NCBI RefSeq assembly: GCF_900114455.1
Contig: NZ_FOTC01000003.1
Span: 184,124-248,123 of the forward strand
Source: Halogranum rubrum
GTDB lineage: Archaea; Halobacteriota; Halobacteria; Halobacteriales; Haloferacaceae
DNA: 64,000 bases
Direction of reading: 5' to 3'
The notes under the pieces: model-generated
Seen by the model: only the letters and a program-made list of their open reading frames with translations
Database searches by the model: none
What the model was told of the DNA's origin: nothing
Shown here: piece by piece, positions 1 to 64,000 of the stretch
How the letters are laid out: each line of letters opens with the position of its first letter
How positions within the stretch are numbered: position 1 is the first letter of the stretch
Position numbers and translations under genes: made by a program

Positions 1-272
1 GTCTTCTCCACTGTCTCACCGACCTTCTCGTCGACCGTCTTCTCCACTGTCTCACTGACCGTCTCCTCGACGGTTTCCTTGACCGCCGTCGTCATCCAGT
101 TCGGGTCGAAACGGGCCATCTTCCAGACGACGTGGAGGACGTAGGAGACTAGCACCCCGAACCCGAACGCTAGTCCGATGGTAGTCCCAGCGACGACGAT
201 TAGCCCGACCGAAAGCGCGATCAATAGCCCGTAAGTCAGGTCGACGATGGAATCGACACGACTCGGGTTCAC
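1..272 (-). CDS. Membrane protein with ETV-repeat tail, cut by the window edge
   Basis: The visible part is the first 90 codons. I place the start at a GTG at 272, preceded by a GGGTGAG ribosome-binding site; the gene runs off the window at base 1. A long hydrophobic stretch (about residues 12-50) is followed by FDPNWMTTAV and then by a run of repeated ETVEKTV/ETVSETV units with alternating acidic and valine/threonine residues. At DNA level the repeat shows as two near-identical 24-bp copies (1-24 and 37-60). The shape is a membrane anchor followed by a cytoplasmic amphipathic repeat. I do not recognise a family with a known function; proteins of this shape are common in haloarchaea. Confidence 0.7.
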   Translation of the reverse strand, partial: MNPSRVDSIVDLTYGLLIALSVGLIVVAGTTIGLAFGFGVLVSYVLHVVWKMARFDPNWMTTAVKETVEETVSETVEKTVDEKVGETVEK

Positions 273-545
273 AACTCACCCAGACCGAAGACCGCCTGCC
301 CGGAAAGAACGAACCGGGGTTCCATAGATGTTGAAAAACACATACCAACTCTAAACTCCACTCGCCTAAGTAACTTGGTAAATGGACCTCCACTCGGTGG
401 GAACTCTGAACGGGTCGGCACACACCGACTCTCGGAGGTGCAGCGTCTCTGCCCTGGGTCACGGCTTCGATTCGGAGCGTCCTCCTACTACCGTACCACC
501 GAGAGTCGCAGAGCGAGTTCGATCAGAAGCGACGGCGAAGTCGAC
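273..545. other. Intergenic region without a convincing gene
   Basis: This gap lies between the partial membrane gene (start at 272) and the end of carS (546), both on the minus strand. An AT-richer patch at about 328-385 could hold the promoter of the downstream gene. Open frames crossing the gap read as antisense noise with arginine-rich translations, and I call no gene. Confidence 0.5.
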
Positions 546-1097
546 CTACCACGGTTCGTCTTTCAATCCGAGCACGTACGCGATGGCGTTCGTCGTGACG
601 TGGAGTATCGGGGTCATCACGACGACGACGAGGAGTACGGGAATCCGAAACACCGTCCGGAACCACGACGGCGCGACGGCGGCCGTCAGGCCGAGCGACC
701 CGGCGACGAAGTCCAGTTGGTCGAGTCCGGGGAACGCCGCCCCGCGTTCGCGACCACTCCGGCGCTTGAGGAACGACGCGCCGATGTCGCCGAGCATCGC
801 GCCGAACGAGAGCGCGAACGCCGACTTGACAGAGAACGTCGGCAGCGACACGTCCAGTCGATTCTCGACGGGGCCGCGAACGAGGTCCAAGAGGAGTGCG
901 AGCGCTACACCGGCGGCGGTGCCGACGAGCGTCCCGCGCCACGTCTTCCCGTCGCCGAGGAGTCGGTTCCCGTTCCACGTCCGTCCGCCGTCGATGGGTT
1001 CGCCGCCGCCGGCGAGCACCGCGACGTTGTTCGGGACGTACGCCGGGAGCATCGTCCAGAAGGCCTGTAGGACGAGCGAACGCAAGGTACCCAACAT
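546..1097 (-). CDS. carS: CDP-archaeol synthase
   Basis: The 183-residue membrane protein matches the CDP-2,3-bis-(O-geranylgeranyl)-sn-glycerol synthase family (DUF46/CarS). It transfers CMP from CTP to unsaturated archaetidic acid, making the activated lipid for polar head-group attachment in ether-lipid synthesis. Diagnostic motifs sit in the first cytoplasmic region: PAYVPNN (about 18-24), PIDGG (34-38) and GDGKTWRG (48-55). The rest is four to five hydrophobic helices, and the length is typical. It is divergent from the proline dehydrogenase gene. No abnormal residue was seen. Confidence 0.93.
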
Positions 1098-1160
1098 ATC
1101 CGGGAGATGTCGGGGGGAGGATAAAAGCCCCTGCGTTTCAGTCGGCGTTGTCGTGGGATT

Positions 1161-1200
1161 CGTCCGAAGTCGTCGGGAGTCGTCGGGAGTCGTCGGAAGT
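1161..1200. repeat. Four tandem copies of a 10-bp unit
   Basis: Four consecutive decamers of the form CGTCSGRAGT fill exactly 1161-1200, the two middle ones being identical. They are followed at 1201-1220 by a short GAGAGTCGA duplication. The unit length equals about one DNA helical turn, so all copies face the same side. The array lies in the divergent region between carS and proline dehydrogenase, about 70 bp upstream of the latter's TATA box. Confidence 0.8.
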
Positions 1201-1267
1201 GGAGAGTCGAGAGTCGAGACTAGTGACGAGCGACGTGGCCGACGTGTGAGGGAAGAACGATAACGGA

Positions 1268-1292
1268 TTTAAATACTGACTCGGAAGTTCCG
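1268..1292 (+). promoter_or_regulatory. TATA box and small palindrome before proline dehydrogenase
   Basis: TTTAAATA at 1268-1275 is centred about 25 bp before the ATG at 1297, the geometry of a leaderless haloarchaeal transcript. Between them, CGGAA-G-TTCCG at 1282-1292 is a perfect inverted repeat, well placed to act as an operator over the transcription start. The regulator is unknown. Confidence 0.55.
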
Positions 1293-1296
1293 CCGT

Positions 1297-2136
1297 ATGA
1301 TTCCCCCCATCGCCAGCCAGTTCGTCGCGGGTGAGACGCCGGCGGCGGCGTTCGACCACATCCGAGAGACGAACGAAGACGGCGTGAAGGTCATTCTCAA
1401 CCTTCTCGGCGAGCACTACGACAACCGCGCCGAGGCGGACCAAGACACGGCGACGTACCTCCAACTCGTCCGCGACATCGGAAACACCGACCTCGACGCC
1501 TGCGTCTCGGTCAAGCCCTCCCAAATCGGCCTCGACGCCGGCGACGACGTGTTCCGCGAGAACTTCCGTGCCATCGCCGAGGCGGGCGACCAACACGACG
1601 TGTTCGTCTGGTGCGACATGGAAGACCACACGACGACGGACGTCACGCTCGACGCCTTCGAGGAGTTCGCCCGCGAGTTCGAAGGCGGAATCGGCCTCTG
1701 TGTACAGGCCAACCTCAAGCGCACGAAGGACGACTTGAGACGACTCGTCGACGTCCCCGGGAAGATTCGACTCGTGAAGGGAGCCTACGACGAACCGCGA
1801 GAAGTCGCCTACAAGGAGAAGTCAGAGGTCGACGCGGCCTACCGTGAGTATCTGGAGTTCATGTTCGAACAGTTCGAGGGTGGCATCGCCGTCGGCAGTC
1901 ACGACCCCGCGATGATCGAGTTCGCCCGCGAACTCCACGACGAGTACGGGACGGACTTCGAGGTACAGATGCTGATGGGCGTTCGCGAGGACGCCCAGCG
2001 CGAGTTGGTCGCCGACGGCTACGAAGTCTGGCAGTACGCCCCCTACGGCGGCAAGTGGTTCTCGTACTTCTATCGGCGCGTTCGCGAACGCAAGGAGAAC
2101 GCGCTGTTCGCGCTTCGGGCCGTCGTCGGACAGTGA
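1297..2136 (+). CDS. Proline dehydrogenase
   Basis: FAD-dependent proline dehydrogenase (279 residues) oxidises L-proline to delta-1-pyrroline-5-carboxylate and passes electrons to the quinone pool. Family motifs are clear: SVKPS (71-75), RLVKGAY (158-164), GSHD (200-203), EVQMLMG (222-228), YAPYGGKW (247-254) and the closing YRRVRERKEN (259-268). It is the monofunctional TIM-barrel form, lacking the P5C dehydrogenase part of bacterial PutA. The ATG fits a leaderless promoter. No P5C dehydrogenase gene is adjacent. Confidence 0.93.
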   Translation: MIPPIASQFVAGETPAAAFDHIRETNEDGVKVILNLLGEHYDNRAEADQDTATYLQLVRDIGNTDLDACVSVKPSQIGLDAGDDVFRENFRAIAEAGDQHDVFVWCDMEDHTTTDVTLDAFEEFAREFEGGIGLCVQANLKRTKDDLRRLVDVPGKIRLVKGAYDEPREVAYKEKSEVDAAYREYLEFMFEQFEGGIAVGSHDPAMIEFARELHDEYGTDFEVQMLMGVREDAQRELVADGYEVWQYAPYGGKWFSYFYRRVRERKENALFALRAVVGQ

Positions 2137-2252
2137 GAGACGCACAGAACGGGTAGCGAGTCGAGCGTTTTCTTCACTGACTCCACAGAGACCAGAAACC
2201 GGAATCAGGTAGAAGCGCTGATAAGGACGGCCCTCACATACCCCGACAACGA

Positions 2253-2891
2253 ATGTCTACGTGGAAACGCGACGTCGCAAGCGGCCTCGTCGTCCTCATC
2301 CCTCTCGTCGTCCTCGCGTTCGTCGCCAGTTGGCTCTACCAGAAACTCGTCGGGCTTCCGTTCATGGAGGACATCAACCTCCCACCGTACATCCCGGCCG
2401 ACTACGTCCCCCTCGTCCGGGTGCTCATCGTCCTCGTCGTCTTCGCGATGCTCACCCTCGCAGTCGGATACCTGATGCGAACGACCATCGGCCGTCTCGG
2501 TGAAGGCGCTATCGACGGCGTCATCAACCGCATCCCCGTCATCCGCGTCGTCTACAACGCCTCGAAACTCGCCGTCGAAACCGCTCTCTCCGGAACCGAA
2601 GACCTCCAGAAACCCGTCCGCCTGGAAGTGTGGAACGGGATTCGAATGACCGCCTTCAAGACGGGTAAGACCACTTCCGACGGCCGCGAAGTCCTCTTCA
2701 TGCCGACGGCACCCAACATCACCACCGGGTTCGTGATGGAGGTCGAACCCCACCGTATCGAAGAGACCAACGAGAAGGTCGAAGAGGCGCTCACGCGCAT
2801 CCTCTCGGCCGGGTTCGCCGAGACCAACGAGGGCGTCGACATCAACGTCACCGAAGAAGACGGCATCGAAGACCTCGGCCGGATGAACTGA
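2253..2891 (+). CDS. DUF502 family membrane protein
   Basis: This 212-residue protein has two N-terminal membrane helices (about 8-30 and 52-75) separated by a short loop, then a soluble domain of about 135 residues. The pattern LGEGAIDGVINRIPVIRVVY just after the second helix, and a C-terminal part with FMPTAPNITTGFV, are typical of DUF502 proteins found in haloarchaea, bacteria and plants (COV/LCV relatives). The biochemical role is unknown. It stands alone on the plus strand, convergent with the lipoprotein gene that follows by 15 bp. Confidence 0.85.
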   Translation: MSTWKRDVASGLVVLIPLVVLAFVASWLYQKLVGLPFMEDINLPPYIPADYVPLVRVLIVLVVFAMLTLAVGYLMRTTIGRLGEGAIDGVINRIPVIRVVYNASKLAVETALSGTEDLQKPVRLEVWNGIRMTAFKTGKTTSDGREVLFMPTAPNITTGFVMEVEPHRIEETNEKVEEALTRILSAGFAETNEGVDINVTEEDGIEDLGRMN

Positions 2892-2906
2892 AGCGGCGAC
2901 GACCGT

Positions 2907-3971
2907 TCAGGGTACCGACAGTGGGTCGGTCACGGCCCACAACCCTCGCTCGTTCGCTCGTGCGTCCATCTCGACGGCGACGAACGTCTCTCGACGTGGA
3001 TGCTCGTCGTCGGTCGCCCGTGCGAGTCCGCTGGCCACGAGTGCGAGGTTGACCGACCTTTCCTCGTGGACGACGTAGGCGACGTAGACCGTCTCGGGAC
3101 TGTCGAAGACGACGTAAGGGTCGTCCGAAGCCACTATCGCGGTCGACGAGACGATTACTACTTCGACCGATTCGCCGGACAGTTCTCGGTTCAGTGCTCG
3201 GTCGGCGGTCCATCCCCAGACGTGTAGATACGCTTCTCCGCCCGTCGAGTTCGGGACGGGCGAGAACAGCGCTGGGGTCGTCGACGTGTAGAGTTCCGGC
3301 GCGTCGACGCCAGCGAGGTCGACTGTCGCCACCTCGCCGTCGGCGAACGCCACGCGAACCGTGTCGCCGTCGACGACGGTGAGGACCATCGCCGAGCGCA
3401 TCTCCGAGGCGGTGGTGTTAGTCTGGTTCGTCTGGTTCGTGTAACTCGTCTGGTTCGTCTGGTCGACACCTTCACCGGCGTCTGGTGTACTCGCGGGAGT
3501 ATCCGTCGTTGGAGCGGGCGGTGCGACCGCCTCGCCGACCGACTCGGAACCCGGTCGTGCAGGCGCTACTACGACCGGAACCGACGGAGGAGACGCGTCG
3601 ACTGCAGGTACCCCGTCGAAAGGAACCGCGTCGACGTCGGTGCCGTTCGCTTCGGGTTCTTCGGCCATCGGTCCAACATCTGTGACATCTGTGACTGAGG
3701 CGGAACCGCTCGGGTCTACAGGAACCGGTGTCTGTGTCGCGGATGGCGGTTGCGAGGACGTCTCGTCGGGAGCGACGTCAGTCGGGACACTGTCGACGTC
3801 GTTCGCCAGGGGAGCGGCCGGACCAGCGTGCAGGTCGACGTGCGCGTCGTCCGTGGTCGGACGTTCGGCCCCGAACAGGTCGCCGAGACACCCCGAAGTG
3901 AGGAGGAGCACGACGAGCAACGTCGGCTTGGCCCAGCGGGTCATCGAACGAGAATCGGGGGGAGTCGGCAT
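2907..3971 (-). CDS. SNase-like lipoprotein, probably without catalytic arginines
   Basis: A 354-residue exported protein. A positively charged start and hydrophobic stretch end in the lipobox LTSGC (Cys28), so it should be lipid-anchored outside the cell. Residues about 30-185 are Pro/Thr/Asp-rich linker ending in a run of N-glycosylation sequons (several NQT, one NTT). A staphylococcal-nuclease-like OB domain follows from about 190, seen in VVDGDTVRV and LAGVDAPE and in SVNLALVASGLARA. The position of nuclease Arg35 (normally R-L-x-G-x-D) is Asp, and the usual GR-x-LAY carrying Arg87 reads ETVYVAY, so catalysis is doubtful. An alternative ATG at 3944 gives a more typical lipoprotein n-region. 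Confidence 0.8.
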   Translation of the reverse strand: MPTPPDSRSMTRWAKPTLLVVLLLTSGCLGDLFGAERPTTDDAHVDLHAGPAAPLANDVDSVPTDVAPDETSSQPPSATQTPVPVDPSGSASVTDVTDVGPMAEEPEANGTDVDAVPFDGVPAVDASPPSVPVVVAPARPGSESVGEAVAPPAPTTDTPASTPDAGEGVDQTNQTSYTNQTNQTNTTASEMRSAMVLTVVDGDTVRVAFADGEVATVDLAGVDAPELYTSTTPALFSPVPNSTGGEAYLHVWGWTADRALNRELSGESVEVVIVSSTAIVASDDPYVVFDSPETVYVAYVVHEERSVNLALVASGLARATDDEHPRRETFVAVEMDARANERGLWAVTDPLSVP

Positions 3972-4050
3972 GAACGTTCGATAACCGAGCAGTGACTGCG
4001 CACACACTCTCGGGGGTGACTCGTTGTCGGTCGTCGCGTGAGACGAGAGG

Positions 4051-4086
4051 CGAAGAGAGCGAAGAAAGCGAAGAGAACGAGAGAGA
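4051..4086. repeat. Four 9-bp purine-rich tandem units
   Basis: Nonamers CGAAGAGAG, CGAAGAAAG, CGAAGAGAA and CGAGAGAGA follow one another without gaps. On the minus strand this is a pyrimidine tract just after the ilvE stop codon (4109), where it could act as a loose termination region, and upstream of the lipoprotein gene. Confidence 0.7.
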
Positions 4087-4108
4087 CGTGGTTCGAACGG
4101 CGCGTGTC

Positions 4109-5032
4109 TCAGACGTAGGTGAACCACTCGTCGTGGTCGTCGGTGCGACGCTCCACGAGGTCGAAGAACGCCTGCTGGAGTTCCTCGGTCACTGGCCCGC
4201 GCTCGCCGACTTCGACGTTGTCGACCTGTCGGATGGGCGTGACCTCCGCGGCGCTGCCGGTGAAGAACAGTTCGTCGGCGGTGTGGAGTTCGCCGCGACT
4301 GATAGAGACGTTGTCGTGAACCTCGTAGCCGCGCTCTTCGGCCAGTTCGATGACCGTGTTTCGCGTGATGCCGTCGAGGATACTCTCGCTCAATCCGGGC
4401 GTGAATATCTCGCCGTCGCGGACGAGGAAGATGTTCTCGCCGGGACCTTCGGCGACGTTGCCCTCCTTGTTGAGGACGATTGCCTCGCGGTAACCGTTGC
4501 GGCGGGCTTCTTCGCCAGCGAGCAGGGAGTTCACGTAGAGACCGGTCGTCTTGGCGTTCGTCGGAATCTGGCTGGAGGAGTGCTTGCGCCACGAGGAGAC
4601 CATCACCTTGATACCGTTTTCGAGGGCGTCCTCGCCCAGGTAGGTTCCCCACGGCCACGCGGCGATGGCGACTTGCGTGGGGCAGTCGCCGGGCGAGACG
4701 CCGAGGGTGTCGTAGCCGTAGAACGCGATTGGTCGGATGTAGCAGGATTCGAGGTCCTGACGGCGGATGAGTTCCATCGTCGCCTCGGTGAGTTCCTCCG
4801 GTTCGAAGGGAATCTCCATCTCGTACGGCTGCGTCGAGTCGTAGAAGCGTTCAAGGTGTTCCTCCCAGCGGAAGACTGCGGGACCGTTCTCGGTGTCGTA
4901 GCAGCGAACGCCCTCGAAGACGCCGGTTCCGTAGTGGAGGCCGTGAGTCAGGACGTGAATCTGTGCGTCCTGCCAGTCCACGAACTCGCCGTCCATCCAG
5001 ATGGTGTCGACGTCCATGTCGTCAAATCCCAT
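4109..5032 (-). CDS. ilvE: Branched-chain amino acid aminotransferase
   Basis: PLP-dependent fold-type IV aminotransferase (307 residues) that interconverts valine, leucine or isoleucine with their 2-oxo acids. The PLP lysine is K161 in TNAKTTGLYVNS. Other family marks are LHYGTGVFEGVR near residues 32-43, the phosphate-binding region AEGPGENIF, GITRNTVIELA, and TGSAAEVTPIRQVD near the C-terminus. Length and motifs match complete active enzymes. The gene is single and divergent from the epimerase gene; its TATA box is about 28 bp before the ATG, indicating a leaderless mRNA. Confidence 0.95.
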   Translation of the reverse strand: MGFDDMDVDTIWMDGEFVDWQDAQIHVLTHGLHYGTGVFEGVRCYDTENGPAVFRWEEHLERFYDSTQPYEMEIPFEPEELTEATMELIRRQDLESCYIRPIAFYGYDTLGVSPGDCPTQVAIAAWPWGTYLGEDALENGIKVMVSSWRKHSSSQIPTNAKTTGLYVNSLLAGEEARRNGYREAIVLNKEGNVAEGPGENIFLVRDGEIFTPGLSESILDGITRNTVIELAEERGYEVHDNVSISRGELHTADELFFTGSAAEVTPIRQVDNVEVGERGPVTEELQQAFFDLVERRTDDHDEWFTYV

Positions 5033-5054
5033 AATCGGGGCATTGGTGGGGTAC

Positions 5055-5064
5055 AGTATAAATT
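5055..5064 (-). promoter_or_regulatory. TATA box of ilvE
   Basis: Read on the minus strand, AATTTATACT is centred about 27 bp upstream of the ilvE ATG (5032). This spacing puts the transcription start at or next to the start codon, as in leaderless haloarchaeal genes. Confidence 0.55.
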
Positions 5065-5122
5065 CATGAGGAATGACTCCGTGGGGGTCGGCTTTTTGAA
5101 ACGCACCCGAGAACGTGCGCGT

Positions 5123-6025
5123 ATGTCAGAGACTCGACTCCGAACCGTCGCCGTCACCGGCGGTAACGGCCAAGTCGGCCGCGGTGTCCTACGCGAACTC
5201 GCCGACCACGGGTATCGAACGGTCAACCTCTCGCGCGGCAGTCGACGCGAAGACGTCGCCGACGGCTACCGCCGAACCGACCTGCTCGACGCGGGCGAGG
5301 TGTACGGGTCGCTCGCCGCCTGCGACGCGGATGCGGTCGTCCACCTCGGCATGAGTCCCAGCCCCGACGGGAGCCCCGGCCACGTCACCTTCGAGAGCAA
5401 CGTGATGACGACGTACCACGTACTGGAAGCGTCACAGAACCTCGGAATCCAGAGCGTCGCCGTCGCCTCCAGCATGAGCGCGCTCGGTGCGGGCTTCGAC
5501 CCCGACCCGGTTCGACTCGACTACCTCCCGGTCGACGAGGACCACCCGAGCGACCCACGCGACCCCTACGCGCTCGGAAAGCGCGTACTGGAAGTGACTG
5601 CCGAGGGCGTCGGCCGACGAAACGACGGGCCGACCGTGAGCACGCTCCGGTTCCCCATCGTCGCCGACGACGAGTGGCTCTCGGAGACGTTCGTCGACAG
5701 CGACCGCTCGCTCGACACGATTCGCGACGCGCCGTACTACCACTCGGTCCGAAACACCCTCTTTGCCTACGTCCACCTCGACGACCTCGCTCGACTCTTT
5801 CGGCTGTGCGTCGAAGCCGACTTCGAGGGTCACGAGACGTTCTGGGCCAGTGCGCCGGACACGACAGTCGACCTGCCGACCGCCGAACTCGTCGACGAGG
5901 AGTACCCGGACGTTCGAGTGAGAGGGAGCGAGTTCGACGGGTACGAGAGTCTCGTCGACACGACGAAGGCACGAGAGCTGCTGGGGTGGAGCGCCGAGCG
6001 GAGTTGGCGTGCGTTCGAGAACTAG
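5123..6025 (+). CDS. NAD-dependent epimerase/dehydratase (extended SDR)
   Basis: Protein of 300 residues starting MSETRLRTVAVTGGNGQVG. The TGGNGQVG glycine motif binds NAD(P), and the catalytic tyrosine-lysine pair is in DPYALGKRVLE (YxxxK). A serine cluster ASSMSALG precedes it at the expected distance. Such short extended SDRs act on nucleotide sugars or related substrates; the substrate here cannot be read from sequence. I chose the ATG at 5123 because it gives the Rossmann fold at the N-terminus; the frame stays open far upstream only as antisense of ilvE. Confidence 0.85.
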   Translation: MSETRLRTVAVTGGNGQVGRGVLRELADHGYRTVNLSRGSRREDVADGYRRTDLLDAGEVYGSLAACDADAVVHLGMSPSPDGSPGHVTFESNVMTTYHVLEASQNLGIQSVAVASSMSALGAGFDPDPVRLDYLPVDEDHPSDPRDPYALGKRVLEVTAEGVGRRNDGPTVSTLRFPIVADDEWLSETFVDSDRSLDTIRDAPYYHSVRNTLFAYVHLDDLARLFRLCVEADFEGHETFWASAPDTTVDLPTAELVDEEYPDVRVRGSEFDGYESLVDTTKARELLGWSAERSWRAFEN

Positions 6026-6072
6026 AGGCGGCCGTGTGAGTTTTGCGTTCGAAGCGCCTACGAGCGGCGAGT

Positions 6073-6321
6073 ATGAACCAGTGTTCGGTGTGTGGGACGC
6101 TCGACGGCCTCCCGTTCACCTGCAACGAGTGTGGACAGAAGCTGTGTGGCCAGCATCGCCTGCCAGAAGCCCACTCGTGTCCGGGTCTCGCGTCCGACGA
6201 CGTGCGGTTCGGCCAGCGTGAGCGCCGAGAGAGCGGGTCGACTGGCGGCGGAAAACTGACGAGAAAGCTGCGACGACTCGTGTCGGCCCCAATCCGGGCC
6301 GTCGGGTCGCTGTTTCGCTGA
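6073..6321 (+). CDS. AN1-type zinc finger protein
   Basis: An 82-residue protein. The first 35 residues form a complete AN1 finger: CSVC, then CNEC, C and H in CGQHRL, and H and C in AHSC, giving two zinc sites. The rest is basic with a C-terminal amphipathic segment (LTRKLRRLVSAPIRAVGSLFR ends the chain). AN1 fingers in eukaryotes occur with ubiquitin-related proteins; the archaeal role is unknown. The start ATG at 6073 lies 48 bp after the epimerase stop, so the two may be co-transcribed. Confidence 0.85.
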   Translation: MNQCSVCGTLDGLPFTCNECGQKLCGQHRLPEAHSCPGLASDDVRFGQRERRESGSTGGGKLTRKLRRLVSAPIRAVGSLFR

Positions 6322-7023
6322 CTACCCCAGTCGCTCGACGAGTTGGTCGCCGTCGACGAAGACGAACTCGTGGCGGGTCGCGTAGTCGCGGGCCGCCGCC
6401 TTCGAGAGCGCACGCCCCGTCTCGTCGTCGAGCATCTCACAGACGACGACTGCCGGTGGGAGACCCGCTTCGGCGGCGAGTGCGAGGCCGAGTTCGGTGT
6501 GACCCTGTCGGTCGGCGAGGAGACCGGGTGCCGCCCGAAGGACGTTGACGTGGCCGGGTGAGCGGAAGTCGGCGGCGAAGTCCTGGGCGTCGTAGTCGCC
6601 AGCGACGGCAGCCTCGGCGACCGACGCGAGTTCGGTGATGGTGAGCGCGCGGTCGTCGTCGGGGATGCCGGTGAAGGTGTCGCGGTGGTTCACGGGCAGC
6701 GAGAACGACGAGCGGTCGTCGTACCCCAACTCGTGGCTCCCGGCGCTCGGGTGGTCGATGGTGTCGTCGAGGAAGGGGAGGTCCATCGCGTCCGCTGCCT
6801 CGTGTGAGAGCGCGGCGCAGACGAGGCCACCGGCGTCGTTGCGGAGGCGGGCGACGGCGTCGGCCGTGACCGCTCCGGCCGGGTAGACGATGTCTGTCTC
6901 GCCCTCCCGGTCGTCGAAGTCGTGGATGAGTACAGGAAGACCGTCGCGGAAGGCCGCAACTGCCCGGTCGACAGCGTCGGAGTCCGTCTCGTCGCCACGG
7001 AGGTCGCCGGCGCGGCCGCTCAT
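6322..7023 (-). CDS. ribB: 3,4-dihydroxy-2-butanone 4-phosphate synthase
   Basis: RibB (233 residues) converts ribulose 5-phosphate into 3,4-dihydroxy-2-butanone 4-phosphate and formate, supplying the four-carbon unit of riboflavin. The active-site acid segment [13 protein letters not shown] (about residues 37-49) is intact, as are [18 protein letters not shown] and the FRSPGHV segment around residue 153. It has no GTP cyclohydrolase II fusion. The start overlaps the end of rbkR by 4 bp (ATGA), so regulator/kinase and synthase are translated together. Confidence 0.95.
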
Positions 7024-7748
7024 CGGGAACCCTCCTGTGGCCCGTCGACTTCCTCGACACGGACAGAGACCGTGTCGCCGTCGTCGAGGCCGAGTTGGTC
7101 GCGCAGACGGTCCGGGGCGATAATCTCCAGTTGGGTCTCGTCGTGGTGGGTGCGCTCGGGGACGATGATGTGGGCCGTCTCGTAGGACTCACCGTCGTAC
7201 TCGACGGTCGCCGCATAACACGAAGCGGGACCGAACGTGCGCTCGTCGTCCTCCCAGCCGTCGATGGGGACAGCGTCGAGCGAACTCATTCCGGCGCGGG
7301 CGCGGACGCTCTCCTCGGTCAAGTCGACGTTCAGCGTGCCGAGGAACGGTTCGTAGTCGAGACGCTCGACGAACTGCTCCATGTAGCCCGAAAGCGAGAT
7401 GTAGTGACGCCCTTCGCCCATCCCGCCGGTGACGGTTCCGGTGAGGGTGACGGAGGCTTCTTCCTCGAAGATGCGTCGGTAGTCGGCGTACTCCTTGCGG
7501 AGTGCCGCCTCACCGGTGTCGGTGACGTCGACCCACTGGCCGTCGCTGACGATGTCGCGTTCGACGTAGCCCGCCTCGTCGAGTCGTTGGAGGCGGCGAG
7601 AGGCGGTCTGACTGGAGGCACCGAGGCGGTCCGCGAGGCTCGAACAGGAGACCTTCACGGGACCGGCGAGTCCACCGTCGAGTGCGACGAGTTTCAGCGC
7701 GGCGAGTTCGTCGTGTCCGACGGCGGGTGCTGCAACCGATTCTGACAT
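7020..7748 (-). CDS. rbkR: RbkR: winged-helix regulator fused to CTP-dependent riboflavin kinase
   Basis: A 242-residue fusion. Residues about 10-95 form a winged helix ([29 protein letters not shown]). Residues about 98-235 form the archaeal riboflavin kinase (DUF120), with [17 protein letters not shown], a CTP-binding loop, and FLGTLNVDL. The enzyme makes FMN from riboflavin using CTP, and this fused form is known as a riboflavin-pathway regulator in archaea. It is first in a two-gene operon with ribB. A TATA-like CTTATCA about 27 bp before the ATG suggests a leaderless transcript. Confidence 0.93.
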
Positions 7749-7818
7749 GGTCGAACTGTCGGACTCGTCGCTGATAAGCGTGCCGAATATGGGATGCGTA
7801 ACAGATATGAGATAGAGA

Positions 7819-7842
7819 GTGACACGATGTCACGGTCGTGAC
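7819..7842. promoter_or_regulatory. Overlapping inverted repeats upstream of rbkR
   Basis: GTGACA-CGA-TGTCAC (7819-7833) is a perfect inverted repeat. It overlaps a second one, GTCAC-GGTC-GTGAC (7829-7842). An outer GTAAC (7797-7801) and GTTAC (7843-7847) flank both. The site lies about 45-65 bp upstream of the presumed rbkR TATA box and is a candidate operator, most simply for RbkR itself. Confidence 0.45.
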
Positions 7843-7910
7843 GTTACTATCCGTACTCCGGCTAAGCCCGTCGTCCATCTAAGTGCGTCGGTCCCGGCGG
7901 TTCGAGTCGG

Positions 7911-8555
7911 TCACTCCGACTCGTTCACGTCTCGGAGTTCGTCGCGTTCGACGGCGGCGGCGACGGCGCTCGGCAGGCGAGCCATCGCACGGTCGAACCG
8001 GTCCTCGGAGAGCCAGAACCAGAGGTAGTGACCGTCGCGGCGTTCGACCATCTTGTGTCCCTCGACGTCGGTGAGCACCGCTTCGACGACGGGCGTCGAG
8101 TAGAGGTCCGCGAGGGCCGCGACAGTCTCGACTGTCGCCCGTATCTCGCCAGCGAGTTCGTCGTCAGTGTGCCTGACGCCGGGAAGTGCCGTCAGTACGG
8201 CGAGCGCGTCTGGGTCCGCTGAACTGCTCGGTGAGAGTCCCCAAAAGTCGAGCGTCCCGAGTTTCCGTGGCGTGACGGCGGCGGCGGCCTTCGTCACCCG
8301 ACCAGCCGCCTCGTCGTAGTCGCCGTCGAACGCCGCCTCTCGGAAACTGTAGCGGGTTTCGTCGGATGGCTCGGGTGGGGCTTCGGGTGGGTCCTCGATT
8401 GTCTCTACCAACAGGTCGGTCACGAAGGACGCAATGTCTTCGTGACCAACGTCGTGGGCGGCGGTGTCCAGTACGTCTCGAATCTCGTCGAAGTCGACCT
8501 GCTCGTCCAATTCGTCTGAACCATCGGACGGTGGAGGACTCTCGTCTGCGGGCAT
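7911..8555 (-). CDS. Haloarchaeal protein of unknown function
   Basis: A 214-residue soluble acidic protein with a disordered Asp/Glu/Pro/Ser-rich N-terminus (first about 20 residues), a helical middle, and a C-terminal part (about 145-205) that looks like a winged helix: [25 protein letters not shown] do not recognise a named family. It is divergent from argS, with the start codons about 110 bp apart, so they may share control. The ATG at 8555 is the only good start. A DNA-binding role is possible but not shown. Confidence 0.7.
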
Positions 8556-8667
8556 CCCCGGTGACTACGAAACGGTCAGACAAATCGGTTCGGCCCGTTC
8601 GCCACACCCTGACGCGCACCCACAGCCCTTAGAAACCCATTTACCCGACGCTCGAAAAGCACACTCC

Positions 8668-10428
8668 ATGTTCAGAGCGTTCCGTAACGAGGTCGAGGCG
8701 GCCCTCGCCGACGCGCTGTCGGCGATGGACCTGCCGACCGACGACCTCGGCGTGGAAGAGCCACCAGAAGACGTTCCCGCGACACTCGCATCCAACGTGG
8801 CGTTCCGCCTCGCGAGCGAAGTGGGCGCACCGCCGCCGAAGATTGCCGCCGACATCGCCGGCGAGATTTCGGTCGACGGCTACGACTACCTCGACCACGT
8901 CGACACCGGCGGCCCGTACGTCAACTTCCACACGACCGAGCAGTATCTCGCCGACACGCTCGCCGCCGCAGGCGACGACGAGTACGGCCGTCTGCCCGAC
9001 AAAGACGAGTCCGTCGTCGTCGAACACACCAGCGCGAACCCCACTGGCCCGGTCCACGTCGGCCGCGCACGCAACCCGATTCTGGGCGACGCCGTCGCCA
9101 ACGTCATCGACTTCGCCGGCTACGACGTCGAGCGTCACTACTACGTCAACGACGCCGGTCGCCAGATGGCCGTCTTCACGTGGGCCTACGAGACGTTCGA
9201 CGAGGCAGACCTCGACTCGGAACCGGAACGCGACCGTATCGAGTACGACCTCGTGCGCTACTACCGCAAGGGGAACCGCGTGCTCGAAGAGGGCGACCCG
9301 GAGGAAGTCGAGGCCGCCGAAGCCGAGATTTCCGAGATTCTGCAAGGCATCGAGGAGGGCGACGAGGAGACCTACGCCCGCGTCGAGACCGTCGTCGACC
9401 AGGTGCTCTCCGGGATGAAGGAGTGTCTCGGACGCCTCCCCGCCGAGTTCGACGAGTTCGTCAAGGAGACGCGCTTCATGTTCGACGGCTCGACGCAGGA
9501 GGTCGCCTCCCGCCTCAAAGACAGCGACTACGCCGTCCTCGAAGAAGAGGCGTGGCAACTCGAACTCGACGAGTGGGATATCGAGAAGAAACTCGTCTTC
9601 CTCCGCTCGGACGGGACCTCACTCTACACGACGCGTGACCTCGCGCACCACGAGTGGAAGTTCGAGAACTTCGACCGCGCCGTGACCGTCCTCGGCGAGG
9701 ACCACAAACTGCAGGCCGAACAGTTGAAGGCCGCACTCGAAATCCTCGGTAACGACGTCGGTCAACTCGACCACGCTATCTACTCCTACGTTAACCTCCC
9801 CGAGGGGAAGATGTCGACCCGCGCCGGTACGGGTGTCGACCTCGACGACCTACTGGACGAAGCGGTCGACCGCGCCCGCGACGAAGTCGAGAGCCGTCTC
9901 GACTCGCGCATCCGCGACGACGAGTTGGACGAAGACGACATCGAACGCATCGCCCACCAGGTCGGTATCGGGGCCGTCCGATACGACATCGTCTCGAAAC
10001 AGCCGACGAAGGCAATCACCTTCGAGTGGGACCAAGCGCTCGACTTCGAGGCGCAGTCCGCGCCGTACGTCCAGTACGTCCACGCGCGCTGTTGTGGCAT
10101 CCTCGACGAGGCGAGCCAAGCGGGCGTCGAACCGACCGACGTCGACCCTGCTGTCCTCTCGACCGAAGCAGAAGAAGACCTCCTTCGAACCATCGCGCGC
10201 TTCCCGGCCGTCGTCGAGACGGCCGCCGAGGACCTCGAACCCCACACCGTCGCCACCTACACCCGCGAGTTCGCCGAGGCGTTCAACACCTTCTACCGCG
10301 AGTGTTCGGTGCTCAACGCCGACGACGAAGAGACCCAACGCGCGCGTCTCGCGCTCGTCGACGCCTCGCGGCACACTATCGCCAACGCGCTGTCGATACT
10401 CGGCGTCGAAGCGCCGGACTCGATGTGA
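8668..10428 (+). CDS. argS: Arginyl-tRNA synthetase
   Basis: Class I synthetase of 586 residues that charges tRNA-Arg. Order of domains: N-terminal Add-1 domain that recognises the tRNA D-loop (1-100), Rossmann catalytic core with the HIGH-type motif GPVHVGRAR (about 127-135), the KMSKS-equivalent EGKMSTRAG (about 378-386), and a C-terminal DALR anticodon-binding domain (from about 465, [17 protein letters not shown] onward). Everything expected is present. The ATG at 8668 starts the conserved Add-1 domain, and the frame upstream of it is antisense of the neighbouring gene. Confidence 0.96.
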
Positions 10429-10510
10429 GGCGAACGGAAGAGAGACTCACCGCTCACGCGGCGAAGTCAGCCGTGGGCGATACTGGTTCCGTCCGTGCTC
10501 GGGCCCGGGT

Positions 10511-10624
10511 TCAGGCTGCGATGAGGCTGCCGCCGACGGCGTAGATCATGGCGACACCGAGGCCGAGCGCGAGCAGTAGAAACACGACGACCCACCAGAA
10601 CGAGACGGATTCGTTTTCAGCCAT
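10511..10624 (-). CDS. 37-residue single-pass membrane peptide
   Basis: The gene starts at ATG 10624 and stops at TGA 10511. The product begins MAENESVSFWW, continues as one hydrophobic helix of about 21 residues with a glycine-rich end, and finishes GGSLIAA. It sits 39 bp upstream of the end of the minD-like gene, on the same strand, and 82 bp after argS (opposite strand). Acidic N-terminus followed by two tryptophans at the membrane edge is typical of haloarchaeal micro-membrane proteins. Function unknown; the open frame is short, so expression needs proof. Confidence 0.6.
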   Translation of the reverse strand: MAENESVSFWWVVVFLLLALGLGVAMIYAVGGSLIAA

Positions 10625-10663
10625 ACCGGCAATCCGAACACGCAGCTAAAAGAACTTCCCGTT

Positions 10664-11812
10664 TCAGCCCAGCAACCGGCTCAAGAACCCCGTGCGCTTC
10701 TCGCTGTCTGCGTCCTCAGACTCTTCACTTTCGTCTACTTCGCTCCCAGCGGACGCGTCGGCGACTTCGGTGCGCTCCGCTTCGCCGACGAGCGACGTCG
10801 AGTAGACGCCGTCTGAAGGAGCGTCCGTATCTTCGGTCGCTTCGGCTGCTTCGGTCTCCTCAGTGGCTTCGGTCGTTTCAGAGACCCCAGTGGCTTCAGC
10901 CTCGGGGACGAGCGCGTCCTCGGAATCTGGCGACGCTGCCGAGTCCTCAGTCGTGTCGGCGGCGGTGGATTCGTCGTCGCCATGCTCGGCGTCCTCGCCG
11001 TCGTCGACAGGAGGAGCGTCGGCGTCAGGCGTCGTTTCCGTCTCTAGCTCTGTCGTCTCAACTTCGGCATGTTCATCGGTCGCTTCTGGACCTCGGTCGA
11101 CCGATGGCTCCGGAATCTCCTCGCCCGTCAGTTCGCGGGCCAACTGGCGGTACGCGGTTGCGACTGTGCTGGTCGTGTCAGGAGTGAACTGCGAGTGAGC
11201 GACGGTCGACTCGGTGAGACGGGGGCCGACCGGAATCGTCGCGAGTACCGGGGCATCGAGTGCGTCGAGGCTAGTGAGTCCGTCTGCGTCGTCACCGTCG
11301 ACCCGCGTGACGACGACACCGGCGACGGTTCCGCCGAGGCGCTCGACGACCTGTCGCGTCTTCTCGGTGTCGCCGACGGCGTTCGGGTCCGTGTCGGTCA
11401 CGAGGAGAACCTCGTCTGCGAGTCCGAGCGGGAGGACCGTGTCGTGGCTCAGTCCGGCGCCCGTATCGACGAGGAGGTAGTCGGCCTCGTCGAATCCGTC
11501 GAGAACCGTCCGAAGCTTCGCGGGGTCGGCCTCGGGGAACGCCGACAGGTCGGTGTCGCCCGGGACGACCGAGAGCCCGTTCGGCCCCTCGTAGGTCGCT
11601 TCCGAGACGTCTGCCTGTCCCGCGAGGACATCGTGGATAGTCACGCCGTCCGCGTCGATACCGAGGACGGTGCCGAGGTTGGCCATTCCGAGGTCGGCGT
11701 CGACGGCGACGACGCGGTGTCCCGCCGCTGCGAGTGTCGTTCCGAGTGCAACCGTCGTCGTCGTCTTGCCGACGCCACCTTTCGCGCTGGCGACTGCGAT
11801 TACCCGAACCAT
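10664..11812 (-). CDS. MinD/ParA-family ATPase with long acidic tail
   Basis: 382 residues from ATG 11812. Residues 1-235 are a MinD-type deviant Walker ATPase: SAKGGVGKTTTT (about 9-20), DADLGMANLG, and VDTGAGLSHDT as Walker B region. Residues about 236-370 are a low-complexity Glu/Asp/Thr/Ala linker. The last residues KRTGFLSRLLG resemble the amphipathic membrane-targeting helix that ends bacterial MinD. In haloarchaea one MinD paralogue with a long tail positions archaella and chemosensory arrays; this gene may be that paralogue. A TATA-like element lies about 35 bp before the ATG. Confidence 0.88.
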   Translation of the reverse strand: MVRVIAVASAKGGVGKTTTTVALGTTLAAAGHRVVAVDADLGMANLGTVLGIDADGVTIHDVLAGQADVSEATYEGPNGLSVVPGDTDLSAFPEADPAKLRTVLDGFDEADYLLVDTGAGLSHDTVLPLGLADEVLLVTDTDPNAVGDTEKTRQVVERLGGTVAGVVVTRVDGDDADGLTSLDALDAPVLATIPVGPRLTESTVAHSQFTPDTTSTVATAYRQLARELTGEEIPEPSVDRGPEATDEHAEVETTELETETTPDADAPPVDDGEDAEHGDDESTAADTTEDSAASPDSEDALVPEAEATGVSETTEATEETEAAEATEDTDAPSDGVYSTSLVGEAERTEVADASAGSEVDESEESEDADSEKRTGFLSRLLG

Positions 11813-11986
11813 GGTTGAGTTACCTGTGTGTCCCACGACGTGTACATAAATGTAGTTCTGTCCAGAATGACAGGTTTGTTTGAAAGTCACGTGTGTTGAA
11901 CAATCAGAACAGCCGTGCGGCGAATCCATCTCGCTGTGCGCCGACAGTCAAAGGTTACTTAGCCACTGGCCGGGCTAGTATCGGTA

Positions 11987-13237
11987 ATGAGTAGTGACGC
12001 CGAGGAAGCGAGCGAAGACCGGCGGAAGTACGAATTCCGGAAGGTCATCGAAGAGTTGCAGGAGTACGAAGGCTCCGGCACTCAGCTCGTCACCATCTAC
12101 ATCCCCGAGGACAAGCAGGTTTCGGACGTCGTCGCCCACGTGACCCAAGAACACAGTGAGGCGGCGAACATCAAGTCCAAGCAGACGAGGACGAACGTCC
12201 AGGACGCACTGACGAGTATCAAAGACCGTCTCCGCTACTACGACACCTTCCCACCGAAGAACGGTATCGTCATCTTCTCCGGTGCAGTCGACAGCGGCGG
12301 CGGCCAGACGACGATGGTCACGAAGACGCTCGACAGCCCACCACAACCCGTCGAGTCCTTCCGCTATCACTGCGATTCGGCGTTCCTCACGGAACCGCTG
12401 GAGAACATGCTGGCCGACAAGGGACTGTTCGGTCTCGTCGTCCTCGACCGACGCGAGGCGAACGTCGGGTGGCTGAAAGGCAAGCGCGTCGAACCCGTCA
12501 AGTCCGCCTCCTCGCTCGTCCCCGGCAAACAGCGAAAAGGTGGCCAGTCCGCCCAGCGTTTCGCCCGCCTCCGACTGGAGGCCATCGACAACTTCTATCA
12601 GGAAGTCGCCGAGATGGCCAACGACCTGATGGTCGCGAAACGCCACGAGATCGACGGCGTGCTCGTCGGCGGTCCGTCGCCGACGAAAGACGAGTTCCTC
12701 GACGGTGGCTATCTTCACCACGAACTGCAGGACAAAGTCGTCGGGAAGTTCGACATCTCCTACACCGACGAGTCGGGCCTCTACGACCTGGTCGACGCCG
12801 CACAGGAGGTGCTGGCCGACCAAGAGGTGATGAAAGACAAGTCCCAGATGGAGGAGTTCTTCGAGAAACTCCACCGGGGCAACGAGTCTACCTACGGGTT
12901 CGGGCCGACTCGCAAGAACCTCATCATGGGCTCTGTCGACCGACTCCTTCTCTCCGAGGACCTCCGAAGCGACGTCATCGTCTACGACTGTCCCAACGGC
13001 CACGAGGAGTTCGAAGTCGTCGACAGTCGCCACAAGACGCCCGAACACACCTGTTCGGAGTGCAAGGAGAAAGCCGAGATGCGTGAACGCGAAGACGTCA
13101 TCGAACACTTGATGAACATCGCCGAACAGCGCGGGACGGAGACGAAGTTCATCAGCACCGACTTCGAGAAAGGCGAACAGTTGATGGACGCCTTCGGTGG
13201 CATCGCGGGCATCCTCCGGTACTCGACCGGTGTGTAA
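11987..13237 (+). CDS. prf1: Peptide chain release factor aRF1
   Basis: 416-residue archaeal release factor that reads all three stop codons and triggers peptidyl-tRNA hydrolysis. NIKS (61-64) in domain 1 reads the stop codon; GGQ (185-187) in domain 2 reaches the peptidyl transferase centre. The C-terminal domain contains a zinc-like insertion with C-P-N-G-H and CSECK. Full length for the family. It is divergent from the MinD-like gene; an AT-rich AAAGGTTACTTA about 30 bp before the ATG is the likely promoter. Confidence 0.96.
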   Translation: MSSDAEEASEDRRKYEFRKVIEELQEYEGSGTQLVTIYIPEDKQVSDVVAHVTQEHSEAANIKSKQTRTNVQDALTSIKDRLRYYDTFPPKNGIVIFSGAVDSGGGQTTMVTKTLDSPPQPVESFRYHCDSAFLTEPLENMLADKGLFGLVVLDRREANVGWLKGKRVEPVKSASSLVPGKQRKGGQSAQRFARLRLEAIDNFYQEVAEMANDLMVAKRHEIDGVLVGGPSPTKDEFLDGGYLHHELQDKVVGKFDISYTDESGLYDLVDAAQEVLADQEVMKDKSQMEEFFEKLHRGNESTYGFGPTRKNLIMGSVDRLLLSEDLRSDVIVYDCPNGHEEFEVVDSRHKTPEHTCSECKEKAEMREREDVIEHLMNIAEQRGTETKFISTDFEKGEQLMDAFGGIAGILRYSTGV

Positions 13238-13297
13238 ACGCGCAAACAGAAAAGACGCAACCGCTACTCTTCGTTCGCGAACCCGTCTCACTAACGA

Positions 13298-13843
13298 CTA
13301 GTGGAACTTCGAGAGACGCTCACTCAGTGACGGGGACTGCGTCATCAGCTGATACACCGCCGAAACGACGAGTGTGGCGAGGATGGCAACCGCCCAGATT
13401 CGAACGTCGATGGCGCTCACCGTTGGCACCCCCACCGAGTGTGCGACGACGAGCAAGAGACCGAGAACACCGAGTCCGAGGTAGTACTCCGCCCACGAGA
13501 GGTCGTTCCGTGGAACGACTTCCATGTAGACGGTGACGTCGTCGATTGCCTCGGCCAGCGCAACCTCTTTCGTCTCTGTATCGTAGTCGATGACGCCGAG
13601 TTCTTCGAGTTTCGGGAGATGTGTCTGGTGGAGCGAGACGTAGACACTCTGGCGGACGTTTCGGGGGGCAGGGTCCTCACCGGTCTCTGCAGTCGCGAGT
13701 CGCTCTGATAGTTCGCGGACCGAGAGGGGTTCGCCGTGTTCACGGAGTGACTTGAGGACACGACGACGCCGGTCGTTTCGAAGGATGTCGTGTATCTCCG
13801 TGCGTTCGAGCGAGTCGTCAGGTGCGGCAGTGAGAGTCGACAT
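13298..13843 (-). CDS. Winged-helix membrane protein (DUF7344-like)
   Basis: 181 residues from ATG 13843. The first 105 residues are a winged helix (EIHDILRNDRRRRVLKSLRE, HQTHLPKLEELGVIDYD). Two membrane helices follow (about 117-137 and 145-167). This fits haloarchaeal membrane-tethered DUF7344 proteins, thought to be regulators. A longer start at 13873 exists, but a TATA-like TAATATGG lies right next to it, so transcription should begin after it and the shorter start is preferred. It is convergent with prf1. Confidence 0.75.
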   Translation of the reverse strand: MSTLTAAPDDSLERTEIHDILRNDRRRRVLKSLREHGEPLSVRELSERLATAETGEDPAPRNVRQSVYVSLHQTHLPKLEELGVIDYDTETKEVALAEAIDDVTVYMEVVPRNDLSWAEYYLGLGVLGLLLVVAHSVGVPTVSAIDVRIWAVAILATLVVSAVYQLMTQSPSLSERLSKFH

Positions 13844-13952
13844 CAGCCACTTACGACTGCGCCGTTCTCCCATATTACATCGCCCCCTGAAGAGATACGT
13901 CGGAGTGTGAGACCTAGGGTAAAAAAATTGTGTTTGCGGAAACAGAATGAGG

Positions 13953-14339
13953 TCAGTCGAGAACCGAGTGGAGTTGGACGAGTCGACGGTTCAAATCCAG
14001 CGACGGGTCAGCCGTCGTCGCCGCCAACCGGTCCAGCGTCAGGAAGACGTCTGCACCGTGTCGTTCGGCGTGAGCGGCGACGTCTTCGATGGCTCGTCGG
14101 TTGAGCGCGATCGAGTCGAGCAAGCCGACGAGAAGCGCCATCGCGACACCGGCCTCACCGTGCGGAAACGAGGGGCCGAGTGCGTCGAAAGAGGAATCTA
14201 CCGGTCCCTCTGTGGCCGAAACTACCCGGAGACACTGCGGACAGATCGATGCGGCGTCGGACTCGTCGGGTGCGTGCGCCCGAAGTGCGGGCGGCACCGC
14301 GAAAGTGACCGTCTCGACGTCGCAGTGAGTGCAGTGCAT
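13953..14339 (-). CDS. Zinc-ribbon protein of unknown function (DUF6276-like)
   Basis: 128 residues with an N-terminal zinc ribbon (CTHC at 3-6 and CPQC at about 33-36), then a helical domain (GEAGVAMALLVGLLDSIALNRRAIEDV). Similar small ribbon proteins are found in many haloarchaea without known function. It follows atpD on the same strand by 12 bp, so it is probably the last cistron of the ATP synthase transcript or of the atpD segment. Confidence 0.72.
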   Translation of the reverse strand: MHCTHCDVETVTFAVPPALRAHAPDESDAASICPQCLRVVSATEGPVDSSFDALGPSFPHGEAGVAMALLVGLLDSIALNRRAIEDVAAHAERHGADVFLTLDRLAATTADPSLDLNRRLVQLHSVLD

Positions 14340-14351
14340 CGAAGTCGAGGC

Positions 14352-15047
14352 TCAGTCGTCGGCCGTGACGGGTTCGACGTCCGACGTCTCGGCGGCCTCG
14401 GCTTCTTTCGCGGCCTTCTCCTCTTCTTCCTTCTTCGCCTTGATCTTCTTCAGGCGGAAGATCTCTTCGCGCTCTTGCTCTTCGAGTTTCTGCTCGATGT
14501 ACTCTTGGTTCTCGTAGAGGTCAGGCAGGAGTTTGAACTCCAGTGCGTTGACACGGCGCTTCGTCGTCTCGATCTCTTCGAGCATCTTCTTCATCGCCGT
14601 CTCGACTTCGGCGGCGAGGATGATGCTCTCTAAGAGCTCTTCGTAGGCTTCTGCGGCCTCGTCGATGCGGGCGCTGGTACCGAGCAGGCCGTAGCCACGC
14701 TGGTCGAGGCTCTTCTTGACGCGGCTGGACTCGATCACCGGGACGACGACACCCATGATGTTCTTCGACTGCGTCGTGATCTCGGGGTGCTCTTTGAGCG
14801 CGGCGGCGGCACCGCGGACGGCGACGTCACCTTCCATGGCGCGCGCCATGTTGAGTTTCCGCTGTGCGTCCTCGTAGTTCTCGCTCAGCCCGCCTCGGAC
14901 TTCCTGGGCTTGGTCGAGGATGTCCATGAACTCCATGATGAGGCCGTCACGCTTCTGTTCGAGCGTGTCGTGGCCCCGCTCGGAGAGGTCGATTCGGTCC
15001 TCGATCTCCATCAGTTCCTTGCGGGTTGGTTTGACGTCTTTGGCCAT
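14352..15047 (-). CDS. atpD: A-type ATP synthase subunit D
   Basis: Subunit D (231 residues) is the central rotor shaft of the A1 part. It is an almost wholly helical coiled coil: an N-terminal helix after [19 protein letters not shown], a middle loop, and the C-terminal helix ending in a Lys/Glu-rich region and an acidic tail ([10 protein letters not shown]). It is the last subunit gene, separated from atpB by a 179-bp gap that may hold its own promoter or a processing site; in the rest of the operon genes overlap or nearly touch. Confidence 0.95.
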
Positions 15048-15226
15048 TTGAGTGCGGGTTGTCGGCGGAGCGGGTTAACTTTTTACAGTCGACGGCTGTC
15101 TGAGCGGGACTCTGGACGGGCGCGCCCCTCGTGAGAGGGTGATTGGGTGACGGATGAGACGACCGTCGCTACCGAGTCGAGTTTGCGCTAAAAGTGAAGT
15201 GGTGGTGAGACGAGAGTGCCGTGCGC

Positions 15227-16645
15227 TTAGGCTTCCGCTTCGACTGCTTCTTCGGTCTCGTCTTCGTGGTAGTACTTCTCGATGAGCTCCTCGTCGACAC
15301 GGTTGAGTTCCGACTTCGGGAACATCGAGAGCAGGTTCCAGCCGATGTCGAGCGTCTCGTCGATGGTGCGGTCGGTGTCGAAGCCTTGGTCGACGAACTC
15401 CTCCTCGAATCGCTCGGCGAAGTCGAGGTAGATGTTGTCACGCTCCGACAGTGCCTCGCGACCGACAATGTTCACGAGGTCACGCAGGTCTTCACCCTCT
15501 GCGTACGCAGCGTACATCTGGTCGGAGACGTCGGCGTGGTCCTCGCGGGTGAGTCCCTCGCCGATACCGTCGTCCATCAGTCGCGACAGCGACGGCAGCG
15601 GGTTGATCGGTGGCTGAACCCCCTGGCTGTTGAGGGCACGGTCGATGTAGATCTGTCCCTCGGTGATGTATCCCGTCAGGTCGGGAATCGGGTGCGTGTC
15701 GTCGTCACCGGGCATGGTGAGGATGGGAATCTGCGTGACAGACCCATCACGACCCTCGATACGACCGGCACGCTCGTAGAGCTGTGCCAGGTCGGTGTAC
15801 ATGTATCCGGGGTAACCACGTCGGCCCGGGACCTCCTCACGTGCGGCACCGATCTCGCGGAGTGCCTCACAGTAGTTGGTCATGTCCGTCAGGATGACGA
15901 GCACGTGGTAGTCCTTCTCGAAGGCGAGGTACTCGGCCGTGGTGAGCGCGAGACGCGGCGTGACCGTCCGCTCGACTGCGGGGTCGTCCGCGAGGTTCAT
16001 GAAGACGACCGAACGCTCCAGTGCGCCGGTACGCTCGAAGTCTTCCATGAACTCGTTTGCCTCTTCGGCCGTGATACCCATCGCGCCGAAGATGACTGCG
16101 AACTCGCTGTCCTCGCTGTCGCCCTGCTTGTTGTCCTCCGGCACCGTCGCCTGACGGGCAATCTGGAGTGCGAGGTCGTTGTGCGGCAGCCCGGACGCCG
16201 AGAAGATCGGCAGTTTCTGGCCGCGAACGAGCGTGTTCATGCCGTCGATGGCGGACACACCCGTCTGGATGAACTCCTCGGGGTACTCACGGGAGTACGG
16301 GTTGATTGCGGCGCCGACGATGTCGTGGCGCTCCTCGGGGACGATTTCCGGGCCGCCGTCGATCGGCTGGCCGGAACCGTCGAGGACCCGACCGAGGAGG
16401 TCCTCGGTGACGGGCATCTTGAGCGTCTCGCCAAGGAACTTGACGGACGCGTTTCGGTCGATACCGCTGGTGCCTTCGAAGACCTGGATGGCCACGAGGC
16501 CTTCCGAGGATTCGAGCACCTGGCCACGCTTGGTCTCGCCTTGCGGCGTCTCGATTTCGACGATTTCGTCGTACCCAATGGGCTCGTCGACCTCGGCGAA
16601 CACCAGCGGACCGCTGATCTCGGTGATGGTCTGGTACTCTTTCAT
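15227..16645 (-). CDS. atpB: A-type ATP synthase subunit B
   Basis: Regulatory, non-catalytic subunit (472 residues) of the A1 hexamer. It has an N-terminal beta barrel, a nucleotide-binding-fold core without a functional P-loop (the region reads [17 protein letters not shown]), and the segment [22 protein letters not shown] typical of B subunits. A C-terminal acidic tail reflects halophilic adaptation. Its start codon overlaps the atpA stop by one base. Confidence 0.96.
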
Positions 16646-18408
16646 TAGTAGAGCTCCCGGAGCTGTTCGGTGATCTCGGCTTTGAGGTCCTCGATGTACT
16701 CCACGTAGTCCTCCTGCACGCCGATACGGTTCAGCCGCGGTGCGGCTTCGATGGCGATGATCTCTTCGACGGGAACGCCCGCGTCGAGTGCCTTCTTCGC
16801 CTCGTCGTTGAGCGTGTGGATGGCCGTCAGGATGAGGTACGTCTTCTCCGGCGGACAGTAGGTGTCCGTCGGGTGGAACGCGTTCTGCTGGAGGTACGCC
16901 TCACGGAGGTAGCGAGCCACCTCGAGGGTGAGCTGCTGGTCCTCCGGCAGGGCGTCCTTACCGACGAGCTGAACGATCTCCTGCAGTTCGTCTTCTTCGT
17001 CGAGGATGTCGACGGCCCACTGGCGCTCCTCGGGCCAGTCGTCGCGGACGTTCTCGACGAACCACGGGTCCAGCTGGTTCCGGTAGAGCGAGTAGGACTC
17101 GCTCCAGTTGATTGCCGGGAAGTGACGACGCTCTGCGAGGTCGGCGTCGAGTGCCCAGAAGGTCTTGACGATACGCAGCGTGTTCTGGGTGACCGGTTCC
17201 GAGAAGTCGCCGCCCGGCGGCGACACGGCACCGATTGCGGAGACCGAACCCTCGGTCCCGTTGATGTTCTCGAAGTAACCGGCTCGCTCGTAGAACTCGG
17301 AGAGACGCGCCGAGAGGTAGGCGGGGTAGCCCTCCTCACCGGGCATCTCTTCGAGACGCGAGGAGATCTCGCGCATGGCCTCTGCCCACCGCGAGGTGGA
17401 GTCGGCCATCAGTGCGACGTCGTAGCCCATGTCACGGTAGTACTCTGCGATGGTGATTCCCGTGTAGATACAGGACTCACGCGCAGCGACGGGCATGTTC
17501 GACGTGTTGGCGATGAGCGACGTCCGGGCCATAAGCGGGTTGCCGGTCGTCGGGTCTTCGAGTTCCGGGAAGTCCTCGATGACCTCGGTCATCTCGTTGC
17601 CACGCTCACCACAGCCGACGTAGACGATGATGTCCGCGTCTGCGTACTTCGCGAGTTGGTGCTGCGTGACGGTCTTCCCCGACCCGAACGGGCCAGGAAT
17701 CGCGGCCGTTCCACCCTTCGCAATGGGGAACAGGCCGTCGAGGATGCGCTGCCCGGAGACGAGCGGTTCGCGGGGCGTCATCTTCGTCTCCGACGGACGC
17801 GCCTCGCGCACCGGCCACTCCTGGTGCATCGTGATCTCTTCGCCGGTGTCGAGTTCCACGATGGCCTCTTCGACGGTGAACTCGCCTGCCTCGATGGAGG
17901 CGACGTCGCCGCCTTCGGACGTCGGCGGGACGAGCACTTTGTGCTCGATGGTGACCGTCTCGGGGACGGTTCCGAGGACGTCACCGGCTTCGACGGTGTC
18001 ACCCTCCTCGACGGTGGGAACGAACTCCCACTTCTTGTCCATCTCGATACCGGGTGCGTCGACACCACGGTCGAGGTACGGACTGTTCATCTTCTCTTCC
18101 AGTACGTCCAGCGGCCGCTGGACACCGTCGTAGATGCTGTCCAGCAGACCGGGACCGAGGTCGACCGTCAGCGGTTCGCCCGTGTTCTCGACGGGTTCGC
18201 TGGGGCCGACGCCGGAAGTCTCCTCGTACACCTGAATGGTCGTGAGGTCGCCCTCGATCTCGATGACCTCGCCCATCAGCCCTTCGTTACCGACGTACAC
18301 GACGTCGTTCATCCGGGCGTCAAGGTCGCGGGCGGTCACGACCGGACCACTCACACTCTGAATGACACCGTCCTCACGAACGGTCTCTTGCTGTGTTGCC
18401 TGACTCAT
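16645..18408 (-). CDS. atpA: A-type ATP synthase catalytic subunit A
   Basis: Catalytic subunit (587 residues) that makes ATP from ADP and phosphate. The Walker A motif GPFGSGKT lies near residues 239-246, with the preceding non-homologous region (about 115-190) that marks A subunits of A/V-type enzymes. Further marks are [12 protein letters not shown] and [28 protein letters not shown] (given here as landmarks). No intein is present, which is worth noting since this subunit hosts inteins in some archaea. Confidence 0.97.
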
Positions 18409-18410
18409 AG

Positions 18411-18731
18411 TTATTCGTCCATTAGGTCGATACCGATCGCTCGCTTGATCTGCTCGCGCAGGCCGCTGCTCCCTGCGTCACCGCCGAGGGTGACGAGCGT
18501 CGGCTCGATACTCGTCTCGACCGACTTCCGGGTGTTCCGGGAGAGATGGTCGAGGTCACTCGATTGCATTACGATGATGCCGACGTCGTCGTCTGCGAGG
18601 GTACGCTCGACAGCGTCGTCGAGTGCTGCATCTTTCTCCTCCTCGGGGACGTTCTCGAACTTCCGAACGCCTGCGAGGCGGAAGCCGGTGGTGAAGTCGG
18701 GACTGCCGATGACGGCGATCTCCTGACTCAT
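18411..18731 (-). CDS. atpF: A-type ATP synthase subunit F
   Basis: Small 106-residue subunit of the central stalk with a Rossmann-like fold, [21 protein letters not shown] being the typical start. The flexible C-terminus ([16 protein letters not shown]) is the part thought to contact subunits A/B and influence coupling. It overlaps atpC by 4 bp and is followed by atpA after 2 bp, so translation is coupled. Confidence 0.94.
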
Positions 18732-19774
18732 AGTATCACCAGTTCCTCTTCGATTTCGTCTCCGTCGAGTCCGGCCTCACGGCCACGGGCGATTGCCCGG
18801 ATGTTCTCGACCTCGCGCTCCTTTGCGAGGATGTACGAGATAATCGGACCGACGGAGAGTGGGAAGACGGAGCCGAGACTGTCCGAGTACTCCAAGAGCG
18901 CAGCCTCGAGGGCGCGCTCGAAGCTGATGAGGCTGTCTGCGTCCTCCAGCTCGTTGAGTGCGACGGACAGTTCGTCACCGTACGTACTCTCGCGGATGCG
19001 TGTGACCAGTTCTTCGGGGTTGGCCGCGAGCTGCGACAGCTCGGCCGCACTGAACAGTTTGCCGCCTTCGATGTAGTACTCCGAAGGATCGATGTCGGCG
19101 CCGCTTCGTGCGAGTCGCAGCGCGTTCCGTGCGTTACGGAAGTCGATCTCCGCTTCGAGGAACTCGCGGTACAGTGCGAGTGACTCGCCGCCACGGAGGC
19201 CACCGAGGAGGTTCTCGTAGAACGCACGGTCGAGGGCGTTCTCGAGCGGGACGAGAACGTCCGTGTTCTCGTAGTCCTCGTAGGCGACCGCAAGCGAGCC
19301 ACCGAAGATGGTGCCTTTCAGCATCGTGACGACTTCCTCGATGGTGCCCGCGTCGAGCAGGCGGTTGAGGAATCGGTCGTCGAACTCACCGGCGCGAATC
19401 AAGTCTGCGTCGATGGAGTCACGGTCGATGTCGGCGTAGATGCCACGGATAATCGTCTTGACGTTCCACGCGTCGAACTTGCGAAGGTACCGGGCGATGA
19501 GGTCGTACAACCAACCTTCTGCCCAGTCGAGGATGTCGTTGAACTGTTTTGCGAGGTTCCGGTTCAACGCGTACTCGACGAGATCGACACCGGAGTAGCG
19601 ACTCCCGAGTGCGTTGATCTCCTCTTCGTACGCCGACTCCTCCATGAACCGGGCGATCTCGGCCGGACCCATACGGGTCAGCTTGCGGTACTCTTCGTCA
19701 CTGAACAGGGCGCCGCGTCGTGCACGGACGCGGGCATTGACGTACTCCGGATTCGGACTTCCGGCAGTACTCAT
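18728..19774 (-). CDS. atpC: A-type ATP synthase subunit C
   Basis: 348-residue subunit (V-type d/AtpC homologue) that links the central stalk to the membrane c-ring. It is helical with threefold internal similarity and starts near NPEYVNARVRARRGALFSDEEY, a common beginning of the family. It overlaps atpE by 4 bp at its start and atpF by 4 bp at its end. Confidence 0.95.
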   Translation of the reverse strand: MSTAGSPNPEYVNARVRARRGALFSDEEYRKLTRMGPAEIARFMEESAYEEEINALGSRYSGVDLVEYALNRNLAKQFNDILDWAEGWLYDLIARYLRKFDAWNVKTIIRGIYADIDRDSIDADLIRAGEFDDRFLNRLLDAGTIEEVVTMLKGTIFGGSLAVAYEDYENTDVLVPLENALDRAFYENLLGGLRGGESLALYREFLEAEIDFRNARNALRLARSGADIDPSEYYIEGGKLFSAAELSQLAANPEELVTRIRESTYGDELSVALNELEDADSLISFERALEAALLEYSDSLGSVFPLSVGPIISYILAKEREVENIRAIARGREAGLDGDEIEEELVIL

Positions 19775-20352
19775 TGGTCGAACAGTCGGGTGCTCAGTTC
19801 CTTCAGGTTGTCCTCCCAGACGTCTTCGAGGACAGAGTCGAAGGTGTTGTTCACGCGAACCCGTGACGACGTGCTCTCGACGACGACGCCGCCGAGACAG
19901 TCGTACTCACCGGCGAAGCTGTAGCCGTCGTAGTCGGTGAGAATCTTCGTGAGGAGCGCTTCGTCCGAGGGACGGCCGTACACTTGTACGGTCGCCGTCG
20001 AATCGAACTCCTCGCTCGCGTCGTCGAGCAGCGTCCGTGTGAGGTTCTCGCGCTTCGTGCCGCTCAGGTCGACGAGTTCCTCCTCGACCTGTTCGTGCAC
20101 GCGCTGGAGCACGTCGCGGCGTGCTTCGAGGCGCTGCTGTTTCGCCTCGAGCTTCGCAGAGGAGAGCGTCTGCTCGCGCTCCTGTGCGATCTGCTTCTCG
20201 ACGGACTGCTCGCGCTCTTCGACGATGCGCTCGGCGTCCGCTTCAGCATCCGCGATAATCTCCTCTGCACGAGCCTCACCCTGACTGCGAATCTCTTCCG
20301 CACGCGCGCGGGCTTCGTCTCGAATGTCCTCAACGACAGTATCCAAACTCAT
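19771..20352 (-). CDS. atpE: A-type ATP synthase subunit E
   Basis: 193-residue peripheral stalk subunit. The N-terminal 100 residues are a charged coiled coil (ARARAEEIRSQGEARAEEII and following heptads), and the C-terminal part is globular and binds the top of A1. It pairs with subunit H. It follows atpK by 21 bp and overlaps atpC. Confidence 0.94.
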   Translation of the reverse strand: MSLDTVVEDIRDEARARAEEIRSQGEARAEEIIADAEADAERIVEEREQSVEKQIAQEREQTLSSAKLEAKQQRLEARRDVLQRVHEQVEEELVDLSGTKRENLTRTLLDDASEEFDSTATVQVYGRPSDEALLTKILTDYDGYSFAGEYDCLGGVVVESTSSRVRVNNTFDSVLEDVWEDNLKELSTRLFDQ

Positions 20353-20373
20353 TGTGAAAGGGAGAGAAGTCGT

Positions 20374-20634
20374 TTAGACGATGAACACGACGACGAGCGC
20401 GAGAATGACGAGCGTCTCCGGCAGGACCGTCAGGATGAGACCCTGCGTGAAGAGACTGTCGTCCTCTGCGATGGCGCCGACCGCCGCGGCACCGATGCCA
20501 CGCTCTGCGTATCCTGCGCCAGCAGCCGCGAGACCAACGGCGATCGCTGCTGCCGCGGGACCTTCGATAGCTGGACCGCTTGCGCCTTCAGCCTGCAGTG
20601 CAACGTTGACAAGTTCTGGTAGGGTTTCGTACAT
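20374..20634 (-). CDS. atpK: A-type ATP synthase c-ring proteolipid (subunit K)
   Basis: 86-residue hydrophobic protein with two membrane helices. Helix 1 is a Gly/Ala-rich stretch (AAAAIAVGLAAAGAGYAERG). Helix 2 carries the ion-binding glutamate in LTVLPETLVILALVV. One hairpin per polypeptide means the ring needs many copies, fitting an ATP-making enzyme. A 193-bp gap separates it from atpI, the largest in the first part of the operon, and could hold an internal promoter giving extra mRNA for this high-copy subunit. Confidence 0.94.
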   Translation of the reverse strand: MYETLPELVNVALQAEGASGPAIEGPAAAAIAVGLAAAGAGYAERGIGAAAVGAIAEDDSLFTQGLILTVLPETLVILALVVVFIV

Positions 20635-20827
20635 GGTGGGTTAAATCTCTGATTCCAGTTGGTCGTCTCCGAACAAGTTGTAGTTGGCTGCACTGGCGCC
20701 ATAAAACTTCCCAAACGAATCGCCGCGAATCGAGCGACGAGAGCGGTTGTATCGGTGGTGTACGTAAAAAGAACTCGGTTTCGGTTGTCGTCGACCCGGC
20801 GAAGGCGGTGCGTGAAGTCGAGTCGAC

Positions 20828-23071
20828 TCAGTCTTCGGTCGTGTACCGTCGGTCGTATCCGAGCGGTTCGTACTCGCGGCCACCGCCCTCGTAGAACTTG
20901 CCGAAGAACTCGACGTACTCGAGACGCACGGCCTGCAGACCGGCGCTGGTGATACCGAGCACCAACACCAGTGCGTGACCGAGCAGGAGCACGAGAACGC
21001 CCACGACGAACAACGCGGCGCCACCGTGGAACAGTCCTTCGAACATGATCGCTTCGGCCCCATACTCGTTGATGACGTACTGCGGCCCGTAATCGAGCAT
21101 GAAGTGAATCTCCCCCTCGTGCTGGTACGCACCGAAGACGAGCAGGTTGACGGCGAGCGCCATCCCGGCCTTCGCGAGCAGCACCGCACCGATTCGTGCG
21201 TACGACAGCACGTTGACGAGCACGTTCAGGAACTCGACGGCCTCTGCTGGCTCACCGATGATCAGCAGAGCGAGCCCTAGGAAGAACACCAGGAGCGGAA
21301 CGCTGATCGGGAACTGGCCACCGATAACCGGGAGCGGAACGCTGAACAGTTCCATCGCCGGGAAGCCGTTGAACCCGAGGTCGAACATCGAACCGAGGTA
21401 CTCTCGGTTCGATTCCGGTGCAGCACCAGTACCGTCGAACAGGGTGAACAGGAACGCAGGCTTCTGGGCAGCGAGACTGCGGCTGAAGATCCAGACCCAC
21501 AGCCCGTTCATCATCAGGAGCCACGAACCGCTCTCGTAGACGGCGTGTTTGACGTCGTGGAGCTGTGTCGTCTCGACGAAGTCGAGAATCCACCCGATGT
21601 TGAGGTGGACGATACCGATGAGCGCGCTGACGGTAATCCAGCCGAGTGCCCAGCTAATGCCAGCGGGCGACAGACCCTTCTCGATGGGCGCGTGTTCGAG
21701 GCCGACGACGCCGTGCCAGAAGTACTCCGCGATGAGGTGGAGACCGAATATCTCACCGTAGAGGATACCGAACAGCATGGTGAACGCACCGGCGAAGATG
21801 GTGATACCACCCAGACTCTTGAACGCCGGGCGGTCGTCGAACTTCGTGTAGAGAAAGTAGCCGATTGCGGTGTAGAGAACCCCGTATCCGAGGTCCCCGA
21901 TCATCAGACCGAAGAACACCGGGAACGTCAGGAAGACGAACACAGAGGGGTCGAACTCGCTGTACTTCGGACGGCTGACCGCGTTGACCAGAATCTCGAA
22001 CGGTTTGACCGCGCCGGGATTGTCCTGGACGACCGGTGGGTCGTCTTTCTGCATCACGACGTCGGTCCCGCCGTCGGCAGCGACGCCGGAGCCAGTGTCA
22101 CCGACCGATTCGCGGACGGCTTCGTGACCGCTGCTGTTGAAGCTCGCGCGTTCGAGTTCCTCGACTTCGACGTGGCTCCCGACATCGGCCTCGAGAGCGC
22201 TCGCGAACTCGCCGAACTTCGTGGTCGGAATCCACCCTTCCGCGACGAAGGCGTTCTTCGTCGTCGCAAAGGAGAGGGGCGCTTCGGTCTTCTGGACGTC
22301 GATTGCGAGCTTCTCTTCGGCCGCGAGCAGGAAGCCTGCCGCGTCGAGTTTCAGCTCTTCGAGTTGGTCTTCGACCGTGTTGAGTTCAGACTGGAGCTGC
22401 TGTCTCCGGTGTTCGAGTTCGCGGACGTACTCTTCGGGTGAGGCGTCGGCCTCCGGCACTTCGAGCGTCGCGAACTCGGTGCCGACGAGTGCGTCGGCGA
22501 GCGTGTCCGAATCAGCAGTGTCCCTCGGGTAGGCGAACACGGCGAGTACCGACCCGTCGCCGAAGAGTTCGTACTGGCGGATGCCGTCGGCGTGAGAGAG
22601 CGCGTCGTCGACGGCGTCGTACTTGCCGCGACCGACTTCGACCTGTAGCGTGTCGTAGCCCGACAGCAGGTCGAGGTCGATACCGAGCGTCGCGAACGGC
22701 GACATCGCGTCGATCTGTTCTTCGACCTCGCGAAGCTCCGTCCGGAGTTCGTCGCGCTTGTCGTCGAGTTCGTTCACCCGACTGCGAACGTCTTCGAGTT
22801 CTCGTTCCAGCGCGTCGTCGGTGACGATGCGGGACGGGCCTGCGTCGTCCGTGTCGACGTCGAGGATACTCTCGATAGAGCGCACCGTGACCAGTTTGTC
22901 CGACGCTTCCTCGGCCCCGTCGATGGGGTTGCCCTGTTCGAACGACTCCCAACTACCGTCGTAGTCGGTGACGTCCATCAGGTTGAGCCCGTGAACCGTC
23001 TCGATGACGTCGTCCATATACTGCTTGGACCCCGTCACCGAGACCTTACTCATCTGTTCAGGTCTGAGCAT
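20828..23071 (-). CDS. atpI: A-type ATP synthase subunit I (a)
   Basis: 747 residues. The N-terminal about 360 residues are cytoplasmic, with coiled coil segments that form part of the peripheral stalk. The C-terminal half has seven to eight membrane helices that make the proton half-channels, with conserved charged spots such as NVLSYARIGAVLLAKAGMA (the essential arginine in SYARIG). Start ATG 23071 is supported by GGAGG six bases upstream; it overlaps atpH by 14 bp. An in-frame ATG six codons later is possible. Confidence 0.96.
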   Translation of the reverse strand: MLRPEQMSKVSVTGSKQYMDDVIETVHGLNLMDVTDYDGSWESFEQGNPIDGAEEASDKLVTVRSIESILDVDTDDAGPSRIVTDDALERELEDVRSRVNELDDKRDELRTELREVEEQIDAMSPFATLGIDLDLLSGYDTLQVEVGRGKYDAVDDALSHADGIRQYELFGDGSVLAVFAYPRDTADSDTLADALVGTEFATLEVPEADASPEEYVRELEHRRQQLQSELNTVEDQLEELKLDAAGFLLAAEEKLAIDVQKTEAPLSFATTKNAFVAEGWIPTTKFGEFASALEADVGSHVEVEELERASFNSSGHEAVRESVGDTGSGVAADGGTDVVMQKDDPPVVQDNPGAVKPFEILVNAVSRPKYSEFDPSVFVFLTFPVFFGLMIGDLGYGVLYTAIGYFLYTKFDDRPAFKSLGGITIFAGAFTMLFGILYGEIFGLHLIAEYFWHGVVGLEHAPIEKGLSPAGISWALGWITVSALIGIVHLNIGWILDFVETTQLHDVKHAVYESGSWLLMMNGLWVWIFSRSLAAQKPAFLFTLFDGTGAAPESNREYLGSMFDLGFNGFPAMELFSVPLPVIGGQFPISVPLLVFFLGLALLIIGEPAEAVEFLNVLVNVLSYARIGAVLLAKAGMALAVNLLVFGAYQHEGEIHFMLDYGPQYVINEYGAEAIMFEGLFHGGAALFVVGVLVLLLGHALVLVLGITSAGLQAVRLEYVEFFGKFYEGGGREYEPLGYDRRYTTED

Positions 23072-23390
23072 TCACCGCCTCCTCGAACTGCTCTAGGGCG
23101 TAGTCGACCGCCGAGTCGACGTTGGACTCGGCCTCTTCGACCAGTTCCTCGCGGGCCTGGATACCCTCTTCGAGGAGTTCCTCGCGGCGGGCTTCGATGT
23201 CTTCGCGCGCTTCCGCGAGGCGTTTCTCTTCTAACTCGTCGGCCTCCTGGCGAGCCGTCTCCCGGATTTCGTCGGCCTCGTTTCGCGCCGCTGCGATGCG
23301 CTCTTCGCGCTCCGCTTTGGCGGACTCGATAATCTCGTCGGCCTCTTCCTCGGCCGTTTTAATTCGTTCGAGAACCTCTGGTCTCGGCAT
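23058..23390 (-). CDS. atpH: A-type ATP synthase subunit H
   Basis: 110-residue peripheral stalk subunit, almost entirely a charged coiled coil beginning MPRPEVLERIKTAEEEADE. It forms a heterodimer with subunit E. It is the first gene of the operon (order H-I-K-E-C-F-A-B-D). The ATG at 23390 is chosen because the coiled coil begins there; upstream frame is antisense of the next gene's leader. AT-rich sequence 20-40 bp upstream probably holds the operon promoter, which faces the divergent regulator gene. Confidence 0.92.
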   Translation of the reverse strand: MPRPEVLERIKTAEEEADEIIESAKAEREERIAAARNEADEIRETARQEADELEEKRLAEAREDIEARREELLEEGIQAREELVEEAESNVDSAVDYALEQFEEAVNAQT

Positions 23391-23548
23391 GCTACTAATC
23401 ACTGGGAAGTAGCGTAAGCGGCGTATAAGGTGTTTGCGGAACGCTCTCGGTGGGTGTTCGTGCCGAACGTCTCGACATCGCTCGATTTCGAGGGCGACGA
23501 GGAGAGAGAGTAAGGGATTAACTTCCCTGCCCGTGAAGGTGAGTGTCG

Positions 23549-24352
23549 ATGGACGCAGACGAGCTCGCTCGATTTCTCGCCGGCTCTCCGGACCGACGAC
23601 GCTTGCTCGCACAGCTTCGGACGGAACCCGGTGCGCCGAGCGACGTCGCCGACGCGCTCGCCATCTCGCATCGGAGCGTTCAACGGAACCTCGCAGAACT
23701 CGTCGAACGCGGACTCGCAGAGAAGCGGAACGGCGTCTACACACTGACGACGGTCGGTGAACTCGTCTCCGACCGCCACGCCGCCTACCTCGACACGCTC
23801 ACGACGCTCGGCGAGTACGAGCAGTTCTTCCGACACCTCCCCGATGTCGACCATACGCCGGACCCGGAACTCCTCCGCGACGCCGACGGCGCAGTCGCGA
23901 CGGCGACGTACCCGCAGGCACCCGTCGACCACTACTTAGACGTCCTCGAGTCGTACTCGGCCGACCGAATCCGGATGGTCTCACCCGTTCTCAGTCGACA
24001 GTTCCACCGCGTCCACGCGAAGCACGTCCTCGGCGGGACAGAGACTGACCTCGTGCTCTCTACAGAGACTATCGAAACCGCTCGGTCGCTGAATCCCGCA
24101 GAGTTCGCCGTGGTCCTCCGTGTTGACGGATTCACCCTCTTTCGCTACCCCAGCGACGTCGCTTTCGGTCTCACGCTCGGCGACGACTGGGTGGTCGTCA
24201 ACGCCTACGACGGCGACGGACAACTCCAAGCCAGTGTCTCGGGTGACGACCCCGAGTTCGTCGCGTGGGGCGAGACGGTGTACGAGCGGTATCGGTCGAA
24301 GAGCACGCGCGTCGACCCGTCCGGCTACGACCTCCCGTTCGGCCGTCGATGA
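23549..24352 (+). CDS. Winged-helix transcriptional regulator (FilR1-like)
   Basis: 267 residues. The N-terminal winged helix (about 8-75) has DVADALAISHRSVQRNLAELVERGLAE. The C-terminal 180 residues are an alpha/beta sensor like the FilR1/DUF1724 domain of archaeal regulators, with HYLDVLESYSADRIRMVSPVLS and VVLRVDGFTLFRYPSDVAFGLTLGDD. The ATG at 23549 has GGTGA six bases upstream; a GTG two codons earlier overlaps that site and is less likely. It is divergent from the atp operon, so a role in its control is possible but unproven. Confidence 0.82.
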   Translation: MDADELARFLAGSPDRRRLLAQLRTEPGAPSDVADALAISHRSVQRNLAELVERGLAEKRNGVYTLTTVGELVSDRHAAYLDTLTTLGEYEQFFRHLPDVDHTPDPELLRDADGAVATATYPQAPVDHYLDVLESYSADRIRMVSPVLSRQFHRVHAKHVLGGTETDLVLSTETIETARSLNPAEFAVVLRVDGFTLFRYPSDVAFGLTLGDDWVVVNAYDGDGQLQASVSGDDPEFVAWGETVYERYRSKSTRVDPSGYDLPFGRR

Positions 24353-24445
24353 GAGAGACAGCGTGCCAGTCTGCACGGTCCACGACACACCGTGTCGGCT
24401 CTGCCACTGGATGTCGTAAAGCCCCGTGCGCCCGTCTCTGAGAGT

Positions 24446-25378
24446 ATGGACGTACTCGTCGTCGGCGGAAGCGGCTTCGTCGGAACCGAACTCACGCGCG
24501 AACTACACCGACGCGGACACACGGTGAGCGTTCTCTCGCGACGTCCGGACGAGGCGGACCTCCCCACGGGAGTCGAAACCGTCGAAGGCGACGTCACCGA
24601 CTACGACTCCATCGTAGACGCGTTTGGAGAGAAAGAAGCCGTGTTCAACCTCGTCGCACTCTCCCCGCTGTTCGAACCGAGCGGCGGCGACGAGATGCAC
24701 GACCGGATTCACCGACAGGGGACCGACCACTGTGTCAAGGCGGCCGAAGCACACGGCGTGAAACGGTTCGTCCAGATGAGCGCACTCGGCGCGGATCCGG
24801 ACGGCCCGACGGCGTACATCCGTGCGAAAGGGCAAGCGGAGGAACTGGTCACGGAATCGCCCCTCGACTGGACGCTCGTCCGCCCTTCTGTCGTCTTCGG
24901 CAACGGCGGCGAGTTCGTCTCGTTCACGAAGAAGCTCACGACACCGTACGTCACGGGCCTCCCCGGCGGCGGCAAGACGCGCTTCCAACCCATCTGGGTC
25001 GGTGACCTCGCCCCACTCTTGGCAGATGTACTCGACGACGACCGACACGTGGGGGAGACGTACGAACTCGGCGGCCCCGAGGTGCTGACGCTCGCCGAAG
25101 TAGCGAAGCTGTGCTACCGTGCCGAGGGCAAGTCACTCGTCGTACTCCCCGTGCCGATGGTGTTCGCTCGCATCGGGTTGACGCTGGCAGGGATGCTTCC
25201 GATAGTGCCGATGGGACCGGACCAGTATCGGTCGTTACGGTTCGACAACACCGTCGCCGACAACGACGTGGTCGCGTTCGGGCGGGACCCGGCGACGTTG
25301 CGGACCTTTGCTGACTACCTCGGTGTCGCCGACGCGGAAGCGGAGACGACGCCCGTGGACGAACCTGCACACGCGTGA
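24446..25378 (+). CDS. NDUFA9-like NAD(P)-binding protein (atypical SDR)
   Basis: 310 residues from ATG 24446. The start VLVVGGSGFVGTELTRELH is a dinucleotide-binding glycine motif of atypical SDRs. The rest resembles the complex I NDUFA9 subfamily (VKRFVQMSALGAD, YIRAKGQAEELV, LVRPSVVFGNGGEF). The SDR YxxxK is present as YIRAK. Family members are assembly or structural partners of complex I or reductases in isoprenoid and lipid metabolism. Next to the ATP synthase and a quinone methyltransferase-like gene, a respiratory role is plausible. Confidence 0.82.
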   Translation: MDVLVVGGSGFVGTELTRELHRRGHTVSVLSRRPDEADLPTGVETVEGDVTDYDSIVDAFGEKEAVFNLVALSPLFEPSGGDEMHDRIHRQGTDHCVKAAEAHGVKRFVQMSALGADPDGPTAYIRAKGQAEELVTESPLDWTLVRPSVVFGNGGEFVSFTKKLTTPYVTGLPGGGKTRFQPIWVGDLAPLLADVLDDDRHVGETYELGGPEVLTLAEVAKLCYRAEGKSLVVLPVPMVFARIGLTLAGMLPIVPMGPDQYRSLRFDNTVADNDVVAFGRDPATLRTFADYLGVADAEAETTPVDEPAHA

Positions 25379-25472
25379 AGGTCTACTACGAGTAGAGGAC
25401 AGACGAACGCGATCGGCGACCCGTCGCGCGGAATCCGCACCGTTATGCCCCCGGACTCCGAAGCCCGAGGAA

Positions 25473-26096
25473 ATGGGAGTCCTCGAGAACAAAGCACGGG
25501 CACGCCTGTTCTACAAGTACCTCTCGAAGGTGTACGACCAGGTCAACCCGTTCATCTGGAACGAGGAGATGCGCGACGAAGCCCTCGAACTGCTCGACAT
25601 CCAGCAGGACGACCGCGTCCTCGACATCGGCTGTGGAACCGGGTTCGGAACGGAGGGACTGCTGCAGTACTCCGACGACGTCCACGGACTCGACCAGAGT
25701 ATCCACCAGATGGAGAAGGCGTGGGAGAAGTTCGGGAAGAACGACCAGGTGCGGTTCTACCGCGGCGACGCCGAACGGCTCCCCTTCCGAGACGACTCGT
25801 TCGACGTCGTCTGGTCCTCTGGCTCCATCGAGTACTGGCCGAACCCCGTCGACGCACTCGAAGAGATTCGGCGCGTCGTCAAGCCGGGAAACAAGGTGCT
25901 CATCGTCGGTCCCGACTACCCGAAGTCGGGCCTCTTCCAGAAGATGGCCGACGCCATCATGCTGTTCTACGACGAGGAAGAGGCCGACCGGATGTTCGAA
26001 GCGGCCGGCTTCGTCGACATCGAACACCACATCCAGCAGCGACAACCGGGGAGCCCGCGGGCAATCACAACTGTCGCGCGAGCGCCCGAAGAGTAG
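25473..26096 (+). CDS. SAM methyltransferase of the VTE3/quinone type
   Basis: 207 residues. SAM-binding motif I is VLDIGCGTGFG. The start (RLFYKYLSKVYDQVNPFIWNE) and the segment SSGSIEYWPNPVDALEEIRRV closely echo, from memory, plant VTE3, which methylates the plastoquinone and tocopherol precursor MPBQ/MSBQ. This suggests ring methylation of a menaquinone-type quinone here, an inference from motifs only. No C-terminal membrane helix as in the plant enzyme. It is 94 bp after the NDUFA9-like gene on the same strand. Confidence 0.82.
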   Translation: MGVLENKARARLFYKYLSKVYDQVNPFIWNEEMRDEALELLDIQQDDRVLDIGCGTGFGTEGLLQYSDDVHGLDQSIHQMEKAWEKFGKNDQVRFYRGDAERLPFRDDSFDVVWSSGSIEYWPNPVDALEEIRRVVKPGNKVLIVGPDYPKSGLFQKMADAIMLFYDEEEADRMFEAAGFVDIEHHIQQRQPGSPRAITTVARAPEE

Positions 26097-26142
26097 ATAT
26101 CGGCTCTTTTTACCGTCGCTATCTCGGCTCTTTTCGTCGTCG

Positions 26143-26619
26143 TTACGCCGTCGTCGAAAACTGAGCGAGTACTCGCTCGTCCGACGACACGCGAACCGTC
26201 ACCCGAGCACCGGCGACGAGCGACGGGTCGTTCGTCGCCGCGATTCGAACGCTCGCCGTCTCGCCGACCGACCACTGACCGTCGCTGGCGACGTTGAACG
26301 GGCCGGTCGGACCCGGTCGAAACCCCGTCGCAGAGAAGAACGGAACCGGTGGCTGGTGGTCGAGTGCCGTGCCGCCGACACTGATGTGAACTGTGAGTTC
26401 GTCGACGGCGAGTGTCGGCCCGGCACGATGCGTGAACGTGAGTCGGTCGCCCGACACGGACACCGAGAGGGCGACTGGCGTCGTCGTGGCAGATACCTCT
26501 GTCGCCTCCGGAACCGACGCGAATGCGACGCTCCCGACGGTCGCTGCGAGAACGACGGTTACGGCGACGAGGAGGACGACACCGATGGCTGGGGCGACGC
26601 CACGGGAACGAGTCGACAC
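26143..26619 (-). CDS. Archaeal type IV pilin
   Basis: 158-residue precursor. The N-terminus MSTRSRGVAPAIGVVLL followed by a hydrophobic stretch is the class III signal: prepilin peptidase should cut after RG, leaving VAPAIG at the mature end as in haloarchaeal PilA-like (DUF1628-type) pilins. The rest is a beta-rich extracellular domain with PFFSATGFRPGPTGPF. It stands alone with no pilus assembly genes nearby. It converges with the methyltransferase gene. Confidence 0.85.
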   Translation of the reverse strand: MSTRSRGVAPAIGVVLLVAVTVVLAATVGSVAFASVPEATEVSATTTPVALSVSVSGDRLTFTHRAGPTLAVDELTVHISVGGTALDHQPPVPFFSATGFRPGPTGPFNVASDGQWSVGETASVRIAATNDPSLVAGARVTVRVSSDERVLAQFSTTA

Positions 26620-26674
26620 GAGACGGAGTAGCGTCGCTCTCCGATAAAAAGGTCGGGCGAGAGCGGAGTGGAGA

Positions 26675-28078
26675 TTAGCGACGCCGGAGCGACGGTGCGG
26701 CGAGTGACTGCGACGTCAGCGTCGACGTCGACACGGTCGGTGCTTCGACAGTCCGAATCTCGTCCGACTCGGTCACGTCGGTAGAGCCAGTAGAGCCGTT
26801 CGAGCTACTCGACCCGTTCGGTGCGCCGACGCGGTTCGGTTCGACCGGTTGGACGCGCATGTCGACGACAGACTGTGTGTCGACCTTGATGGCCTGGACA
26901 GTGAAGTTCTCCTGCGGAGAGACGGCCCACAGCGCACCCGAACTGTTGGTCGTCCCGATAGGGACGGGGTCGGTGTTGCTCTGTGGCGGACTGATGATGC
27001 TCACGTCCGCTCGCACTGGGTCGCCCGTTCGGGCGTTTTCGACTTTGATGAGCATCGGTCCACCGGGGTACGAGGGATGGACGGTGAGCCGGAGACCGAC
27101 GCGACTAGAGTTCATCTGCTTGGTCGGCGGCGTCCGGTTGAGACGAAGGGTCTGTGCCTCTTTGAACACACGCCCCGGTGTGTCCTTGTCGATGAACGCG
27201 GTCAGCTTCCCTCGGCGGTAGGGAATCTCCGTAATCCAGACGTCGCTTTCACGGGCAGAGCCTCCCGACGAACCCCAGCGCTCCCACAGCGTCGGGTAGC
27301 TCTGTCGAACCAACGTGTCTATCTCCTCTGGAGTGAGTTGTGCGTTCGACGTCGGCACTCGGCGCGACCCATCGTACACTTCTCTGACGTAGGTGTCGTC
27401 GGAGATCGTCGTGAGGACGACGCCGTCAGCGGTGGTACTCGCGTACACGCGTGACGAAGGAATCTCCCCGCGAACGGCTTCCGCAGTGTGGTCGCGCATC
27501 GGTCCCCGCAGGGTTTGGAGTTCGAGCTGAATCGCGTCGACGCGAGTCCGGACACTGAATCCCTCGATGTCTTCGGCCGCGTCGTTGAGTCGCGTCACGT
27601 TCTGTGCGAGTTGTTCAGACGCCGTATCGATACGGGCGAGTTGAACCGTCAGCCCGGTCGTACTGAGTTCGCCAGTGCTGTGCCGCCGGAACGCTTCCCG
27701 CTCTTCTTGCCTGAGTTCACTCGTTCGAATCTCGACTTCGGTCAGCGCACGGCGAATGTACGCCTGTCTCTCGGACTCGACGTCGACCGAGTCGAGAGTC
27801 GTTTCCGTCCGTTTGGTGTTGAGTTGTCGAGAGATGCGTGTATCCCGAATCGTGAGTGCCGCACTCGCGTTCGCGCTCGACTGCGTGAAGTTCGTCCGTT
27901 GGACGCTGCTCTGCGTGAGTGTCAGCACGTTGGTCTGTGTCCGGTTCTGGGCGATGTCGGCGGTCGAGGAGAGCGCGTCGGAGTCAGGTGAAGACGCAGC
28001 GAGCCCGGGGAGACTCGCTGCCCCCACGCCCGACGAGACGAGGAGGAACACTGCGAACAGCACGGAGCGGGGTCTCAT
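26675..28078 (-). CDS. Secreted haloarchaeal surface protein (DUF7096-like)
   Basis: 467 residues from ATG 28078. Sec-type signal peptide (RPRSVLFAVFLLVSSGVGAAS). It has many N-glycosylation sequons (NRT, NFT, NAS), a long helical region (about 95-200, rich in Arg/Glu/Gln), then a beta-rich domain (about 230-420) and a Ser/Thr-rich low-complexity end. No C-terminal membrane anchor. It resembles a haloarchaea-specific group that I recall as DUF7096; function unknown. It is divergent from the membrane winged-helix gene, the starts being 141 bp apart. Confidence 0.75.
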   Translation of the reverse strand: MRPRSVLFAVFLLVSSGVGAASLPGLAASSPDSDALSSTADIAQNRTQTNVLTLTQSSVQRTNFTQSSANASAALTIRDTRISRQLNTKRTETTLDSVDVESERQAYIRRALTEVEIRTSELRQEEREAFRRHSTGELSTTGLTVQLARIDTASEQLAQNVTRLNDAAEDIEGFSVRTRVDAIQLELQTLRGPMRDHTAEAVRGEIPSSRVYASTTADGVVLTTISDDTYVREVYDGSRRVPTSNAQLTPEEIDTLVRQSYPTLWERWGSSGGSARESDVWITEIPYRRGKLTAFIDKDTPGRVFKEAQTLRLNRTPPTKQMNSSRVGLRLTVHPSYPGGPMLIKVENARTGDPVRADVSIISPPQSNTDPVPIGTTNSSGALWAVSPQENFTVQAIKVDTQSVVDMRVQPVEPNRVGAPNGSSSSNGSTGSTDVTESDEIRTVEAPTVSTSTLTSQSLAAPSLRRR

Positions 28079-28219
28079 CAGCGCGACCTTCTGCGCGCAC
28101 GTACTAAAAGTGGTCGGCACGCCCTCGAAATCTCGAATTCGCCGTGGAAAACGGCTCAAAACCTCGAAATACCACCCGATGGAAAGCGTTTTCAGTCCAG
28201 AAAGAGACTCGGACAGCAT

Positions 28220-29350
28220 ATGCGGAACGCCGCCATTGTACTTGCCCTCCTCATCCTCGTGGTCGGTGGTTTCGCACCACCGGTCGCGGCTGATGTCGGC
28301 GCGGATGCTGCGGCCGGAGTCGACACGCCACGAGCGCAGTCGGTGCAGACTACCCAGTTCGCCCAGACCGTACAAGTCGAGCAGAACGAGTCGATACAGA
28401 CGGAAATCGTCATCGACGTCCACACCGATGGGAACGCGACGTGGGAAGTGACCACACGGCACACACTCCAGTCGGACGAAGACGTTCGTGCGTTCAACCA
28501 GCTGGTCGAAGAGCTTCGTCGCGGCGAAGCGAACAGCAGTCTCGACGAGGGGATGTTCCGTAACTACGCGAATCTCGCCGCCGAGTCGACCGGCCGAGAG
28601 ATGGAGATTCTCGACGTGGACTACACGGGGACCGTCACCGACGAGAACTCGACCGGCCTCCTGACGATGTCGTTCACGTGGACGAACTTCGCAGAACCGA
28701 CCGACGACGACGGACTCCGCGTCGGTGACGCGTTCACGACACCCGACGGTGGTACGTGGTTCCCGTGGCTCGCCGACGGCCAACAACTCACCATCGAGAC
28801 GCCAGAGAACTACGAGGTCCAGAACAGTTTCAGCGGTATCCAAGACGGGTCAGTCGTCGCGACGGGGCCGATGGACCTCCGCGAGCAGCCGATATACGTC
28901 GTCTACGACTCGACTGCGCTTCCGACGCCACCACGAGAGTCGTTCCTCACGCCGGAACTCCTCGCCGGCATCGGCGCGATGCTGCTGCTCGTCGTCGCTG
29001 GCGTGTGGTACCTCCGTCAGCAAGAAGAGACCGTCCCGCAGTCCGACGCAGGGATGACGCAGCAACCGGCGGACGGCGACGCCGACGGGGCCGCAGACGC
29101 TGAATCTGAAGGCGATGACATCGACCTCTCGTTGCTCTCGGACGAAGAACGGGTCGAGTATCACCTGAAACAGCGCGGTGGTCGGATGCGCCAGGCCGAC
29201 ATCGTCAAAGAGACGGAGTGGTCAGACGCGAAGGTGTCGCAACTTCTGTCGGCGATGGCCGACGAGGAGCGGGTGAACAAACTCCGTATCGGACGTGAGA
29301 ACCTCATCTCGCTCCCCGACTACGGCCACGAGTCGGACGACGGGGAGTAG
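28220..29350 (+). CDS. Membrane-anchored winged-helix protein with extracellular domain
   Basis: 376 residues. A signal peptide (about 1-24) precedes an extracellular beta domain (50-240) with sequons NES, NAT and NST. One membrane helix (about 252-272) follows, then an acidic linker. The C-terminal 70 residues are a winged helix (LSDEERVEYHLKQRGGRMRQ, IVKETEWSDAKVSQLLSAM), placed in the cytoplasm. This layout fits haloarchaeal DUF7345/DUF7343-type proteins, and suggests one-component signalling from the cell surface to DNA. Likely partner: the divergent secreted protein. Confidence 0.8.
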   Translation: MRNAAIVLALLILVVGGFAPPVAADVGADAAAGVDTPRAQSVQTTQFAQTVQVEQNESIQTEIVIDVHTDGNATWEVTTRHTLQSDEDVRAFNQLVEELRRGEANSSLDEGMFRNYANLAAESTGREMEILDVDYTGTVTDENSTGLLTMSFTWTNFAEPTDDDGLRVGDAFTTPDGGTWFPWLADGQQLTIETPENYEVQNSFSGIQDGSVVATGPMDLREQPIYVVYDSTALPTPPRESFLTPELLAGIGAMLLLVVAGVWYLRQQEETVPQSDAGMTQQPADGDADGAADAESEGDDIDLSLLSDEERVEYHLKQRGGRMRQADIVKETEWSDAKVSQLLSAMADEERVNKLRIGRENLISLPDYGHESDDGE

Positions 29351-29456
29351 GCGAGGAGAGACCAGAGGCGGCGAGAAACGCCGGTATCGACGGCCGCTAG
29401 CGTGGGTCTCTGGGGTCCTTCCGAAAGCATTTACACCTATCTGGAGAGAGTGGTCA

Positions 29457-30260
29457 ATGATGAAGGTTCTCGTGACCGTCAAAGAGGTGGCCGAAGTCGA
29501 GGACGACTTCGAAATCGAAGGAACACACATCGCCGAGCAGTTCCTCGAGTACGACCTCAACGAATGGGACGACTACGCCGTCGAAGAGGCCGTCCAGATG
29601 CAGGAGGCCGGCGACGACGTCGAAGTCGTCAGCGTCACTATCGGCCCCGAACGGAGCGAGGAGACCATCCGGATGGCACTCGCGAAGGGCGTCGACCGGG
29701 CCATTCGTGTCTGGGACGACGCACTCGAAGACGCCGAGATGTTGGACGTCGCCGCGAAGACGCGCATATTACAGGCCGTCGTCGAGGCCGAGGAACCGGA
29801 CCTCGTCTTCACGGGCGTGCAGGCGAACGACGACAGTTTCGGCGCGACCGGCGTCTCGCTGGCCGACGCAATCGACTACGAGTGGGCCGCCGTCGTCAAC
29901 GCACTGGACATCGACACGCTTCTCGCAGAGAACGTCGCGAACGTCCACCGCGAACTAGAGGGCGGCGTCGAGGAACTCACCGAAGTCGACCTCCCGGCCG
30001 TCCTCACCATCCAGACCGGTATCAACGAACCGCGCTACGCCAGTCTCCGTGGAATCCGGCAGGCGCAATCCAAAGAGATCGCCGAGCAGGACCTCGACGA
30101 CCTCGGCCTCGGTCTCGCCGACGTCGAATCCGACCTCATCCTGACCGACATGTACGAACCAGAAAGCGAGTCAGACGCGACCATCTTCGAAGGCGACGCA
30201 GGAGACACGGCAGGGCAACTTGCTGAAGTCCTCCGAGAGAAGGGGGTGGGCGCAGAATGA
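29457..30260 (+). CDS. etfB: Electron transfer flavoprotein beta subunit
   Basis: 267-residue EtfB/FixA. It starts MMKVLVTVKEV; the AMP-binding region and the long C-terminal arm are present (LTEVDLPAVLTIQTGINEPRY, SLRGIRQAQSKEI). With EtfA it accepts electrons from flavin dehydrogenases such as acyl-CoA dehydrogenases and passes them to an ETF:quinone oxidoreductase. Two ATGs are adjacent (29457 and 29460); the first is used. Stop overlaps the etfA start by 4 bp. Confidence 0.95.
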   Translation: MMKVLVTVKEVAEVEDDFEIEGTHIAEQFLEYDLNEWDDYAVEEAVQMQEAGDDVEVVSVTIGPERSEETIRMALAKGVDRAIRVWDDALEDAEMLDVAAKTRILQAVVEAEEPDLVFTGVQANDDSFGATGVSLADAIDYEWAAVVNALDIDTLLAENVANVHRELEGGVEELTEVDLPAVLTIQTGINEPRYASLRGIRQAQSKEIAEQDLDDLGLGLADVESDLILTDMYEPESESDATIFEGDAGDTAGQLAEVLREKGVGAE

Positions 30261-31210
30261 CTGACGTCCTCGCAGTCACCGAACACCGTCGCGGCAGTCT
30301 TCGCGACGTGAGCTTCGAAGTCGTCACCGCGGGCCGAGAACTGGCCGACGCGACCGGCGGCGACCTGCACCTCGCAGTCATCTCCGGCGACGTCGACAAG
30401 TTCGCCGAGCAAGTCAACTGCGACGGTGTCGACCAGATTCACACCGTCGCGTACGGCGAGGAGTTCAACCACGACGTCTACACGCAGGCCGTCGAGGCAC
30501 TCTACGACGACCTCTCGCCGTCCATCGTGCTCATGCCGAACAGCGTCAACGGCCTCGACTACGCTCCCGCCGTCGCCAACGGTCTCTCGCTCCCGCTCGT
30601 CACCGACGTCGTCGACTTCGAGTGGGACGGCGCGCTGACGGCGACCCGTGAGATGTACGGCTCGAAAGTCGAGACCACCATCGAAGTCGACGCCGAGCGC
30701 GTCGCCGTCACTATCCGCGGTGGCGAGTGGCCCGCCGCAAACGGGACGGGCGACGCCGAGGTGACGGCCTTCGACGCCGATATCGACGAGGGTGCAATCG
30801 GCTCTCGCGTCACCGGCTTCGAGGAAGTCGGCTCCGGCGACGTCGACATCTCCGACGCCGAGGTGCTCGTCTCCGTCGGCCGCGGTATCGAAGAGGAGGA
30901 GAACCTCGAACTCGTCGAAGAACTCGCCGACGCACTCGGAGCGACGCTCTCCTCGTCGCGGCCCATCGTCGACGCGGGATGGCTCCCGAAGAACCGGCAG
31001 GTCGGCCAGTCCGGCAAGGTCGTCACGCCGAAAATCTACCTCGCCGTGGGTATCTCCGGGGCCGTCCAACACGTCGCCGGGATGAAGGGCTCGGAGACGA
31101 TTATCGCCATCAACACCGACCCGAACGCGCCCATCTTCGACATCGCCGACTACGGTATCGTCGGCGACCTGTTCGACGTGGTGCCCGAACTCGTCGACGA
31201 GTTCCAGTAG
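30257..31210 (+). CDS. etfA: Electron transfer flavoprotein alpha subunit
   Basis: 317-residue EtfA/FixB. The C-terminal FAD domain is intact: [35 protein letters not shown], and [21 protein letters not shown]. It forms a heterodimer with EtfB, with which it overlaps (ATGA). The likely electron acceptor is the membrane iron-sulfur protein at 61287-63437. No ferredoxin-like or bifurcating extra domain is present. The hairpin array starts 15 bp after the stop. Confidence 0.95.
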
Positions 31211-31225
31211 AACCTTTTGCTCTGT

Positions 31226-31446
31226 GGGCCGCCGCAGGCGGCCCTCGGCAAAACGTTTCTTCGCGGTTTCACCGCGAAGGCAAAGACGGCGCTCCGCGCC
31301 GTCTCTCGCACCAAAAGCATCACCAGAAATCTGCGATTTCTGGTTGGTGAACGAGAGCCTTGCTCTCGTAAACACTCCTCTCTCATTTCAGCGCGGCAAG
31401 CCGCGCTTCCATTCGTTCGTCGGCCCGCTCACTCGGGCTTCGCCCT
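31226..31446. repeat. Array of six to seven short perfect hairpins
   Basis: Six unrelated perfect inverted repeats follow one another: 31226-31244 (8-bp arms, loop GCA), 31259-31279 (8-bp arms, 5-base loop), 31284-31304 (9-bp arms, loop TCC), 31322-31344 (10-bp arms, loop TGC), 31351-31369 (8-bp arms, loop CTT) and 31390-31407 (7-bp arms, loop CAAG). A weaker one, GGGC-TTC-GCCC, is at 31435-31445. They occupy the whole gap between etfA and the methyltransferase gene. No gene is visible inside. Confidence 0.88.
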
Positions 31447-31508
31447 CGCTCGCGGTACAGTGAAAGAAGGTGACCAACCCTTTTCTCGGTGCCCGCGACA
31501 GAGCGAGC

Positions 31509-32231
31509 ATGACCGACGACTCCGAGCGGCCGCTGGCGCTCGACGCCTACGAGTCCCTCGCCGATGGCTACGCCGAGCACGCACCCGCCAAACCGTTCAA
31601 CGCCGACTTAGAGCGTCCGGCGACGCGGTCGGTGCTCCCGGACCTCGACGGCCTCGACGTGTTCGACGCTGGCTGTGGGCCGGGCATCACGACCGAACAT
31701 CTCGTGCGTGAGGGTGCGAACGTCGTCGCCGCCGACGTGAGTCCGACGATGCTCGGACACGCCCGCGAGCGCGTCGGGGCGGGGGCCGAGTTTCTTCGAC
31801 TCGACCTCGGGTCGCCGCTCCCCTTCACGGACGACGCCTTCGACCTCGTCCACGCCTCGCTCTGTTTCGACTACGTCGCAGACTGGGACGCGCTCTTCGC
31901 GGAGGTAGCGCGGGTGCTTCGGCCCGGTGGTCGGGTCGTCTGTTCGATGCACCACCCCTTCGCGGAGGCGACGCGGTTGGAGCCGGAGAACTACTTCGAG
32001 ACACAGACGTTCAGCGAGGAGTGGAGCGGGTTCGGCGACCCGGTGGACGTTCCGTTCTACTACCGGTCGCTCGGCGGTCGAATCGGGCCGATGCTGGCGG
32101 CGGGGTTTCGACTCGACGAACTGGTGGAAGCGCGACCGACAGAGCGATTTCGAGAGAAAGACCCCGAGGCCTACGAACGGGTGTCACGGGAGCCGACGTT
32201 TCTCGTCGTTCGCGGCGTGCTCGCCGGGTGA
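31509..32231 (+). CDS. SAM-dependent methyltransferase
   Basis: 240 residues from ATG 31509. Class I methyltransferase with motif I FDAGCGPGITTEHL, the acidic motif II region in VVAADVSPTMLGHAR, and a motif IV/post region LDLGSPLPFTDDAFDLVHASLCFDYV. The C-terminal third (PFYYRSLGGRIGPMLAAGFRLDEL) is usual for small-molecule methyltransferases. The substrate is not apparent. An upstream GTG at 31470 is possible but adds a poorly conserved stretch. Confidence 0.85.
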   Translation: MTDDSERPLALDAYESLADGYAEHAPAKPFNADLERPATRSVLPDLDGLDVFDAGCGPGITTEHLVREGANVVAADVSPTMLGHARERVGAGAEFLRLDLGSPLPFTDDAFDLVHASLCFDYVADWDALFAEVARVLRPGGRVVCSMHHPFAEATRLEPENYFETQTFSEEWSGFGDPVDVPFYYRSLGGRIGPMLAAGFRLDELVEARPTERFREKDPEAYERVSREPTFLVVRGVLAG

Positions 32232-32304
32232 GTCAGGAGGCCGGTCGTTCGGTTTTCCCAGTAATCCGGTACGTACTTCCCTGACCGCCCCTACGAAACC
32301 GACA

Positions 32305-33147
32305 ATGGAGTATTTGGAGCGCCGGGTCGCTCTCGTGAACGACCGTCTCGAAGCCGTCATCGAGGCTGTCGAACCCGACGAGCTAGCCGACGAACTCTCT
32401 CACGTCGCGCTCGCTGGTGGGAAGCGCGTTCGCCCCGCAGTCACTATTCTCTCTTGTGAAGCGGCCGGTGGGACGCCCGACGACGCTGTCGACTTTGCAG
32501 TCGGTATCGAACTCGTTCACAACGCCTCGCTCGTCATCGACGACATCATCGACCGCTCGGACATCCGCCGCGGCACCGAGAGCGCGTGGGCCGAGTACGG
32601 CTACGGTCCCGCCATCGTCGCCAGCGACGGCTTGCTCGGCGAAGCGTTCGCACTCTTCTCGGCGAACGAACAGGCGATGCAAGTCGTCGCCGAGTCGATG
32701 GTCGAACTCGGTGAAGGCGAGGCAACGGAACTCGTCGCTCGGCCGACCAACGAGGAGGAGTACATGGAACTCGCCCGCCGGAAGACGGGCGCACTGTTCC
32801 GCGCGGCCGCAGAACTCGGTGCCATCGCCGCCGGTGCCGACGCCTTCACCATCGAGTCGTTCGGCGAGTACGCCGAACGCGTCGGCGTCGCCTTCCAGAT
32901 TCGCGACGACGTCCTCGACGCGACGGCCGACGCCGACGCCCTCGGCAAGCCGACTGGACAGGACGAGGTGATGGACCGCCCGTCGCTCGTGCAGGTGACG
33001 GACCTCACACCCGCAGAGGCCAACCAGCGTGCCCGCAGTCAGGCCGACCAGGCGCTCGACGCCCTCGACGCGGCGAGCGTCGACGACTCCGAGGCGAAAG
33101 AGTATCTCCGTGACCTCGCGGAGTTCGTCATCGTCCGAGAGCGGTAG
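32305..33147 (+). CDS. Short trans-polyprenyl (geranylgeranyl-type) diphosphate synthase
   Basis: 280 residues, shorter than usual isoprenyl synthases (about 320-350). The first aspartate-rich motif is DDIIDRSD (about 80), followed by RRG; the second is DDVLD near residue 200, followed by GKPTG. The KRVRP segment binding IPP is present. It should condense IPP with allylic diphosphates for membrane lipid or quinone side chains. Haloarchaea carry several paralogues; the short size and altered C-terminus (EVMDRPSLVQVTDL) suggest a specialised one. It follows the methyltransferase by 73 bp on the same strand. Confidence 0.87.
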   Translation: MEYLERRVALVNDRLEAVIEAVEPDELADELSHVALAGGKRVRPAVTILSCEAAGGTPDDAVDFAVGIELVHNASLVIDDIIDRSDIRRGTESAWAEYGYGPAIVASDGLLGEAFALFSANEQAMQVVAESMVELGEGEATELVARPTNEEEYMELARRKTGALFRAAAELGAIAAGADAFTIESFGEYAERVGVAFQIRDDVLDATADADALGKPTGQDEVMDRPSLVQVTDLTPAEANQRARSQADQALDALDAASVDDSEAKEYLRDLAEFVIVRER

Positions 33148-33478
33148 TTCGAGATTCGGGTTTTCAGAGATAGGGAGACGAGAGTGGCGACACTCGGGGA
33201 ATCAAAGGCGCGTGGCTTCGCGGCGTTGCATCGCCGCGAGACACGCACGCGAGGGATGAGCGAGCAGAGCGAGCGAATCGGCTGGGGAGGATGTGGTTGC
33301 GGCGGGCGAGATTGAAAGGGGCGAGTCGCTGGAGGAAGACGGCAGGCGCAAGCACCACAGCGACCGAAGAGACCGAGGAGTGCAACGAGCCGCAGGAGTC
33401 GAGAGCGCGTGGGCTTTTGTACTACGTTCAACCGGTCGACCGAAGTGAATATCCAGCCCACTCACACAGTCTCTTGTA
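33148..33478. other. 331-bp gap before a lower-GC gene
   Basis: No convincing gene. It contains an extended hairpin (33208-33251), then a direct repeat GAGCGAGC (33259-33266 and 33269-33276 approximately), then purine-rich sequence. Arginine-rich open frames here have no haloarchaeal composition. The gap marks the upstream edge of the isolated lower-GC gene. Confidence 0.55.
33208..33251. repeat. Extended imperfect hairpin
   Basis: TCGCGGCG (33218-33225) and CGCCGCGA (33232-33239) form an 8-bp perfect stem with a six-base loop. An outer GCGTG (33210-33214) and CACGC (33243-33247) extend it with bulges. The type matches the array downstream of etfA but the sequence differs. Confidence 0.75.
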
Positions 33479-34192
33479 GTGAATCTCGAACAGTTCAGGG
33501 AATACACGGCGTGGCATCATCACAGCAACGAGAGAACCTATCGTGCCCCCGCCCCTCCGTACAAACTCCTCTCGGTGAATCCGTCGTCGGTGCAGAGATA
33601 TCATCCGACACTCCGACTTGATTGGGGCCTCGCCCGTGTCGAAGGGGGTGGATGGGATGACCCGAGCAACTGTGAGAGGATTCGCAAAACCTCGACGTAC
33701 ATCGGCCTCAGTGAGCGATTTGAAGAGGAGAAAGACTGGGAGGACACTGTTCTCTATCAAGAGGTATGCGCGGAGTTCGAGCACCACAAAACTGTCCGTG
33801 GATACCGCACTGTCGAGGAATATCTACGTACCCGGTGTGCGTATCTTGACGACCTGTTCGATTCAATCAAGCGAGAAGGATACCGTCCGAACGAAGCGGC
33901 ATCTCACGAAAAGCCGGCAGAAGACAATCACTTCGAGAACGCGTACGCCAACCATCTAGAACCACTCGTCGCAATCGCTCGGACAGGAGAAATATACTGG
34001 CTCGAAGGGTTCCACCGGTTCGCTATCGCATCTATTCTGAATCTCGATTCGGTTCCAGTGTACGTTCTGTGCCGGCATCGGCAATGGCAGGAGACCCGTG
34101 ACGAGTTATATCGGACTCTCTCATCGGATCGTCCGCTTTCAGACGAAGATAAAGTCGAACATCCGGACATGCAGGACATTCGCGAGCAGTAG
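33479..34192 (+). CDS. ParB/sulfiredoxin-fold-like haloarchaeal protein
   Basis: 237 residues from a GTG. I recognise a haloarchaeal family without known function: VNPSSVQRYH-type start, VEGGGWD, RFEEEKDWEDTVLYQEV, YRTVEEYLRTRCAYLDDLFDSI, then a ParB-like core IARTGEIYWLEGFHRFAIASIL followed by VPVYVLCRHRQWQ and a closing HPDMQDI. The family often lies in glycan or sulfur gene clusters elsewhere. Here it stands alone with clearly lower GC and more A/T-ending codons than its neighbours, pointing to horizontal transfer. The start is uncertain. Confidence 0.72.
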   Translation: MNLEQFREYTAWHHHSNERTYRAPAPPYKLLSVNPSSVQRYHPTLRLDWGLARVEGGGWDDPSNCERIRKTSTYIGLSERFEEEKDWEDTVLYQEVCAEFEHHKTVRGYRTVEEYLRTRCAYLDDLFDSIKREGYRPNEAASHEKPAEDNHFENAYANHLEPLVAIARTGEIYWLEGFHRFAIASILNLDSVPVYVLCRHRQWQETRDELYRTLSSDRPLSDEDKVEHPDMQDIREQ

Positions 34193-34286
34193 AAGAACGG
34201 GCACGGTTTCCAAGCGAGATCGGCCGAACTCTGAGAACAGTGCAGAGTTGGTAATCACACAGAATCTCGGATACATTCAGCCTCAC

Positions 34287-35438
34287 TCACGCCGCTTCAG
34301 GCTCTATCGCCGTCGGAAACCGCGACTCAGCAATCGCGAACACGACCGTACTGAACACGCCCAACAGCGTGCCGACGGTCAGCGCGACGGCCAAGTCGGT
34401 CAGCCCGATGGCGCGAATCGTCACCTCGCCCGTCTGTATCGAGCCAAGCCCAACCACGTCCGAGAGGAAGAACCCCGAGACGGCGTAGAGGACGAGGGCG
34501 ATGGCGACGACGTAGAACGGCGCGTTGAGATAGCGCCACTTGAAACGGTCGGCGAGATACTCGTCTGTGACCTGGCCGAGACTACTCGTGATACCGGCGA
34601 CGGCGAACCACTGCACCGCGCCGTGGACGAGCGACGCGAGGACGACAGTCGGTGAGAGCGTCCCGCCGACCGACTCTTGGACCGCCCGAAGCGTCTCTAA
34701 CCCCTGCAACCCGCCGACGGCGAGCAACGCTGCGGCGACGATATAGGTGATGAGTGTCACCCGACCGGCGTAGAGGACGTTCCGCAGGTGTTCGGCAGTG
34801 TCGTCGACGACGGACTCCAACCCGAGGCCGCGAAAGAGGGTGTAGAGGCCGAGAAGTGCCGAGATGAGTCCGAGCACCGTCGTTCCGGGGACCTGAAACA
34901 AGCTGGCGACGACGACGAACGGGTAGATGAGGAGCAAGATGCCGAGGGGAACGAGGATGGTCCCTCTGGTTTCGGGGTCCGCGAGCACCTGCTTCATCGT
35001 GTAGTAGATCGACTCCAAATCCTGCGCCTGTCGGACGACGACGCGCCGGACGCCGTCGATGGGGACGCGAGAACGAATGACGGGAAGCACCGACTCGTCC
35101 TGTGCGCCGTCGGTGATGACGATGGCGCGGACGTTCTCGCCCGTCTGGAGGCTCGCGAGGACGGTGTCGACCTCTTCACCGACGACGCGGTTGGCCTTGA
35201 CGTCACTCCCGTTGACGCCGGTGACGGCCGCGACTTCGACCTCTTCACCGCCTTCGGCGGCAACCTCGTCGTAGACGTGGATACCCTGAAAGAGGACGTT
35301 CACGTCGGAGTCCTCGGGGTCGGCGGTGGCGAGGGCGACTGCGGCATCCTCGACGGTGTCTCGGCCGAGGACGGGCGTCCGCATCCCCGTCTTGCGACCG
35401 AGGTCGTCGTCGAGGTCGACACAGAGGACCAAGAGCAT
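34287..35438 (-). CDS. DUF373 family membrane protein
   Basis: 383 residues. The first 145 residues are soluble and begin LVLCVDLDDDLGRKTG, a hallmark of the archaeal DUF373 family. Seven or eight membrane helices follow. The soluble part has aspartates at strand ends (VDLDDD, VITDGAQDE) that could bind metal or nucleotide. Function unknown; the family is confined to archaea. It is convergent with the ParB-like gene and divergent from the radical SAM gene. Confidence 0.88.
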   Translation of the reverse strand: MLLVLCVDLDDDLGRKTGMRTPVLGRDTVEDAAVALATADPEDSDVNVLFQGIHVYDEVAAEGGEEVEVAAVTGVNGSDVKANRVVGEEVDTVLASLQTGENVRAIVITDGAQDESVLPVIRSRVPIDGVRRVVVRQAQDLESIYYTMKQVLADPETRGTILVPLGILLLIYPFVVVASLFQVPGTTVLGLISALLGLYTLFRGLGLESVVDDTAEHLRNVLYAGRVTLITYIVAAALLAVGGLQGLETLRAVQESVGGTLSPTVVLASLVHGAVQWFAVAGITSSLGQVTDEYLADRFKWRYLNAPFYVVAIALVLYAVSGFFLSDVVGLGSIQTGEVTIRAIGLTDLAVALTVGTLLGVFSTVVFAIAESRFPTAIEPEAA

Positions 35439-35631
35439 CGGGCGAACCTATGTCGTGGGACTATATTTGTTTTCGGGAGCGGACGAGGGGTTGACCGGGC
35501 GACGGCACTGAGATCGTGGTGTCTCGCTGGCACCGGACGTGCCGTCGTGTCCACGTGAGAGAGCGCCACTCACGGTCTGTATCGCAAGTCGCACTGCTTT
35601 TGGGTCTCCTCACAGTAGAGTACAGATAACG

Positions 35632-36627
35632 ATGATCTCGAAGGGTTGTGAACAGTGCGCCATGGGTGGCAAGATGGTCCTGTTCGTCTACGGCTACTGC
35701 GACCAGCGGGACTGTTTCTACTGCCCTCTCGGTGAGAACCGAAAGAACGTCACCGACGTCTACGCGAACGAACGTCTCGTCGAATCCGACGAAGACGTCA
35801 TCGCGGAGGCGAATCGGATGGACGCACTGGGAACCTCTATCACCGGCGGCGAACCGCAAGAGGCGATGGACAAGACCTGTCGCTACCTCTCGCTTCTCAA
35901 AGACGAGTTCGGCGAGGACCACCACACCCACCTCTACACGGGCATCACGGGCGGCCGCGAGAACATGCGTCGCCTCTCGGAGGCCGGCCTCGACGAGATT
36001 CGTTTCCATCCGCCGTACGAACTCTGGGGCGACATGCACGGCACCGAGTGGGAGGAGATCCTCTACATCGCCCGCGAAGAAGGGCTGACCCCCGCCTTCG
36101 AGATTCCCGGCATCCGCGCCGAACAGGAGTTCCTCGACTTCCTGGACGAGGGGGCCGCCGACTTCTGTAACATCAACGAGTTCGAGATGAGTGACGGAAA
36201 CTACCGGCGAATGCAGGAGGAGGGCTACGAACTCCAAGAGGGTCACATGTCGGCCGTCGACGGGTCGAAGGAGGCTATCCTCGACGCGATGGGCGACCAC
36301 GAGCGTGTCTACTTCTGTACGAGCGTCTTCAAGGACGCCGCCCAGCACCGTAACCGTCTGAAACGGATGGCGAAGAACATCCGCCGAGAGTTCGACGACA
36401 TCACGGACGACGGCACCATCGTCTACGGGAAGACGTGGGTCACCGAACGTCGTCTGCAGGAACTCGGTATCCCCGCAGAGTTCTACACCGTCAAGTCCGA
36501 ACACGTCGAACTGGCGTGGTGGCTCCTCGAAGAGATGGTCTCCGAGGGCGACGTCGACAGCGGCGAAATCGTCGAACAGTATCCGACGGTGGACGGCACC
36601 GTCGTCGAGCGGACACCGCTGGCCTGA
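35632..36627 (+). CDS. Radical SAM protein of the COG2108 type
   Basis: 331 residues. It opens MISKGCEQCAMGGKMVLFVYGYC, with a CxxC pair before the cluster motif C-DQRD-C-FY-C, a CX4CX2C spacing instead of the usual CX3CX2C. The SAM-binding GGE motif is in ITGGEPQEAM. The family (COG2108) is described as related to pyruvate formate-lyase activating enzyme; substrate unknown. C-terminal about 100 residues (FCTSVFKDAAQHRNRLKRMA) are family-specific. ATG 35632 is 11 bp after a GAGTACAG run; no clear ribosome site. Confidence 0.87.
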   Translation: MISKGCEQCAMGGKMVLFVYGYCDQRDCFYCPLGENRKNVTDVYANERLVESDEDVIAEANRMDALGTSITGGEPQEAMDKTCRYLSLLKDEFGEDHHTHLYTGITGGRENMRRLSEAGLDEIRFHPPYELWGDMHGTEWEEILYIAREEGLTPAFEIPGIRAEQEFLDFLDEGAADFCNINEFEMSDGNYRRMQEEGYELQEGHMSAVDGSKEAILDAMGDHERVYFCTSVFKDAAQHRNRLKRMAKNIRREFDDITDDGTIVYGKTWVTERRLQELGIPAEFYTVKSEHVELAWWLLEEMVSEGDVDSGEIVEQYPTVDGTVVERTPLA

Positions 36628-36750
36628 GAGCGAAGTCAGCGAACTCGTCTGTTCCCGTCGAACGTCCTGTTTCTACCCACATTCTCGATGTAGCTATCTC
36701 GACGCGACTGTTATGCTGTCAGCCGTCGTTGTTCTATGCGGTGAATTACC

Positions 36751-36909
36751 ATGGCAAAACAGTTCGAGTGCACGATGGAAGACTGTAACTTCATGATACG
36801 AGCGAACGAGGAGGGCGAGGTCATCCACATCGTCCGTGAACACGCCCAGGACAAACACGGGATGTCCATCAGCGACAAAGACGTGCGGAAGGGAATGGCC
36901 AACGCCTGA
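36751..36909 (+). CDS. DUF1059 family small protein
   Basis: 52 residues. It begins MAKQFECTMEDCNFMIRAN and contains IVREHAQDKHGM, the Cys-Cys-His-His arrangement of DUF1059 proteins, which probably bind one zinc. Function unknown. It sits 123 bp after the radical SAM gene and 126 bp before orc, on the same strand. Too short for usual gene-size cut-offs but clearly coding. Confidence 0.87.
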   Translation: MAKQFECTMEDCNFMIRANEEGEVIHIVREHAQDKHGMSISDKDVRKGMANA

Positions 36910-37035
36910 GCGTCACTTCACGTAGTTTCGGCGGCGACCCCGCGTTTTTCCGGCCACGGCGACAGACACGAGAGGCTTCACTTTCACTCCGCCCGTGGCA
37001 AACGATTAAGTAGTCGCCGAGGCGTGGTGAAAGTG

Positions 37036-38160
37036 ATGCCAGACGACCCCGAAGAGGGGATGCTGTCGTGGGACGAGACGGTGTTCCGTGACGAGCACGT
37101 CTTCGAGATCGACTACGTCCCGGAGACGTTCAAGCATCGCGAGAGCCAACTGCAGAGCCTCAAATACGCACTTCGACCCGCGGTTCGCGGCGCTCGTCCC
37201 CTCAACACCATCGTCAGCGGTCCGCCCGGCACTGGCAAGACGACTGCCGTCCAGAAACTCTTCGGGGAACTCAGCGCAGAGACCGACGTGCGAACCGTCC
37301 GCGTCAACTGTCAGGTCGACTCGACACGGTACGCCGTCTTCTCGCGCATCTTTCAGGGAATCTTCGACTACGAACCGCCGTCGTCGGGAATCTCGTTCAA
37401 GAAACTCTTCGGCCAGATAACTGACCGCCTCGTCGAAGACGAGGAGGTGCTCGTCGTCGCCCTCGACGACGTGAACTACCTCTTTTACGAGAACGAGGCG
37501 TCCGATACGCTCTACTCGCTTCTCCGGGCACACGAGGCCCACTCGGGTGCGCGTATCGGCGTCATCGTCATCTCCTCGGACCTCTCGTTGGACGTCATCG
37601 ACGAACTCGACACGCGCGTCCAGAGCGTCTTCCGCCCCGAGGAGGTCTACTTCCCCGTCTACGACGAGAACGACATCGTCGACATCCTGCGTGAACGCGC
37701 CCGGCGGGGGTTTCACGACGGCGTCGTCGGGGCGCCCGAACTCGACCGCGTCGCCGAGTTGACCGCCGAGAAGGGCGACCTCCGGGTGGGAATCGACCTG
37801 CTCCGACGCGCCGGGTTGAACGCCGAGATGCGCGCCAGTCGGACGGTCAGCGTCGACGACGTCAACGAGGCCTACGACAAGTCGAAGTACGTCCACCTCT
37901 CGCGAAGTCTTCGCGGCCTCTCGGAGTCCGAACAGGCGCTCGTCCGCGTCATCGCCGAACACAACGGCGAACAAGCCGGAACCGTCTACGACGCCTTCCA
38001 CGAGGAGACGGACCTCGGCTACACCCGCTACTCGGAGATAATCAACAAACTCGACCAACTCGGTGTCATCGAGGCGACGTACGCCGACGTCGGCGGCCGC
38101 GGACGCTCGCGCTCATTGACGCTCGCCTACGACCCCGAGGCCGTGTTGACGCGACTGTAG
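37036..38160 (+). CDS. Orc1/Cdc6 replication initiator family protein
   Basis: 374 residues. AAA+ domain with Walker A GPPGTGKT (about 63-70), Walker B ALDDVNYL, and sensor 1 VIVISSDLS. A C-terminal winged helix from about 290 (LSESEQALVRVIAEHNGE and following) binds DNA. The ATG at 37036 is preferred: GGTGA lies five bases upstream, overlapping an earlier GTG at 37024. Haloarchaea carry many such paralogues; only some define origins. I see no ORB-type repeats or AT-rich unwinding region beside this one. Confidence 0.93.
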   Translation: MPDDPEEGMLSWDETVFRDEHVFEIDYVPETFKHRESQLQSLKYALRPAVRGARPLNTIVSGPPGTGKTTAVQKLFGELSAETDVRTVRVNCQVDSTRYAVFSRIFQGIFDYEPPSSGISFKKLFGQITDRLVEDEEVLVVALDDVNYLFYENEASDTLYSLLRAHEAHSGARIGVIVISSDLSLDVIDELDTRVQSVFRPEEVYFPVYDENDIVDILRERARRGFHDGVVGAPELDRVAELTAEKGDLRVGIDLLRRAGLNAEMRASRTVSVDDVNEAYDKSKYVHLSRSLRGLSESEQALVRVIAEHNGEQAGTVYDAFHEETDLGYTRYSEIINKLDQLGVIEATYADVGGRGRSRSLTLAYDPEAVLTRL

Positions 38161-38174
38161 GTTGTGGTGTCGTT

Positions 38175-38690
38175 CTAGTTCCGGGCCGAGACCACTTCCA
38201 CGACGCGGAGCGCGGTCAGGTCGAGTACCACCTGGCCCACGCCGACGAGTGCGCCGACGACGAACGCCACCAGTGTGCCGAGTGCGAGGACGAACAGAAT
38301 AGGCAACACCGACGCTGCACTCGGCACACCGAGTTCGCCGGCGACGGCGGCCTGTCCGACGACGACGGCGACGAGTTCGAGGAAGAAGCAACTACCCGTT
38401 ACCCCACCCCACTTCACCGACGCCTTCGAGAGCGCCCAGCGTTCGGTCCACGCGAACGGCGTCGTCACGAGCAGTCGTCGGTTCGTCGCCCACGTCGTCG
38501 CCCAGAGCAGGCCGTAGAGCGCGAGTCCAACAGTTGTCGAGAGTCCGCCGAGCAGGTCCCCGAGTGCGCCAGCCCAGTGGAGTAGTGTGAGCGGAACGAG
38601 CACGAACAGCGTCGTGTGAAACGTCGCGAGACACCAGACGAGCAACGAATCCGGTTCAGTGCTCGCCGCACCCTCGTCGCGTTCAGCCAT
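38175..38690 (-). CDS. Four-helix membrane protein of unknown function
   Basis: 171 residues with four hydrophobic helices (about 20-38, 48-66, 95-115, 122-150) and polar ends. Composition is typical of haloarchaeal membrane proteins; I recognise no family. Its start overlaps the end of the upstream CopD-like gene by 8 bp, so the two are an operon and may work together. It converges with orc. Confidence 0.72.
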   Translation of the reverse strand: MAERDEGAASTEPDSLLVWCLATFHTTLFVLVPLTLLHWAGALGDLLGGLSTTVGLALYGLLWATTWATNRRLLVTTPFAWTERWALSKASVKWGGVTGSCFFLELVAVVVGQAAVAGELGVPSAASVLPILFVLALGTLVAFVVGALVGVGQVVLDLTALRVVEVVSARN

Positions 38691-39120
38691 GTGCCAGCAC
38701 CTCCGCGAGGACGAGAATCAGACCGAGGAAGACGGAAGTGGCAGCGTACGCGCGACGTAGTGACACCGTTTCGAGCGTGTCCGCGGAGGTTCGGCGGGCG
38801 TCGACGACGAGGAGACTCCGCACGAGCGACCCGAGGAGGACGAGTCCGACGAGGAACAGTTTGAGAGAGAACGTCTCACTCCACTCGCCGCCCGGTATCG
38901 ACGGGGCGAGCGCGCCGAGGTTGCCGACACCCGTCATCACGAGCAGCCCCATCGCAGCCCAGAACAGTCGTTCGTAGGCGGCGGCGACGGCGAGTGCTGC
39001 ACTCGTGGGCAGGTCGAGACGGAGAGAAGCCCACGCGAGAAGTGCGCCGCCGAGTGCCAGTGCCATCCCGAGCACGTGCAGCCACCGGACGGCGAGATGC
39101 GAGAGCGCCAGGGGAACCAT
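38683..39120 (-). CDS. CopD-like membrane protein
   Basis: 145 residues from ATG 39120 with four membrane helices. The beginning AVRWLHVLGMALALGGALLAW has the His in a first helix, and RLFWAAMGLLVMTGVGNLG and KLFLVGLVLLGSLV follow, resembling CopD/DUF2269-type heme or copper membrane proteins. Role uncertain (copper handling or heme binding). First gene of a two-gene operon; divergent from rpiA. Confidence 0.72.
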   Translation of the reverse strand: MVPLALSHLAVRWLHVLGMALALGGALLAWASLRLDLPTSAALAVAAAYERLFWAAMGLLVMTGVGNLGALAPSIPGGEWSETFSLKLFLVGLVLLGSLVRSLLVVDARRTSADTLETVSLRRAYAATSVFLGLILVLAEVLAHG

Positions 39121-39253
39121 ACGAGAGATTCGAGAGAAAGGGGCAAAACGACATGCGCTGGCCGACACGACAGGCGGTGTCGTGACTCGTACACCCTGCG
39201 TCGTCGACGCCGAGCACCGGGCGGTTTTTGCCCTCGCACGGGGAGTCACGAGT

Positions 39254-39946
39254 ATGAAGACGACAGGCGGGAGCGACGCCGCGAAACGAAACGCCGGGGA
39301 GAGCGCCGCTGACCTCGTGACCGACGGGATGGTCGTCGGTCTCGGAACCGGCAGCACCGCCGCCTACGCCATCCGTGCAATCGGGCGGGCCGTCGACGCC
39401 GGCCTCGACGTTCACGGTGTTCCGACCTCCTTCGCCTCGCGTGAACTCGCCCGCGAAGCCGAGATTCCGCTCGTCGCGCTCGACGACGTAGAGACGATAG
39501 ACCTCGCAATCGACGGGGCCGACCAAGTCGCCGACGGCCACCTCATCAAGGGCGGTGGGGCGGCTCACGCCCGAGAGAAAATCGTCGATACGGCCGCAGA
39601 TCGGTTCGTCGTCGTCGCCGACCCCTCGAAGGAAGCCGAGACGCTCGACCGGTCGGTACCGGTCGAAGTGCTCCCCGCGGCTCGTCAGACGGTCGCGTCG
39701 GCAGTTCGGTCGGCCGGTGGCGACCCCACACTTCGAACCGCCGAGCGGAAAGACGGACCAGTCGTCACCGACAACGGCAATCTCGTCGTCGACTGCGAGT
39801 TCGGCCTCATCGACACACCGGCGGCACTCGCCCGGACGCTCTCGGAGACGCCGGGTGTCGTCGAACACGGACTGTTCGTCGGCGTCGCCGACGAGGTACA
39901 CGTCGGGAGAGACGAGGGAGTCACCGTCCACGAGCTATCGCGGTAG
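39254..39946 (+). CDS. rpiA: Ribose-5-phosphate isomerase A
   Basis: 230 residues. The enzyme interconverts ribose 5-phosphate and ribulose 5-phosphate. Motifs are GLGTGSTAAY (phosphate binding, about 29-38), DGADQV (about 83-88, catalytic Asp), LIKGGGAAHAREKIV (catalytic Lys/Glu region) and DNGNLVVDC. In haloarchaea it supplies ribose for nucleotides and links to ribB, which uses ribulose 5-phosphate. ATG 39254 is the start of the conserved region. Confidence 0.94.
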   Translation: MKTTGGSDAAKRNAGESAADLVTDGMVVGLGTGSTAAYAIRAIGRAVDAGLDVHGVPTSFASRELAREAEIPLVALDDVETIDLAIDGADQVADGHLIKGGGAAHAREKIVDTAADRFVVVADPSKEAETLDRSVPVEVLPAARQTVASAVRSAGGDPTLRTAERKDGPVVTDNGNLVVDCEFGLIDTPAALARTLSETPGVVEHGLFVGVADEVHVGRDEGVTVHELSR

Positions 39947-40002
39947 TGAGCGTCGCTGTCGCTCACCGGCGAAATAAATGGAAGAAGTGTTGAAAGCCGA
40001 GT

Positions 40003-40170
40003 TTACAGGTCGCGCGGCTGGACCGTCTTTCGGTCGTTCTCTTCTGCGCGACGTGCAGCGTCTTCGAGCAGTTCCTTGACTTCCCCGTCGAGTGCGTCGT
40101 AGAAGTCGGACGCAACGTTCTTCTCGTCGAGGTACTCCTTGACTGCTGCTTTGACAATGAGGTCTGCCAT
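40003..40170 (-). CDS. 55-residue histone-fold protein (DUF1931-like)
   Basis: The product begins MADLIVKAAVKEYLDEKNV, has a central helix DFYDALDGEVKELLEDAARR and ends NDRKTVQPRDL. This is a helix-strand-helix-strand-helix pattern of a single histone fold; the end is like the loop-2/helix-3 region RKTI-x-xED of archaeal histones. It fits DUF1931-type short histones. Unlike archaeal nucleosomal histones it is acidic, with few lysines for DNA wrapping. A strong TATA palindrome centred 27 bp upstream implies a leaderless, well-expressed transcript. Confidence 0.8.
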   Translation of the reverse strand: MADLIVKAAVKEYLDEKNVASDFYDALDGEVKELLEDAARRAEENDRKTVQPRDL

Positions 40171-40191
40171 GCACCCTCGTCTACCAAGGCC

Positions 40192-40201
40192 TTATTAATA
40201 A
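40192..40201 (-). promoter_or_regulatory. TATA box of the histone-fold gene
   Basis: TTATTAATAA, a perfect palindrome, is centred 26-27 bp upstream of the ATG at 40170. This is the standard distance from TATA to transcription start, so the mRNA should begin at or beside the start codon. Confidence 0.65.
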
Positions 40202-40416
40202 GATTTCCTGAATCGCACCGTCAGCGTCTCTGGCAGTACAATATTGCCTTTTACAGCCAACGAATATATATGTGCGGCTGTTCTGAAGGCCGACCTGTCC
40301 GAGAAAGCCGGTGTCGGAGGTCGGTTCACTTTACTGAACTGTCAATCGATGAATCATGTAGACCGGCGAACCGCCCGAGTACAAACGACATCTACGAGTA
40401 GCCGTGGGCGCGAACG

Positions 40417-40428
40417 ACGCATATGCGT
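40417..40428. promoter_or_regulatory. 12-bp perfect palindrome over the larB start codon
   Basis: ACGCATATGCGT includes the larB ATG (40423). It could be an operator or only a chance structure; a CATATG core raises both possibilities. AT-rich stretches at 40240-40272 are the only other promoter-like elements in this gap. Confidence 0.35.
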
Positions 40429-41184
40429 GAACTACTGGAGGCGGTCGCCGCCGGTGACCTCTCTCCGACCGAGGCGGAGGTGCAGTTACGTGGCTACGCG
40501 ACGACGGACGCCGGGCGGTTCGACGCCGCTCGCGAGCAGCGTCGCGGCGTTCCCGAAGCGATTCTGGCCGAAGGAAAGACGCCGACGGAAGTCGCGGACC
40601 TCGCCGAGACGGCGTTGGAGACGACGGGTCGCGCGGTCGTCACCCGTGTCGACGCCGACGACGTCGCGGCCGTCTCGGACCACCTCGACGACGCCGACGC
40701 GACTGTCGACCACGACCACCGAGCGAAGACGATCACCGTCCACGGAGTGGACTTCGACCCGCCGACGCTCGACGCGACGGTCGGAATCGTCACCGGCGGC
40801 ACCTCCGACGCACCGGTCGCCGGTGAAGCCGCCGTCATCGCCCGCGAGATGGGAGCGACGGTGGAGTTCGTCGAAGACGTGGGTGTGGCACACCTCGGTC
40901 GGGTCCTCGACCACCTCGAGACGCTCAGGGACGCGGACGTCCTCGTCATCGCGGCGGGCCGAGAGGGTGCGCTGCCCACCGTCGTCGCCGGTCTCGTCGA
41001 CACGCCAGTCATCGGCCTACCGGTCCCGACGGGGTACGGTGCGGGCGGCGAGGGCCACGCGGCGCTCGACGGGATGCTCCAGTCGTGTACCATCATCTCC
41101 GTCGTCAACATCGGTGCGGGGTTCGTCGCTGGCGCGCAGGCAGGTCTCGTCGCCCGCGCCGTCGACGACGCTCGGCCCTCGTGA
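40423..41184 (+). CDS. larB: LarB-type pyridinium-3,5-biscarboxylate mononucleotide synthase
   Basis: 253 residues. The C-terminal 130 residues are PurE-like (GIVTGGTSDAPVAGEAA, GVAHLGRVLDHL, VIAAGREGALPTVVAGLVD, GLPVPTGYG). The N-terminal part holds the RGVPEAILAEGKT segment of LarB. LarB carboxylates nicotinic acid adenine dinucleotide, the first step to the nickel-pincer cofactor of lactate racemase and relatives. LarC and LarE are not in the window, so the pathway must be completed elsewhere. Confidence 0.92.
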   Translation: MRELLEAVAAGDLSPTEAEVQLRGYATTDAGRFDAAREQRRGVPEAILAEGKTPTEVADLAETALETTGRAVVTRVDADDVAAVSDHLDDADATVDHDHRAKTITVHGVDFDPPTLDATVGIVTGGTSDAPVAGEAAVIAREMGATVEFVEDVGVAHLGRVLDHLETLRDADVLVIAAGREGALPTVVAGLVDTPVIGLPVPTGYGAGGEGHAALDGMLQSCTIISVVNIGAGFVAGAQAGLVARAVDDARPS

Positions 41185-41334
41185 GCGACAGTTCTGTACG
41201 GATATCGTCACCGAGTACCGTGACACTCCGGAACATGTTGCCGCTTTCGCGCGCACACGTATGCGCGCGTGAGGAACCTATATGGGGATGCAACCCATAG
41301 TTGAGAGCACCGGCAACGGTGGAGCCGGACAACT

Positions 41335-41481
41335 ATGCCAAGTTGCGACCACTGCGGGTCGCACGTATCGGAGCGTTTCGCACGCGTGTTTGCCGACGCG
41401 ACCGGGCGAGTCTTCGCCTGTCCAAACTGCTCGGCGAACGCGGGTATCGCGGAAGTCGCTCGACAGCGTGCACGCGCATAA
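41335..41481 (+). CDS. DUF7563-like small zinc-ribbon protein
   Basis: 48 residues beginning MPSCDHCGSHVSERFARVFA and containing CPNC after a short loop, so one four-cysteine zinc ribbon. Its layout matches haloarchaeal DUF7563 proteins, of unknown role. A perfect 6-bp inverted repeat CGCGCA/TGCGCG (about 41251-41268) lies upstream, followed by CCTATAT some 55 bp before the ATG. It is too small for usual cut-offs. Confidence 0.75.
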   Translation: MPSCDHCGSHVSERFARVFADATGRVFACPNCSANAGIAEVARQRARA

Positions 41482-41596
41482 TCATTGAGTCAGGTAACGC
41501 AACGTACACGACCACCACGCGAAGCCAATCTACAATCCACCGCTGTACGGCCGGGGGTTCCGGACGCCTTATGCGCGTCCCACCCCTTGTCCGGCC

Positions 41597-41839
41597 GTGC
41601 ACTACGTCTACATCGTCGAGTGTCACGACGACTCCTACTACACGGGCTACACCACCGACGTCGAGCGACGCGTCTCGGAGCACAACGATGGGACGGGCGC
41701 GAAGTACACCCGCGGACGGACGCCGGTCGACCTCGTCTACACCGAGTCGTACGACTCGAAGTCGGCGGCGATGAGCCGAGAGTACGAGATAAAGCAGTTG
41801 ACGCGTCGGCAGAAAGAGCGGTTGGTCGTCGACGAATAA
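41597..41839 (+). CDS. GIY-YIG family endonuclease (UPF0213/YhbQ type)
   Basis: 80 residues from a GTG. The complete compact GIY-YIG domain is present: [23 protein letters not shown] (GIY-YIG equivalent, Arg and His), GAKYTRGR, and the catalytic Glu in [14 protein letters not shown]. It has no additional DNA-binding domain, like bacterial YhbQ-type proteins thought to act in DNA repair. It converges with the FMN reductase gene (7-bp gap). Confidence 0.9.
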
Positions 41840-41846
41840 CGATAAC

Positions 41847-42407
41847 TCAGTCGTCGCAGGCGGCGAACGGCGCTTGGCCGTGACTCACGGCGTCGGCGTG
41901 CTCGGCGACCAGTCGTCCGAGCGCCTCGATTCGCTCGCGGATGCCGTCTTCGACGAGTTCGCCGTCTTCGAACTGGTCGTAGGCGCGGGGGATACCGACC
42001 TGCTGCGGGATGGCCCACCCGTGGACGTTCCGGACGGTGCTGCGCATATGTTCGAGCGTCGCGCCGTAGGACGACCCACCAGCGACGGTGAGGAGACCGA
42101 CGACCGTATCCTCGTAGTCGTCGCCGGAACAGTAGTCGTGGAAGTTCTTCAGCGTCGAGGAGTACGACCCGTGGTAGACAGGAGAGCCGAGGATGACACC
42201 GTCTGCGTCGCGGACGCGACGAACCAGTTCGGCAGACTCGCCCTGTGCGTCCTCGTCGGGGTGGTAGAGCGGTAAGTCGACGGCTCCGAGGTCGATGAGG
42301 TCGGTGTCGGCCCCGGCCGCTTCGGCGGCGGCGAGGGCGTGTTCGAGTGCGGTCTTGGTGTGGCTGCCGTCACGACGACTGCCACAGACAGCGACGACGG
42401 TTGTCAT
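41847..42407 (-). CDS. NADPH-dependent FMN reductase family protein
   Basis: 186-residue flavodoxin-like protein. The phosphate-binding loop is GSRRDGSHTKTAL (about 9-21), GSPVYHGSYSSTLKNF is the classic second FMN loop and TVAGGSSYGATLEHMR the third. Family members reduce quinones, chromate, azo dyes or FMN. The exact substrate is unknown. Monocistronic between convergent and divergent neighbours. Confidence 0.88.
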   Translation of the reverse strand: MTTVVAVCGSRRDGSHTKTALEHALAAAEAAGADTDLIDLGAVDLPLYHPDEDAQGESAELVRRVRDADGVILGSPVYHGSYSSTLKNFHDYCSGDDYEDTVVGLLTVAGGSSYGATLEHMRSTVRNVHGWAIPQQVGIPRAYDQFEDGELVEDGIRERIEALGRLVAEHADAVSHGQAPFAACDD

Positions 42408-42555
42408 GACCGAGTTTCAGAGACGGATAGTGTAAAACTCGTCGGCTTTCCGCGAGAAACAGATAGGCTGGTGTCACGATTCGGAGTGGGGTGACGACAC
42501 AACGATACCCGACGATGGGGAGTGGTTTTTTGAGACGAGAGCGGGAGAGACCGGT

Positions 42556-43929
42556 ATGGACCAAATCGCGTTCGGAACGGACGGCTGGCGCGCGACGCTC
42601 GACACCTTCACCGACGACCGAGTCCGCATCGTCGGACAGGCCGTCGCCGACTATCTGACCGAAGAAGGACACGACGAACCGGTCGTCGTCGGCTACGACG
42701 CCCGCGAGACGTCGGAGGGGTTCGCCGAGAGCCTCGCCGAAGTGATGGCCGGCAACGGCTTCGACGTGATTCTCCCCGAGAGCGACTGTCCGACGCCCGT
42801 CACGGCGTGGGCTATCGTCAACCGTGGCTGTGCGGGCGCGCTCATGGTCACGGCGTCGCACAATCCGCCGGAGTACAACGGCGTGAAGTTCATCCCCGAA
42901 GACGGCGCGCCGGCGCTTCCCGGCGTGACAGAGCGAATCGAAGCGAACCTCCGCGAACCGGAGTTCCTCCCCGAAGCGGAACAGGGAACCATCGAACGCG
43001 TCGACCTCGTCGCCGACCACGCCGACCACGCCCGTGACCTCGTGAAGGCGAACCTCTCGGACCTCACCGTCGTCTACGACGCAATGCACGGGAGCGGCCG
43101 TGGTGTGACGGACGAACTGCTCGAATCCGCGGGTGCGGAGGTCATCACGCTCCGCACCGACCGCGACCCGACCTTCGGCGGTTCCTCGCCCGAACCGAGC
43201 GCCGAGAACCTGCAAGAACTGATTCAGGCGGTCCGCGAACACGACGCCGACTTCGGTGTCGCCAACGACGGCGACGCCGACCGACTCGCCCTCGTCACGC
43301 CCGAACGCGGCTTCCTCGACGAGAACCTCTTCTTCGCCGCCATCTACGACTACCTGCTCGAAACCGACTCCGGGCCGGCGGTCCGGACCGTCTCGACGAC
43401 GTTCCTCATCGACCGCATCGCCGAAGCACACGACGAAGAGGTGTTCGAGACACCGGTCGGCTTCAAGTGGGTCGCTCAAGGGATGGGCGAACACGATGCG
43501 CTCATGGGTGGCGAGGAGTCCGGCGGGTTCTCCATCCGCGGGCACATCCGCGAGAAAGACGGCGTCCTGATGTCGCTCGTCGCCGGTGCGGCCGCGAGCG
43601 AGAAGTCCATCGACAGCCGTGTCGACCGCCTGCTGGCCGAACACGGCGACATCGTCGCCGACAAGATTAGTTTGGAGTGTCCCGACGACAAGAAGTCCCA
43701 GGTGCTGTCGGACCTCGAAAGCGAGATTCCCGACGAAGTCGCCGGCCGCGAGGTGGCGAAAGTCGTCACGCTCGACGGGTTCAAACTCCTCTTAGACGAC
43801 GGGTCGTGGCTCCTCGTCCGTCCGTCGGGAACGGAACCGGCCATGCGCGTCTACGCCGAAGCAGGAAGCGAAGAGAAGGTGGAGACACTGCTCGCAGACG
43901 GCCGCGAACTCGTCAGTGCGTTCCTCTGA
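42556..43929 (+). CDS. Phosphoglucomutase/phosphomannomutase family protein
   Basis: 457 residues. All four alpha-D-phosphohexomutase motifs are intact: TASHNPPEYNG (phosphoserine loop, about 99-109), DGDADR (metal, about 238-243), GGEESGG (sugar, about 324-330) and RPSGTEPAMR (phosphate, about 421-430). It makes hexose-1-phosphates for nucleotide sugars, used in S-layer glycosylation and polysaccharides. The specific sugar cannot be told. The start ATG matches the family N-terminus (FGTDGWR). Confidence 0.93.
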   Translation: MDQIAFGTDGWRATLDTFTDDRVRIVGQAVADYLTEEGHDEPVVVGYDARETSEGFAESLAEVMAGNGFDVILPESDCPTPVTAWAIVNRGCAGALMVTASHNPPEYNGVKFIPEDGAPALPGVTERIEANLREPEFLPEAEQGTIERVDLVADHADHARDLVKANLSDLTVVYDAMHGSGRGVTDELLESAGAEVITLRTDRDPTFGGSSPEPSAENLQELIQAVREHDADFGVANDGDADRLALVTPERGFLDENLFFAAIYDYLLETDSGPAVRTVSTTFLIDRIAEAHDEEVFETPVGFKWVAQGMGEHDALMGGEESGGFSIRGHIREKDGVLMSLVAGAAASEKSIDSRVDRLLAEHGDIVADKISLECPDDKKSQVLSDLESEIPDEVAGREVAKVVTLDGFKLLLDDGSWLLVRPSGTEPAMRVYAEAGSEEKVETLLADGRELVSAFL

Positions 43930-43956
43930 GGGGTAATTCGGTAATTCCTAATTCCC

Positions 43957-44163
43957 TCAGTGTCCCGGCGGCGGTCGGTGTGCACGCATACTCCGCAGAC
44001 CGACGACGACGGCGACGAGCGCGACGACACCGAGAATCAAGAACTCGACACCCGGGAGCGCCCCCTGTTCGAGCCACGTGAAGGCGTCGTCGACGACGAA
44101 GAGAGCGACGAGCACGACGACGAGGAGCCACCCGAGTACGCCGAGTCCGTACTTGGCGTTCAT
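43957..44163 (-). CDS. Small two-helix membrane protein
   Basis: 68 residues from ATG 44163: MNAKYGLGVLGWLLVVVLVAL then a short outer loop (DDAFTWLEQGALPG) and a second helix, ending with a basic-proline tail (RAHRPPPGH). No recognised family. It lies 38 bp after the GNAT stop on the same strand, so it may end the samp2-GNAT transcript. A longer upstream start would overlap the GNAT gene. Confidence 0.65.
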   Translation of the reverse strand: MNAKYGLGVLGWLLVVVLVALFVVDDAFTWLEQGALPGVEFLILGVVALVAVVVGLRSMRAHRPPPGH

Positions 44164-44201
44164 GACATCTACTCGGCCGTCGGAGGATAAATCTCTGTGG
44201 G

Positions 44202-44582
44202 CTACTCCTTCGAAGCACGTCGAACGCCCCACAATCGACCGTCTCGCTGCTCGATGTCGAATCCGAGCGACGCGTAGAACGGTCGTACTCCTTCGTCGAA
44301 GTCGACCGTGAGCGCACCGTCGACGGCCGCCGACGCTGCATCGACGAGCGCCCGCCCGATACCGCGCCCGCGACGCTCCTTCTGCACGGCGATGGCGTCG
44401 ACGTGAGAGCCGTCGAGGACGAGCGCACCGACGACTCGGCGCTCTCTCTCACTCTCGGCGACGAACACCGCCCCGTCGTCGATGCGGTCTCCGACGACGC
44501 TCGCCTCGGCTTCGAGGACGGCCGCGTCCAGCAGACGCATGACGGCGACGAGTTCGTCTGTAGTGGCCGGACGAACCGACAT
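44202..44582 (-). CDS. GNAT family N-acetyltransferase
   Basis: 126 residues from ATG 44582. The acetyl-CoA loop is KERRGRGIGRALVDAA, with the preceding strand HVDAIAVQ and the C-terminal FYASLGFDIEQRDG pattern. Target unknown (small molecule or protein lysine/N-terminus). Its ATG overlaps the samp2 stop (TGATG), so translation is coupled to the ubiquitin-like modifier. A GTG one codon upstream lies inside samp2 and is less likely. Confidence 0.85.
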   Translation of the reverse strand: MSVRPATTDELVAVMRLLDAAVLEAEASVVGDRIDDGAVFVAESERERRVVGALVLDGSHVDAIAVQKERRGRGIGRALVDAASAAVDGALTVDFDEGVRPFYASLGFDIEQRDGRLWGVRRASKE

Positions 44583-44815
44583 CACCGACTCTCAGAACCG
44601 TCGGGCGACGACGCTGACCCACCCTTGATGAGACGAAGCACCTTCACGTGGTCCGTCTCGACTCGTTGGTCTTCGGGGACGGGGCGGCCGTCGACGAGAA
44701 CAGAGACCTCGTGCGGGCTGAGGTCGACAGCGGCCAAGAGGTCGGCGTAGGTCCCCTCAGAACCGACAGAAACCTCGTGGCGCTCCTCGCCGACGACTTC
44801 GACAGTGACGTCCAT
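44582..44815 (-). CDS. samp2: SAMP2-like ubiquitin-fold modifier with C-terminal extension
   Basis: 77 residues. The first 66 match the SAMP2 small archaeal modifier closely ([11 protein letters not shown] start, [18 protein letters not shown] middle, VLRLIKGG end). SAMP2 is activated through its terminal Gly-Gly, joined to lysines of target proteins and also serves in tRNA thiolation. Here the frame runs on past GG for 11 residues, [11 protein letters not shown], before TGA. So the product is a precursor needing proteolysis, or the tail blocks conjugation. It is divergent from rfcA, 93 bp apart, an arrangement I recall from Haloferax. Confidence 0.88.
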
Positions 44816-44908
44816 AGCCCTGCTCTGTTCCGAGTGCGTTTCAGCGTTACCGTCTCCTCTTCGCTGCCTCTCGGGGAGTTTATCAGGCGACCCGCACCTA
44901 CAACGGGT

Positions 44909-45880
44909 ATGAGCGAGGCCGAGGATTCGTCGCCGGGCCGAGAGATTTGGATCGAGAAGTACCGACCGCAGACGCTCGACGACGTGTACGGACAGGAAGA
45001 TATCGTCGACCGACTGGAGAGCTACATCGCCCAACACGACCTCCCACATCTCCTCTTTGCGGGACCGGCCGGTATCGGCAAGACGACGTGTGCGACGGCC
45101 ATCGCCCGCGAAGTCTACGGCGACGACTGGCGCGGCAACTTCCTCGAACTGAACGCCTCCGACGAGCGCGGAATCGACGTCGTCCGCGACCGTATCAAGA
45201 ACTTCGCACGTGCCTCCTTCGGCGGCCACGATTACCGAATCATCTTCCTCGACGAGGCTGACTCCCTCACGTCGGACGCCCAATCCGCCCTGCGCCGGAC
45301 GATGGAGCAGTTCTCGGACAACACCCGTTTCATCCTCTCGTGTAACTACTCCTCGAAGATCATCGACCCCATCCAGTCGCGGTGTGCGGTGTTCCGCTTC
45401 GCCCCGCTCTCGGACGACGCGGTGGCCGGACAGATTCGGAAGATAGCCGACCGTGAAGGCATCGAGATGACCGACGAGGGACTCGACGCACTGGTCTACG
45501 CCGCCGACGGCGACATGCGTCGCGCCATCAACTCCCTACAGGCCGCCGCGACGACGGGTGACGTCGTCGACGAGGAGGCCGTCTACCTGATTACGAGCAC
45601 CGCTCGTCCCGAGGAGATAGAGTCGATGGTCACCGCGGCCATCGAGGGCGACTTCGCCCAGGCACGCTCGAAACTCGACACACTCCTCACGGACACCGGG
45701 ATGGCCGGCGGTGACATCATCGACCAACTCCACCGCGGTGCGTGGGATTTCGGACTCGACCAGCGCGCGACGGTGCGCCTGATGGAACGCATCGGCGAGG
45801 CCGACTACCGAATCACCGAAGGCGCGAACGAGCAGGTGCAGTTAGAGGCGATGTTGGCATCGCTGGCGCTGGACGAGTAG
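44909..45880 (+). CDS. rfcA: Replication factor C small subunit
   Basis: 323-residue clamp loader AAA+ subunit. Walker [10 protein letters not shown] (about 51-59), Walker B FLDEAD, sensor 1 [11 protein letters not shown], the arginine-finger SRC motif ([11 protein letters not shown]), and a C-terminal collar domain. It loads the PCNA clamp at primed sites. Starts at ATG 44909, giving the usual short acidic N-terminus before EIWIEKYRP. No intein, although this gene carries them in some haloarchaea. Confidence 0.95.
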
Positions 45881-45955
45881 ACGACAGACCGATTTTCGGT
45901 CGTCAGTCGTATTCGGACCAACAGCCACATCACGGAGACGAGAGAGAACTGACTC

Positions 45956-46333
45956 GTGTCTACGCCCTCCAACCCCTCCTGGCGCTACGGCGTCTACGTG
46001 TTCCCGCTCGTCCCACTCTTGTCGGCCACCTCGTACGTCGGGTCGAGAGCGATGTTCTCGACGATGGACGACGAACTGTGGAGGTTTCTCGCTGGGTTCG
46101 TCTTGAGTGTCCTCGGTCAGTGGCTCGCAGTCGTCTTCGCGGTGGTCGTTCTGGCAGCGGTCGTCCTCGACGCTCGCGCGCTCGCAACGCGGGGAGCATG
46201 GACACCGAACACGTTCGTATACGGGTTCGCTGGACTCGTACACCTCTTCGGGGCCGTCCTCTGGATGGCGTACCTACTCTCGGTTCCGGCACTCGGCTAC
46301 TACGTCTATCGGCGACGACGACACTTCGGCTAA
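45956..46333 (+). CDS. Three-helix membrane protein of unknown function
   Basis: 125 residues from a GTG, with hydrophobic helices at about 12-30, 42-72 and 86-113 and a basic end (YVYRRRRHFG). It resembles other haloarchaeal small membrane proteins but no named family is recognised. It is 75 bp after rfcA on the same strand and converges with the CDF transporter gene. Confidence 0.68.
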   Translation: MSTPSNPSWRYGVYVFPLVPLLSATSYVGSRAMFSTMDDELWRFLAGFVLSVLGQWLAVVFAVVVLAAVVLDARALATRGAWTPNTFVYGFAGLVHLFGAVLWMAYLLSVPALGYYVYRRRRHFG

Positions 46334-46360
46334 GTAGCCGCGAAAATCGAGCCTACGAGG

Positions 46361-47305
46361 TCAGATTTCGGGTTCGATGTAGACGATTTTGACCCGGTTG
46401 TCGGCCTGTTGGAGTTTCGTCTCGATTTGGTCGATGTCTTCGTCCAACTCCTCGGTGTCCAGTTCCGACGTGAAACTGACGTCCGCAGTGACGAGCACCT
46501 TCCCCGGCCCGATGAACATCGTCCGGAAGGCGTCGACGTGGGCGACGCCGCTGTGGTCGCCGACGATACCGCGGAGGCGGTTCTCGACTTCCGATTCCAT
46601 ACTCTCACCGAGCAGGAGGCGTTTGTTCTCCCACGCCAGCGCGAGGGCGAACCCCATGAGCATCAGACCGATGAGAAGCGCAGCGGCGGCGTCGTACACG
46701 GGATTCCCGGTGAACTCCGTGAGTAAGATGCCGACGAGTGCGATTCCGGCACCGCCGAGTGCGATTGTGTCTTCGGTGAACGCCGTAAGCGTCGTCACGT
46801 CGCTGGTCTTCTTGAACGCCTCCGGAATGCCCGACCAGCCGTACTCCGAAATCTGTCGCTGGAGTTCGGCGTTCGCCTTCACGAGGGCGTACGTCTCGAA
46901 AGCGATGGCCCCGAGGAGGACGACGACACTGACGTACCACGGCGGGAACGGACCGATACCGAGGACCGTCACCGGGTCGAGGTTCGCCGTGTGGGGGTGC
47001 ATGATGGCGTTGTAGCCGTGTTTCGCCGACTCCCAGCCCGCGATACCGAATAGGAGCACCGAGACGAGGAAGCTGTAGAAGAACTGTGCCTTACCGTAGC
47101 CGAAGGGGTGTCCTCGGTCGGGGTCCTTCCCGCTGTACCGGATTCCGACGAGGAGAAACACCTGGTTGCCCGTATCGGAGATAGAGTGATAGACCTCTGA
47201 CAGCATGGACGGACTGCCGGTCAGGAGGAAGGCGAAGAACTTCAAGACCGCAATCGCCCCGTTGGCGATGAGTGCGGCGATGACGACCGATTTACTGCCT
47301 GCCAT
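46361..47305 (-). CDS. Cation diffusion facilitator (SLC30A9-like)
   Basis: 314 residues with six membrane helices and a C-terminal cytoplasmic domain. Site A in helix 2 is complete (HSISD). In helix 5 the usual HxxxD reads TAFTEDTIALGG, with a conserved EDT in place of the His, as in the SLC30A9 branch. This suggests a different metal geometry or coupling. The C-terminal domain ends with VKIVYIEPEI. Possible substrates are zinc, manganese or iron. Confidence 0.88.
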   Translation of the reverse strand: MAGSKSVVIAALIANGAIAVLKFFAFLLTGSPSMLSEVYHSISDTGNQVFLLVGIRYSGKDPDRGHPFGYGKAQFFYSFLVSVLLFGIAGWESAKHGYNAIMHPHTANLDPVTVLGIGPFPPWYVSVVVLLGAIAFETYALVKANAELQRQISEYGWSGIPEAFKKTSDVTTLTAFTEDTIALGGAGIALVGILLTEFTGNPVYDAAAALLIGLMLMGFALALAWENKRLLLGESMESEVENRLRGIVGDHSGVAHVDAFRTMFIGPGKVLVTADVSFTSELDTEELDEDIDQIETKLQQADNRVKIVYIEPEI

Positions 47306-47403
47306 ACGGTTTTGCTCACGAGGCGACGGGTTAACGGTTGTGACCGCCTCCGAAATCGACCCGACGACGGCAGGTTTCAGTAACCCCAGGGTCTAGAGAC
47401 GGC

Positions 47404-47919
47404 ATGCTCACAGTCGTCTCCGACACGCACAGCACCGAAGGACACCGACTCACCGGACGCACGCTCGACGCCGTTCGCGACGCCGACGTCGTCGTCCACG
47501 TCGGTGACTTCATGACCGAAGCGGTGTTGGACGCCTTCGTCGACGAAGCCGACACCCTCCGCGCCGTCTACGGCAACAACGACGACGCCGGAATCCGCAG
47601 TCGACTGCCCGAATCTCGAACCGTCGAGTACGGCGGCATCCGATTCGCCGTCACCCACACTCGTCGTGGCGGGTCGACGGCACTGACCCTGTTCGGTCGC
47701 GAACGCGACGCCGACGCAGTCATCTTCGGCCACAGCCACCGGCCGACGTTCGACGCGACGGGGCCACTCACGCTCCTCAACCCCGGAAGCCACGCCCAAC
47801 CCCGCGGCAATCGGATGGCACACGCCGAACTGGAGGAGATTGAGGGCGGTCTCCGTGGGCGACTCTGTACACCCGACGGTGAGGTGTTCGAGACGTTCAC
47901 TATCGAGAAGCGAAAGTAG
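47404..47919 (+). CDS. YfcE/MJ0936-type metallophosphoesterase
   Basis: 171 residues. Metal ligands are clear: SDTHS (about 6-10), GDF (about 39), GNND (about 58-61), THTRRG in place of THG, and GHSHRP (about 104-109). The family hydrolyses phosphodiesters such as bis-pNPP in vitro, with unknown physiological substrates. Complete in length. It is divergent from the CDF gene, with start codons 98 bp apart. Confidence 0.9.
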   Translation: MLTVVSDTHSTEGHRLTGRTLDAVRDADVVVHVGDFMTEAVLDAFVDEADTLRAVYGNNDDAGIRSRLPESRTVEYGGIRFAVTHTRRGGSTALTLFGRERDADAVIFGHSHRPTFDATGPLTLLNPGSHAQPRGNRMAHAELEEIEGGLRGRLCTPDGEVFETFTIEKRK

Positions 47920-48186
47920 GAGGCTAGAAAGGTAGGAGGGCGGAAGGGTGGAGGGCGTCGAGACGTCGGGATTCGTCTCGACAGTCGGCAGGCGTCGGAC
48001 GTGTGGAGGACCGAACGTAGCGGGGAGCGAACGAGGCGTCGGAGTGGTCGGCGTTTCGGGGGCAGTCTGCACGGGGCGTGACGAGCGAACGCGCGACCTC
48101 GCTAGTGGTGAGGGCCGAAGCGGACGGACCCACTCTCTGCTATGCTGTGCGGTATCAAATACACTCGGTAGGCTCAAAGAGCCGTT
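47920..48186. other. Intergenic region without a convincing gene
   Basis: 267 bp between the metallophosphoesterase (plus) and a winged-helix membrane gene ending at 48187 (minus). The first 40 bp are purine-rich (AGGAGG-type repeats). Short open frames on both strands show no typical haloarchaeal codon pattern. It may hold terminators for the two convergent genes. Confidence 0.5.
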
Positions 48187-49119
48187 TCACCTACCGGCCG
48201 AGAGCACGGCGAGACCCACCACCAGCACCGCCAGCCCACCGAGGAAGAACAGGAGACCGGGTGACGCAACTAGGGTGTCCAGCACCGTCGGGTCCGCGGC
48301 ACCGACTGCCGTCTCCGTCGCCGTCCACGTCGTCTCGGCGTCTGGTGTCGGCGTCGACGCCACCCCGTCTGCGGCACTGGCTGTCGCCTCTGTCGCGTCC
48401 GCTATCGGTGTCGACGTCGCTTCGGCCTGCGTCGGCACGGCCGTCTGTGTCGACGCACCGGCGTCGCCCGCAGCGGTCGTCGTGTCGGAGACGGTGCCGT
48501 TCCCACTCTCGTAGTCCACGCCGAAGTCCGTCGTCTCCGACGCACCCGAGCCACCGCTCTCGCCGCCGTCCGTCGGAGCCCAACTGCCGCCGTTGCCGCC
48601 ATCGGCACGTCCACCAGAACTGCCCGCCCCGGCCGTAAACAGCCGTGACGTCGGCCCGCCGAGAACGCGGTCCACGACGAGGCTGGCGACACCGAGGATA
48701 CCGACGCCGCCGAGGAGGCGGCGGAGCGTCGCCCGCAACCCCGTCGTATCCTCTTCGCGACCAGCGACGACGACGAGTGCCCGGTCGGCGGGGACGTACA
48801 CCTTCATCTCGCGGCCTTTCTCGGAGTAGACCGTATCTCCGACTTCGATGAGTCCGGCGTCTTCGAGACGTTCGAGGTGGTACTGTGTGTTCTGCAGCGA
48901 GGAGTCGATACGGTTCGCGAGCGCCGACGGCGAGGCGGGATCCTCGTGGAGTTCTGTGAGGATACGGCGAGCGGTCCGCGAGGAGAGCGCCGACAGGAGG
49001 TCGTCTGCGACGTCGCTGTCGAGACCGATGACTCGCGGGTCGTCGCTGCCGGGACCCGACGCATCGGACGTGGAGGGCAGAAAACCGGCCATCGTCCGGA
49101 ATTTCCAGCGCGAAGCCAT
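48187..49119 (-). CDS. Winged-helix protein with C-terminal membrane anchor
   Basis: 310 residues. Residues about 30-110 are an ArsR-like winged helix (SSRTARRILTELHEDPASPS, LQNTQYHLERLEDAGLIEV). A weak hydrophobic helix (about 150-165) is followed by a Gly/Ser/Thr/Ala-rich stretch of about 100 residues and a strong C-terminal membrane helix. It looks like a membrane-tethered regulator with a long, perhaps glycosylated linker. ATG 49119 is used; an ATG at 49092 is equally possible. Divergent from the small membrane gene at 49174. Confidence 0.78.
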   Translation of the reverse strand: MASRWKFRTMAGFLPSTSDASGPGSDDPRVIGLDSDVADDLLSALSSRTARRILTELHEDPASPSALANRIDSSLQNTQYHLERLEDAGLIEVGDTVYSEKGREMKVYVPADRALVVVAGREEDTTGLRATLRRLLGGVGILGVASLVVDRVLGGPTSRLFTAGAGSSGGRADGGNGGSWAPTDGGESGGSGASETTDFGVDYESGNGTVSDTTTAAGDAGASTQTAVPTQAEATSTPIADATEATASAADGVASTPTPDAETTWTATETAVGAADPTVLDTLVASPGLLFFLGGLAVLVVGLAVLSAGR

Positions 49120-49173
49120 CAGTGTTCCCCTCACGCCGAAACGGCTTTGGAGCGTCCGACGGAAGGTTCCCGT

Positions 49174-49341
49174 ATGTCTTCGTTCGTGCTCCAAGGGGCC
49201 GTGGACTTTCTGGTCCAGAACCCCATCTTCACCGGTCTCTTGATAGTCATGTTGCTGTTCGTCTTCTTCTCATATCTATTCGTCAGACGGACGCTGACGG
49301 GACTCCGTGAGGGCTACGACCAGGGACGGCGTGGAAACTGA
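49174..49341 (+). CDS. Small single-pass membrane protein
   Basis: 55 residues. A polar start (SSFVLQGAVDFLVQNP) precedes one long hydrophobic helix (about 17-38) and a basic end (RRTLTGLREGYDQGRRGN), so the C-terminus should be cytoplasmic. No named family recalled with certainty. It lies 72 bp before the PiT transporter gene on the same strand. Confidence 0.7.
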   Translation: MSSFVLQGAVDFLVQNPIFTGLLIVMLLFVFFSYLFVRRTLTGLREGYDQGRRGN

Positions 49342-49413
49342 CGTGGCTGTGAGTTGGATGCCCTCCACCTGCAGACGACGTACTGATACCGTGAGAGCGC
49401 GGGGTGACTGCTG

Positions 49414-50607
49414 ATGGTCGACGTCGTCACACTCGGCACCTTCGGTGTCGCCGCTCTCGCCAGTCTCTTCATGGCGTGGGCCATCGGCGCTGGCTCCTCG
49501 GGGTCGACGCCGTTCGCCCCCGCCGTGGGCGCGAACGCCATCTCTGTCATGCGCGCGGGGTTCATCGTCGGTCTCCTCGGCTTCCTCGGGGCTGTCCTAC
49601 AGGGACAGAACGTCAGTAACGCAATCGGGACGGAACTCATCGTCGGCCAGTCGCTGACGGCGATGGCCGCCGTCATCGGTCTTCTCACTGCCGCCGGTCT
49701 CGTCGCCATCGGCGTCTTCACGGGTTACCCTATCGCGACGGCGTTCACCGTCACCGGTGCGATTGTCGGCGTCGGACTGGCGCTCGGCGGTGACCCCGCG
49801 TGGGCGAAGTACCAGCAAATCGTCACCCTGTGGGTACTCGTTCCCTTCGTCGGTGGTGGCATCGCCTACGCGACGGCGCGCGCCCTCCGGAGCGAGCGTG
49901 TCGCAGAGCGGGTCGCCATCCCGATTCTCGGCGGTATCGTCGGCGCACTCGTCGCCACGATTCAGTTTGCCCTCCTCGGCGGCCCCGACGGCCCGCGCTC
50001 CATCGCACAGGTCGTCGGTGCGGAACTGCCGCTTCCGGTCGTCGGCGGTGTCGACGCTGGACCCGTCGTAGCGACGCTCCTCCTCGGTTGTCTGGCTGGC
50101 GGGGCACTCGCCTACGATATGAGTCGAGGCGAGGCCCAGAGCCAACGGCGGTTCCTGCTCGCACTCGGAGGACTCGTCGCCTTCTCCGCCGGCGGCAGTC
50201 AGGTCGGTCTCGCCATCGGCCCACTCGTCCCCCTGCTCGACGAGGTGACGGTGCCGCTCATCGCGCTCCTCGTCGGCGGCGGCGTCGGTCTCCTCGCGGG
50301 GTCGTGGACGGGTGCACCGCGGATGATCAAGGCGCTCGCACAGGACTACTCCTCGCTCGGTCCGAGACGCTCTATCGCGGCGCTCATCCCGTCGTTCGCC
50401 ATCGCACAGGCGGCCGTCGCACTCGGCGTCCCCGTCTCGTTCAACGAGATTATCGTCTCGGCCATCGTCGGCAGCGGGTACGCCGCCGGGGGCGCAGGCG
50501 TGAGTCGACAGAAGATGCTCTACACGGTACTCGCGTGGATTGGGTCGCTGGCACTGGCGCTCGGCGTGAGCTACGGGCTATTCGTTGGCGTCACGGCACT
50601 CATCTGA
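49414..50607 (+). CDS. PiT family inorganic phosphate transporter
   Basis: 397 residues with about ten membrane helices. The two PiT signature copies are visible: AIGAGSSGSTPFAPAVGANA at the start (a variant of GANDxAN) and in the second half IVGSGYAAGGAG. The family imports phosphate with sodium or protons. No PhoU gene is next to it. Its 3' end overlaps the convergent histidine kinase gene by 30 bp. Confidence 0.9.
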   Translation: MVDVVTLGTFGVAALASLFMAWAIGAGSSGSTPFAPAVGANAISVMRAGFIVGLLGFLGAVLQGQNVSNAIGTELIVGQSLTAMAAVIGLLTAAGLVAIGVFTGYPIATAFTVTGAIVGVGLALGGDPAWAKYQQIVTLWVLVPFVGGGIAYATARALRSERVAERVAIPILGGIVGALVATIQFALLGGPDGPRSIAQVVGAELPLPVVGGVDAGPVVATLLLGCLAGGALAYDMSRGEAQSQRRFLLALGGLVAFSAGGSQVGLAIGPLVPLLDEVTVPLIALLVGGGVGLLAGSWTGAPRMIKALAQDYSSLGPRRSIAALIPSFAIAQAAVALGVPVSFNEIIVSAIVGSGYAAGGAGVSRQKMLYTVLAWIGSLALALGVSYGLFVGVTALI

Positions 50608-52332
50608 CCGGGACCCGGCGACGCCCACTCCGGGGGAGACGGTGGACGTCGTCTCGGGGGTATCCGCGCGTTTGAGAGAGAGAACGACGATAGAGCCGCG
50701 AGGCTCGTTGTCCTCGATGTGAATCGACCCGCCGTACCGTACGACCAGCCACCGGACGAGCCAGAGTCCGATACCGGTGCTGTGTTCGAGTGGCGTCTCT
50801 CGGCCCCTGTCGAGTACGGCCTGTTCGTGCGGTGGTATCCCCGGCCCGTCGTCGGCGATTCGGAGTTCGACGCCGTCGTCGCCGACAGTCGAAGTGATTT
50901 CGATGTGACAAGATCCGTCGGTGTGTTCGACGGCGTTCTCGACGAGTTCGAGGACGACGAAGTCGAGTCCGTCGTCACAGAGGACAGACACCGTCTCCGG
51001 AAGGTCCGTCGTGATGGTCGTGTCCGGGAACCGGTCGTGGCAGATGGCGACCGTTCGTTCGATCACAGGAACGGCGTCCATCTCGCTCGGGCGAATCTGC
51101 CGGTCGAGGAGTGTGCCGAGTCGCCGACTCTTCTCACCACGGTTGAGAAGCGACGTGCTCTTCGAGTGGGCACGTCGCAGATACTCTCGTTGCGTGGAGT
51201 CGTCGAGCGTCTCGTCGAGGAGTTCGAGGTAGCCGAGGACGACGTTCAAGTCGTTGCGGAGGTTGTGCCGGAGTAGCCGGTTTTGCACCTCCAGTCGTTG
51301 TTCGCGCGTCTTCCGTTCGGTGATGTCGTGAAGCGTGATGAGGTGGCCGACGTGACGACCACCGGTCGTACTGAGTGGAGACCGCTGGAGTTCGTAGTAC
51401 CGCCACTTGTGGTCGACGAACGTCTCTAACTCACTGGTCGAGGTGTCAGTTTCGACGAGTTCGACACACACTGCCGACACGTCTTCGAGCGGCCGTCCGG
51501 TGGCGTCGGCACGAGAGAAGCCGAAAATCGTCGTCGCCGTGCTGTTCAAGTCGATGATGCGGTTCCGAACGTCGAGGACGATTGCGCCGTCGGCCATGTC
51601 CTCGATAGCGACGTCGCGGGCGAGTTCCCACGCCACGGGCACGAGGTCGAGAAACCGGTAGTAGTGGATGGCGACGAGGAACAGGACACCAGTAGCCGCG
51701 AGCGCCACGGGCGTCGGGTCTAAACTCGAGAGCGGAAGCCAATCGAGCAGATGGAGCGCGTTCGCGACCCACGGGAGAAACGTGGCGACGATGAGAATCG
51801 CCGTCTGTCCGCGGTAGAGCGTCCGTGCTCGGATGAACGACCAGCCGATACTGAGCGTTCCGACGAGTATGAGGGTGTACGAGTAGACTGCGTGAAGCCA
51901 GAACCCGGGACCGTTGACGTCGCCGGGGGCGCCGAACTCACCGGTCGGCGTCCTCGCCGTCCAAAACACGTGGTGGACGTCATTCGTCAAGACGAGGACG
52001 AGTGAAATCGTCGGGACGAGCGCTAACCCGACGAGCCATCGACGGGAGAGAAACCGCGTGTGGCCACTGTACGCCATGGTGAACGCGAACCACGCGTACG
52101 GGAGTGCGATGACGGGAACGTACTTCAGCGTGTGCCAACGCAGCACCTGCGTCGGGTCCGTGCTGCTGACTTGCAGTGCGTAGATGATTGACCACAGAAA
52201 GACGGAGACCATCACGGCAGCGAACCAGTTGGAACCGGAGATCTCTCGGTGGCGACGGGCGACGACGACGAGTCCGGCAGCGACGAGTGCGGTGAGAAGC
52301 AGTACAGCCACTGTCGCGATGACGTATGGCAT
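50578..52332 (-). CDS. 7TM sensor histidine kinase with PAS domain
   Basis: 584 residues. An N-terminal 7TM sensor (about 1-225, histidine-kinase N-terminal 7TM type) precedes a PAS domain (about 225-345). The phosphorylated His is in LLRHNLRNDLNVVLGYLELL (about 360). The HATPase has N-box VVLELVENAVEHTD, G1 DDGPGIPPHE and G2 GIGLWLVRW. The ATG at 52332 is chosen because GAGGTG lies six bases upstream; earlier starts at 52353 or 52338 overlap this site. No receiver domain or response regulator gene is adjacent, so the partner is elsewhere. Confidence 0.92.
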   Translation of the reverse strand: MPYVIATVAVLLLTALVAAGLVVVARRHREISGSNWFAAVMVSVFLWSIIYALQVSSTDPTQVLRWHTLKYVPVIALPYAWFAFTMAYSGHTRFLSRRWLVGLALVPTISLVLVLTNDVHHVFWTARTPTGEFGAPGDVNGPGFWLHAVYSYTLILVGTLSIGWSFIRARTLYRGQTAILIVATFLPWVANALHLLDWLPLSSLDPTPVALAATGVLFLVAIHYYRFLDLVPVAWELARDVAIEDMADGAIVLDVRNRIIDLNSTATTIFGFSRADATGRPLEDVSAVCVELVETDTSTSELETFVDHKWRYYELQRSPLSTTGGRHVGHLITLHDITERKTREQRLEVQNRLLRHNLRNDLNVVLGYLELLDETLDDSTQREYLRRAHSKSTSLLNRGEKSRRLGTLLDRQIRPSEMDAVPVIERTVAICHDRFPDTTITTDLPETVSVLCDDGLDFVVLELVENAVEHTDGSCHIEITSTVGDDGVELRIADDGPGIPPHEQAVLDRGRETPLEHSTGIGLWLVRWLVVRYGGSIHIEDNEPRGSIVVLSLKRADTPETTSTVSPGVGVAGSRSDECRDANE

Positions 52333-52393
52333 CTGCATCACCTCGACAGTCACTCGTCGGAACAGGGGAGAGATACTAGAAATTTATCTCCGA

Positions 52394-52403
52394 TTTATAT
52401 AAT
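52394..52403 (-). promoter_or_regulatory. TATA box of the histidine kinase gene
   Basis: ATTATATAAA on the minus strand is centred about 66 bp before the ATG at 52332. Transcription should start near 52372, leaving a leader of about 40 bases with a ribosome site, unlike the leaderless genes of the window. Confidence 0.55.
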
Positions 52404-52423
52404 ATTACATGACTTTCGTACAA

Positions 52424-53461
52424 TCATTGACAAAATTGGCGAGTTGTCTCGGTGCGAGACGGACGAACGAGGTCGCCTGCAGTGAGAAACGCACGGCTGT
52501 GCGTCGTCTCCGACGCCGACGGCCCTGTCCGGGTCGTCACGTCGTCGAACTGGACTGGCAACCCCATTCCGAGGAAGAAGTCCGGGTGGTCTTGGACGTG
52601 AACGTGGAGATGCGGTTCCGTCGAGTTGCCGGAGTGACCGCAGCGGCCGACCTGCTGGCCGCGTTCGACACGGTCACCGGCGGCGACGAGCACGCTCTCA
52701 CACTGGAGGTGTGCAAGCAGACTGTACTCACCGCCGTCGTGTTCGATAGCGACCCAGTTACCACGGATGTCGCGCTGGGTCGGGTCCAACCACCCACCGG
52801 CCCGGTGGTAGTCGCGGTGGCCATCGTTCGTTGCGACGACGACGCCGTCGGCGGGCGCGAGAACCGGTTCGCCGTAACAGTAGTAGTCCTCTGGCGACGT
52901 TCCGTCGCCGGTGTGTGTCCGACCTTCGTCGTCGGTAATCACGAAGTCGTAGGCGTACCGCTGCGTCAGAACGCCCCACGAGTGAGAGTGTTCGCGTTCG
53001 TAGCTTCCGTTGACGACGGTCCACTCACCCTCGAACGGGAGGTGAAACGACGTCGACTGGACGTACCGGTCGGGGGTGGGGAGGCGGCCACGGTAGCGAG
53101 CGAGAATCGGGAGATGTCCCAGTAGCTGACGGATTCCCTGCAGTTGGACGTACGGGTTGAGTTGCTGGTACGCCAGCGAGAGATAGAACGGTCGACTGGA
53201 CCGATTTCCCATCTCGACCCACGCTGTCGGGTCGTCGGCGTCGTCCGACGTGACTGACGTGAGAAGCGGCCAGAAACCGAACAGGAAGAACAGGACGAAC
53301 GGCTGAAGCGACTCGAAGGCGTCGAAGAGGTAGCCCGGAACCGAGATGAACCCGAGTAAAGAGAGTTGTGTCGGGTCGGGGAGGCGATGACGGAGGCGGT
53401 CACCAGACGACGGGTCGTCGCGGGAGTCGGCCGAGTCGGCAGACGAGCGTGTCTCGGACAT
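52424..53461 (-). CDS. M23-type metallopeptidase domain membrane protein
   Basis: 345 residues from ATG 53461. One or two hydrophobic helices (about 33-70) are followed by a LytM/M23 domain (about 140-300). Zinc-site residues: His in HSHSWG (158-160), Asp in YAYDF (172), and HLHVH (284-288). In bacteria M23 enzymes cut Gly-Gly or D-Ala bonds of murein, which this organism lacks, so the substrate must be another peptide. It is downstream of the ArsR-type regulator gene by 63 bp on the same strand. Confidence 0.87.
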   Translation of the reverse strand: MSETRSSADSADSRDDPSSGDRLRHRLPDPTQLSLLGFISVPGYLFDAFESLQPFVLFFLFGFWPLLTSVTSDDADDPTAWVEMGNRSSRPFYLSLAYQQLNPYVQLQGIRQLLGHLPILARYRGRLPTPDRYVQSTSFHLPFEGEWTVVNGSYEREHSHSWGVLTQRYAYDFVITDDEGRTHTGDGTSPEDYYCYGEPVLAPADGVVVATNDGHRDYHRAGGWLDPTQRDIRGNWVAIEHDGGEYSLLAHLQCESVLVAAGDRVERGQQVGRCGHSGNSTEPHLHVHVQDHPDFFLGMGLPVQFDDVTTRTGPSASETTHSRAFLTAGDLVRPSRTETTRQFCQ

Positions 53462-53524
53462 AAGAGAGAGAGGGAGCGCCACGAAGGTCAAGCTTTGTCG
53501 AACGTCGTTTCTATACGAAGACTG

Positions 53525-54520
53525 TCAGTTCGGCCGCGACGACTCGATGCGCGTCGAGACGACGTGGGCCGTCTCGTCCAGCGAGACGACGAGCGTCTCG
53601 TCGGCCAGTTCGACGGTGAGTTCGACACGGGCGAGTCCGTCCCCCCGTTCGGTCTCGTCACCGCGGGCAGCGACGTCGGTCAGTTCGACTGCCGCATGGG
53701 GGTGGACGAAGGAGAGTTCCCAGAGCCACCGGTCACGGGGTGCGGTTCCGTGTCGGTGGTAGAAGGCGTCGACGGCAGCGTGCCCGAGAACCGCGAAACC
53801 GACGGGGCCGACGACCCGCGCCCCGCAGGTGTCACAGGTGGCGGTGAATCGCAGCGAGGCCGTCTCGTCGCCGAGTCCCTCGATTCGCGTCGTCGCCGCA
53901 CTCCAACAACTCGGACACGACCCGGCGAGCAGCAACTCGACGACGTGCGAGAGGTGGAGTCGCGCGACGTCGACGAGTTCGGTCAGTTCGGCGTCTGCGG
54001 CGGCGTTCGGCGGGAGACTCCACACGAACAACGGGTGGTCGCGCCGACAGGTGACGGAGAGAACGCCCTCGGCGTAGCGGGCGACGACGTCCGCCGCACA
54101 GAGCGGACAGTCGCTGTCGAGTGGTGTCGGGCCGAGCGTGACGTCCCGGGTGTACGTCCCGGCGACCATCGCGGCCACGGCCGCGTGACCCGCCTCGGTG
54201 AGTCGGTAACCCGCGTCCGTCTTCTCGACGAACGTGCCGAGCAGTCGCTTCAGATGATAGAGGAACTGGCCGGGGTCGTCGACGCCGACGCGACGGCGAA
54301 GCGTCGAGAAGGCGAGTACCGGGTCGTCGGGAGACGTCCGGAACTCGGACGCGAGGACGCGAATCGTCTCGACGCGAATCGGGTCGCTCAGCGCGGCGAA
54401 GGCGTCGACGGGGTCCATCTCGGGTGACCCAGACGACTCGTGAGACTCCTCGCAGTCGTCGGTGTCCGCAGAATCAGAAGCATCGGCAGTATCGTCGACG
54501 TCGGTGGGTGGCGGAGTCAC
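53525..54520 (-). CDS. ArsR-type regulator with zinc-ribbon sensor
   Basis: 331 residues from a GTG. An acidic N-terminus (1-35) is followed by a winged helix (about 40-110, FAALSDPIRVETIRVLASE, FLYHLKRLLGTFVEKTD). The C-terminal 210 residues contain CPLC with a later C (zinc site), a second set CPSC and CDTC, and resemble the DUF7351-type effector domain of haloarchaeal regulators. It may sense metal or redox. It precedes the M23 peptidase gene and may regulate it. Confidence 0.8.
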   Translation of the reverse strand: MTPPPTDVDDTADASDSADTDDCEESHESSGSPEMDPVDAFAALSDPIRVETIRVLASEFRTSPDDPVLAFSTLRRRVGVDDPGQFLYHLKRLLGTFVEKTDAGYRLTEAGHAAVAAMVAGTYTRDVTLGPTPLDSDCPLCAADVVARYAEGVLSVTCRRDHPLFVWSLPPNAAADAELTELVDVARLHLSHVVELLLAGSCPSCWSAATTRIEGLGDETASLRFTATCDTCGARVVGPVGFAVLGHAAVDAFYHRHGTAPRDRWLWELSFVHPHAAVELTDVAARGDETERGDGLARVELTVELADETLVVSLDETAHVVSTRIESSRPN

Positions 54521-54562
54521 GGTCTGTTCTCGGGAGGTGACCAGCAGAACGTAGCCGGTCGT

Positions 54563-55954
54563 TCAGTTCTCGTTTTCGACTTCCGCTTCGGTGTCCTCGT
54601 CGTCGTCGTCGAGTTCTTCGACCTCTTGTTTGGTGATTCGAGCCTTCATGATGCGCGTGTTGTCGACCTGTTCGATACGGATGACGACGTTGTCGTAGGC
54701 CACCTCCTCGCCTTCTTCGACGAGTCGGCCGACGCGGTTGAAGATGAACCCGGCGAGCGTCTCGAACTCTTCTCCCTCTGGCAAGTCGAGTTCGAGCATC
54801 TCGTTGACCTCGTCGATGTTGACTTCGCCACGGACGAGCGTGGTGTCGTCGTCGACGACTTCGAACGGTTCCTCTTCGTCGCCTTCGAGGATGTCGCCGA
54901 CGATCTCCTCGACCATATCTTCGAGGGTGACGAGACCCTCCGTCGTCCCGAACTCGTCGATGACGACGACCATCTGCATCCGGTTGTCCTGAATCTCGGC
55001 CAGCAGTTCGTCGATGTTCTTCGACTCGGGAACGTGCAGCGTCGGTTGGACGGTGTCGACGAGCGTCCCTTCGCCCTCGCCGTAGTACTTCTGGCGGACG
55101 AGGTCACGGACGTTGACGATGCCGATGATGTTGTCGAGATTGCCGTCGTAGACGGGGATGCGCTCGTGGTCCGACTGGACACACGTCTCGATTGCCTCGT
55201 CGATGGTGGCGTCCTTCGGGACGGCGGTCATGTCGAGACGCGGCGTCATGACCTCTTTGGCGATGGTGGAGTTGAACCGGAAGATGCGCTGGAGCATCTC
55301 GCGCTCTTCCTCCTCGATGACGCCCTCGCGTTCGCCGGTCTGAATCATGTCCTGAATCTCGTCGCGGGTGACGTAGGACGTCTCGATGGCCGACCGACCG
55401 CCGGTCACCTTGTTGATGACGCGCGTGAGGTAGTCGAAGACGACGACGAGCGGCAGGAGGACGTACTCCGAGAGCTTCAGCGGTCGGGCGATACGGAGCG
55501 CCCACGACTCGGTGTTCTCGACGGCGTAGGACTTCGGCGCGCTCTCACCGAAGAGCAAGACCAACGTGGTGATGCCCAGCGTCGAGATGAGCACCGACTG
55601 ACCGGGAGAGAAGTCGAGCACCGCGAGTAACCCCGTCGCGAGCGCCGACATCGCGATGTTGACGATGTTGTTGCCGACGAGGATGGTCACAAGCAGGCGG
55701 TGCGGGTCCTTCTTCAGGTCTGCGACGGCCGCCGCACCGGGAACCCCGTCGTTGACGAGCGAGTCGACGCGGTGCTTGGCGAGGGAGAACATCGCAATCT
55801 CCGACGAGGAGAAGAACGCCGAGAGAGCAGTCAGGACGACGATAGCGGTGATACCCGCGATGGTTATCGACGTGTCGTCGGTCGGCAACGCGCGAAGCAG
55901 TTGCGCGACAAGCCCGGTGACGGCGAGAGGAGTAACTGGCAGCGGCAAACCCAT
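54563..55954 (-). CDS. CNNM/CorC-type (hemolysin-C-like) membrane protein
   Basis: 463 residues. DUF21/CNNM membrane domain (about 10-190, LSAFFSSSEIAMFSLAKHRVD start), a CBS pair (about 205-330, MTPRLDMTAVPKDATIDEA), then a CorC_HlyC domain (about 345-430) and an acidic tail. CNNM/CorC proteins transport or regulate Mg2+ (or Na+/Mg2+ exchange). ATG 55954 is preferred because GTGAT, complementary to the 16S end, is seven bases upstream; ATG at 55963 is an alternative. Confidence 0.92.
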   Translation of the reverse strand: MGLPLPVTPLAVTGLVAQLLRALPTDDTSITIAGITAIVVLTALSAFFSSSEIAMFSLAKHRVDSLVNDGVPGAAAVADLKKDPHRLLVTILVGNNIVNIAMSALATGLLAVLDFSPGQSVLISTLGITTLVLLFGESAPKSYAVENTESWALRIARPLKLSEYVLLPLVVVFDYLTRVINKVTGGRSAIETSYVTRDEIQDMIQTGEREGVIEEEEREMLQRIFRFNSTIAKEVMTPRLDMTAVPKDATIDEAIETCVQSDHERIPVYDGNLDNIIGIVNVRDLVRQKYYGEGEGTLVDTVQPTLHVPESKNIDELLAEIQDNRMQMVVVIDEFGTTEGLVTLEDMVEEIVGDILEGDEEEPFEVVDDDTTLVRGEVNIDEVNEMLELDLPEGEEFETLAGFIFNRVGRLVEEGEEVAYDNVVIRIEQVDNTRIMKARITKQEVEELDDDDEDTEAEVENEN

Positions 55955-56074
55955 GTAACACATCACTTTGACGGGGCCGAGGATTAAGAGTTACCCTCCG
56001 AGAGTCTGACGGGGAACCCGACACGGATGCCCGCGAGCGAAGGGCTTAGGCGGGAAACAGCCCAATGTCTCTCT

Positions 56075-56338
56075 ATGTCGACCGACCAGCCACCCATCAC
56101 GCTCTACCGACTGCAGGCGTGCCCGTACTGTGAGCGCGTCGTTCGGAAACTACAGGAGTACGACCTCGACTATCAGTCGCGGTTCGTCGAGCCGATGCAC
56201 TCGGACCGTAACGTCGTCAAGCGCATCAGCGGGAAACGAAGCGTCCCGGCCATCGTCGACGAGAACACCGGCGTGACGATGTCCGAGTCGGGGAACATCG
56301 TCGACTACCTGGACAAGACGTACGGGGGTGCCGCCTGA
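56075..56338 (+). CDS. Glutaredoxin
   Basis: 87 residues from ATG 56075. The redox motif is CPYC (about 15-18) followed by the thioredoxin-fold marks SVPAIVDENTG and a closing SGNIVDYLDKTYG. It is a small monothiol/dithiol glutaredoxin-like protein of the DUF/GST_N3-like type. The stop codon overlaps the ATG of the next open frame (TGATG), so it is the first gene of a coupled operon with the peroxiredoxin-like gene. Confidence 0.92.
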   Translation: MSTDQPPITLYRLQACPYCERVVRKLQEYDLDYQSRFVEPMHSDRNVVKRISGKRSVPAIVDENTGVTMSESGNIVDYLDKTYGGAA

Positions 56339-56448
56339 TGGTCGACTTCGACACCGACGAGCGAAGCTCGTCGAGCCCGCGGCGCGCTTCGCTTCCCGCG
56401 GACGTCGTCGAACTAGACGAAGCCGACCACGAAGGGGTGACGTTCTGA
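56338..56448 (+). CDS. 36-residue open frame: truncated duplicate of the peroxiredoxin start
   Basis: It begins MVDFD, the same five residues as the next gene, then 17 residues encoded by a palindromic insert (TDERSSSSPRRASLPAD), then VVELDEADH, again matching VVELEEADH of the next gene, and ends EGVTF. At DNA level the 29 bases after the insert differ from the downstream copy at only four sites, all third codon positions. It is framed by TGATG overlaps on both sides, so ribosomes can pass from glutaredoxin through it into the peroxiredoxin gene. Confidence 0.75.
   Translation: MVDFDTDERSSSSPRRASLPADVVELDEADHEGVTF
56351..56401. repeat. 51-bp palindromic insertion
   Basis: The block is absent from the otherwise matching sequence of the downstream copy at 56461. 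It contains CGACGAGC-GAA-GCTCGTCG (56355-56373, 8-bp arms, core GCGAAGC), and a second element framed by CCGCGG (56377-56382 and 56396-56401) with GCTTCGC inside. Its length is a multiple of three and keeps the frame open. Confidence 0.78.
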
Positions 56449-56957
56449 TGGTCGACTTCGACGTCGTCGAACTGGAGGAGGCGGACCACGTCGAGGTCGG
56501 TGAACAGGCACCTGACTTCGTCCGACCGCTCGTCAACGACGAGTACTGGCAGAACACTTCGCTCTCGGAACTCACCGACGACGGACCCGTCTTGCTCGTC
56601 TTCCACCCGATGGACGGTGCGTTCCCTTCGACGTACATCTGGAACGAACTCCGTGACCGCGAACTCGGCGAGCAGCTCACCGTCGTCGGCTGTTCTATCT
56701 CCGACCCCTACGCACACAAGCGGTTCATCGGCGAGCGCGGGATGGACTACCGACTCTTCTCGGACCCCAGTGCCAAAGTCGCTCGCGAGTACGGTATCGA
56801 CCACGAACTCGACGGGATGGCCGGCATCCGCGAACCGCGGCCCGCGGTGTTCCTCCTCGACGAGGAGCGAACCGTCCAGTACGCGTGGGTCGCAAGCCAG
56901 TGGCCGGAGTTCCCGGATTACGACGAAATCGAGTCGGCAGTCGAGTCGCACACGTAA
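56448..56957 (+). CDS. Peroxiredoxin-like protein without the peroxidatic cysteine
   Basis: 169 residues in the AhpC/TSA thioredoxin-fold family (APDFVRPLVND, VLLVFHPMDG, GMDYRLFSDPSAKVAREYG). The place of the peroxidatic Cys (normally T-x-x-C near residue 60) reads FPSTYIWNEL. Only one Cys remains (about residue 84, VVGCSISDPYAH), off-site. The rest of the fold is intact and, as I recall, this haloarchaeal subgroup generally has this feature. Role unknown; its operon with glutaredoxin suggests thiol chemistry. Confidence 0.88.
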   Translation: MVDFDVVELEEADHVEVGEQAPDFVRPLVNDEYWQNTSLSELTDDGPVLLVFHPMDGAFPSTYIWNELRDRELGEQLTVVGCSISDPYAHKRFIGERGMDYRLFSDPSAKVAREYGIDHELDGMAGIREPRPAVFLLDEERTVQYAWVASQWPEFPDYDEIESAVESHT

Positions 56958-57020
56958 CGCCAGTGCGTTCGGCGAGTTTCAGCAGCTTTTCTACCACGCG
57001 CCGTCGAGAGGCGACCAGTT

Positions 57021-57605
57021 ATGCGAGCGGACCTCAGCGCGGCCGCCGACGCCGTCGCACGCGGCGAGGCGGTCGTCTATCCGACGGAGACGGTGTACGG
57101 ACTCGGCGCGGACGCACTCGACGCCGACGCGGTCGAAGGCGTCTTCGAGCTGAAGGGGCGGAGCCTCGACAACCCGCTCTCGCTCGGCGTCCCCGACGTC
57201 GACACCGCACTCCGGTACACAGCGCCGACACCGACCGAAGAGGCGTTCATGCGCGAGTTCCTGCCGGGACCCGTCACCGTGGTCGTCGAACGACGTACGA
57301 TGGTTCCGGACGTCCTGACGTCGGGGAAGTCCCGCGTCGGCATCCGTATCCCCGACCACGACGTCGCACTCGAACTCCTCGGAGAGACTGGTCCACTGAC
57401 TGCGACGAGCGCTAACGTCAGCGGGTCGCCGAGCGTCACGCGACTCGAAGACCTCGACGAGCGAATCCGCACGGGCGCTGGCGCCGTCGTCGATGGCGGC
57501 GAGACGCCCGGAACCGAGAGCACCGTCGTCGACCCCGGGGCAGGCGTTATCCACCGTCGGGGTGCACGGGCCGACGACATCGAGGCGTGGCTGTCCGACC
57601 AGTAA
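57021..57605 (+). CDS. sua5: Threonylcarbamoyl-AMP synthase
   Basis: 194 residues, the YrdC domain only. Motifs: YPTETVYGLGADA (about 20-32), KGRSLDNPLSL (about 44-54), LPGPVTVVV and GPLTATSANVSG. It makes threonylcarbamoyl-AMP from threonine, bicarbonate and ATP, the first step of t6A at position 37 of ANN-reading tRNAs, later used by the KEOPS complex. It lacks the C-terminal Sua5 domain, as in TsaC. Converges with the Cas4-like gene (1-bp gap). Confidence 0.92.
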   Translation: MRADLSAAADAVARGEAVVYPTETVYGLGADALDADAVEGVFELKGRSLDNPLSLGVPDVDTALRYTAPTPTEEAFMREFLPGPVTVVVERRTMVPDVLTSGKSRVGIRIPDHDVALELLGETGPLTATSANVSGSPSVTRLEDLDERIRTGAGAVVDGGETPGTESTVVDPGAGVIHRRGARADDIEAWLSDQ

Positions 57606-57606
57606 C

Positions 57607-58314
57607 TCACAACCCGAGGAGCGACCGCAACGACCGCGTCTTGACGCCGCACTGACTGCGATACTCGCAGGCGTCACACTTGTCACTCCCGCGGAGTCGC
57701 GGCGGTGGGCCGTCCATGCTGCGAACCGTTCGGAGCGCCGTGCGGTACGCCGCCTTCTTCCGCGTCGTCAGGTGGACCGTCCGAACGACGCCGTAGGTCG
57801 GATACTCCACGAGCACACGCGGAATCTCGCGCTCACGTTCCCACGCCAGCGCCTTCGCCGCCGCGACGGCTTTCACCGCCTGAGGTTCCCACACACCTCG
57901 GTCGGGGGGTTCGCCGGGCGAGACGAGGACTGGCGTCGGCGGCGTCACCTCGTTCGACTCGTTCCAATCGTTCGACTCGCTCCCCGAGAGTAGTTTCTGG
58001 ACGATGCCGCGACAGTCCTTTCCGGTCAAGAGCACGTCGCGGTCGGCCGGGTCACAGAGCGCGTCGAACTCGTCTCGGGCGGCGAGTCTGTCGAGTGCCG
58101 CCCGATAACTGTCCGGCGCGACGGCGACGGGACTGTCTCGGAGCACGTCGTCGGATGCGTCTCTGAGTGTTCGGTATTTGAAGGCGAGCGCACGACGCTC
58201 TCCGACGTCGGCCGGTGGTCCTCGGTCGTCGTCACGACGGGCGTAGTAGAGTTGTCGCGGGCAGTAGGTCGCCCGAGCGAGGTCGCTGAACGCGACGCGC
58301 GTGGAGGGGGACAC
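57607..58314 (-). CDS. Cas4/RecB-like iron-sulfur protein with degraded active site
   Basis: 235 residues. Cas4 layout: Cys18 in ATYCPRQLYY, and a C-terminal trio C213, C216, C222 (DKCDACEYRSQC) that would bind a 4Fe-4S cluster. The nuclease motif GxxD survives as GKD (98-100). The following E-x-K strand, usually like VIEYKTGxPP, reads VLVSPGEPPDRG (129-140), so the catalytic Glu and Lys are missing. No cas1/cas2 or CRISPR is in the window. It is probably a non-catalytic or repurposed Cas4-like protein. Confidence 0.82.
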   Translation of the reverse strand: MSPSTRVAFSDLARATYCPRQLYYARRDDDRGPPADVGERRALAFKYRTLRDASDDVLRDSPVAVAPDSYRAALDRLAARDEFDALCDPADRDVLLTGKDCRGIVQKLLSGSESNDWNESNEVTPPTPVLVSPGEPPDRGVWEPQAVKAVAAAKALAWEREREIPRVLVEYPTYGVVRTVHLTTRKKAAYRTALRTVRSMDGPPPRLRGSDKCDACEYRSQCGVKTRSLRSLLGL

Positions 58315-58417
58315 GAGGAGGAGTGGTTACGGACTGCTACTTGAACGTCCGGGCGACGATGGGTCACGGGCCGCGGGAGACGCGTCGCTCACGAGGTGAG
58401 CGCCGAAAAATGTCGAC

Positions 58418-59017
58418 TTAGAACGAGACGTCGGTCTCGATGTCTTCTGTCGCGTCGCGGAGGCCGTCCTCGCGAGCGTTCTGTGCCATTCGGTTCGTGA
58501 GCGCGGAGTCGGTCAGCAGTTCCTCGAACTCGTCGCGGAACCGGTCGTTCGCGCGAGTGGATTCGAGGTCAGCCTCCACGACTTCGCTGTAGTGAGCCAC
58601 GTCGGACTCGTCGGCACCGAGTTCGCTCGCTCGCTCGTCGAGCGGTGTCTCGTCGACGTGGAGCGCGCGCAGTTTCGCTAGTTCGAACGGTGCATTACGG
58701 TCCGTCTCGCGCACGAGGTGGAGGTCCATCCGCGCGTTGAACACCGTCTCTTGGTCGACGCCGATGGTGTCGGCGATGTCGGCGTCCGACTTGCTCTCGT
58801 GGAACTGCTCGACGACCGTCTGGAGGGTGTCGTCTTCGAGTCCCGACACGAACGTGTACTTCTCACGCATCGTGCCGATGAGTTCGGCGACGCGTGCGTC
58901 GGTCTGTTCGTTGGTTCCTGTGAGTGACCCCCGAGTCTCCTCTTGACTCTCGGTCACCGTGTCTGAACCCGTGGTGTCGATGAAGATGTCACGTAGCTCA
59001 GCGGTCTTCTCGTCCAT
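58418..59017 (-). CDS. Haloarchaeal conditioned-medium-induced protein 4 homologue
   Basis: 199 residues, acidic and helical. It begins MDEKTAELRDIFIDTTG and contains TESQEETRGSL and VFNARMDLHLVRETDR, features I recall from haloarchaeal proteins named conditioned medium-induced protein 4. A middle segment looks like a helix-turn-helix (SKSDADIADTIGVDQETV), so DNA binding is possible. Its role, perhaps in density response, is not established. Divergent from bioY; the starts are 114 bp apart. Confidence 0.78.
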   Translation of the reverse strand: MDEKTAELRDIFIDTTGSDTVTESQEETRGSLTGTNEQTDARVAELIGTMREKYTFVSGLEDDTLQTVVEQFHESKSDADIADTIGVDQETVFNARMDLHLVRETDRNAPFELAKLRALHVDETPLDERASELGADESDVAHYSEVVEADLESTRANDRFRDEFEELLTDSALTNRMAQNAREDGLRDATEDIETDVSF

Positions 59018-59087
59018 AGGTACAGATTACACTGCGGGGTCGTACAAAAGGCTGTTCCCAAAATAGTTGGGGGCACTGGACGATGTT

Positions 59088-59119
59088 CTGTCAACCGAAG
59101 CGTTCAAACTGGTTTACGA
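59088..59119. promoter_or_regulatory. BirA-type biotin operator
   Basis: CTGTCAACC (59088-59096), 14 bases, GGTTTACGA (59111-59119). This fits the known BirA signal TTGTAAACC-N14/15-GGTTTACAA at 15 of 18 positions, including exact spacing. It ends 12 bp before the bioY ATG and overlaps the expected transcription start if AAAATAG at 59060-59066 is the TATA element. The site should bind a biotin protein ligase/regulator with a winged helix when biotin is plentiful. Confidence 0.75.
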
Positions 59120-59131
59120 GAGAGGAGGGGT

Positions 59132-59713
59132 ATGGCAACTTCGAACGACTCCGTCGAACTCGTCGGCGACGAAGCCGTCGTGAACCTCGCTCGCGCGGTG
59201 CTCTTCGCCGCGCTCATGGGTGCGTTCGCCTTCGTCTCGTTCCCGAACCCGCTTTCGCCCGCGCCCATCACCCTGCAGGTACTCGGCGTCTTCCTCGCGG
59301 GCATCATGCTCGGCCCAGTGTGGGGTCCAGCCGCGATGCTCCTCTATCTGGTCGCCGGTGCCGTCGGCGCACCCGTCTTCGCGGGTGGGGCCTCGGGACT
59401 CGGCGTTCTCCTCGCAGAACCGACGCTCGGCTATCTCTGGTCGTACCCCGTCGCCGCCGCCGCCGTCGGCCTCGGCGTCCACGGCGGGTCGCTCGGTGAC
59501 TACCGCGACACCAGCGTCCCCGTGCTCGTCGCGGCGATGGTGGTCGGGACGGTCATCATCTACGCGCTCGGTATCGCCGGGTTGATGGCTGTGTTGGGAC
59601 TCGGCTTCGTCGAAGCGTTCACGGCCGGTGCCGCCGTGTTCCTCCCGGCCGAAGCGTTCAAAATCGCCGCCGCCGTCGGCATCGTCCGCTCCGACGCCAT
59701 CGCGGCGACGTAA
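59132..59713 (+). CDS. bioY: Biotin ECF transporter substrate-binding protein
   Basis: 193 residues with six membrane helices. BioY marks: NPLSPAPITLQVLGVFLAG (near 45-63) and LLYLVAGAVGAPVFAGGASG, then LGYLWSYPVAAAAVG. BioY binds biotin in the membrane and works with the BioM ATPase and BioN. An excellent ribosome site (GAGGAGGGG) precedes the ATG. It is the first gene of bioYMN and lies behind the BirA-type operator. Confidence 0.95.
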   Translation: MATSNDSVELVGDEAVVNLARAVLFAALMGAFAFVSFPNPLSPAPITLQVLGVFLAGIMLGPVWGPAAMLLYLVAGAVGAPVFAGGASGLGVLLAEPTLGYLWSYPVAAAAVGLGVHGGSLGDYRDTSVPVLVAAMVVGTVIIYALGIAGLMAVLGLGFVEAFTAGAAVFLPAEAFKIAAAVGIVRSDAIAAT

Positions 59714-59722
59714 GGAACAGCG

Positions 59723-60490
59723 ATGATAGAGACACGAGAACTGACCCACCGCTACGGCGACACCGTCGCTGTCGACGACGTCTCGCTCACGGTTCCCGAC
59801 GGCGAGTTTCTCGTCCTCGTCGGAGCCAACGGCTCCGGCAAGACGACGCTCGTCCGCCAGTTCAACGGGCTACTCGACCCCGACGAAGGAGAGGTGCTCG
59901 TAAACGGCACACCAGTCTCCGAGAACCTCGTCGCCGCCCGAACGGCCGTCGGGATGGTGTTTCAGGACCCGCGGGACCAACTCGTCGCGTCGACCATCGG
60001 TGGCGACGTGGCGTTCGGCCCGGAGAATCTCGGCCTCTCACGCGAAGAGATAGACCGCCGCGTCTCGGAGGCACTGGCTGCCGTCAACCTCGACGGCCGA
60101 GAAGACGAGAGCGTCCACGAACTGTCGGGCGGGGAGCGCGAACGGGTCGCCATCGCCGGCGTGTTGGCGATGGACCCCGACCATCTCGTCCTCGACGAAC
60201 CCTTCACCGGCCTCGACGAACCTGCCCGACGCTCGGTGCTCGGACGACTTCGCGCCCTCCACGCCGAGGGGACGGGTATCGTCGTCGTCACCCACGACCT
60301 GCGCGACGTGCTCGGACTCGCCGACCGAGTCGTCGCGATGGCCGACGGACGCGTCGTCGTCGACAGCGACCCGGAGACGGCGCTGGCGGAGTTAGGGGGT
60401 CTGAACGTCCGCGTCCCCGACACCGTAGCCGTCGGCGACGACGGCGACAGCGGCTTCGACTCGCAGACCGCCAGAACAGACCGATACTGA
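59723..60490 (+). CDS. bioM: Biotin ECF transporter ATPase
   Basis: 255 residues. Complete ABC ATPase: Walker A GANGSGKTT (about 33-41), Q-loop FQDPRDQ, signature LSGGERERVAIAG, Walker B LVLDEPFTGLD, and switch His in VVTHDLRD. The C-terminal tail (VGDDGDSGFDSQT) is acidic. The gene starts 9 bp after bioY. It powers biotin uptake. Confidence 0.93.
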   Translation: MIETRELTHRYGDTVAVDDVSLTVPDGEFLVLVGANGSGKTTLVRQFNGLLDPDEGEVLVNGTPVSENLVAARTAVGMVFQDPRDQLVASTIGGDVAFGPENLGLSREEIDRRVSEALAAVNLDGREDESVHELSGGERERVAIAGVLAMDPDHLVLDEPFTGLDEPARRSVLGRLRALHAEGTGIVVVTHDLRDVLGLADRVVAMADGRVVVDSDPETALAELGGLNVRVPDTVAVGDDGDSGFDSQTARTDRY

Positions 60491-60497
60491 CGATCAC

Positions 60498-61202
60498 ATG
60501 CTGACCTACACACCCGGTGACTCACTCGCACATCGTCTCGACCCCCGGACGAAGCTCTTGCTCCAGATTACCTTCGTCGCCGCCGCCGTCGCCCACACGA
60601 CGCCACGAGGACTGGCGATACTCACTGGCCTCACGGCGCTCTTTCTCGCGGCGGGTCGCGTCTCCCCGCAGTCGGCGCTCTGGGAGTTCCGGTACGCGCT
60701 ACCGCTTCTCGCCGCCGGTCCACTCGTCTCGGGGTTGACGTTCGGCGCGCCGTGGTTCGTCGTGAACGAGGCCGTCGAGACGGCGCTGGCGAGTTACCGC
60801 GTCGTTCTCGCACTGCTCGTCAGCGCAGTCTACGTCCGGACGACGTCGCCGCGGGAGTCGCGGACGGCCATCCAGCGGACGGTTCCGGGGAAGCCCGGAC
60901 AGTTCCTCGGGATGGGTGTCGCCCTCGTCTTTCGGTTTCTTCCGGTCTTGCAGTCGGACCTCGCGCGGGTTCGCGAAGCGATGGCCGCCCGTCTCGGCGA
61001 CGAACGACCGGTAATCGAGCGGATGCAACTCGTGGCGACGGCGGGGTTGAATCGGGCGTTCCGTCGGGCCGACACCCTCGCACTCGCGTTGCAGGCGCGG
61101 TGTCTCGCGTGGAACCCGACGCTGCCCGAACTTCGGTTCTCCCGACTCGACGCTCCGGCGATTGTGCTGTCGGCAGTTCTTGCTGTCAGCGCGGTGGTCT
61201 GA
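60498..61202 (+). CDS. bioN: Biotin ECF transporter T component
   Basis: 234 residues with five or six membrane helices. EcfT/BioN marks are the N-terminal YTPGDSLAHRLDPRTKLLLQ and the coupling helices with Ala-Arg-Gly-type motifs, here AMAARLGDER and ALQARCLAWNP, which contact the ATPase. It couples BioY and BioM. The gap to bioM is 7 bp. Confidence 0.92.
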   Translation: MLTYTPGDSLAHRLDPRTKLLLQITFVAAAVAHTTPRGLAILTGLTALFLAAGRVSPQSALWEFRYALPLLAAGPLVSGLTFGAPWFVVNEAVETALASYRVVLALLVSAVYVRTTSPRESRTAIQRTVPGKPGQFLGMGVALVFRFLPVLQSDLARVREAMAARLGDERPVIERMQLVATAGLNRAFRRADTLALALQARCLAWNPTLPELRFSRLDAPAIVLSAVLAVSAVV

Positions 61203-61286
61203 ACTCCGTGCCAGCGGGGAGTTCAGTCGCCTGTTGAACCACTATGGGTAACAAGATTTAACCGTCCACTATCCGGGTGATTGAGT

Positions 61287-63437
61287 ATGACATTCCTGCA
61301 ATCAACCGTTACGCGGGAAACGTTCTGGACCATCGGTCCGGTCGGCAAAGCCGCGTTCTACTTCCTCGCGGCCGCCGCCGTCCTCGTCTTCCTCTACGGC
61401 GTCTACGAACGGTTCGCTCGACTGACCAAAGGAACCGACGACTGGTTCGAGCGACTCGACGACTTCGGCACTCGTGTCACCTCGTCGGCGAAGATCGTGC
61501 TCTCGAACGAGAAGCAGTTCGACCGTGATCTGTACGGCGGCATCATGCACTCGTTCATCCTCTGGGGTTTTCTCACGCTCCTCATCGGGACGACTATCCT
61601 CGCCATCGACATCGACGGCTACCGACTTCTCACTTCGATTCTGACCGGCGAAGAGCAGTCGTTCTTCGTCGGCGACTTCTATCTCTCGTACTCGTTCGTG
61701 ATGGACGCGATGGGCTTTCTCTTCGTCGTCGGTGTCGGCATGGCAATCTACCGCCGGTACGTCGTCCACAACCACCGACTGTGGGGTAAACACACCTCGC
61801 TGGAGGACGACGCGTTCATCTGGACGCTCTTCCTGCTCGGCGTCGGTGGCTACGTCATCGAGGCGTTCCGCATCGTCGGCACCGAGTTCCCCGACTTCGA
61901 GACGGTGAGTTTCGTCGGCTACTTCGTCGCCCTCGTCTTCGACGCCGCCGGAATGACGGCCGGACAGGCCGAGACGCTCTACTGGTGGGGCTGGTGGTCA
62001 CACGCCCTGCTCGCGCTCGGATTCGTCGCACTCGTCCCCTACGCCAAGCCGTTCCACATGATTTCGTCGTTCGCCAACGTCGTCACCCGCGACGAGAAAG
62101 CGGGCAAGCGCCTTCCCGGTGTTCCGGCCGACCTCGCGCCCGACGACATCGGCTACACCTCCGCCGACGACTTCTCGTGGAAACAGATGCTCGACATGGA
62201 TGCCTGTACGAAATGTGGCCGGTGTTCGGCCGTCTGTCCGGCGAAGGCAAGCGGTCGAAACCTCGACCCGCGAGACGTCATCCTCGACTTGAAACAGTAT
62301 CGCGACGACCTCGACGCCGGCCGAACGGAGTCCGTCGACATCGTCGCCGACGGCGGTTCTTCGGTGATTGCCTCCGAGTCGATGGAGTCGTGTATGGCCT
62401 GCATGGCCTGCATGGACGCCTGCCCGGTCGAAATCGAGCACTTGAGCCACTTCACCGAGATGAACCGGCGGCTAACCGAGACGGGGCAGATGCAGGAGTC
62501 GGTTCAGGAGACGATGATGAACGTGTTCCAGAACGGCAACACGTTCGGCGAACCCGAGCGCAAGCGCGGCAACTGGACCGACGAACTCGACTTCGAGGTG
62601 CCGGACGCCCGCGAGGAAGACGTCGAGTTCCTCTGGTACGTCGGCGACTACCCCTCCTACGACGAACGGAACCAGCGCGTCGCCCGCGCGATGGCGCGGC
62701 TGTTCCACGAGTCGGGCGTCTCTTACGGCATCCTCTACGAGGACGAGAAACACGACGGTAACGACGTCCGGCGCGTGGGTGAGGAAGGCCTCTACGAGAT
62801 GCTCGTCGAGGACAACGTCGCCGCCTTCGACGACTGCGAGTTCGAGAAAATCGTCTGTACCGACCCACACTCGTACAACACGTTCATGAACGAGTATCCG
62901 GAGATGGTCGACGGCTTCGACTACCCGATCTACCACTACACGCAAGTCGTCGAGTCGCTCGTCGACTCGGGTCGTCTAGGTCTCGACGGCACCGAACTCG
63001 ACTACAGCGTCACCTACCACGACCCGTGTCACCTCGGGCGGTACAACGGCGAGTACGAGGCCCCACGGGCGGTCATCCGCGCGACGGGCGTGACGCTCTC
63101 GGAGATGCCGCGCAACCGCAAGAACTCGTTCTGTTGCGGCGGCGGTGGCGGCGGCCTCTGGATGGACCTCGAAGAGGAGTCGAAACCGAGCGAAGAACGA
63201 CTCCGCGAGGCACTGGAGGACACCGACGCCGGGTCGGCAGTCGAGAAGTTCGTCGTCGCCTGTCCGATGTGCGGGACGATGTACGAAGACGGTCGGAAGA
63301 CGGGGAACTTCGAGGACGACATCGACATCGTCGACATCAGCGAACTCATCGTCGAAGCGCTCGACGCGAAAGCGGCCCGGTCGGGTGCAGTGAGTACGGA
63401 CGAGTTCGGCGGCGGACCGGCGACGGCCGACGACTGA
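61287..63437 (+). CDS. Membrane HdrD/EMO-like iron-sulfur oxidoreductase
   Basis: 716 residues. An N-terminal membrane domain (to about 270) with histidines in helices (GIMHSFILWG) resembles heme-b nitrate-reductase gamma subunits. Two 4Fe-4S motifs follow: CTKCGRCSAVCP (from residue 307) and CMACMACMDACP (about 369). A C-terminal CCG domain is complete (HDPCH, FCCGGGGGG at about 616, CPMC), but the first CCG domain reads YVGDYPSYD and lacks its cysteines. This layout fits ETF:methylmenaquinone oxidoreductase (EMO), which would pass electrons from EtfAB to quinone. ATG 61287 has GGTGAT five bases upstream. Confidence 0.88.
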   Translation: MTFLQSTVTRETFWTIGPVGKAAFYFLAAAAVLVFLYGVYERFARLTKGTDDWFERLDDFGTRVTSSAKIVLSNEKQFDRDLYGGIMHSFILWGFLTLLIGTTILAIDIDGYRLLTSILTGEEQSFFVGDFYLSYSFVMDAMGFLFVVGVGMAIYRRYVVHNHRLWGKHTSLEDDAFIWTLFLLGVGGYVIEAFRIVGTEFPDFETVSFVGYFVALVFDAAGMTAGQAETLYWWGWWSHALLALGFVALVPYAKPFHMISSFANVVTRDEKAGKRLPGVPADLAPDDIGYTSADDFSWKQMLDMDACTKCGRCSAVCPAKASGRNLDPRDVILDLKQYRDDLDAGRTESVDIVADGGSSVIASESMESCMACMACMDACPVEIEHLSHFTEMNRRLTETGQMQESVQETMMNVFQNGNTFGEPERKRGNWTDELDFEVPDAREEDVEFLWYVGDYPSYDERNQRVARAMARLFHESGVSYGILYEDEKHDGNDVRRVGEEGLYEMLVEDNVAAFDDCEFEKIVCTDPHSYNTFMNEYPEMVDGFDYPIYHYTQVVESLVDSGRLGLDGTELDYSVTYHDPCHLGRYNGEYEAPRAVIRATGVTLSEMPRNRKNSFCCGGGGGGLWMDLEEESKPSEERLREALEDTDAGSAVEKFVVACPMCGTMYEDGRKTGNFEDDIDIVDISELIVEALDAKAARSGAVSTDEFGGGPATADD

Positions 63438-63531
63438 GTCGGGACGTCGCTGTCGCTGGGAGTCGAGCCAAAAATCGAAGCGTCGAGAGTCGAAGAATCG
63501 ACGAGTCGACAAAACCGACGGCCGAATCGAC

Positions 63532-63987
63532 TTAGTTGTCGTCGTACTCTTTCTTGAACCCGCGGAACTCCGTGCGGTGGGCTTCCTCGTCTGCGAGGTT
63601 GCCGACGGCCAGGTCCTCGGTTACTGGGTCGCCTGCTTCTTCGGCCGCGTCGATGATAGCGCGGTAGGTTTCAATGGCGTCTTCCTCGGCGTCGAGGACA
63701 CCGTTGATGACCGAGAGGACGTCCGTAGAGTCCTCCGGCGGCTGGAGGCTGTCCTGGTTCGCCTGGAACTCGGCCGAACCCGGCGGACGCTCGTCGAGTT
63801 GCTTCAGACGCTGGCCGATCATCTGCGCGTGGTTGAGTTCCTCCTGAATGTCCGCCTGCAGTGACTCCTTGATCTCCTCGGCGTGGATACCGTCGAGGAT
63901 GATGGAGTTCGTCATGTAGTTCATCACCGTCTCGATTTCGTCACCGTACGCCTTCTTCAGCAGGTCGGTAACTTCCTGAGAGGTCAT
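63532..63987 (-). CDS. Ferritin-like di-iron protein
   Basis: 151 residues in a four-helix bundle. Likely metal ligands: Glu in GDEIETVMNYM (about 16-20), E-x-x-H in EELNHAQMIGQRL (about 49-53), Glu in DAEEDAIETYRAII, and E-x-x-H in DEEAHRTEF. It is of the bacterioferritin/DUF-type ferritin-like group of haloarchaea; whether it stores iron or oxidises a substrate is unknown. Starts at ATG 63987 with GAGGGTG upstream. It converges with the EMO-like gene. Confidence 0.85.
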   Translation of the reverse strand: MTSQEVTDLLKKAYGDEIETVMNYMTNSIILDGIHAEEIKESLQADIQEELNHAQMIGQRLKQLDERPPGSAEFQANQDSLQPPEDSTDVLSVINGVLDAEEDAIETYRAIIDAAEEAGDPVTEDLAVGNLADEEAHRTEFRGFKKEYDDN

Positions 63988-64000
63988 TGCACCCTCAACT

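Follow-up and report, generated by a model that had tools for sequence, protein, structure and literature searches.

SAMP2 is encoded with residues beyond its Gly-Gly in Halogranum rubrum and many other haloarchaea, probably as a precursor matured by JAMM1

Activation by E1 requires a free Gly-Gly, as established for Haloferax. In Halogranum rubrum, the Gly-Gly of the small modifier SAMP2 is not free as translated, being followed by 11 further codons. The locus lies in the stretch of 64,000 nucleotides from contig NZ_FOTC01000003.1 that was analyzed as a whole (the window), and it raises the question of how a usable SAMP2 is obtained from such a gene. We consider it likely that SAMP2 is made as a precursor and matured by the protease JAMM1, as happens with ubiquitin precursors and fusions. 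The locus comprises the following features:

44582..44815, minus strand: samp2 open reading frame including its stop codon, 77 amino acids (translation; Pfam SAMP2 PF21965, E 7.3e-32)
44618..44815, minus strand: SAMP2 core of 66 codons, ending ...VLRLIKGG (translation; dN/dS well below 1 against two other Halogranum species)
44585..44617, minus strand: C-terminal tail of 11 codons after the Gly-Gly (other tails stand at the equivalent place in two other Halogranum species)
44582..44584, minus strand: samp2 stop codon, TGA
44580..44584, minus strand: TGATG, the samp2 stop overlapping the GNAT ATG (overlap common to 3/3 Halogranum genomes)
44580..44582, minus strand: ATG start codon of the GNAT gene
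44202..44582, minus strand: GNAT acetyltransferase, 126 amino acids, ATG start (Acetyltransf_7, E 1.5e-11; in Haloplanus part of an in-frame SAMP2 fusion)
44909..45880, plus strand: divergent upstream neighbor, putatively the replication factor C small subunit, RfcS, by similarity (context; tree marker)

On the minus strand the junction reads GGT GGG TCA...AGT CGG TGATG, and translation bore out the sequence-only reading of a 66-residue core ending in KGG, an 11-residue tail and a TGA overlapping the GNAT start codon; that reading had left the strand unstated. The assembly containing the window has an identical samp2 sequence. The PF21965 profile covers the SAMP2 core over residues 1-63 of 63, with KGG following the beta-grasp core as residues 64-66. 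A Gly-Gly that is free as translated is a property of the model member of the family and is not demanded by the profile, which stops before the tail, and the tailed Halogranum protein belongs to the SAMP2 family. A search of the whole assembly found no second SAMP2 copy. The genome also encodes two SAMP1/SAMP3-like proteins that terminate at Gly-Gly (FPPVSGG and FPPVAGG), and the tail is therefore peculiar to SAMP2 in H. rubrum. A UbaA-type E1 is encoded as well, and an E1 was found in all ten genomes checked. A scan for bacterial-type promoters and terminators, a scan type ill-suited to archaea, gave no signal. Elsewhere in the genome, a ThiS-like protein (L280, G000:C6:1472046) has a Cys-Cys end in place of Gly-Gly and possibly belongs with the CC-ending halobacterial group of ubiquitin-like (Ubl) proteins described previously (PMC2948915).

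When the SAMP2 C-terminus was tabulated in 159 haloarchaeal genomes, residues beyond the Gly-Gly were found in 68 of them, so that the encoding of SAMP2 as a precursor, first proposed for this one gene, extends widely, and the tail cannot be taken for the oddity of one strain. Short tails of 2-17 amino acids occur in 45 of the 159 genomes. All three Halogranum genomes in the sample have a tail, 6-11 residues long and different each time; those of the two other species, RSAHED and APCPHEDTVE, are unrelated in sequence, and every one of the three terminates in the TGATG overlap with GNAT. Alignment with close relatives, which had been suggested as a check, thus recovers the tail throughout Halogranum but not a conserved tail sequence. 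The Gly-Gly itself is kept in 190/190 SAMP2 loci examined, with or without a tail, and in the tailed Halogranum species purifying selection acts on the SAMP2 core (dN 0.06-0.12 and dS about 0.55 among the species compared; dN 0.16 and dS 0.59 in Haloplanus). The family survey found essentially one SAMP2 copy per genome, so the tailed or fused gene is all that the cell has. A separate, free SAMP2 that might rescue the tailed one was considered, and none was found in that survey.

Other genomes carry an entire enzyme beyond the Gly-Gly. In-frame SAMP2 fusions to an AhpC/TSA redoxin occur in 12 genomes (AhpC-TSA E ~1e-17), from Halorussus (L009, L011, L013, L014, L018, L022, L034) and three genera of the Haloferacaceae (L105, L198-L200, L202), and the occurrence of these fusions in separate families implies more than one origin or transfer. 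An in-frame fusion to GNAT is present in 11 genomes, all of them Haloplanus (11/11 sampled; L171-L181), a genus assignment that rests on three plasmid matches at 100%. In six of these 11, the stretch from KGG to the GNAT domain contains no ATG, GTG or TTG, and the acetyltransferase is thus apparently made there only as a SAMP2 fusion. The AlphaFold prediction for one Haloplanus fusion comprises two confident domains, with pLDDT below 50 solely at residues 62-67, the KGG junction, which is hence likely to be exposed. Redoxin and GNAT, the two partners found fused, also follow samp2 in the order samp2-redoxin-GNAT in many relatives, and this conserved three-gene order may link SAMP2 with redox stress. 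In Haloferax, Haloprofundus, Halonotius and others, samp2 and GNAT are separated by a stand-alone redoxin homologue, and in genus g12 the redoxin is found inside open frames of 385-486 amino acids, perhaps fused to GNAT. In Halobacteria, GNAT arCOG04721 has been described before as a neighbor of arCOG00535 (PMC2948915).

Most genomes of the Haloferacaceae encode two Prok-JAB proteins, and here we use the name JAMM1 for the JAB protein that resembles Pyrococcus JAMM1. The H. rubrum candidate is encoded at G000:C6:1164094-1164540, away from samp2. It matches the PfJAMM1 structures 5ld9/5lda with an E value of 1e-7 and AfJAMM with 0.05, whereas its JAMM2-type paralogue matches Archaeoglobus AfJAMM, whose group includes HvJAMM2, with 2e-18; judged by these similarities, the candidate goes with PfJAMM1 rather than with the AfJAMM/JAMM2 group. 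The JAMM motif Glu...His-x-His-x7-Ser-x2-Asp is present (E-V-C-G ... HSHPDTPARPSAAD) and is preserved in the JAMM1 group as ExCG...HxHPx6SxxD; desampylase activity of the H. rubrum copy is predicted. The genome encodes two further JAB proteins, one of the JAMM2/AfJAMM type and one an E1-JAB fusion. The latter (L213, on the 99.7-kb contig G000:C10) is a single long frame with an E1-like (ThiF) domain and, at the C-terminal end, a JAB domain, resembles the Nmag_0356 type of Natrialba magadii (PMC3403918), and is by its domains an additional candidate Ubl-processing enzyme.

The distribution of JAMM1 across the haloarchaea is informative about the tails. Within the Haloferacaceae, JAMM1 is absent from genera g8, g11 and Halonotius (g13) and from two near-complete g23 genomes; outside the family it is absent from Haloarcula, Haloarchaeobius, Halovivax and two other lineages, in which a family-profile search found no JAMM1 and did find JAMM2-type proteins. 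Three Haloarcula carry an extra, different JAB. Among near-complete genomes (at least 90% complete, those outside the Haloferacaceae being counted as complete because no estimate is given for them), a tailed or fused SAMP2 occurs in 0/20 without JAMM1 versus 67/135 with it (Fisher p 4.5e-6); at the level of genera, tails occur in 0/9 versus 22/43 (p 0.007). JAMM1 is encoded in every tailed genome but one, a Haloplanus with a fused SAMP2 (G077), from which it is probably missing because that genome is 79% complete.

We also followed both characters on trees, using a SAMP2+GNAT+RfcS supermatrix with a genus constraint as well as unconstrained and FastTree versions. In many genomes the RfcS gene is interrupted or not adjacent to samp2, and RfcS alone was unusable as a marker; in several (L084, L231, L238 and others) its matches end near residue 120, which suggests an intein or insertion at that point, while the window copy is uninterrupted. 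On these trees, which are approximate, being built on short genes, we reconstructed about 19-22 changes in the tail and 7-8 in JAMM1 (about 21 and 7 on the supermatrix), and correlated evolution of the two was supported by likelihood ratios of 17.7-19.1 (p 0.0008-0.0014, three trees; supermatrix 17.7, p 0.0014). When independent evolution was simulated, 2 of 4000 runs ended with no tail on any JAMM1-less tip, and scoring the extra Haloarcula JAB as JAMM1 left the result unchanged. This suggests that the presence of a tail depends on JAMM1, phylogenetic correction included. The co-distribution is a statement of dependence and says nothing of direction or catalysis; perhaps JAMM1 can be lost only from genomes whose SAMP2 has no tail. 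No tail is present in 68 of the 135 JAMM1-bearing genomes, so JAMM1 must be retained for other reasons.

Several other explanations of the tail can be weighed against these observations. The chance that a sequencing or assembly error created the read-through is negligible, given tails in 3/3 Halogranum and 68/159 genomes and fusions in 23; as a candidate it was ruled out by the tails of both other Halogranum genomes, each with the same TGATG overlap. The sequence-only reading had offered a blocked SAMP2 or, alternatively, a new control point at which a protease regulates sampylation by removing the tail. A tail that hides the Gly-Gly from E1 would have such an effect, and the protease removing it could be regulated, yet the tailed gene is the sole SAMP2 copy, its Gly-Gly is invariant, its dN/dS is far below 1 and a UbaA-type E1 is present, all of which makes a permanent block improbable. 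Tails wholly different between sister species are unlike a conserved regulatory element, and their divergence even within Halogranum fits routine trimming better than regulation. We regard both the block and the switch as very unlikely.

Trimming by some activity other than JAMM1, whether a general carboxypeptidase, another JAB protein (JAMM2 type or E1-JAB) or the proteasome, is somewhat easier to entertain and still improbable. The two further JAB proteins of H. rubrum are available for such a role, and the lack of conservation among tails is what a protease of low specificity would allow; however, JAMM2-type proteins persist in JAMM1-less genomes where tails never occur, the big folded GNAT and redoxin fusions require an endoprotease cutting at the Gly-Gly, and HvJAMM2 is reported to be inactive alone (PMC4895103). 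Of these alternatives, we would give most room, though still with considerable doubt, to the idea that the tail serves to bring the samp2 stop codon onto the start codon of GNAT for termination-reinitiation coupling, with cleavage then repairing the protein. Overlaps of this type couple translation in Haloferax (PMC6728339), and the tail ends by overlapping the start codon of the next gene in 3/3 Halogranum species and in 6/7 sampled genomes of the Halorubrum-like genus g21, which is probably Halorubrum. Against this, Haladaptatus, Halomicrococcus and genera g6 and g20 have a tail-less overlap straight after the Gly-Gly, most short tails elsewhere do not end at a GNAT start, and the overlap is about as frequent without a tail (19/91) as with a short one (12/45), so samp2 and GNAT can overlap with no tail at all. 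The earlier suggestion that the tail arose for coupling therefore retains its footing in Halogranum, where the tails do reach the GNAT ATG and coupling is plausible, but not as a general explanation of tails.

Maturation by JAMM1 would proceed in a few steps. Halogranum SAMP2 would be translated as a precursor in which a tail of 6-11 residues hides the C-terminal Gly-Gly; JAMM1, a predicted stand-alone Zn-type JAMM/MPN+ protease encoded elsewhere, would cut exactly after the Gly-Gly; and the E1-like UbaA could then adenylate the mature 66-residue SAMP2, readying it for sulfur transfer and sampylation. Identical maturation would free SAMP2 from SAMP2-GNAT in Haloplanus and from SAMP2-redoxin in Halorussus and others. 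As in a ubiquitin-type precursor, H. rubrum has residues beyond the Gly-Gly and, in the same genome, a candidate Gly-Gly-specific protease. HvJAMM1 cleaves linear SAMP fusions directly after the Gly-Gly (PMC4443979, PMC4048286); in a SAMP1-MoaE fusion the cut falls precisely there, and in vivo it needs both jamm1 and the Gly-Gly (PMC4443979). With tails and fusions confined to JAMM1-bearing genomes as well, the JAMM-type tail remover put forward in the sequence-only reading stands as the best candidate, shorn of the regulating role it had been given. The precursor coding, the fusions, the co-distribution and the conserved Gly-Gly and JAMM motif are direct observations; from these, the published JAMM cleavage chemistry and the probably exposed KGG junction of the model, we infer that SAMP2 is a pro-protein cleaved in these species by JAMM1, constitutively rather than as a form of regulation.

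If JAMM1 already cuts after the Gly-Gly of SAMPs, loss of the samp2 stop would for that reason be tolerated, which would account for the repeated appearance of tails and fusions, the free drift of tail sequence and the lack of either in JAMM1-less lineages. A progression from stop loss to full fusions with downstream genes would be harmless wherever JAMM1 exists. We would extend this, with reduced confidence but still on the favorable side, to the proposal that SAMP2 is an obligate pro-protein in many haloarchaea and in two genera forms the N-terminal portion of a precursor of two proteins, SAMP2-GNAT in Haloplanus and SAMP2-redoxin in Halorussus, JAMM1 being, beyond a desampylase, the required maturase that fixes 1:1 synthesis of SAMP2 and an acetyltransferase or redox enzyme.

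It is already known that archaeal Ubl precursors are processed and that JAMM proteases cleave linear SAMP fusions, and the SAMP2-GNAT neighborhood has been described as well (PMC2948915). The literature covered by our search, mostly outside subscription papers, yielded no description of SAMP2 tails, of SAMP2-GNAT or SAMP2-redoxin fusions in haloarchaea or of the dependence of tails on JAMM1, and prior mention is possible. In the model species SAMP2 ends at its Gly-Gly as translated, which has left SAMP maturation little considered in haloarchaea. Precursor processing is a hallmark of eukaryotic ubiquitin systems. If JAMM1 does make SAMP2 in about 40% of the sampled haloarchaeal genomes, such processing would also be common in an archaeal system that is E2/E3-less, and the repeated gains of the precursor form would amount to many natural experiments. 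The supply of SAMP2 would be tied to neighboring acetyltransferase and redox genes, and 1:1 synthesis fixed by JAMM1 would be the archaeal counterpart to fusions of ubiquitin with ribosomal proteins.

SAMP2 of Haloferax volcanii (HVO_0202; PF21965) is alike in family, KGG core end and GNAT neighborhood; in contrast to Halogranum, SAMP2 stops at the Gly-Gly without a tail in 11/15 Haloferax genomes sampled. Eukaryotic ubiquitin precursors and ubiquitin-ribosomal protein fusions likewise place the modifier at the N-terminus, before a tail or partner, and free it after the Gly-Gly, but they are processed mainly by cysteine DUBs, and SAMP2 is not a close ubiquitin homologue. In Caldiarchaeum subterraneum, CsUb-pre, a pro-ubiquitin with nine extra residues, is cut by CsRpn11, and CsSAMP precursors are cut by CsJAMM (PMC6043591, PMC5654768). 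The two systems share a short propeptide after the Gly-Gly and a JAMM-family processor, a predicted one for SAMP2; Caldiarchaeum differs in belonging to another lineage and in having cleavage demonstrated in vitro, whereas the unconserved tails and full enzyme fusions of haloarchaeal SAMP2 are known from sequence. The Ubl-Cgi121 fusion of Thaumarchaeota (PMC2948915) also joins an archaeal Ubl to a conserved partner, but Ubl and partner differ from those of the SAMP2 fusions. Linear fusion at the SAMP Gly-Gly is seen again in engineered SAMP1-MoaE and in natural Ubl-MoaE fusions, and JAMM1 cleaves the engineered protein, also inside the cell (PMC4443979). MoaE is a functional partner of SAMP1, whereas no such partnership with SAMP2 is known for GNAT or redoxin, and the SAMP2 fusions are native haloarchaeal genes.
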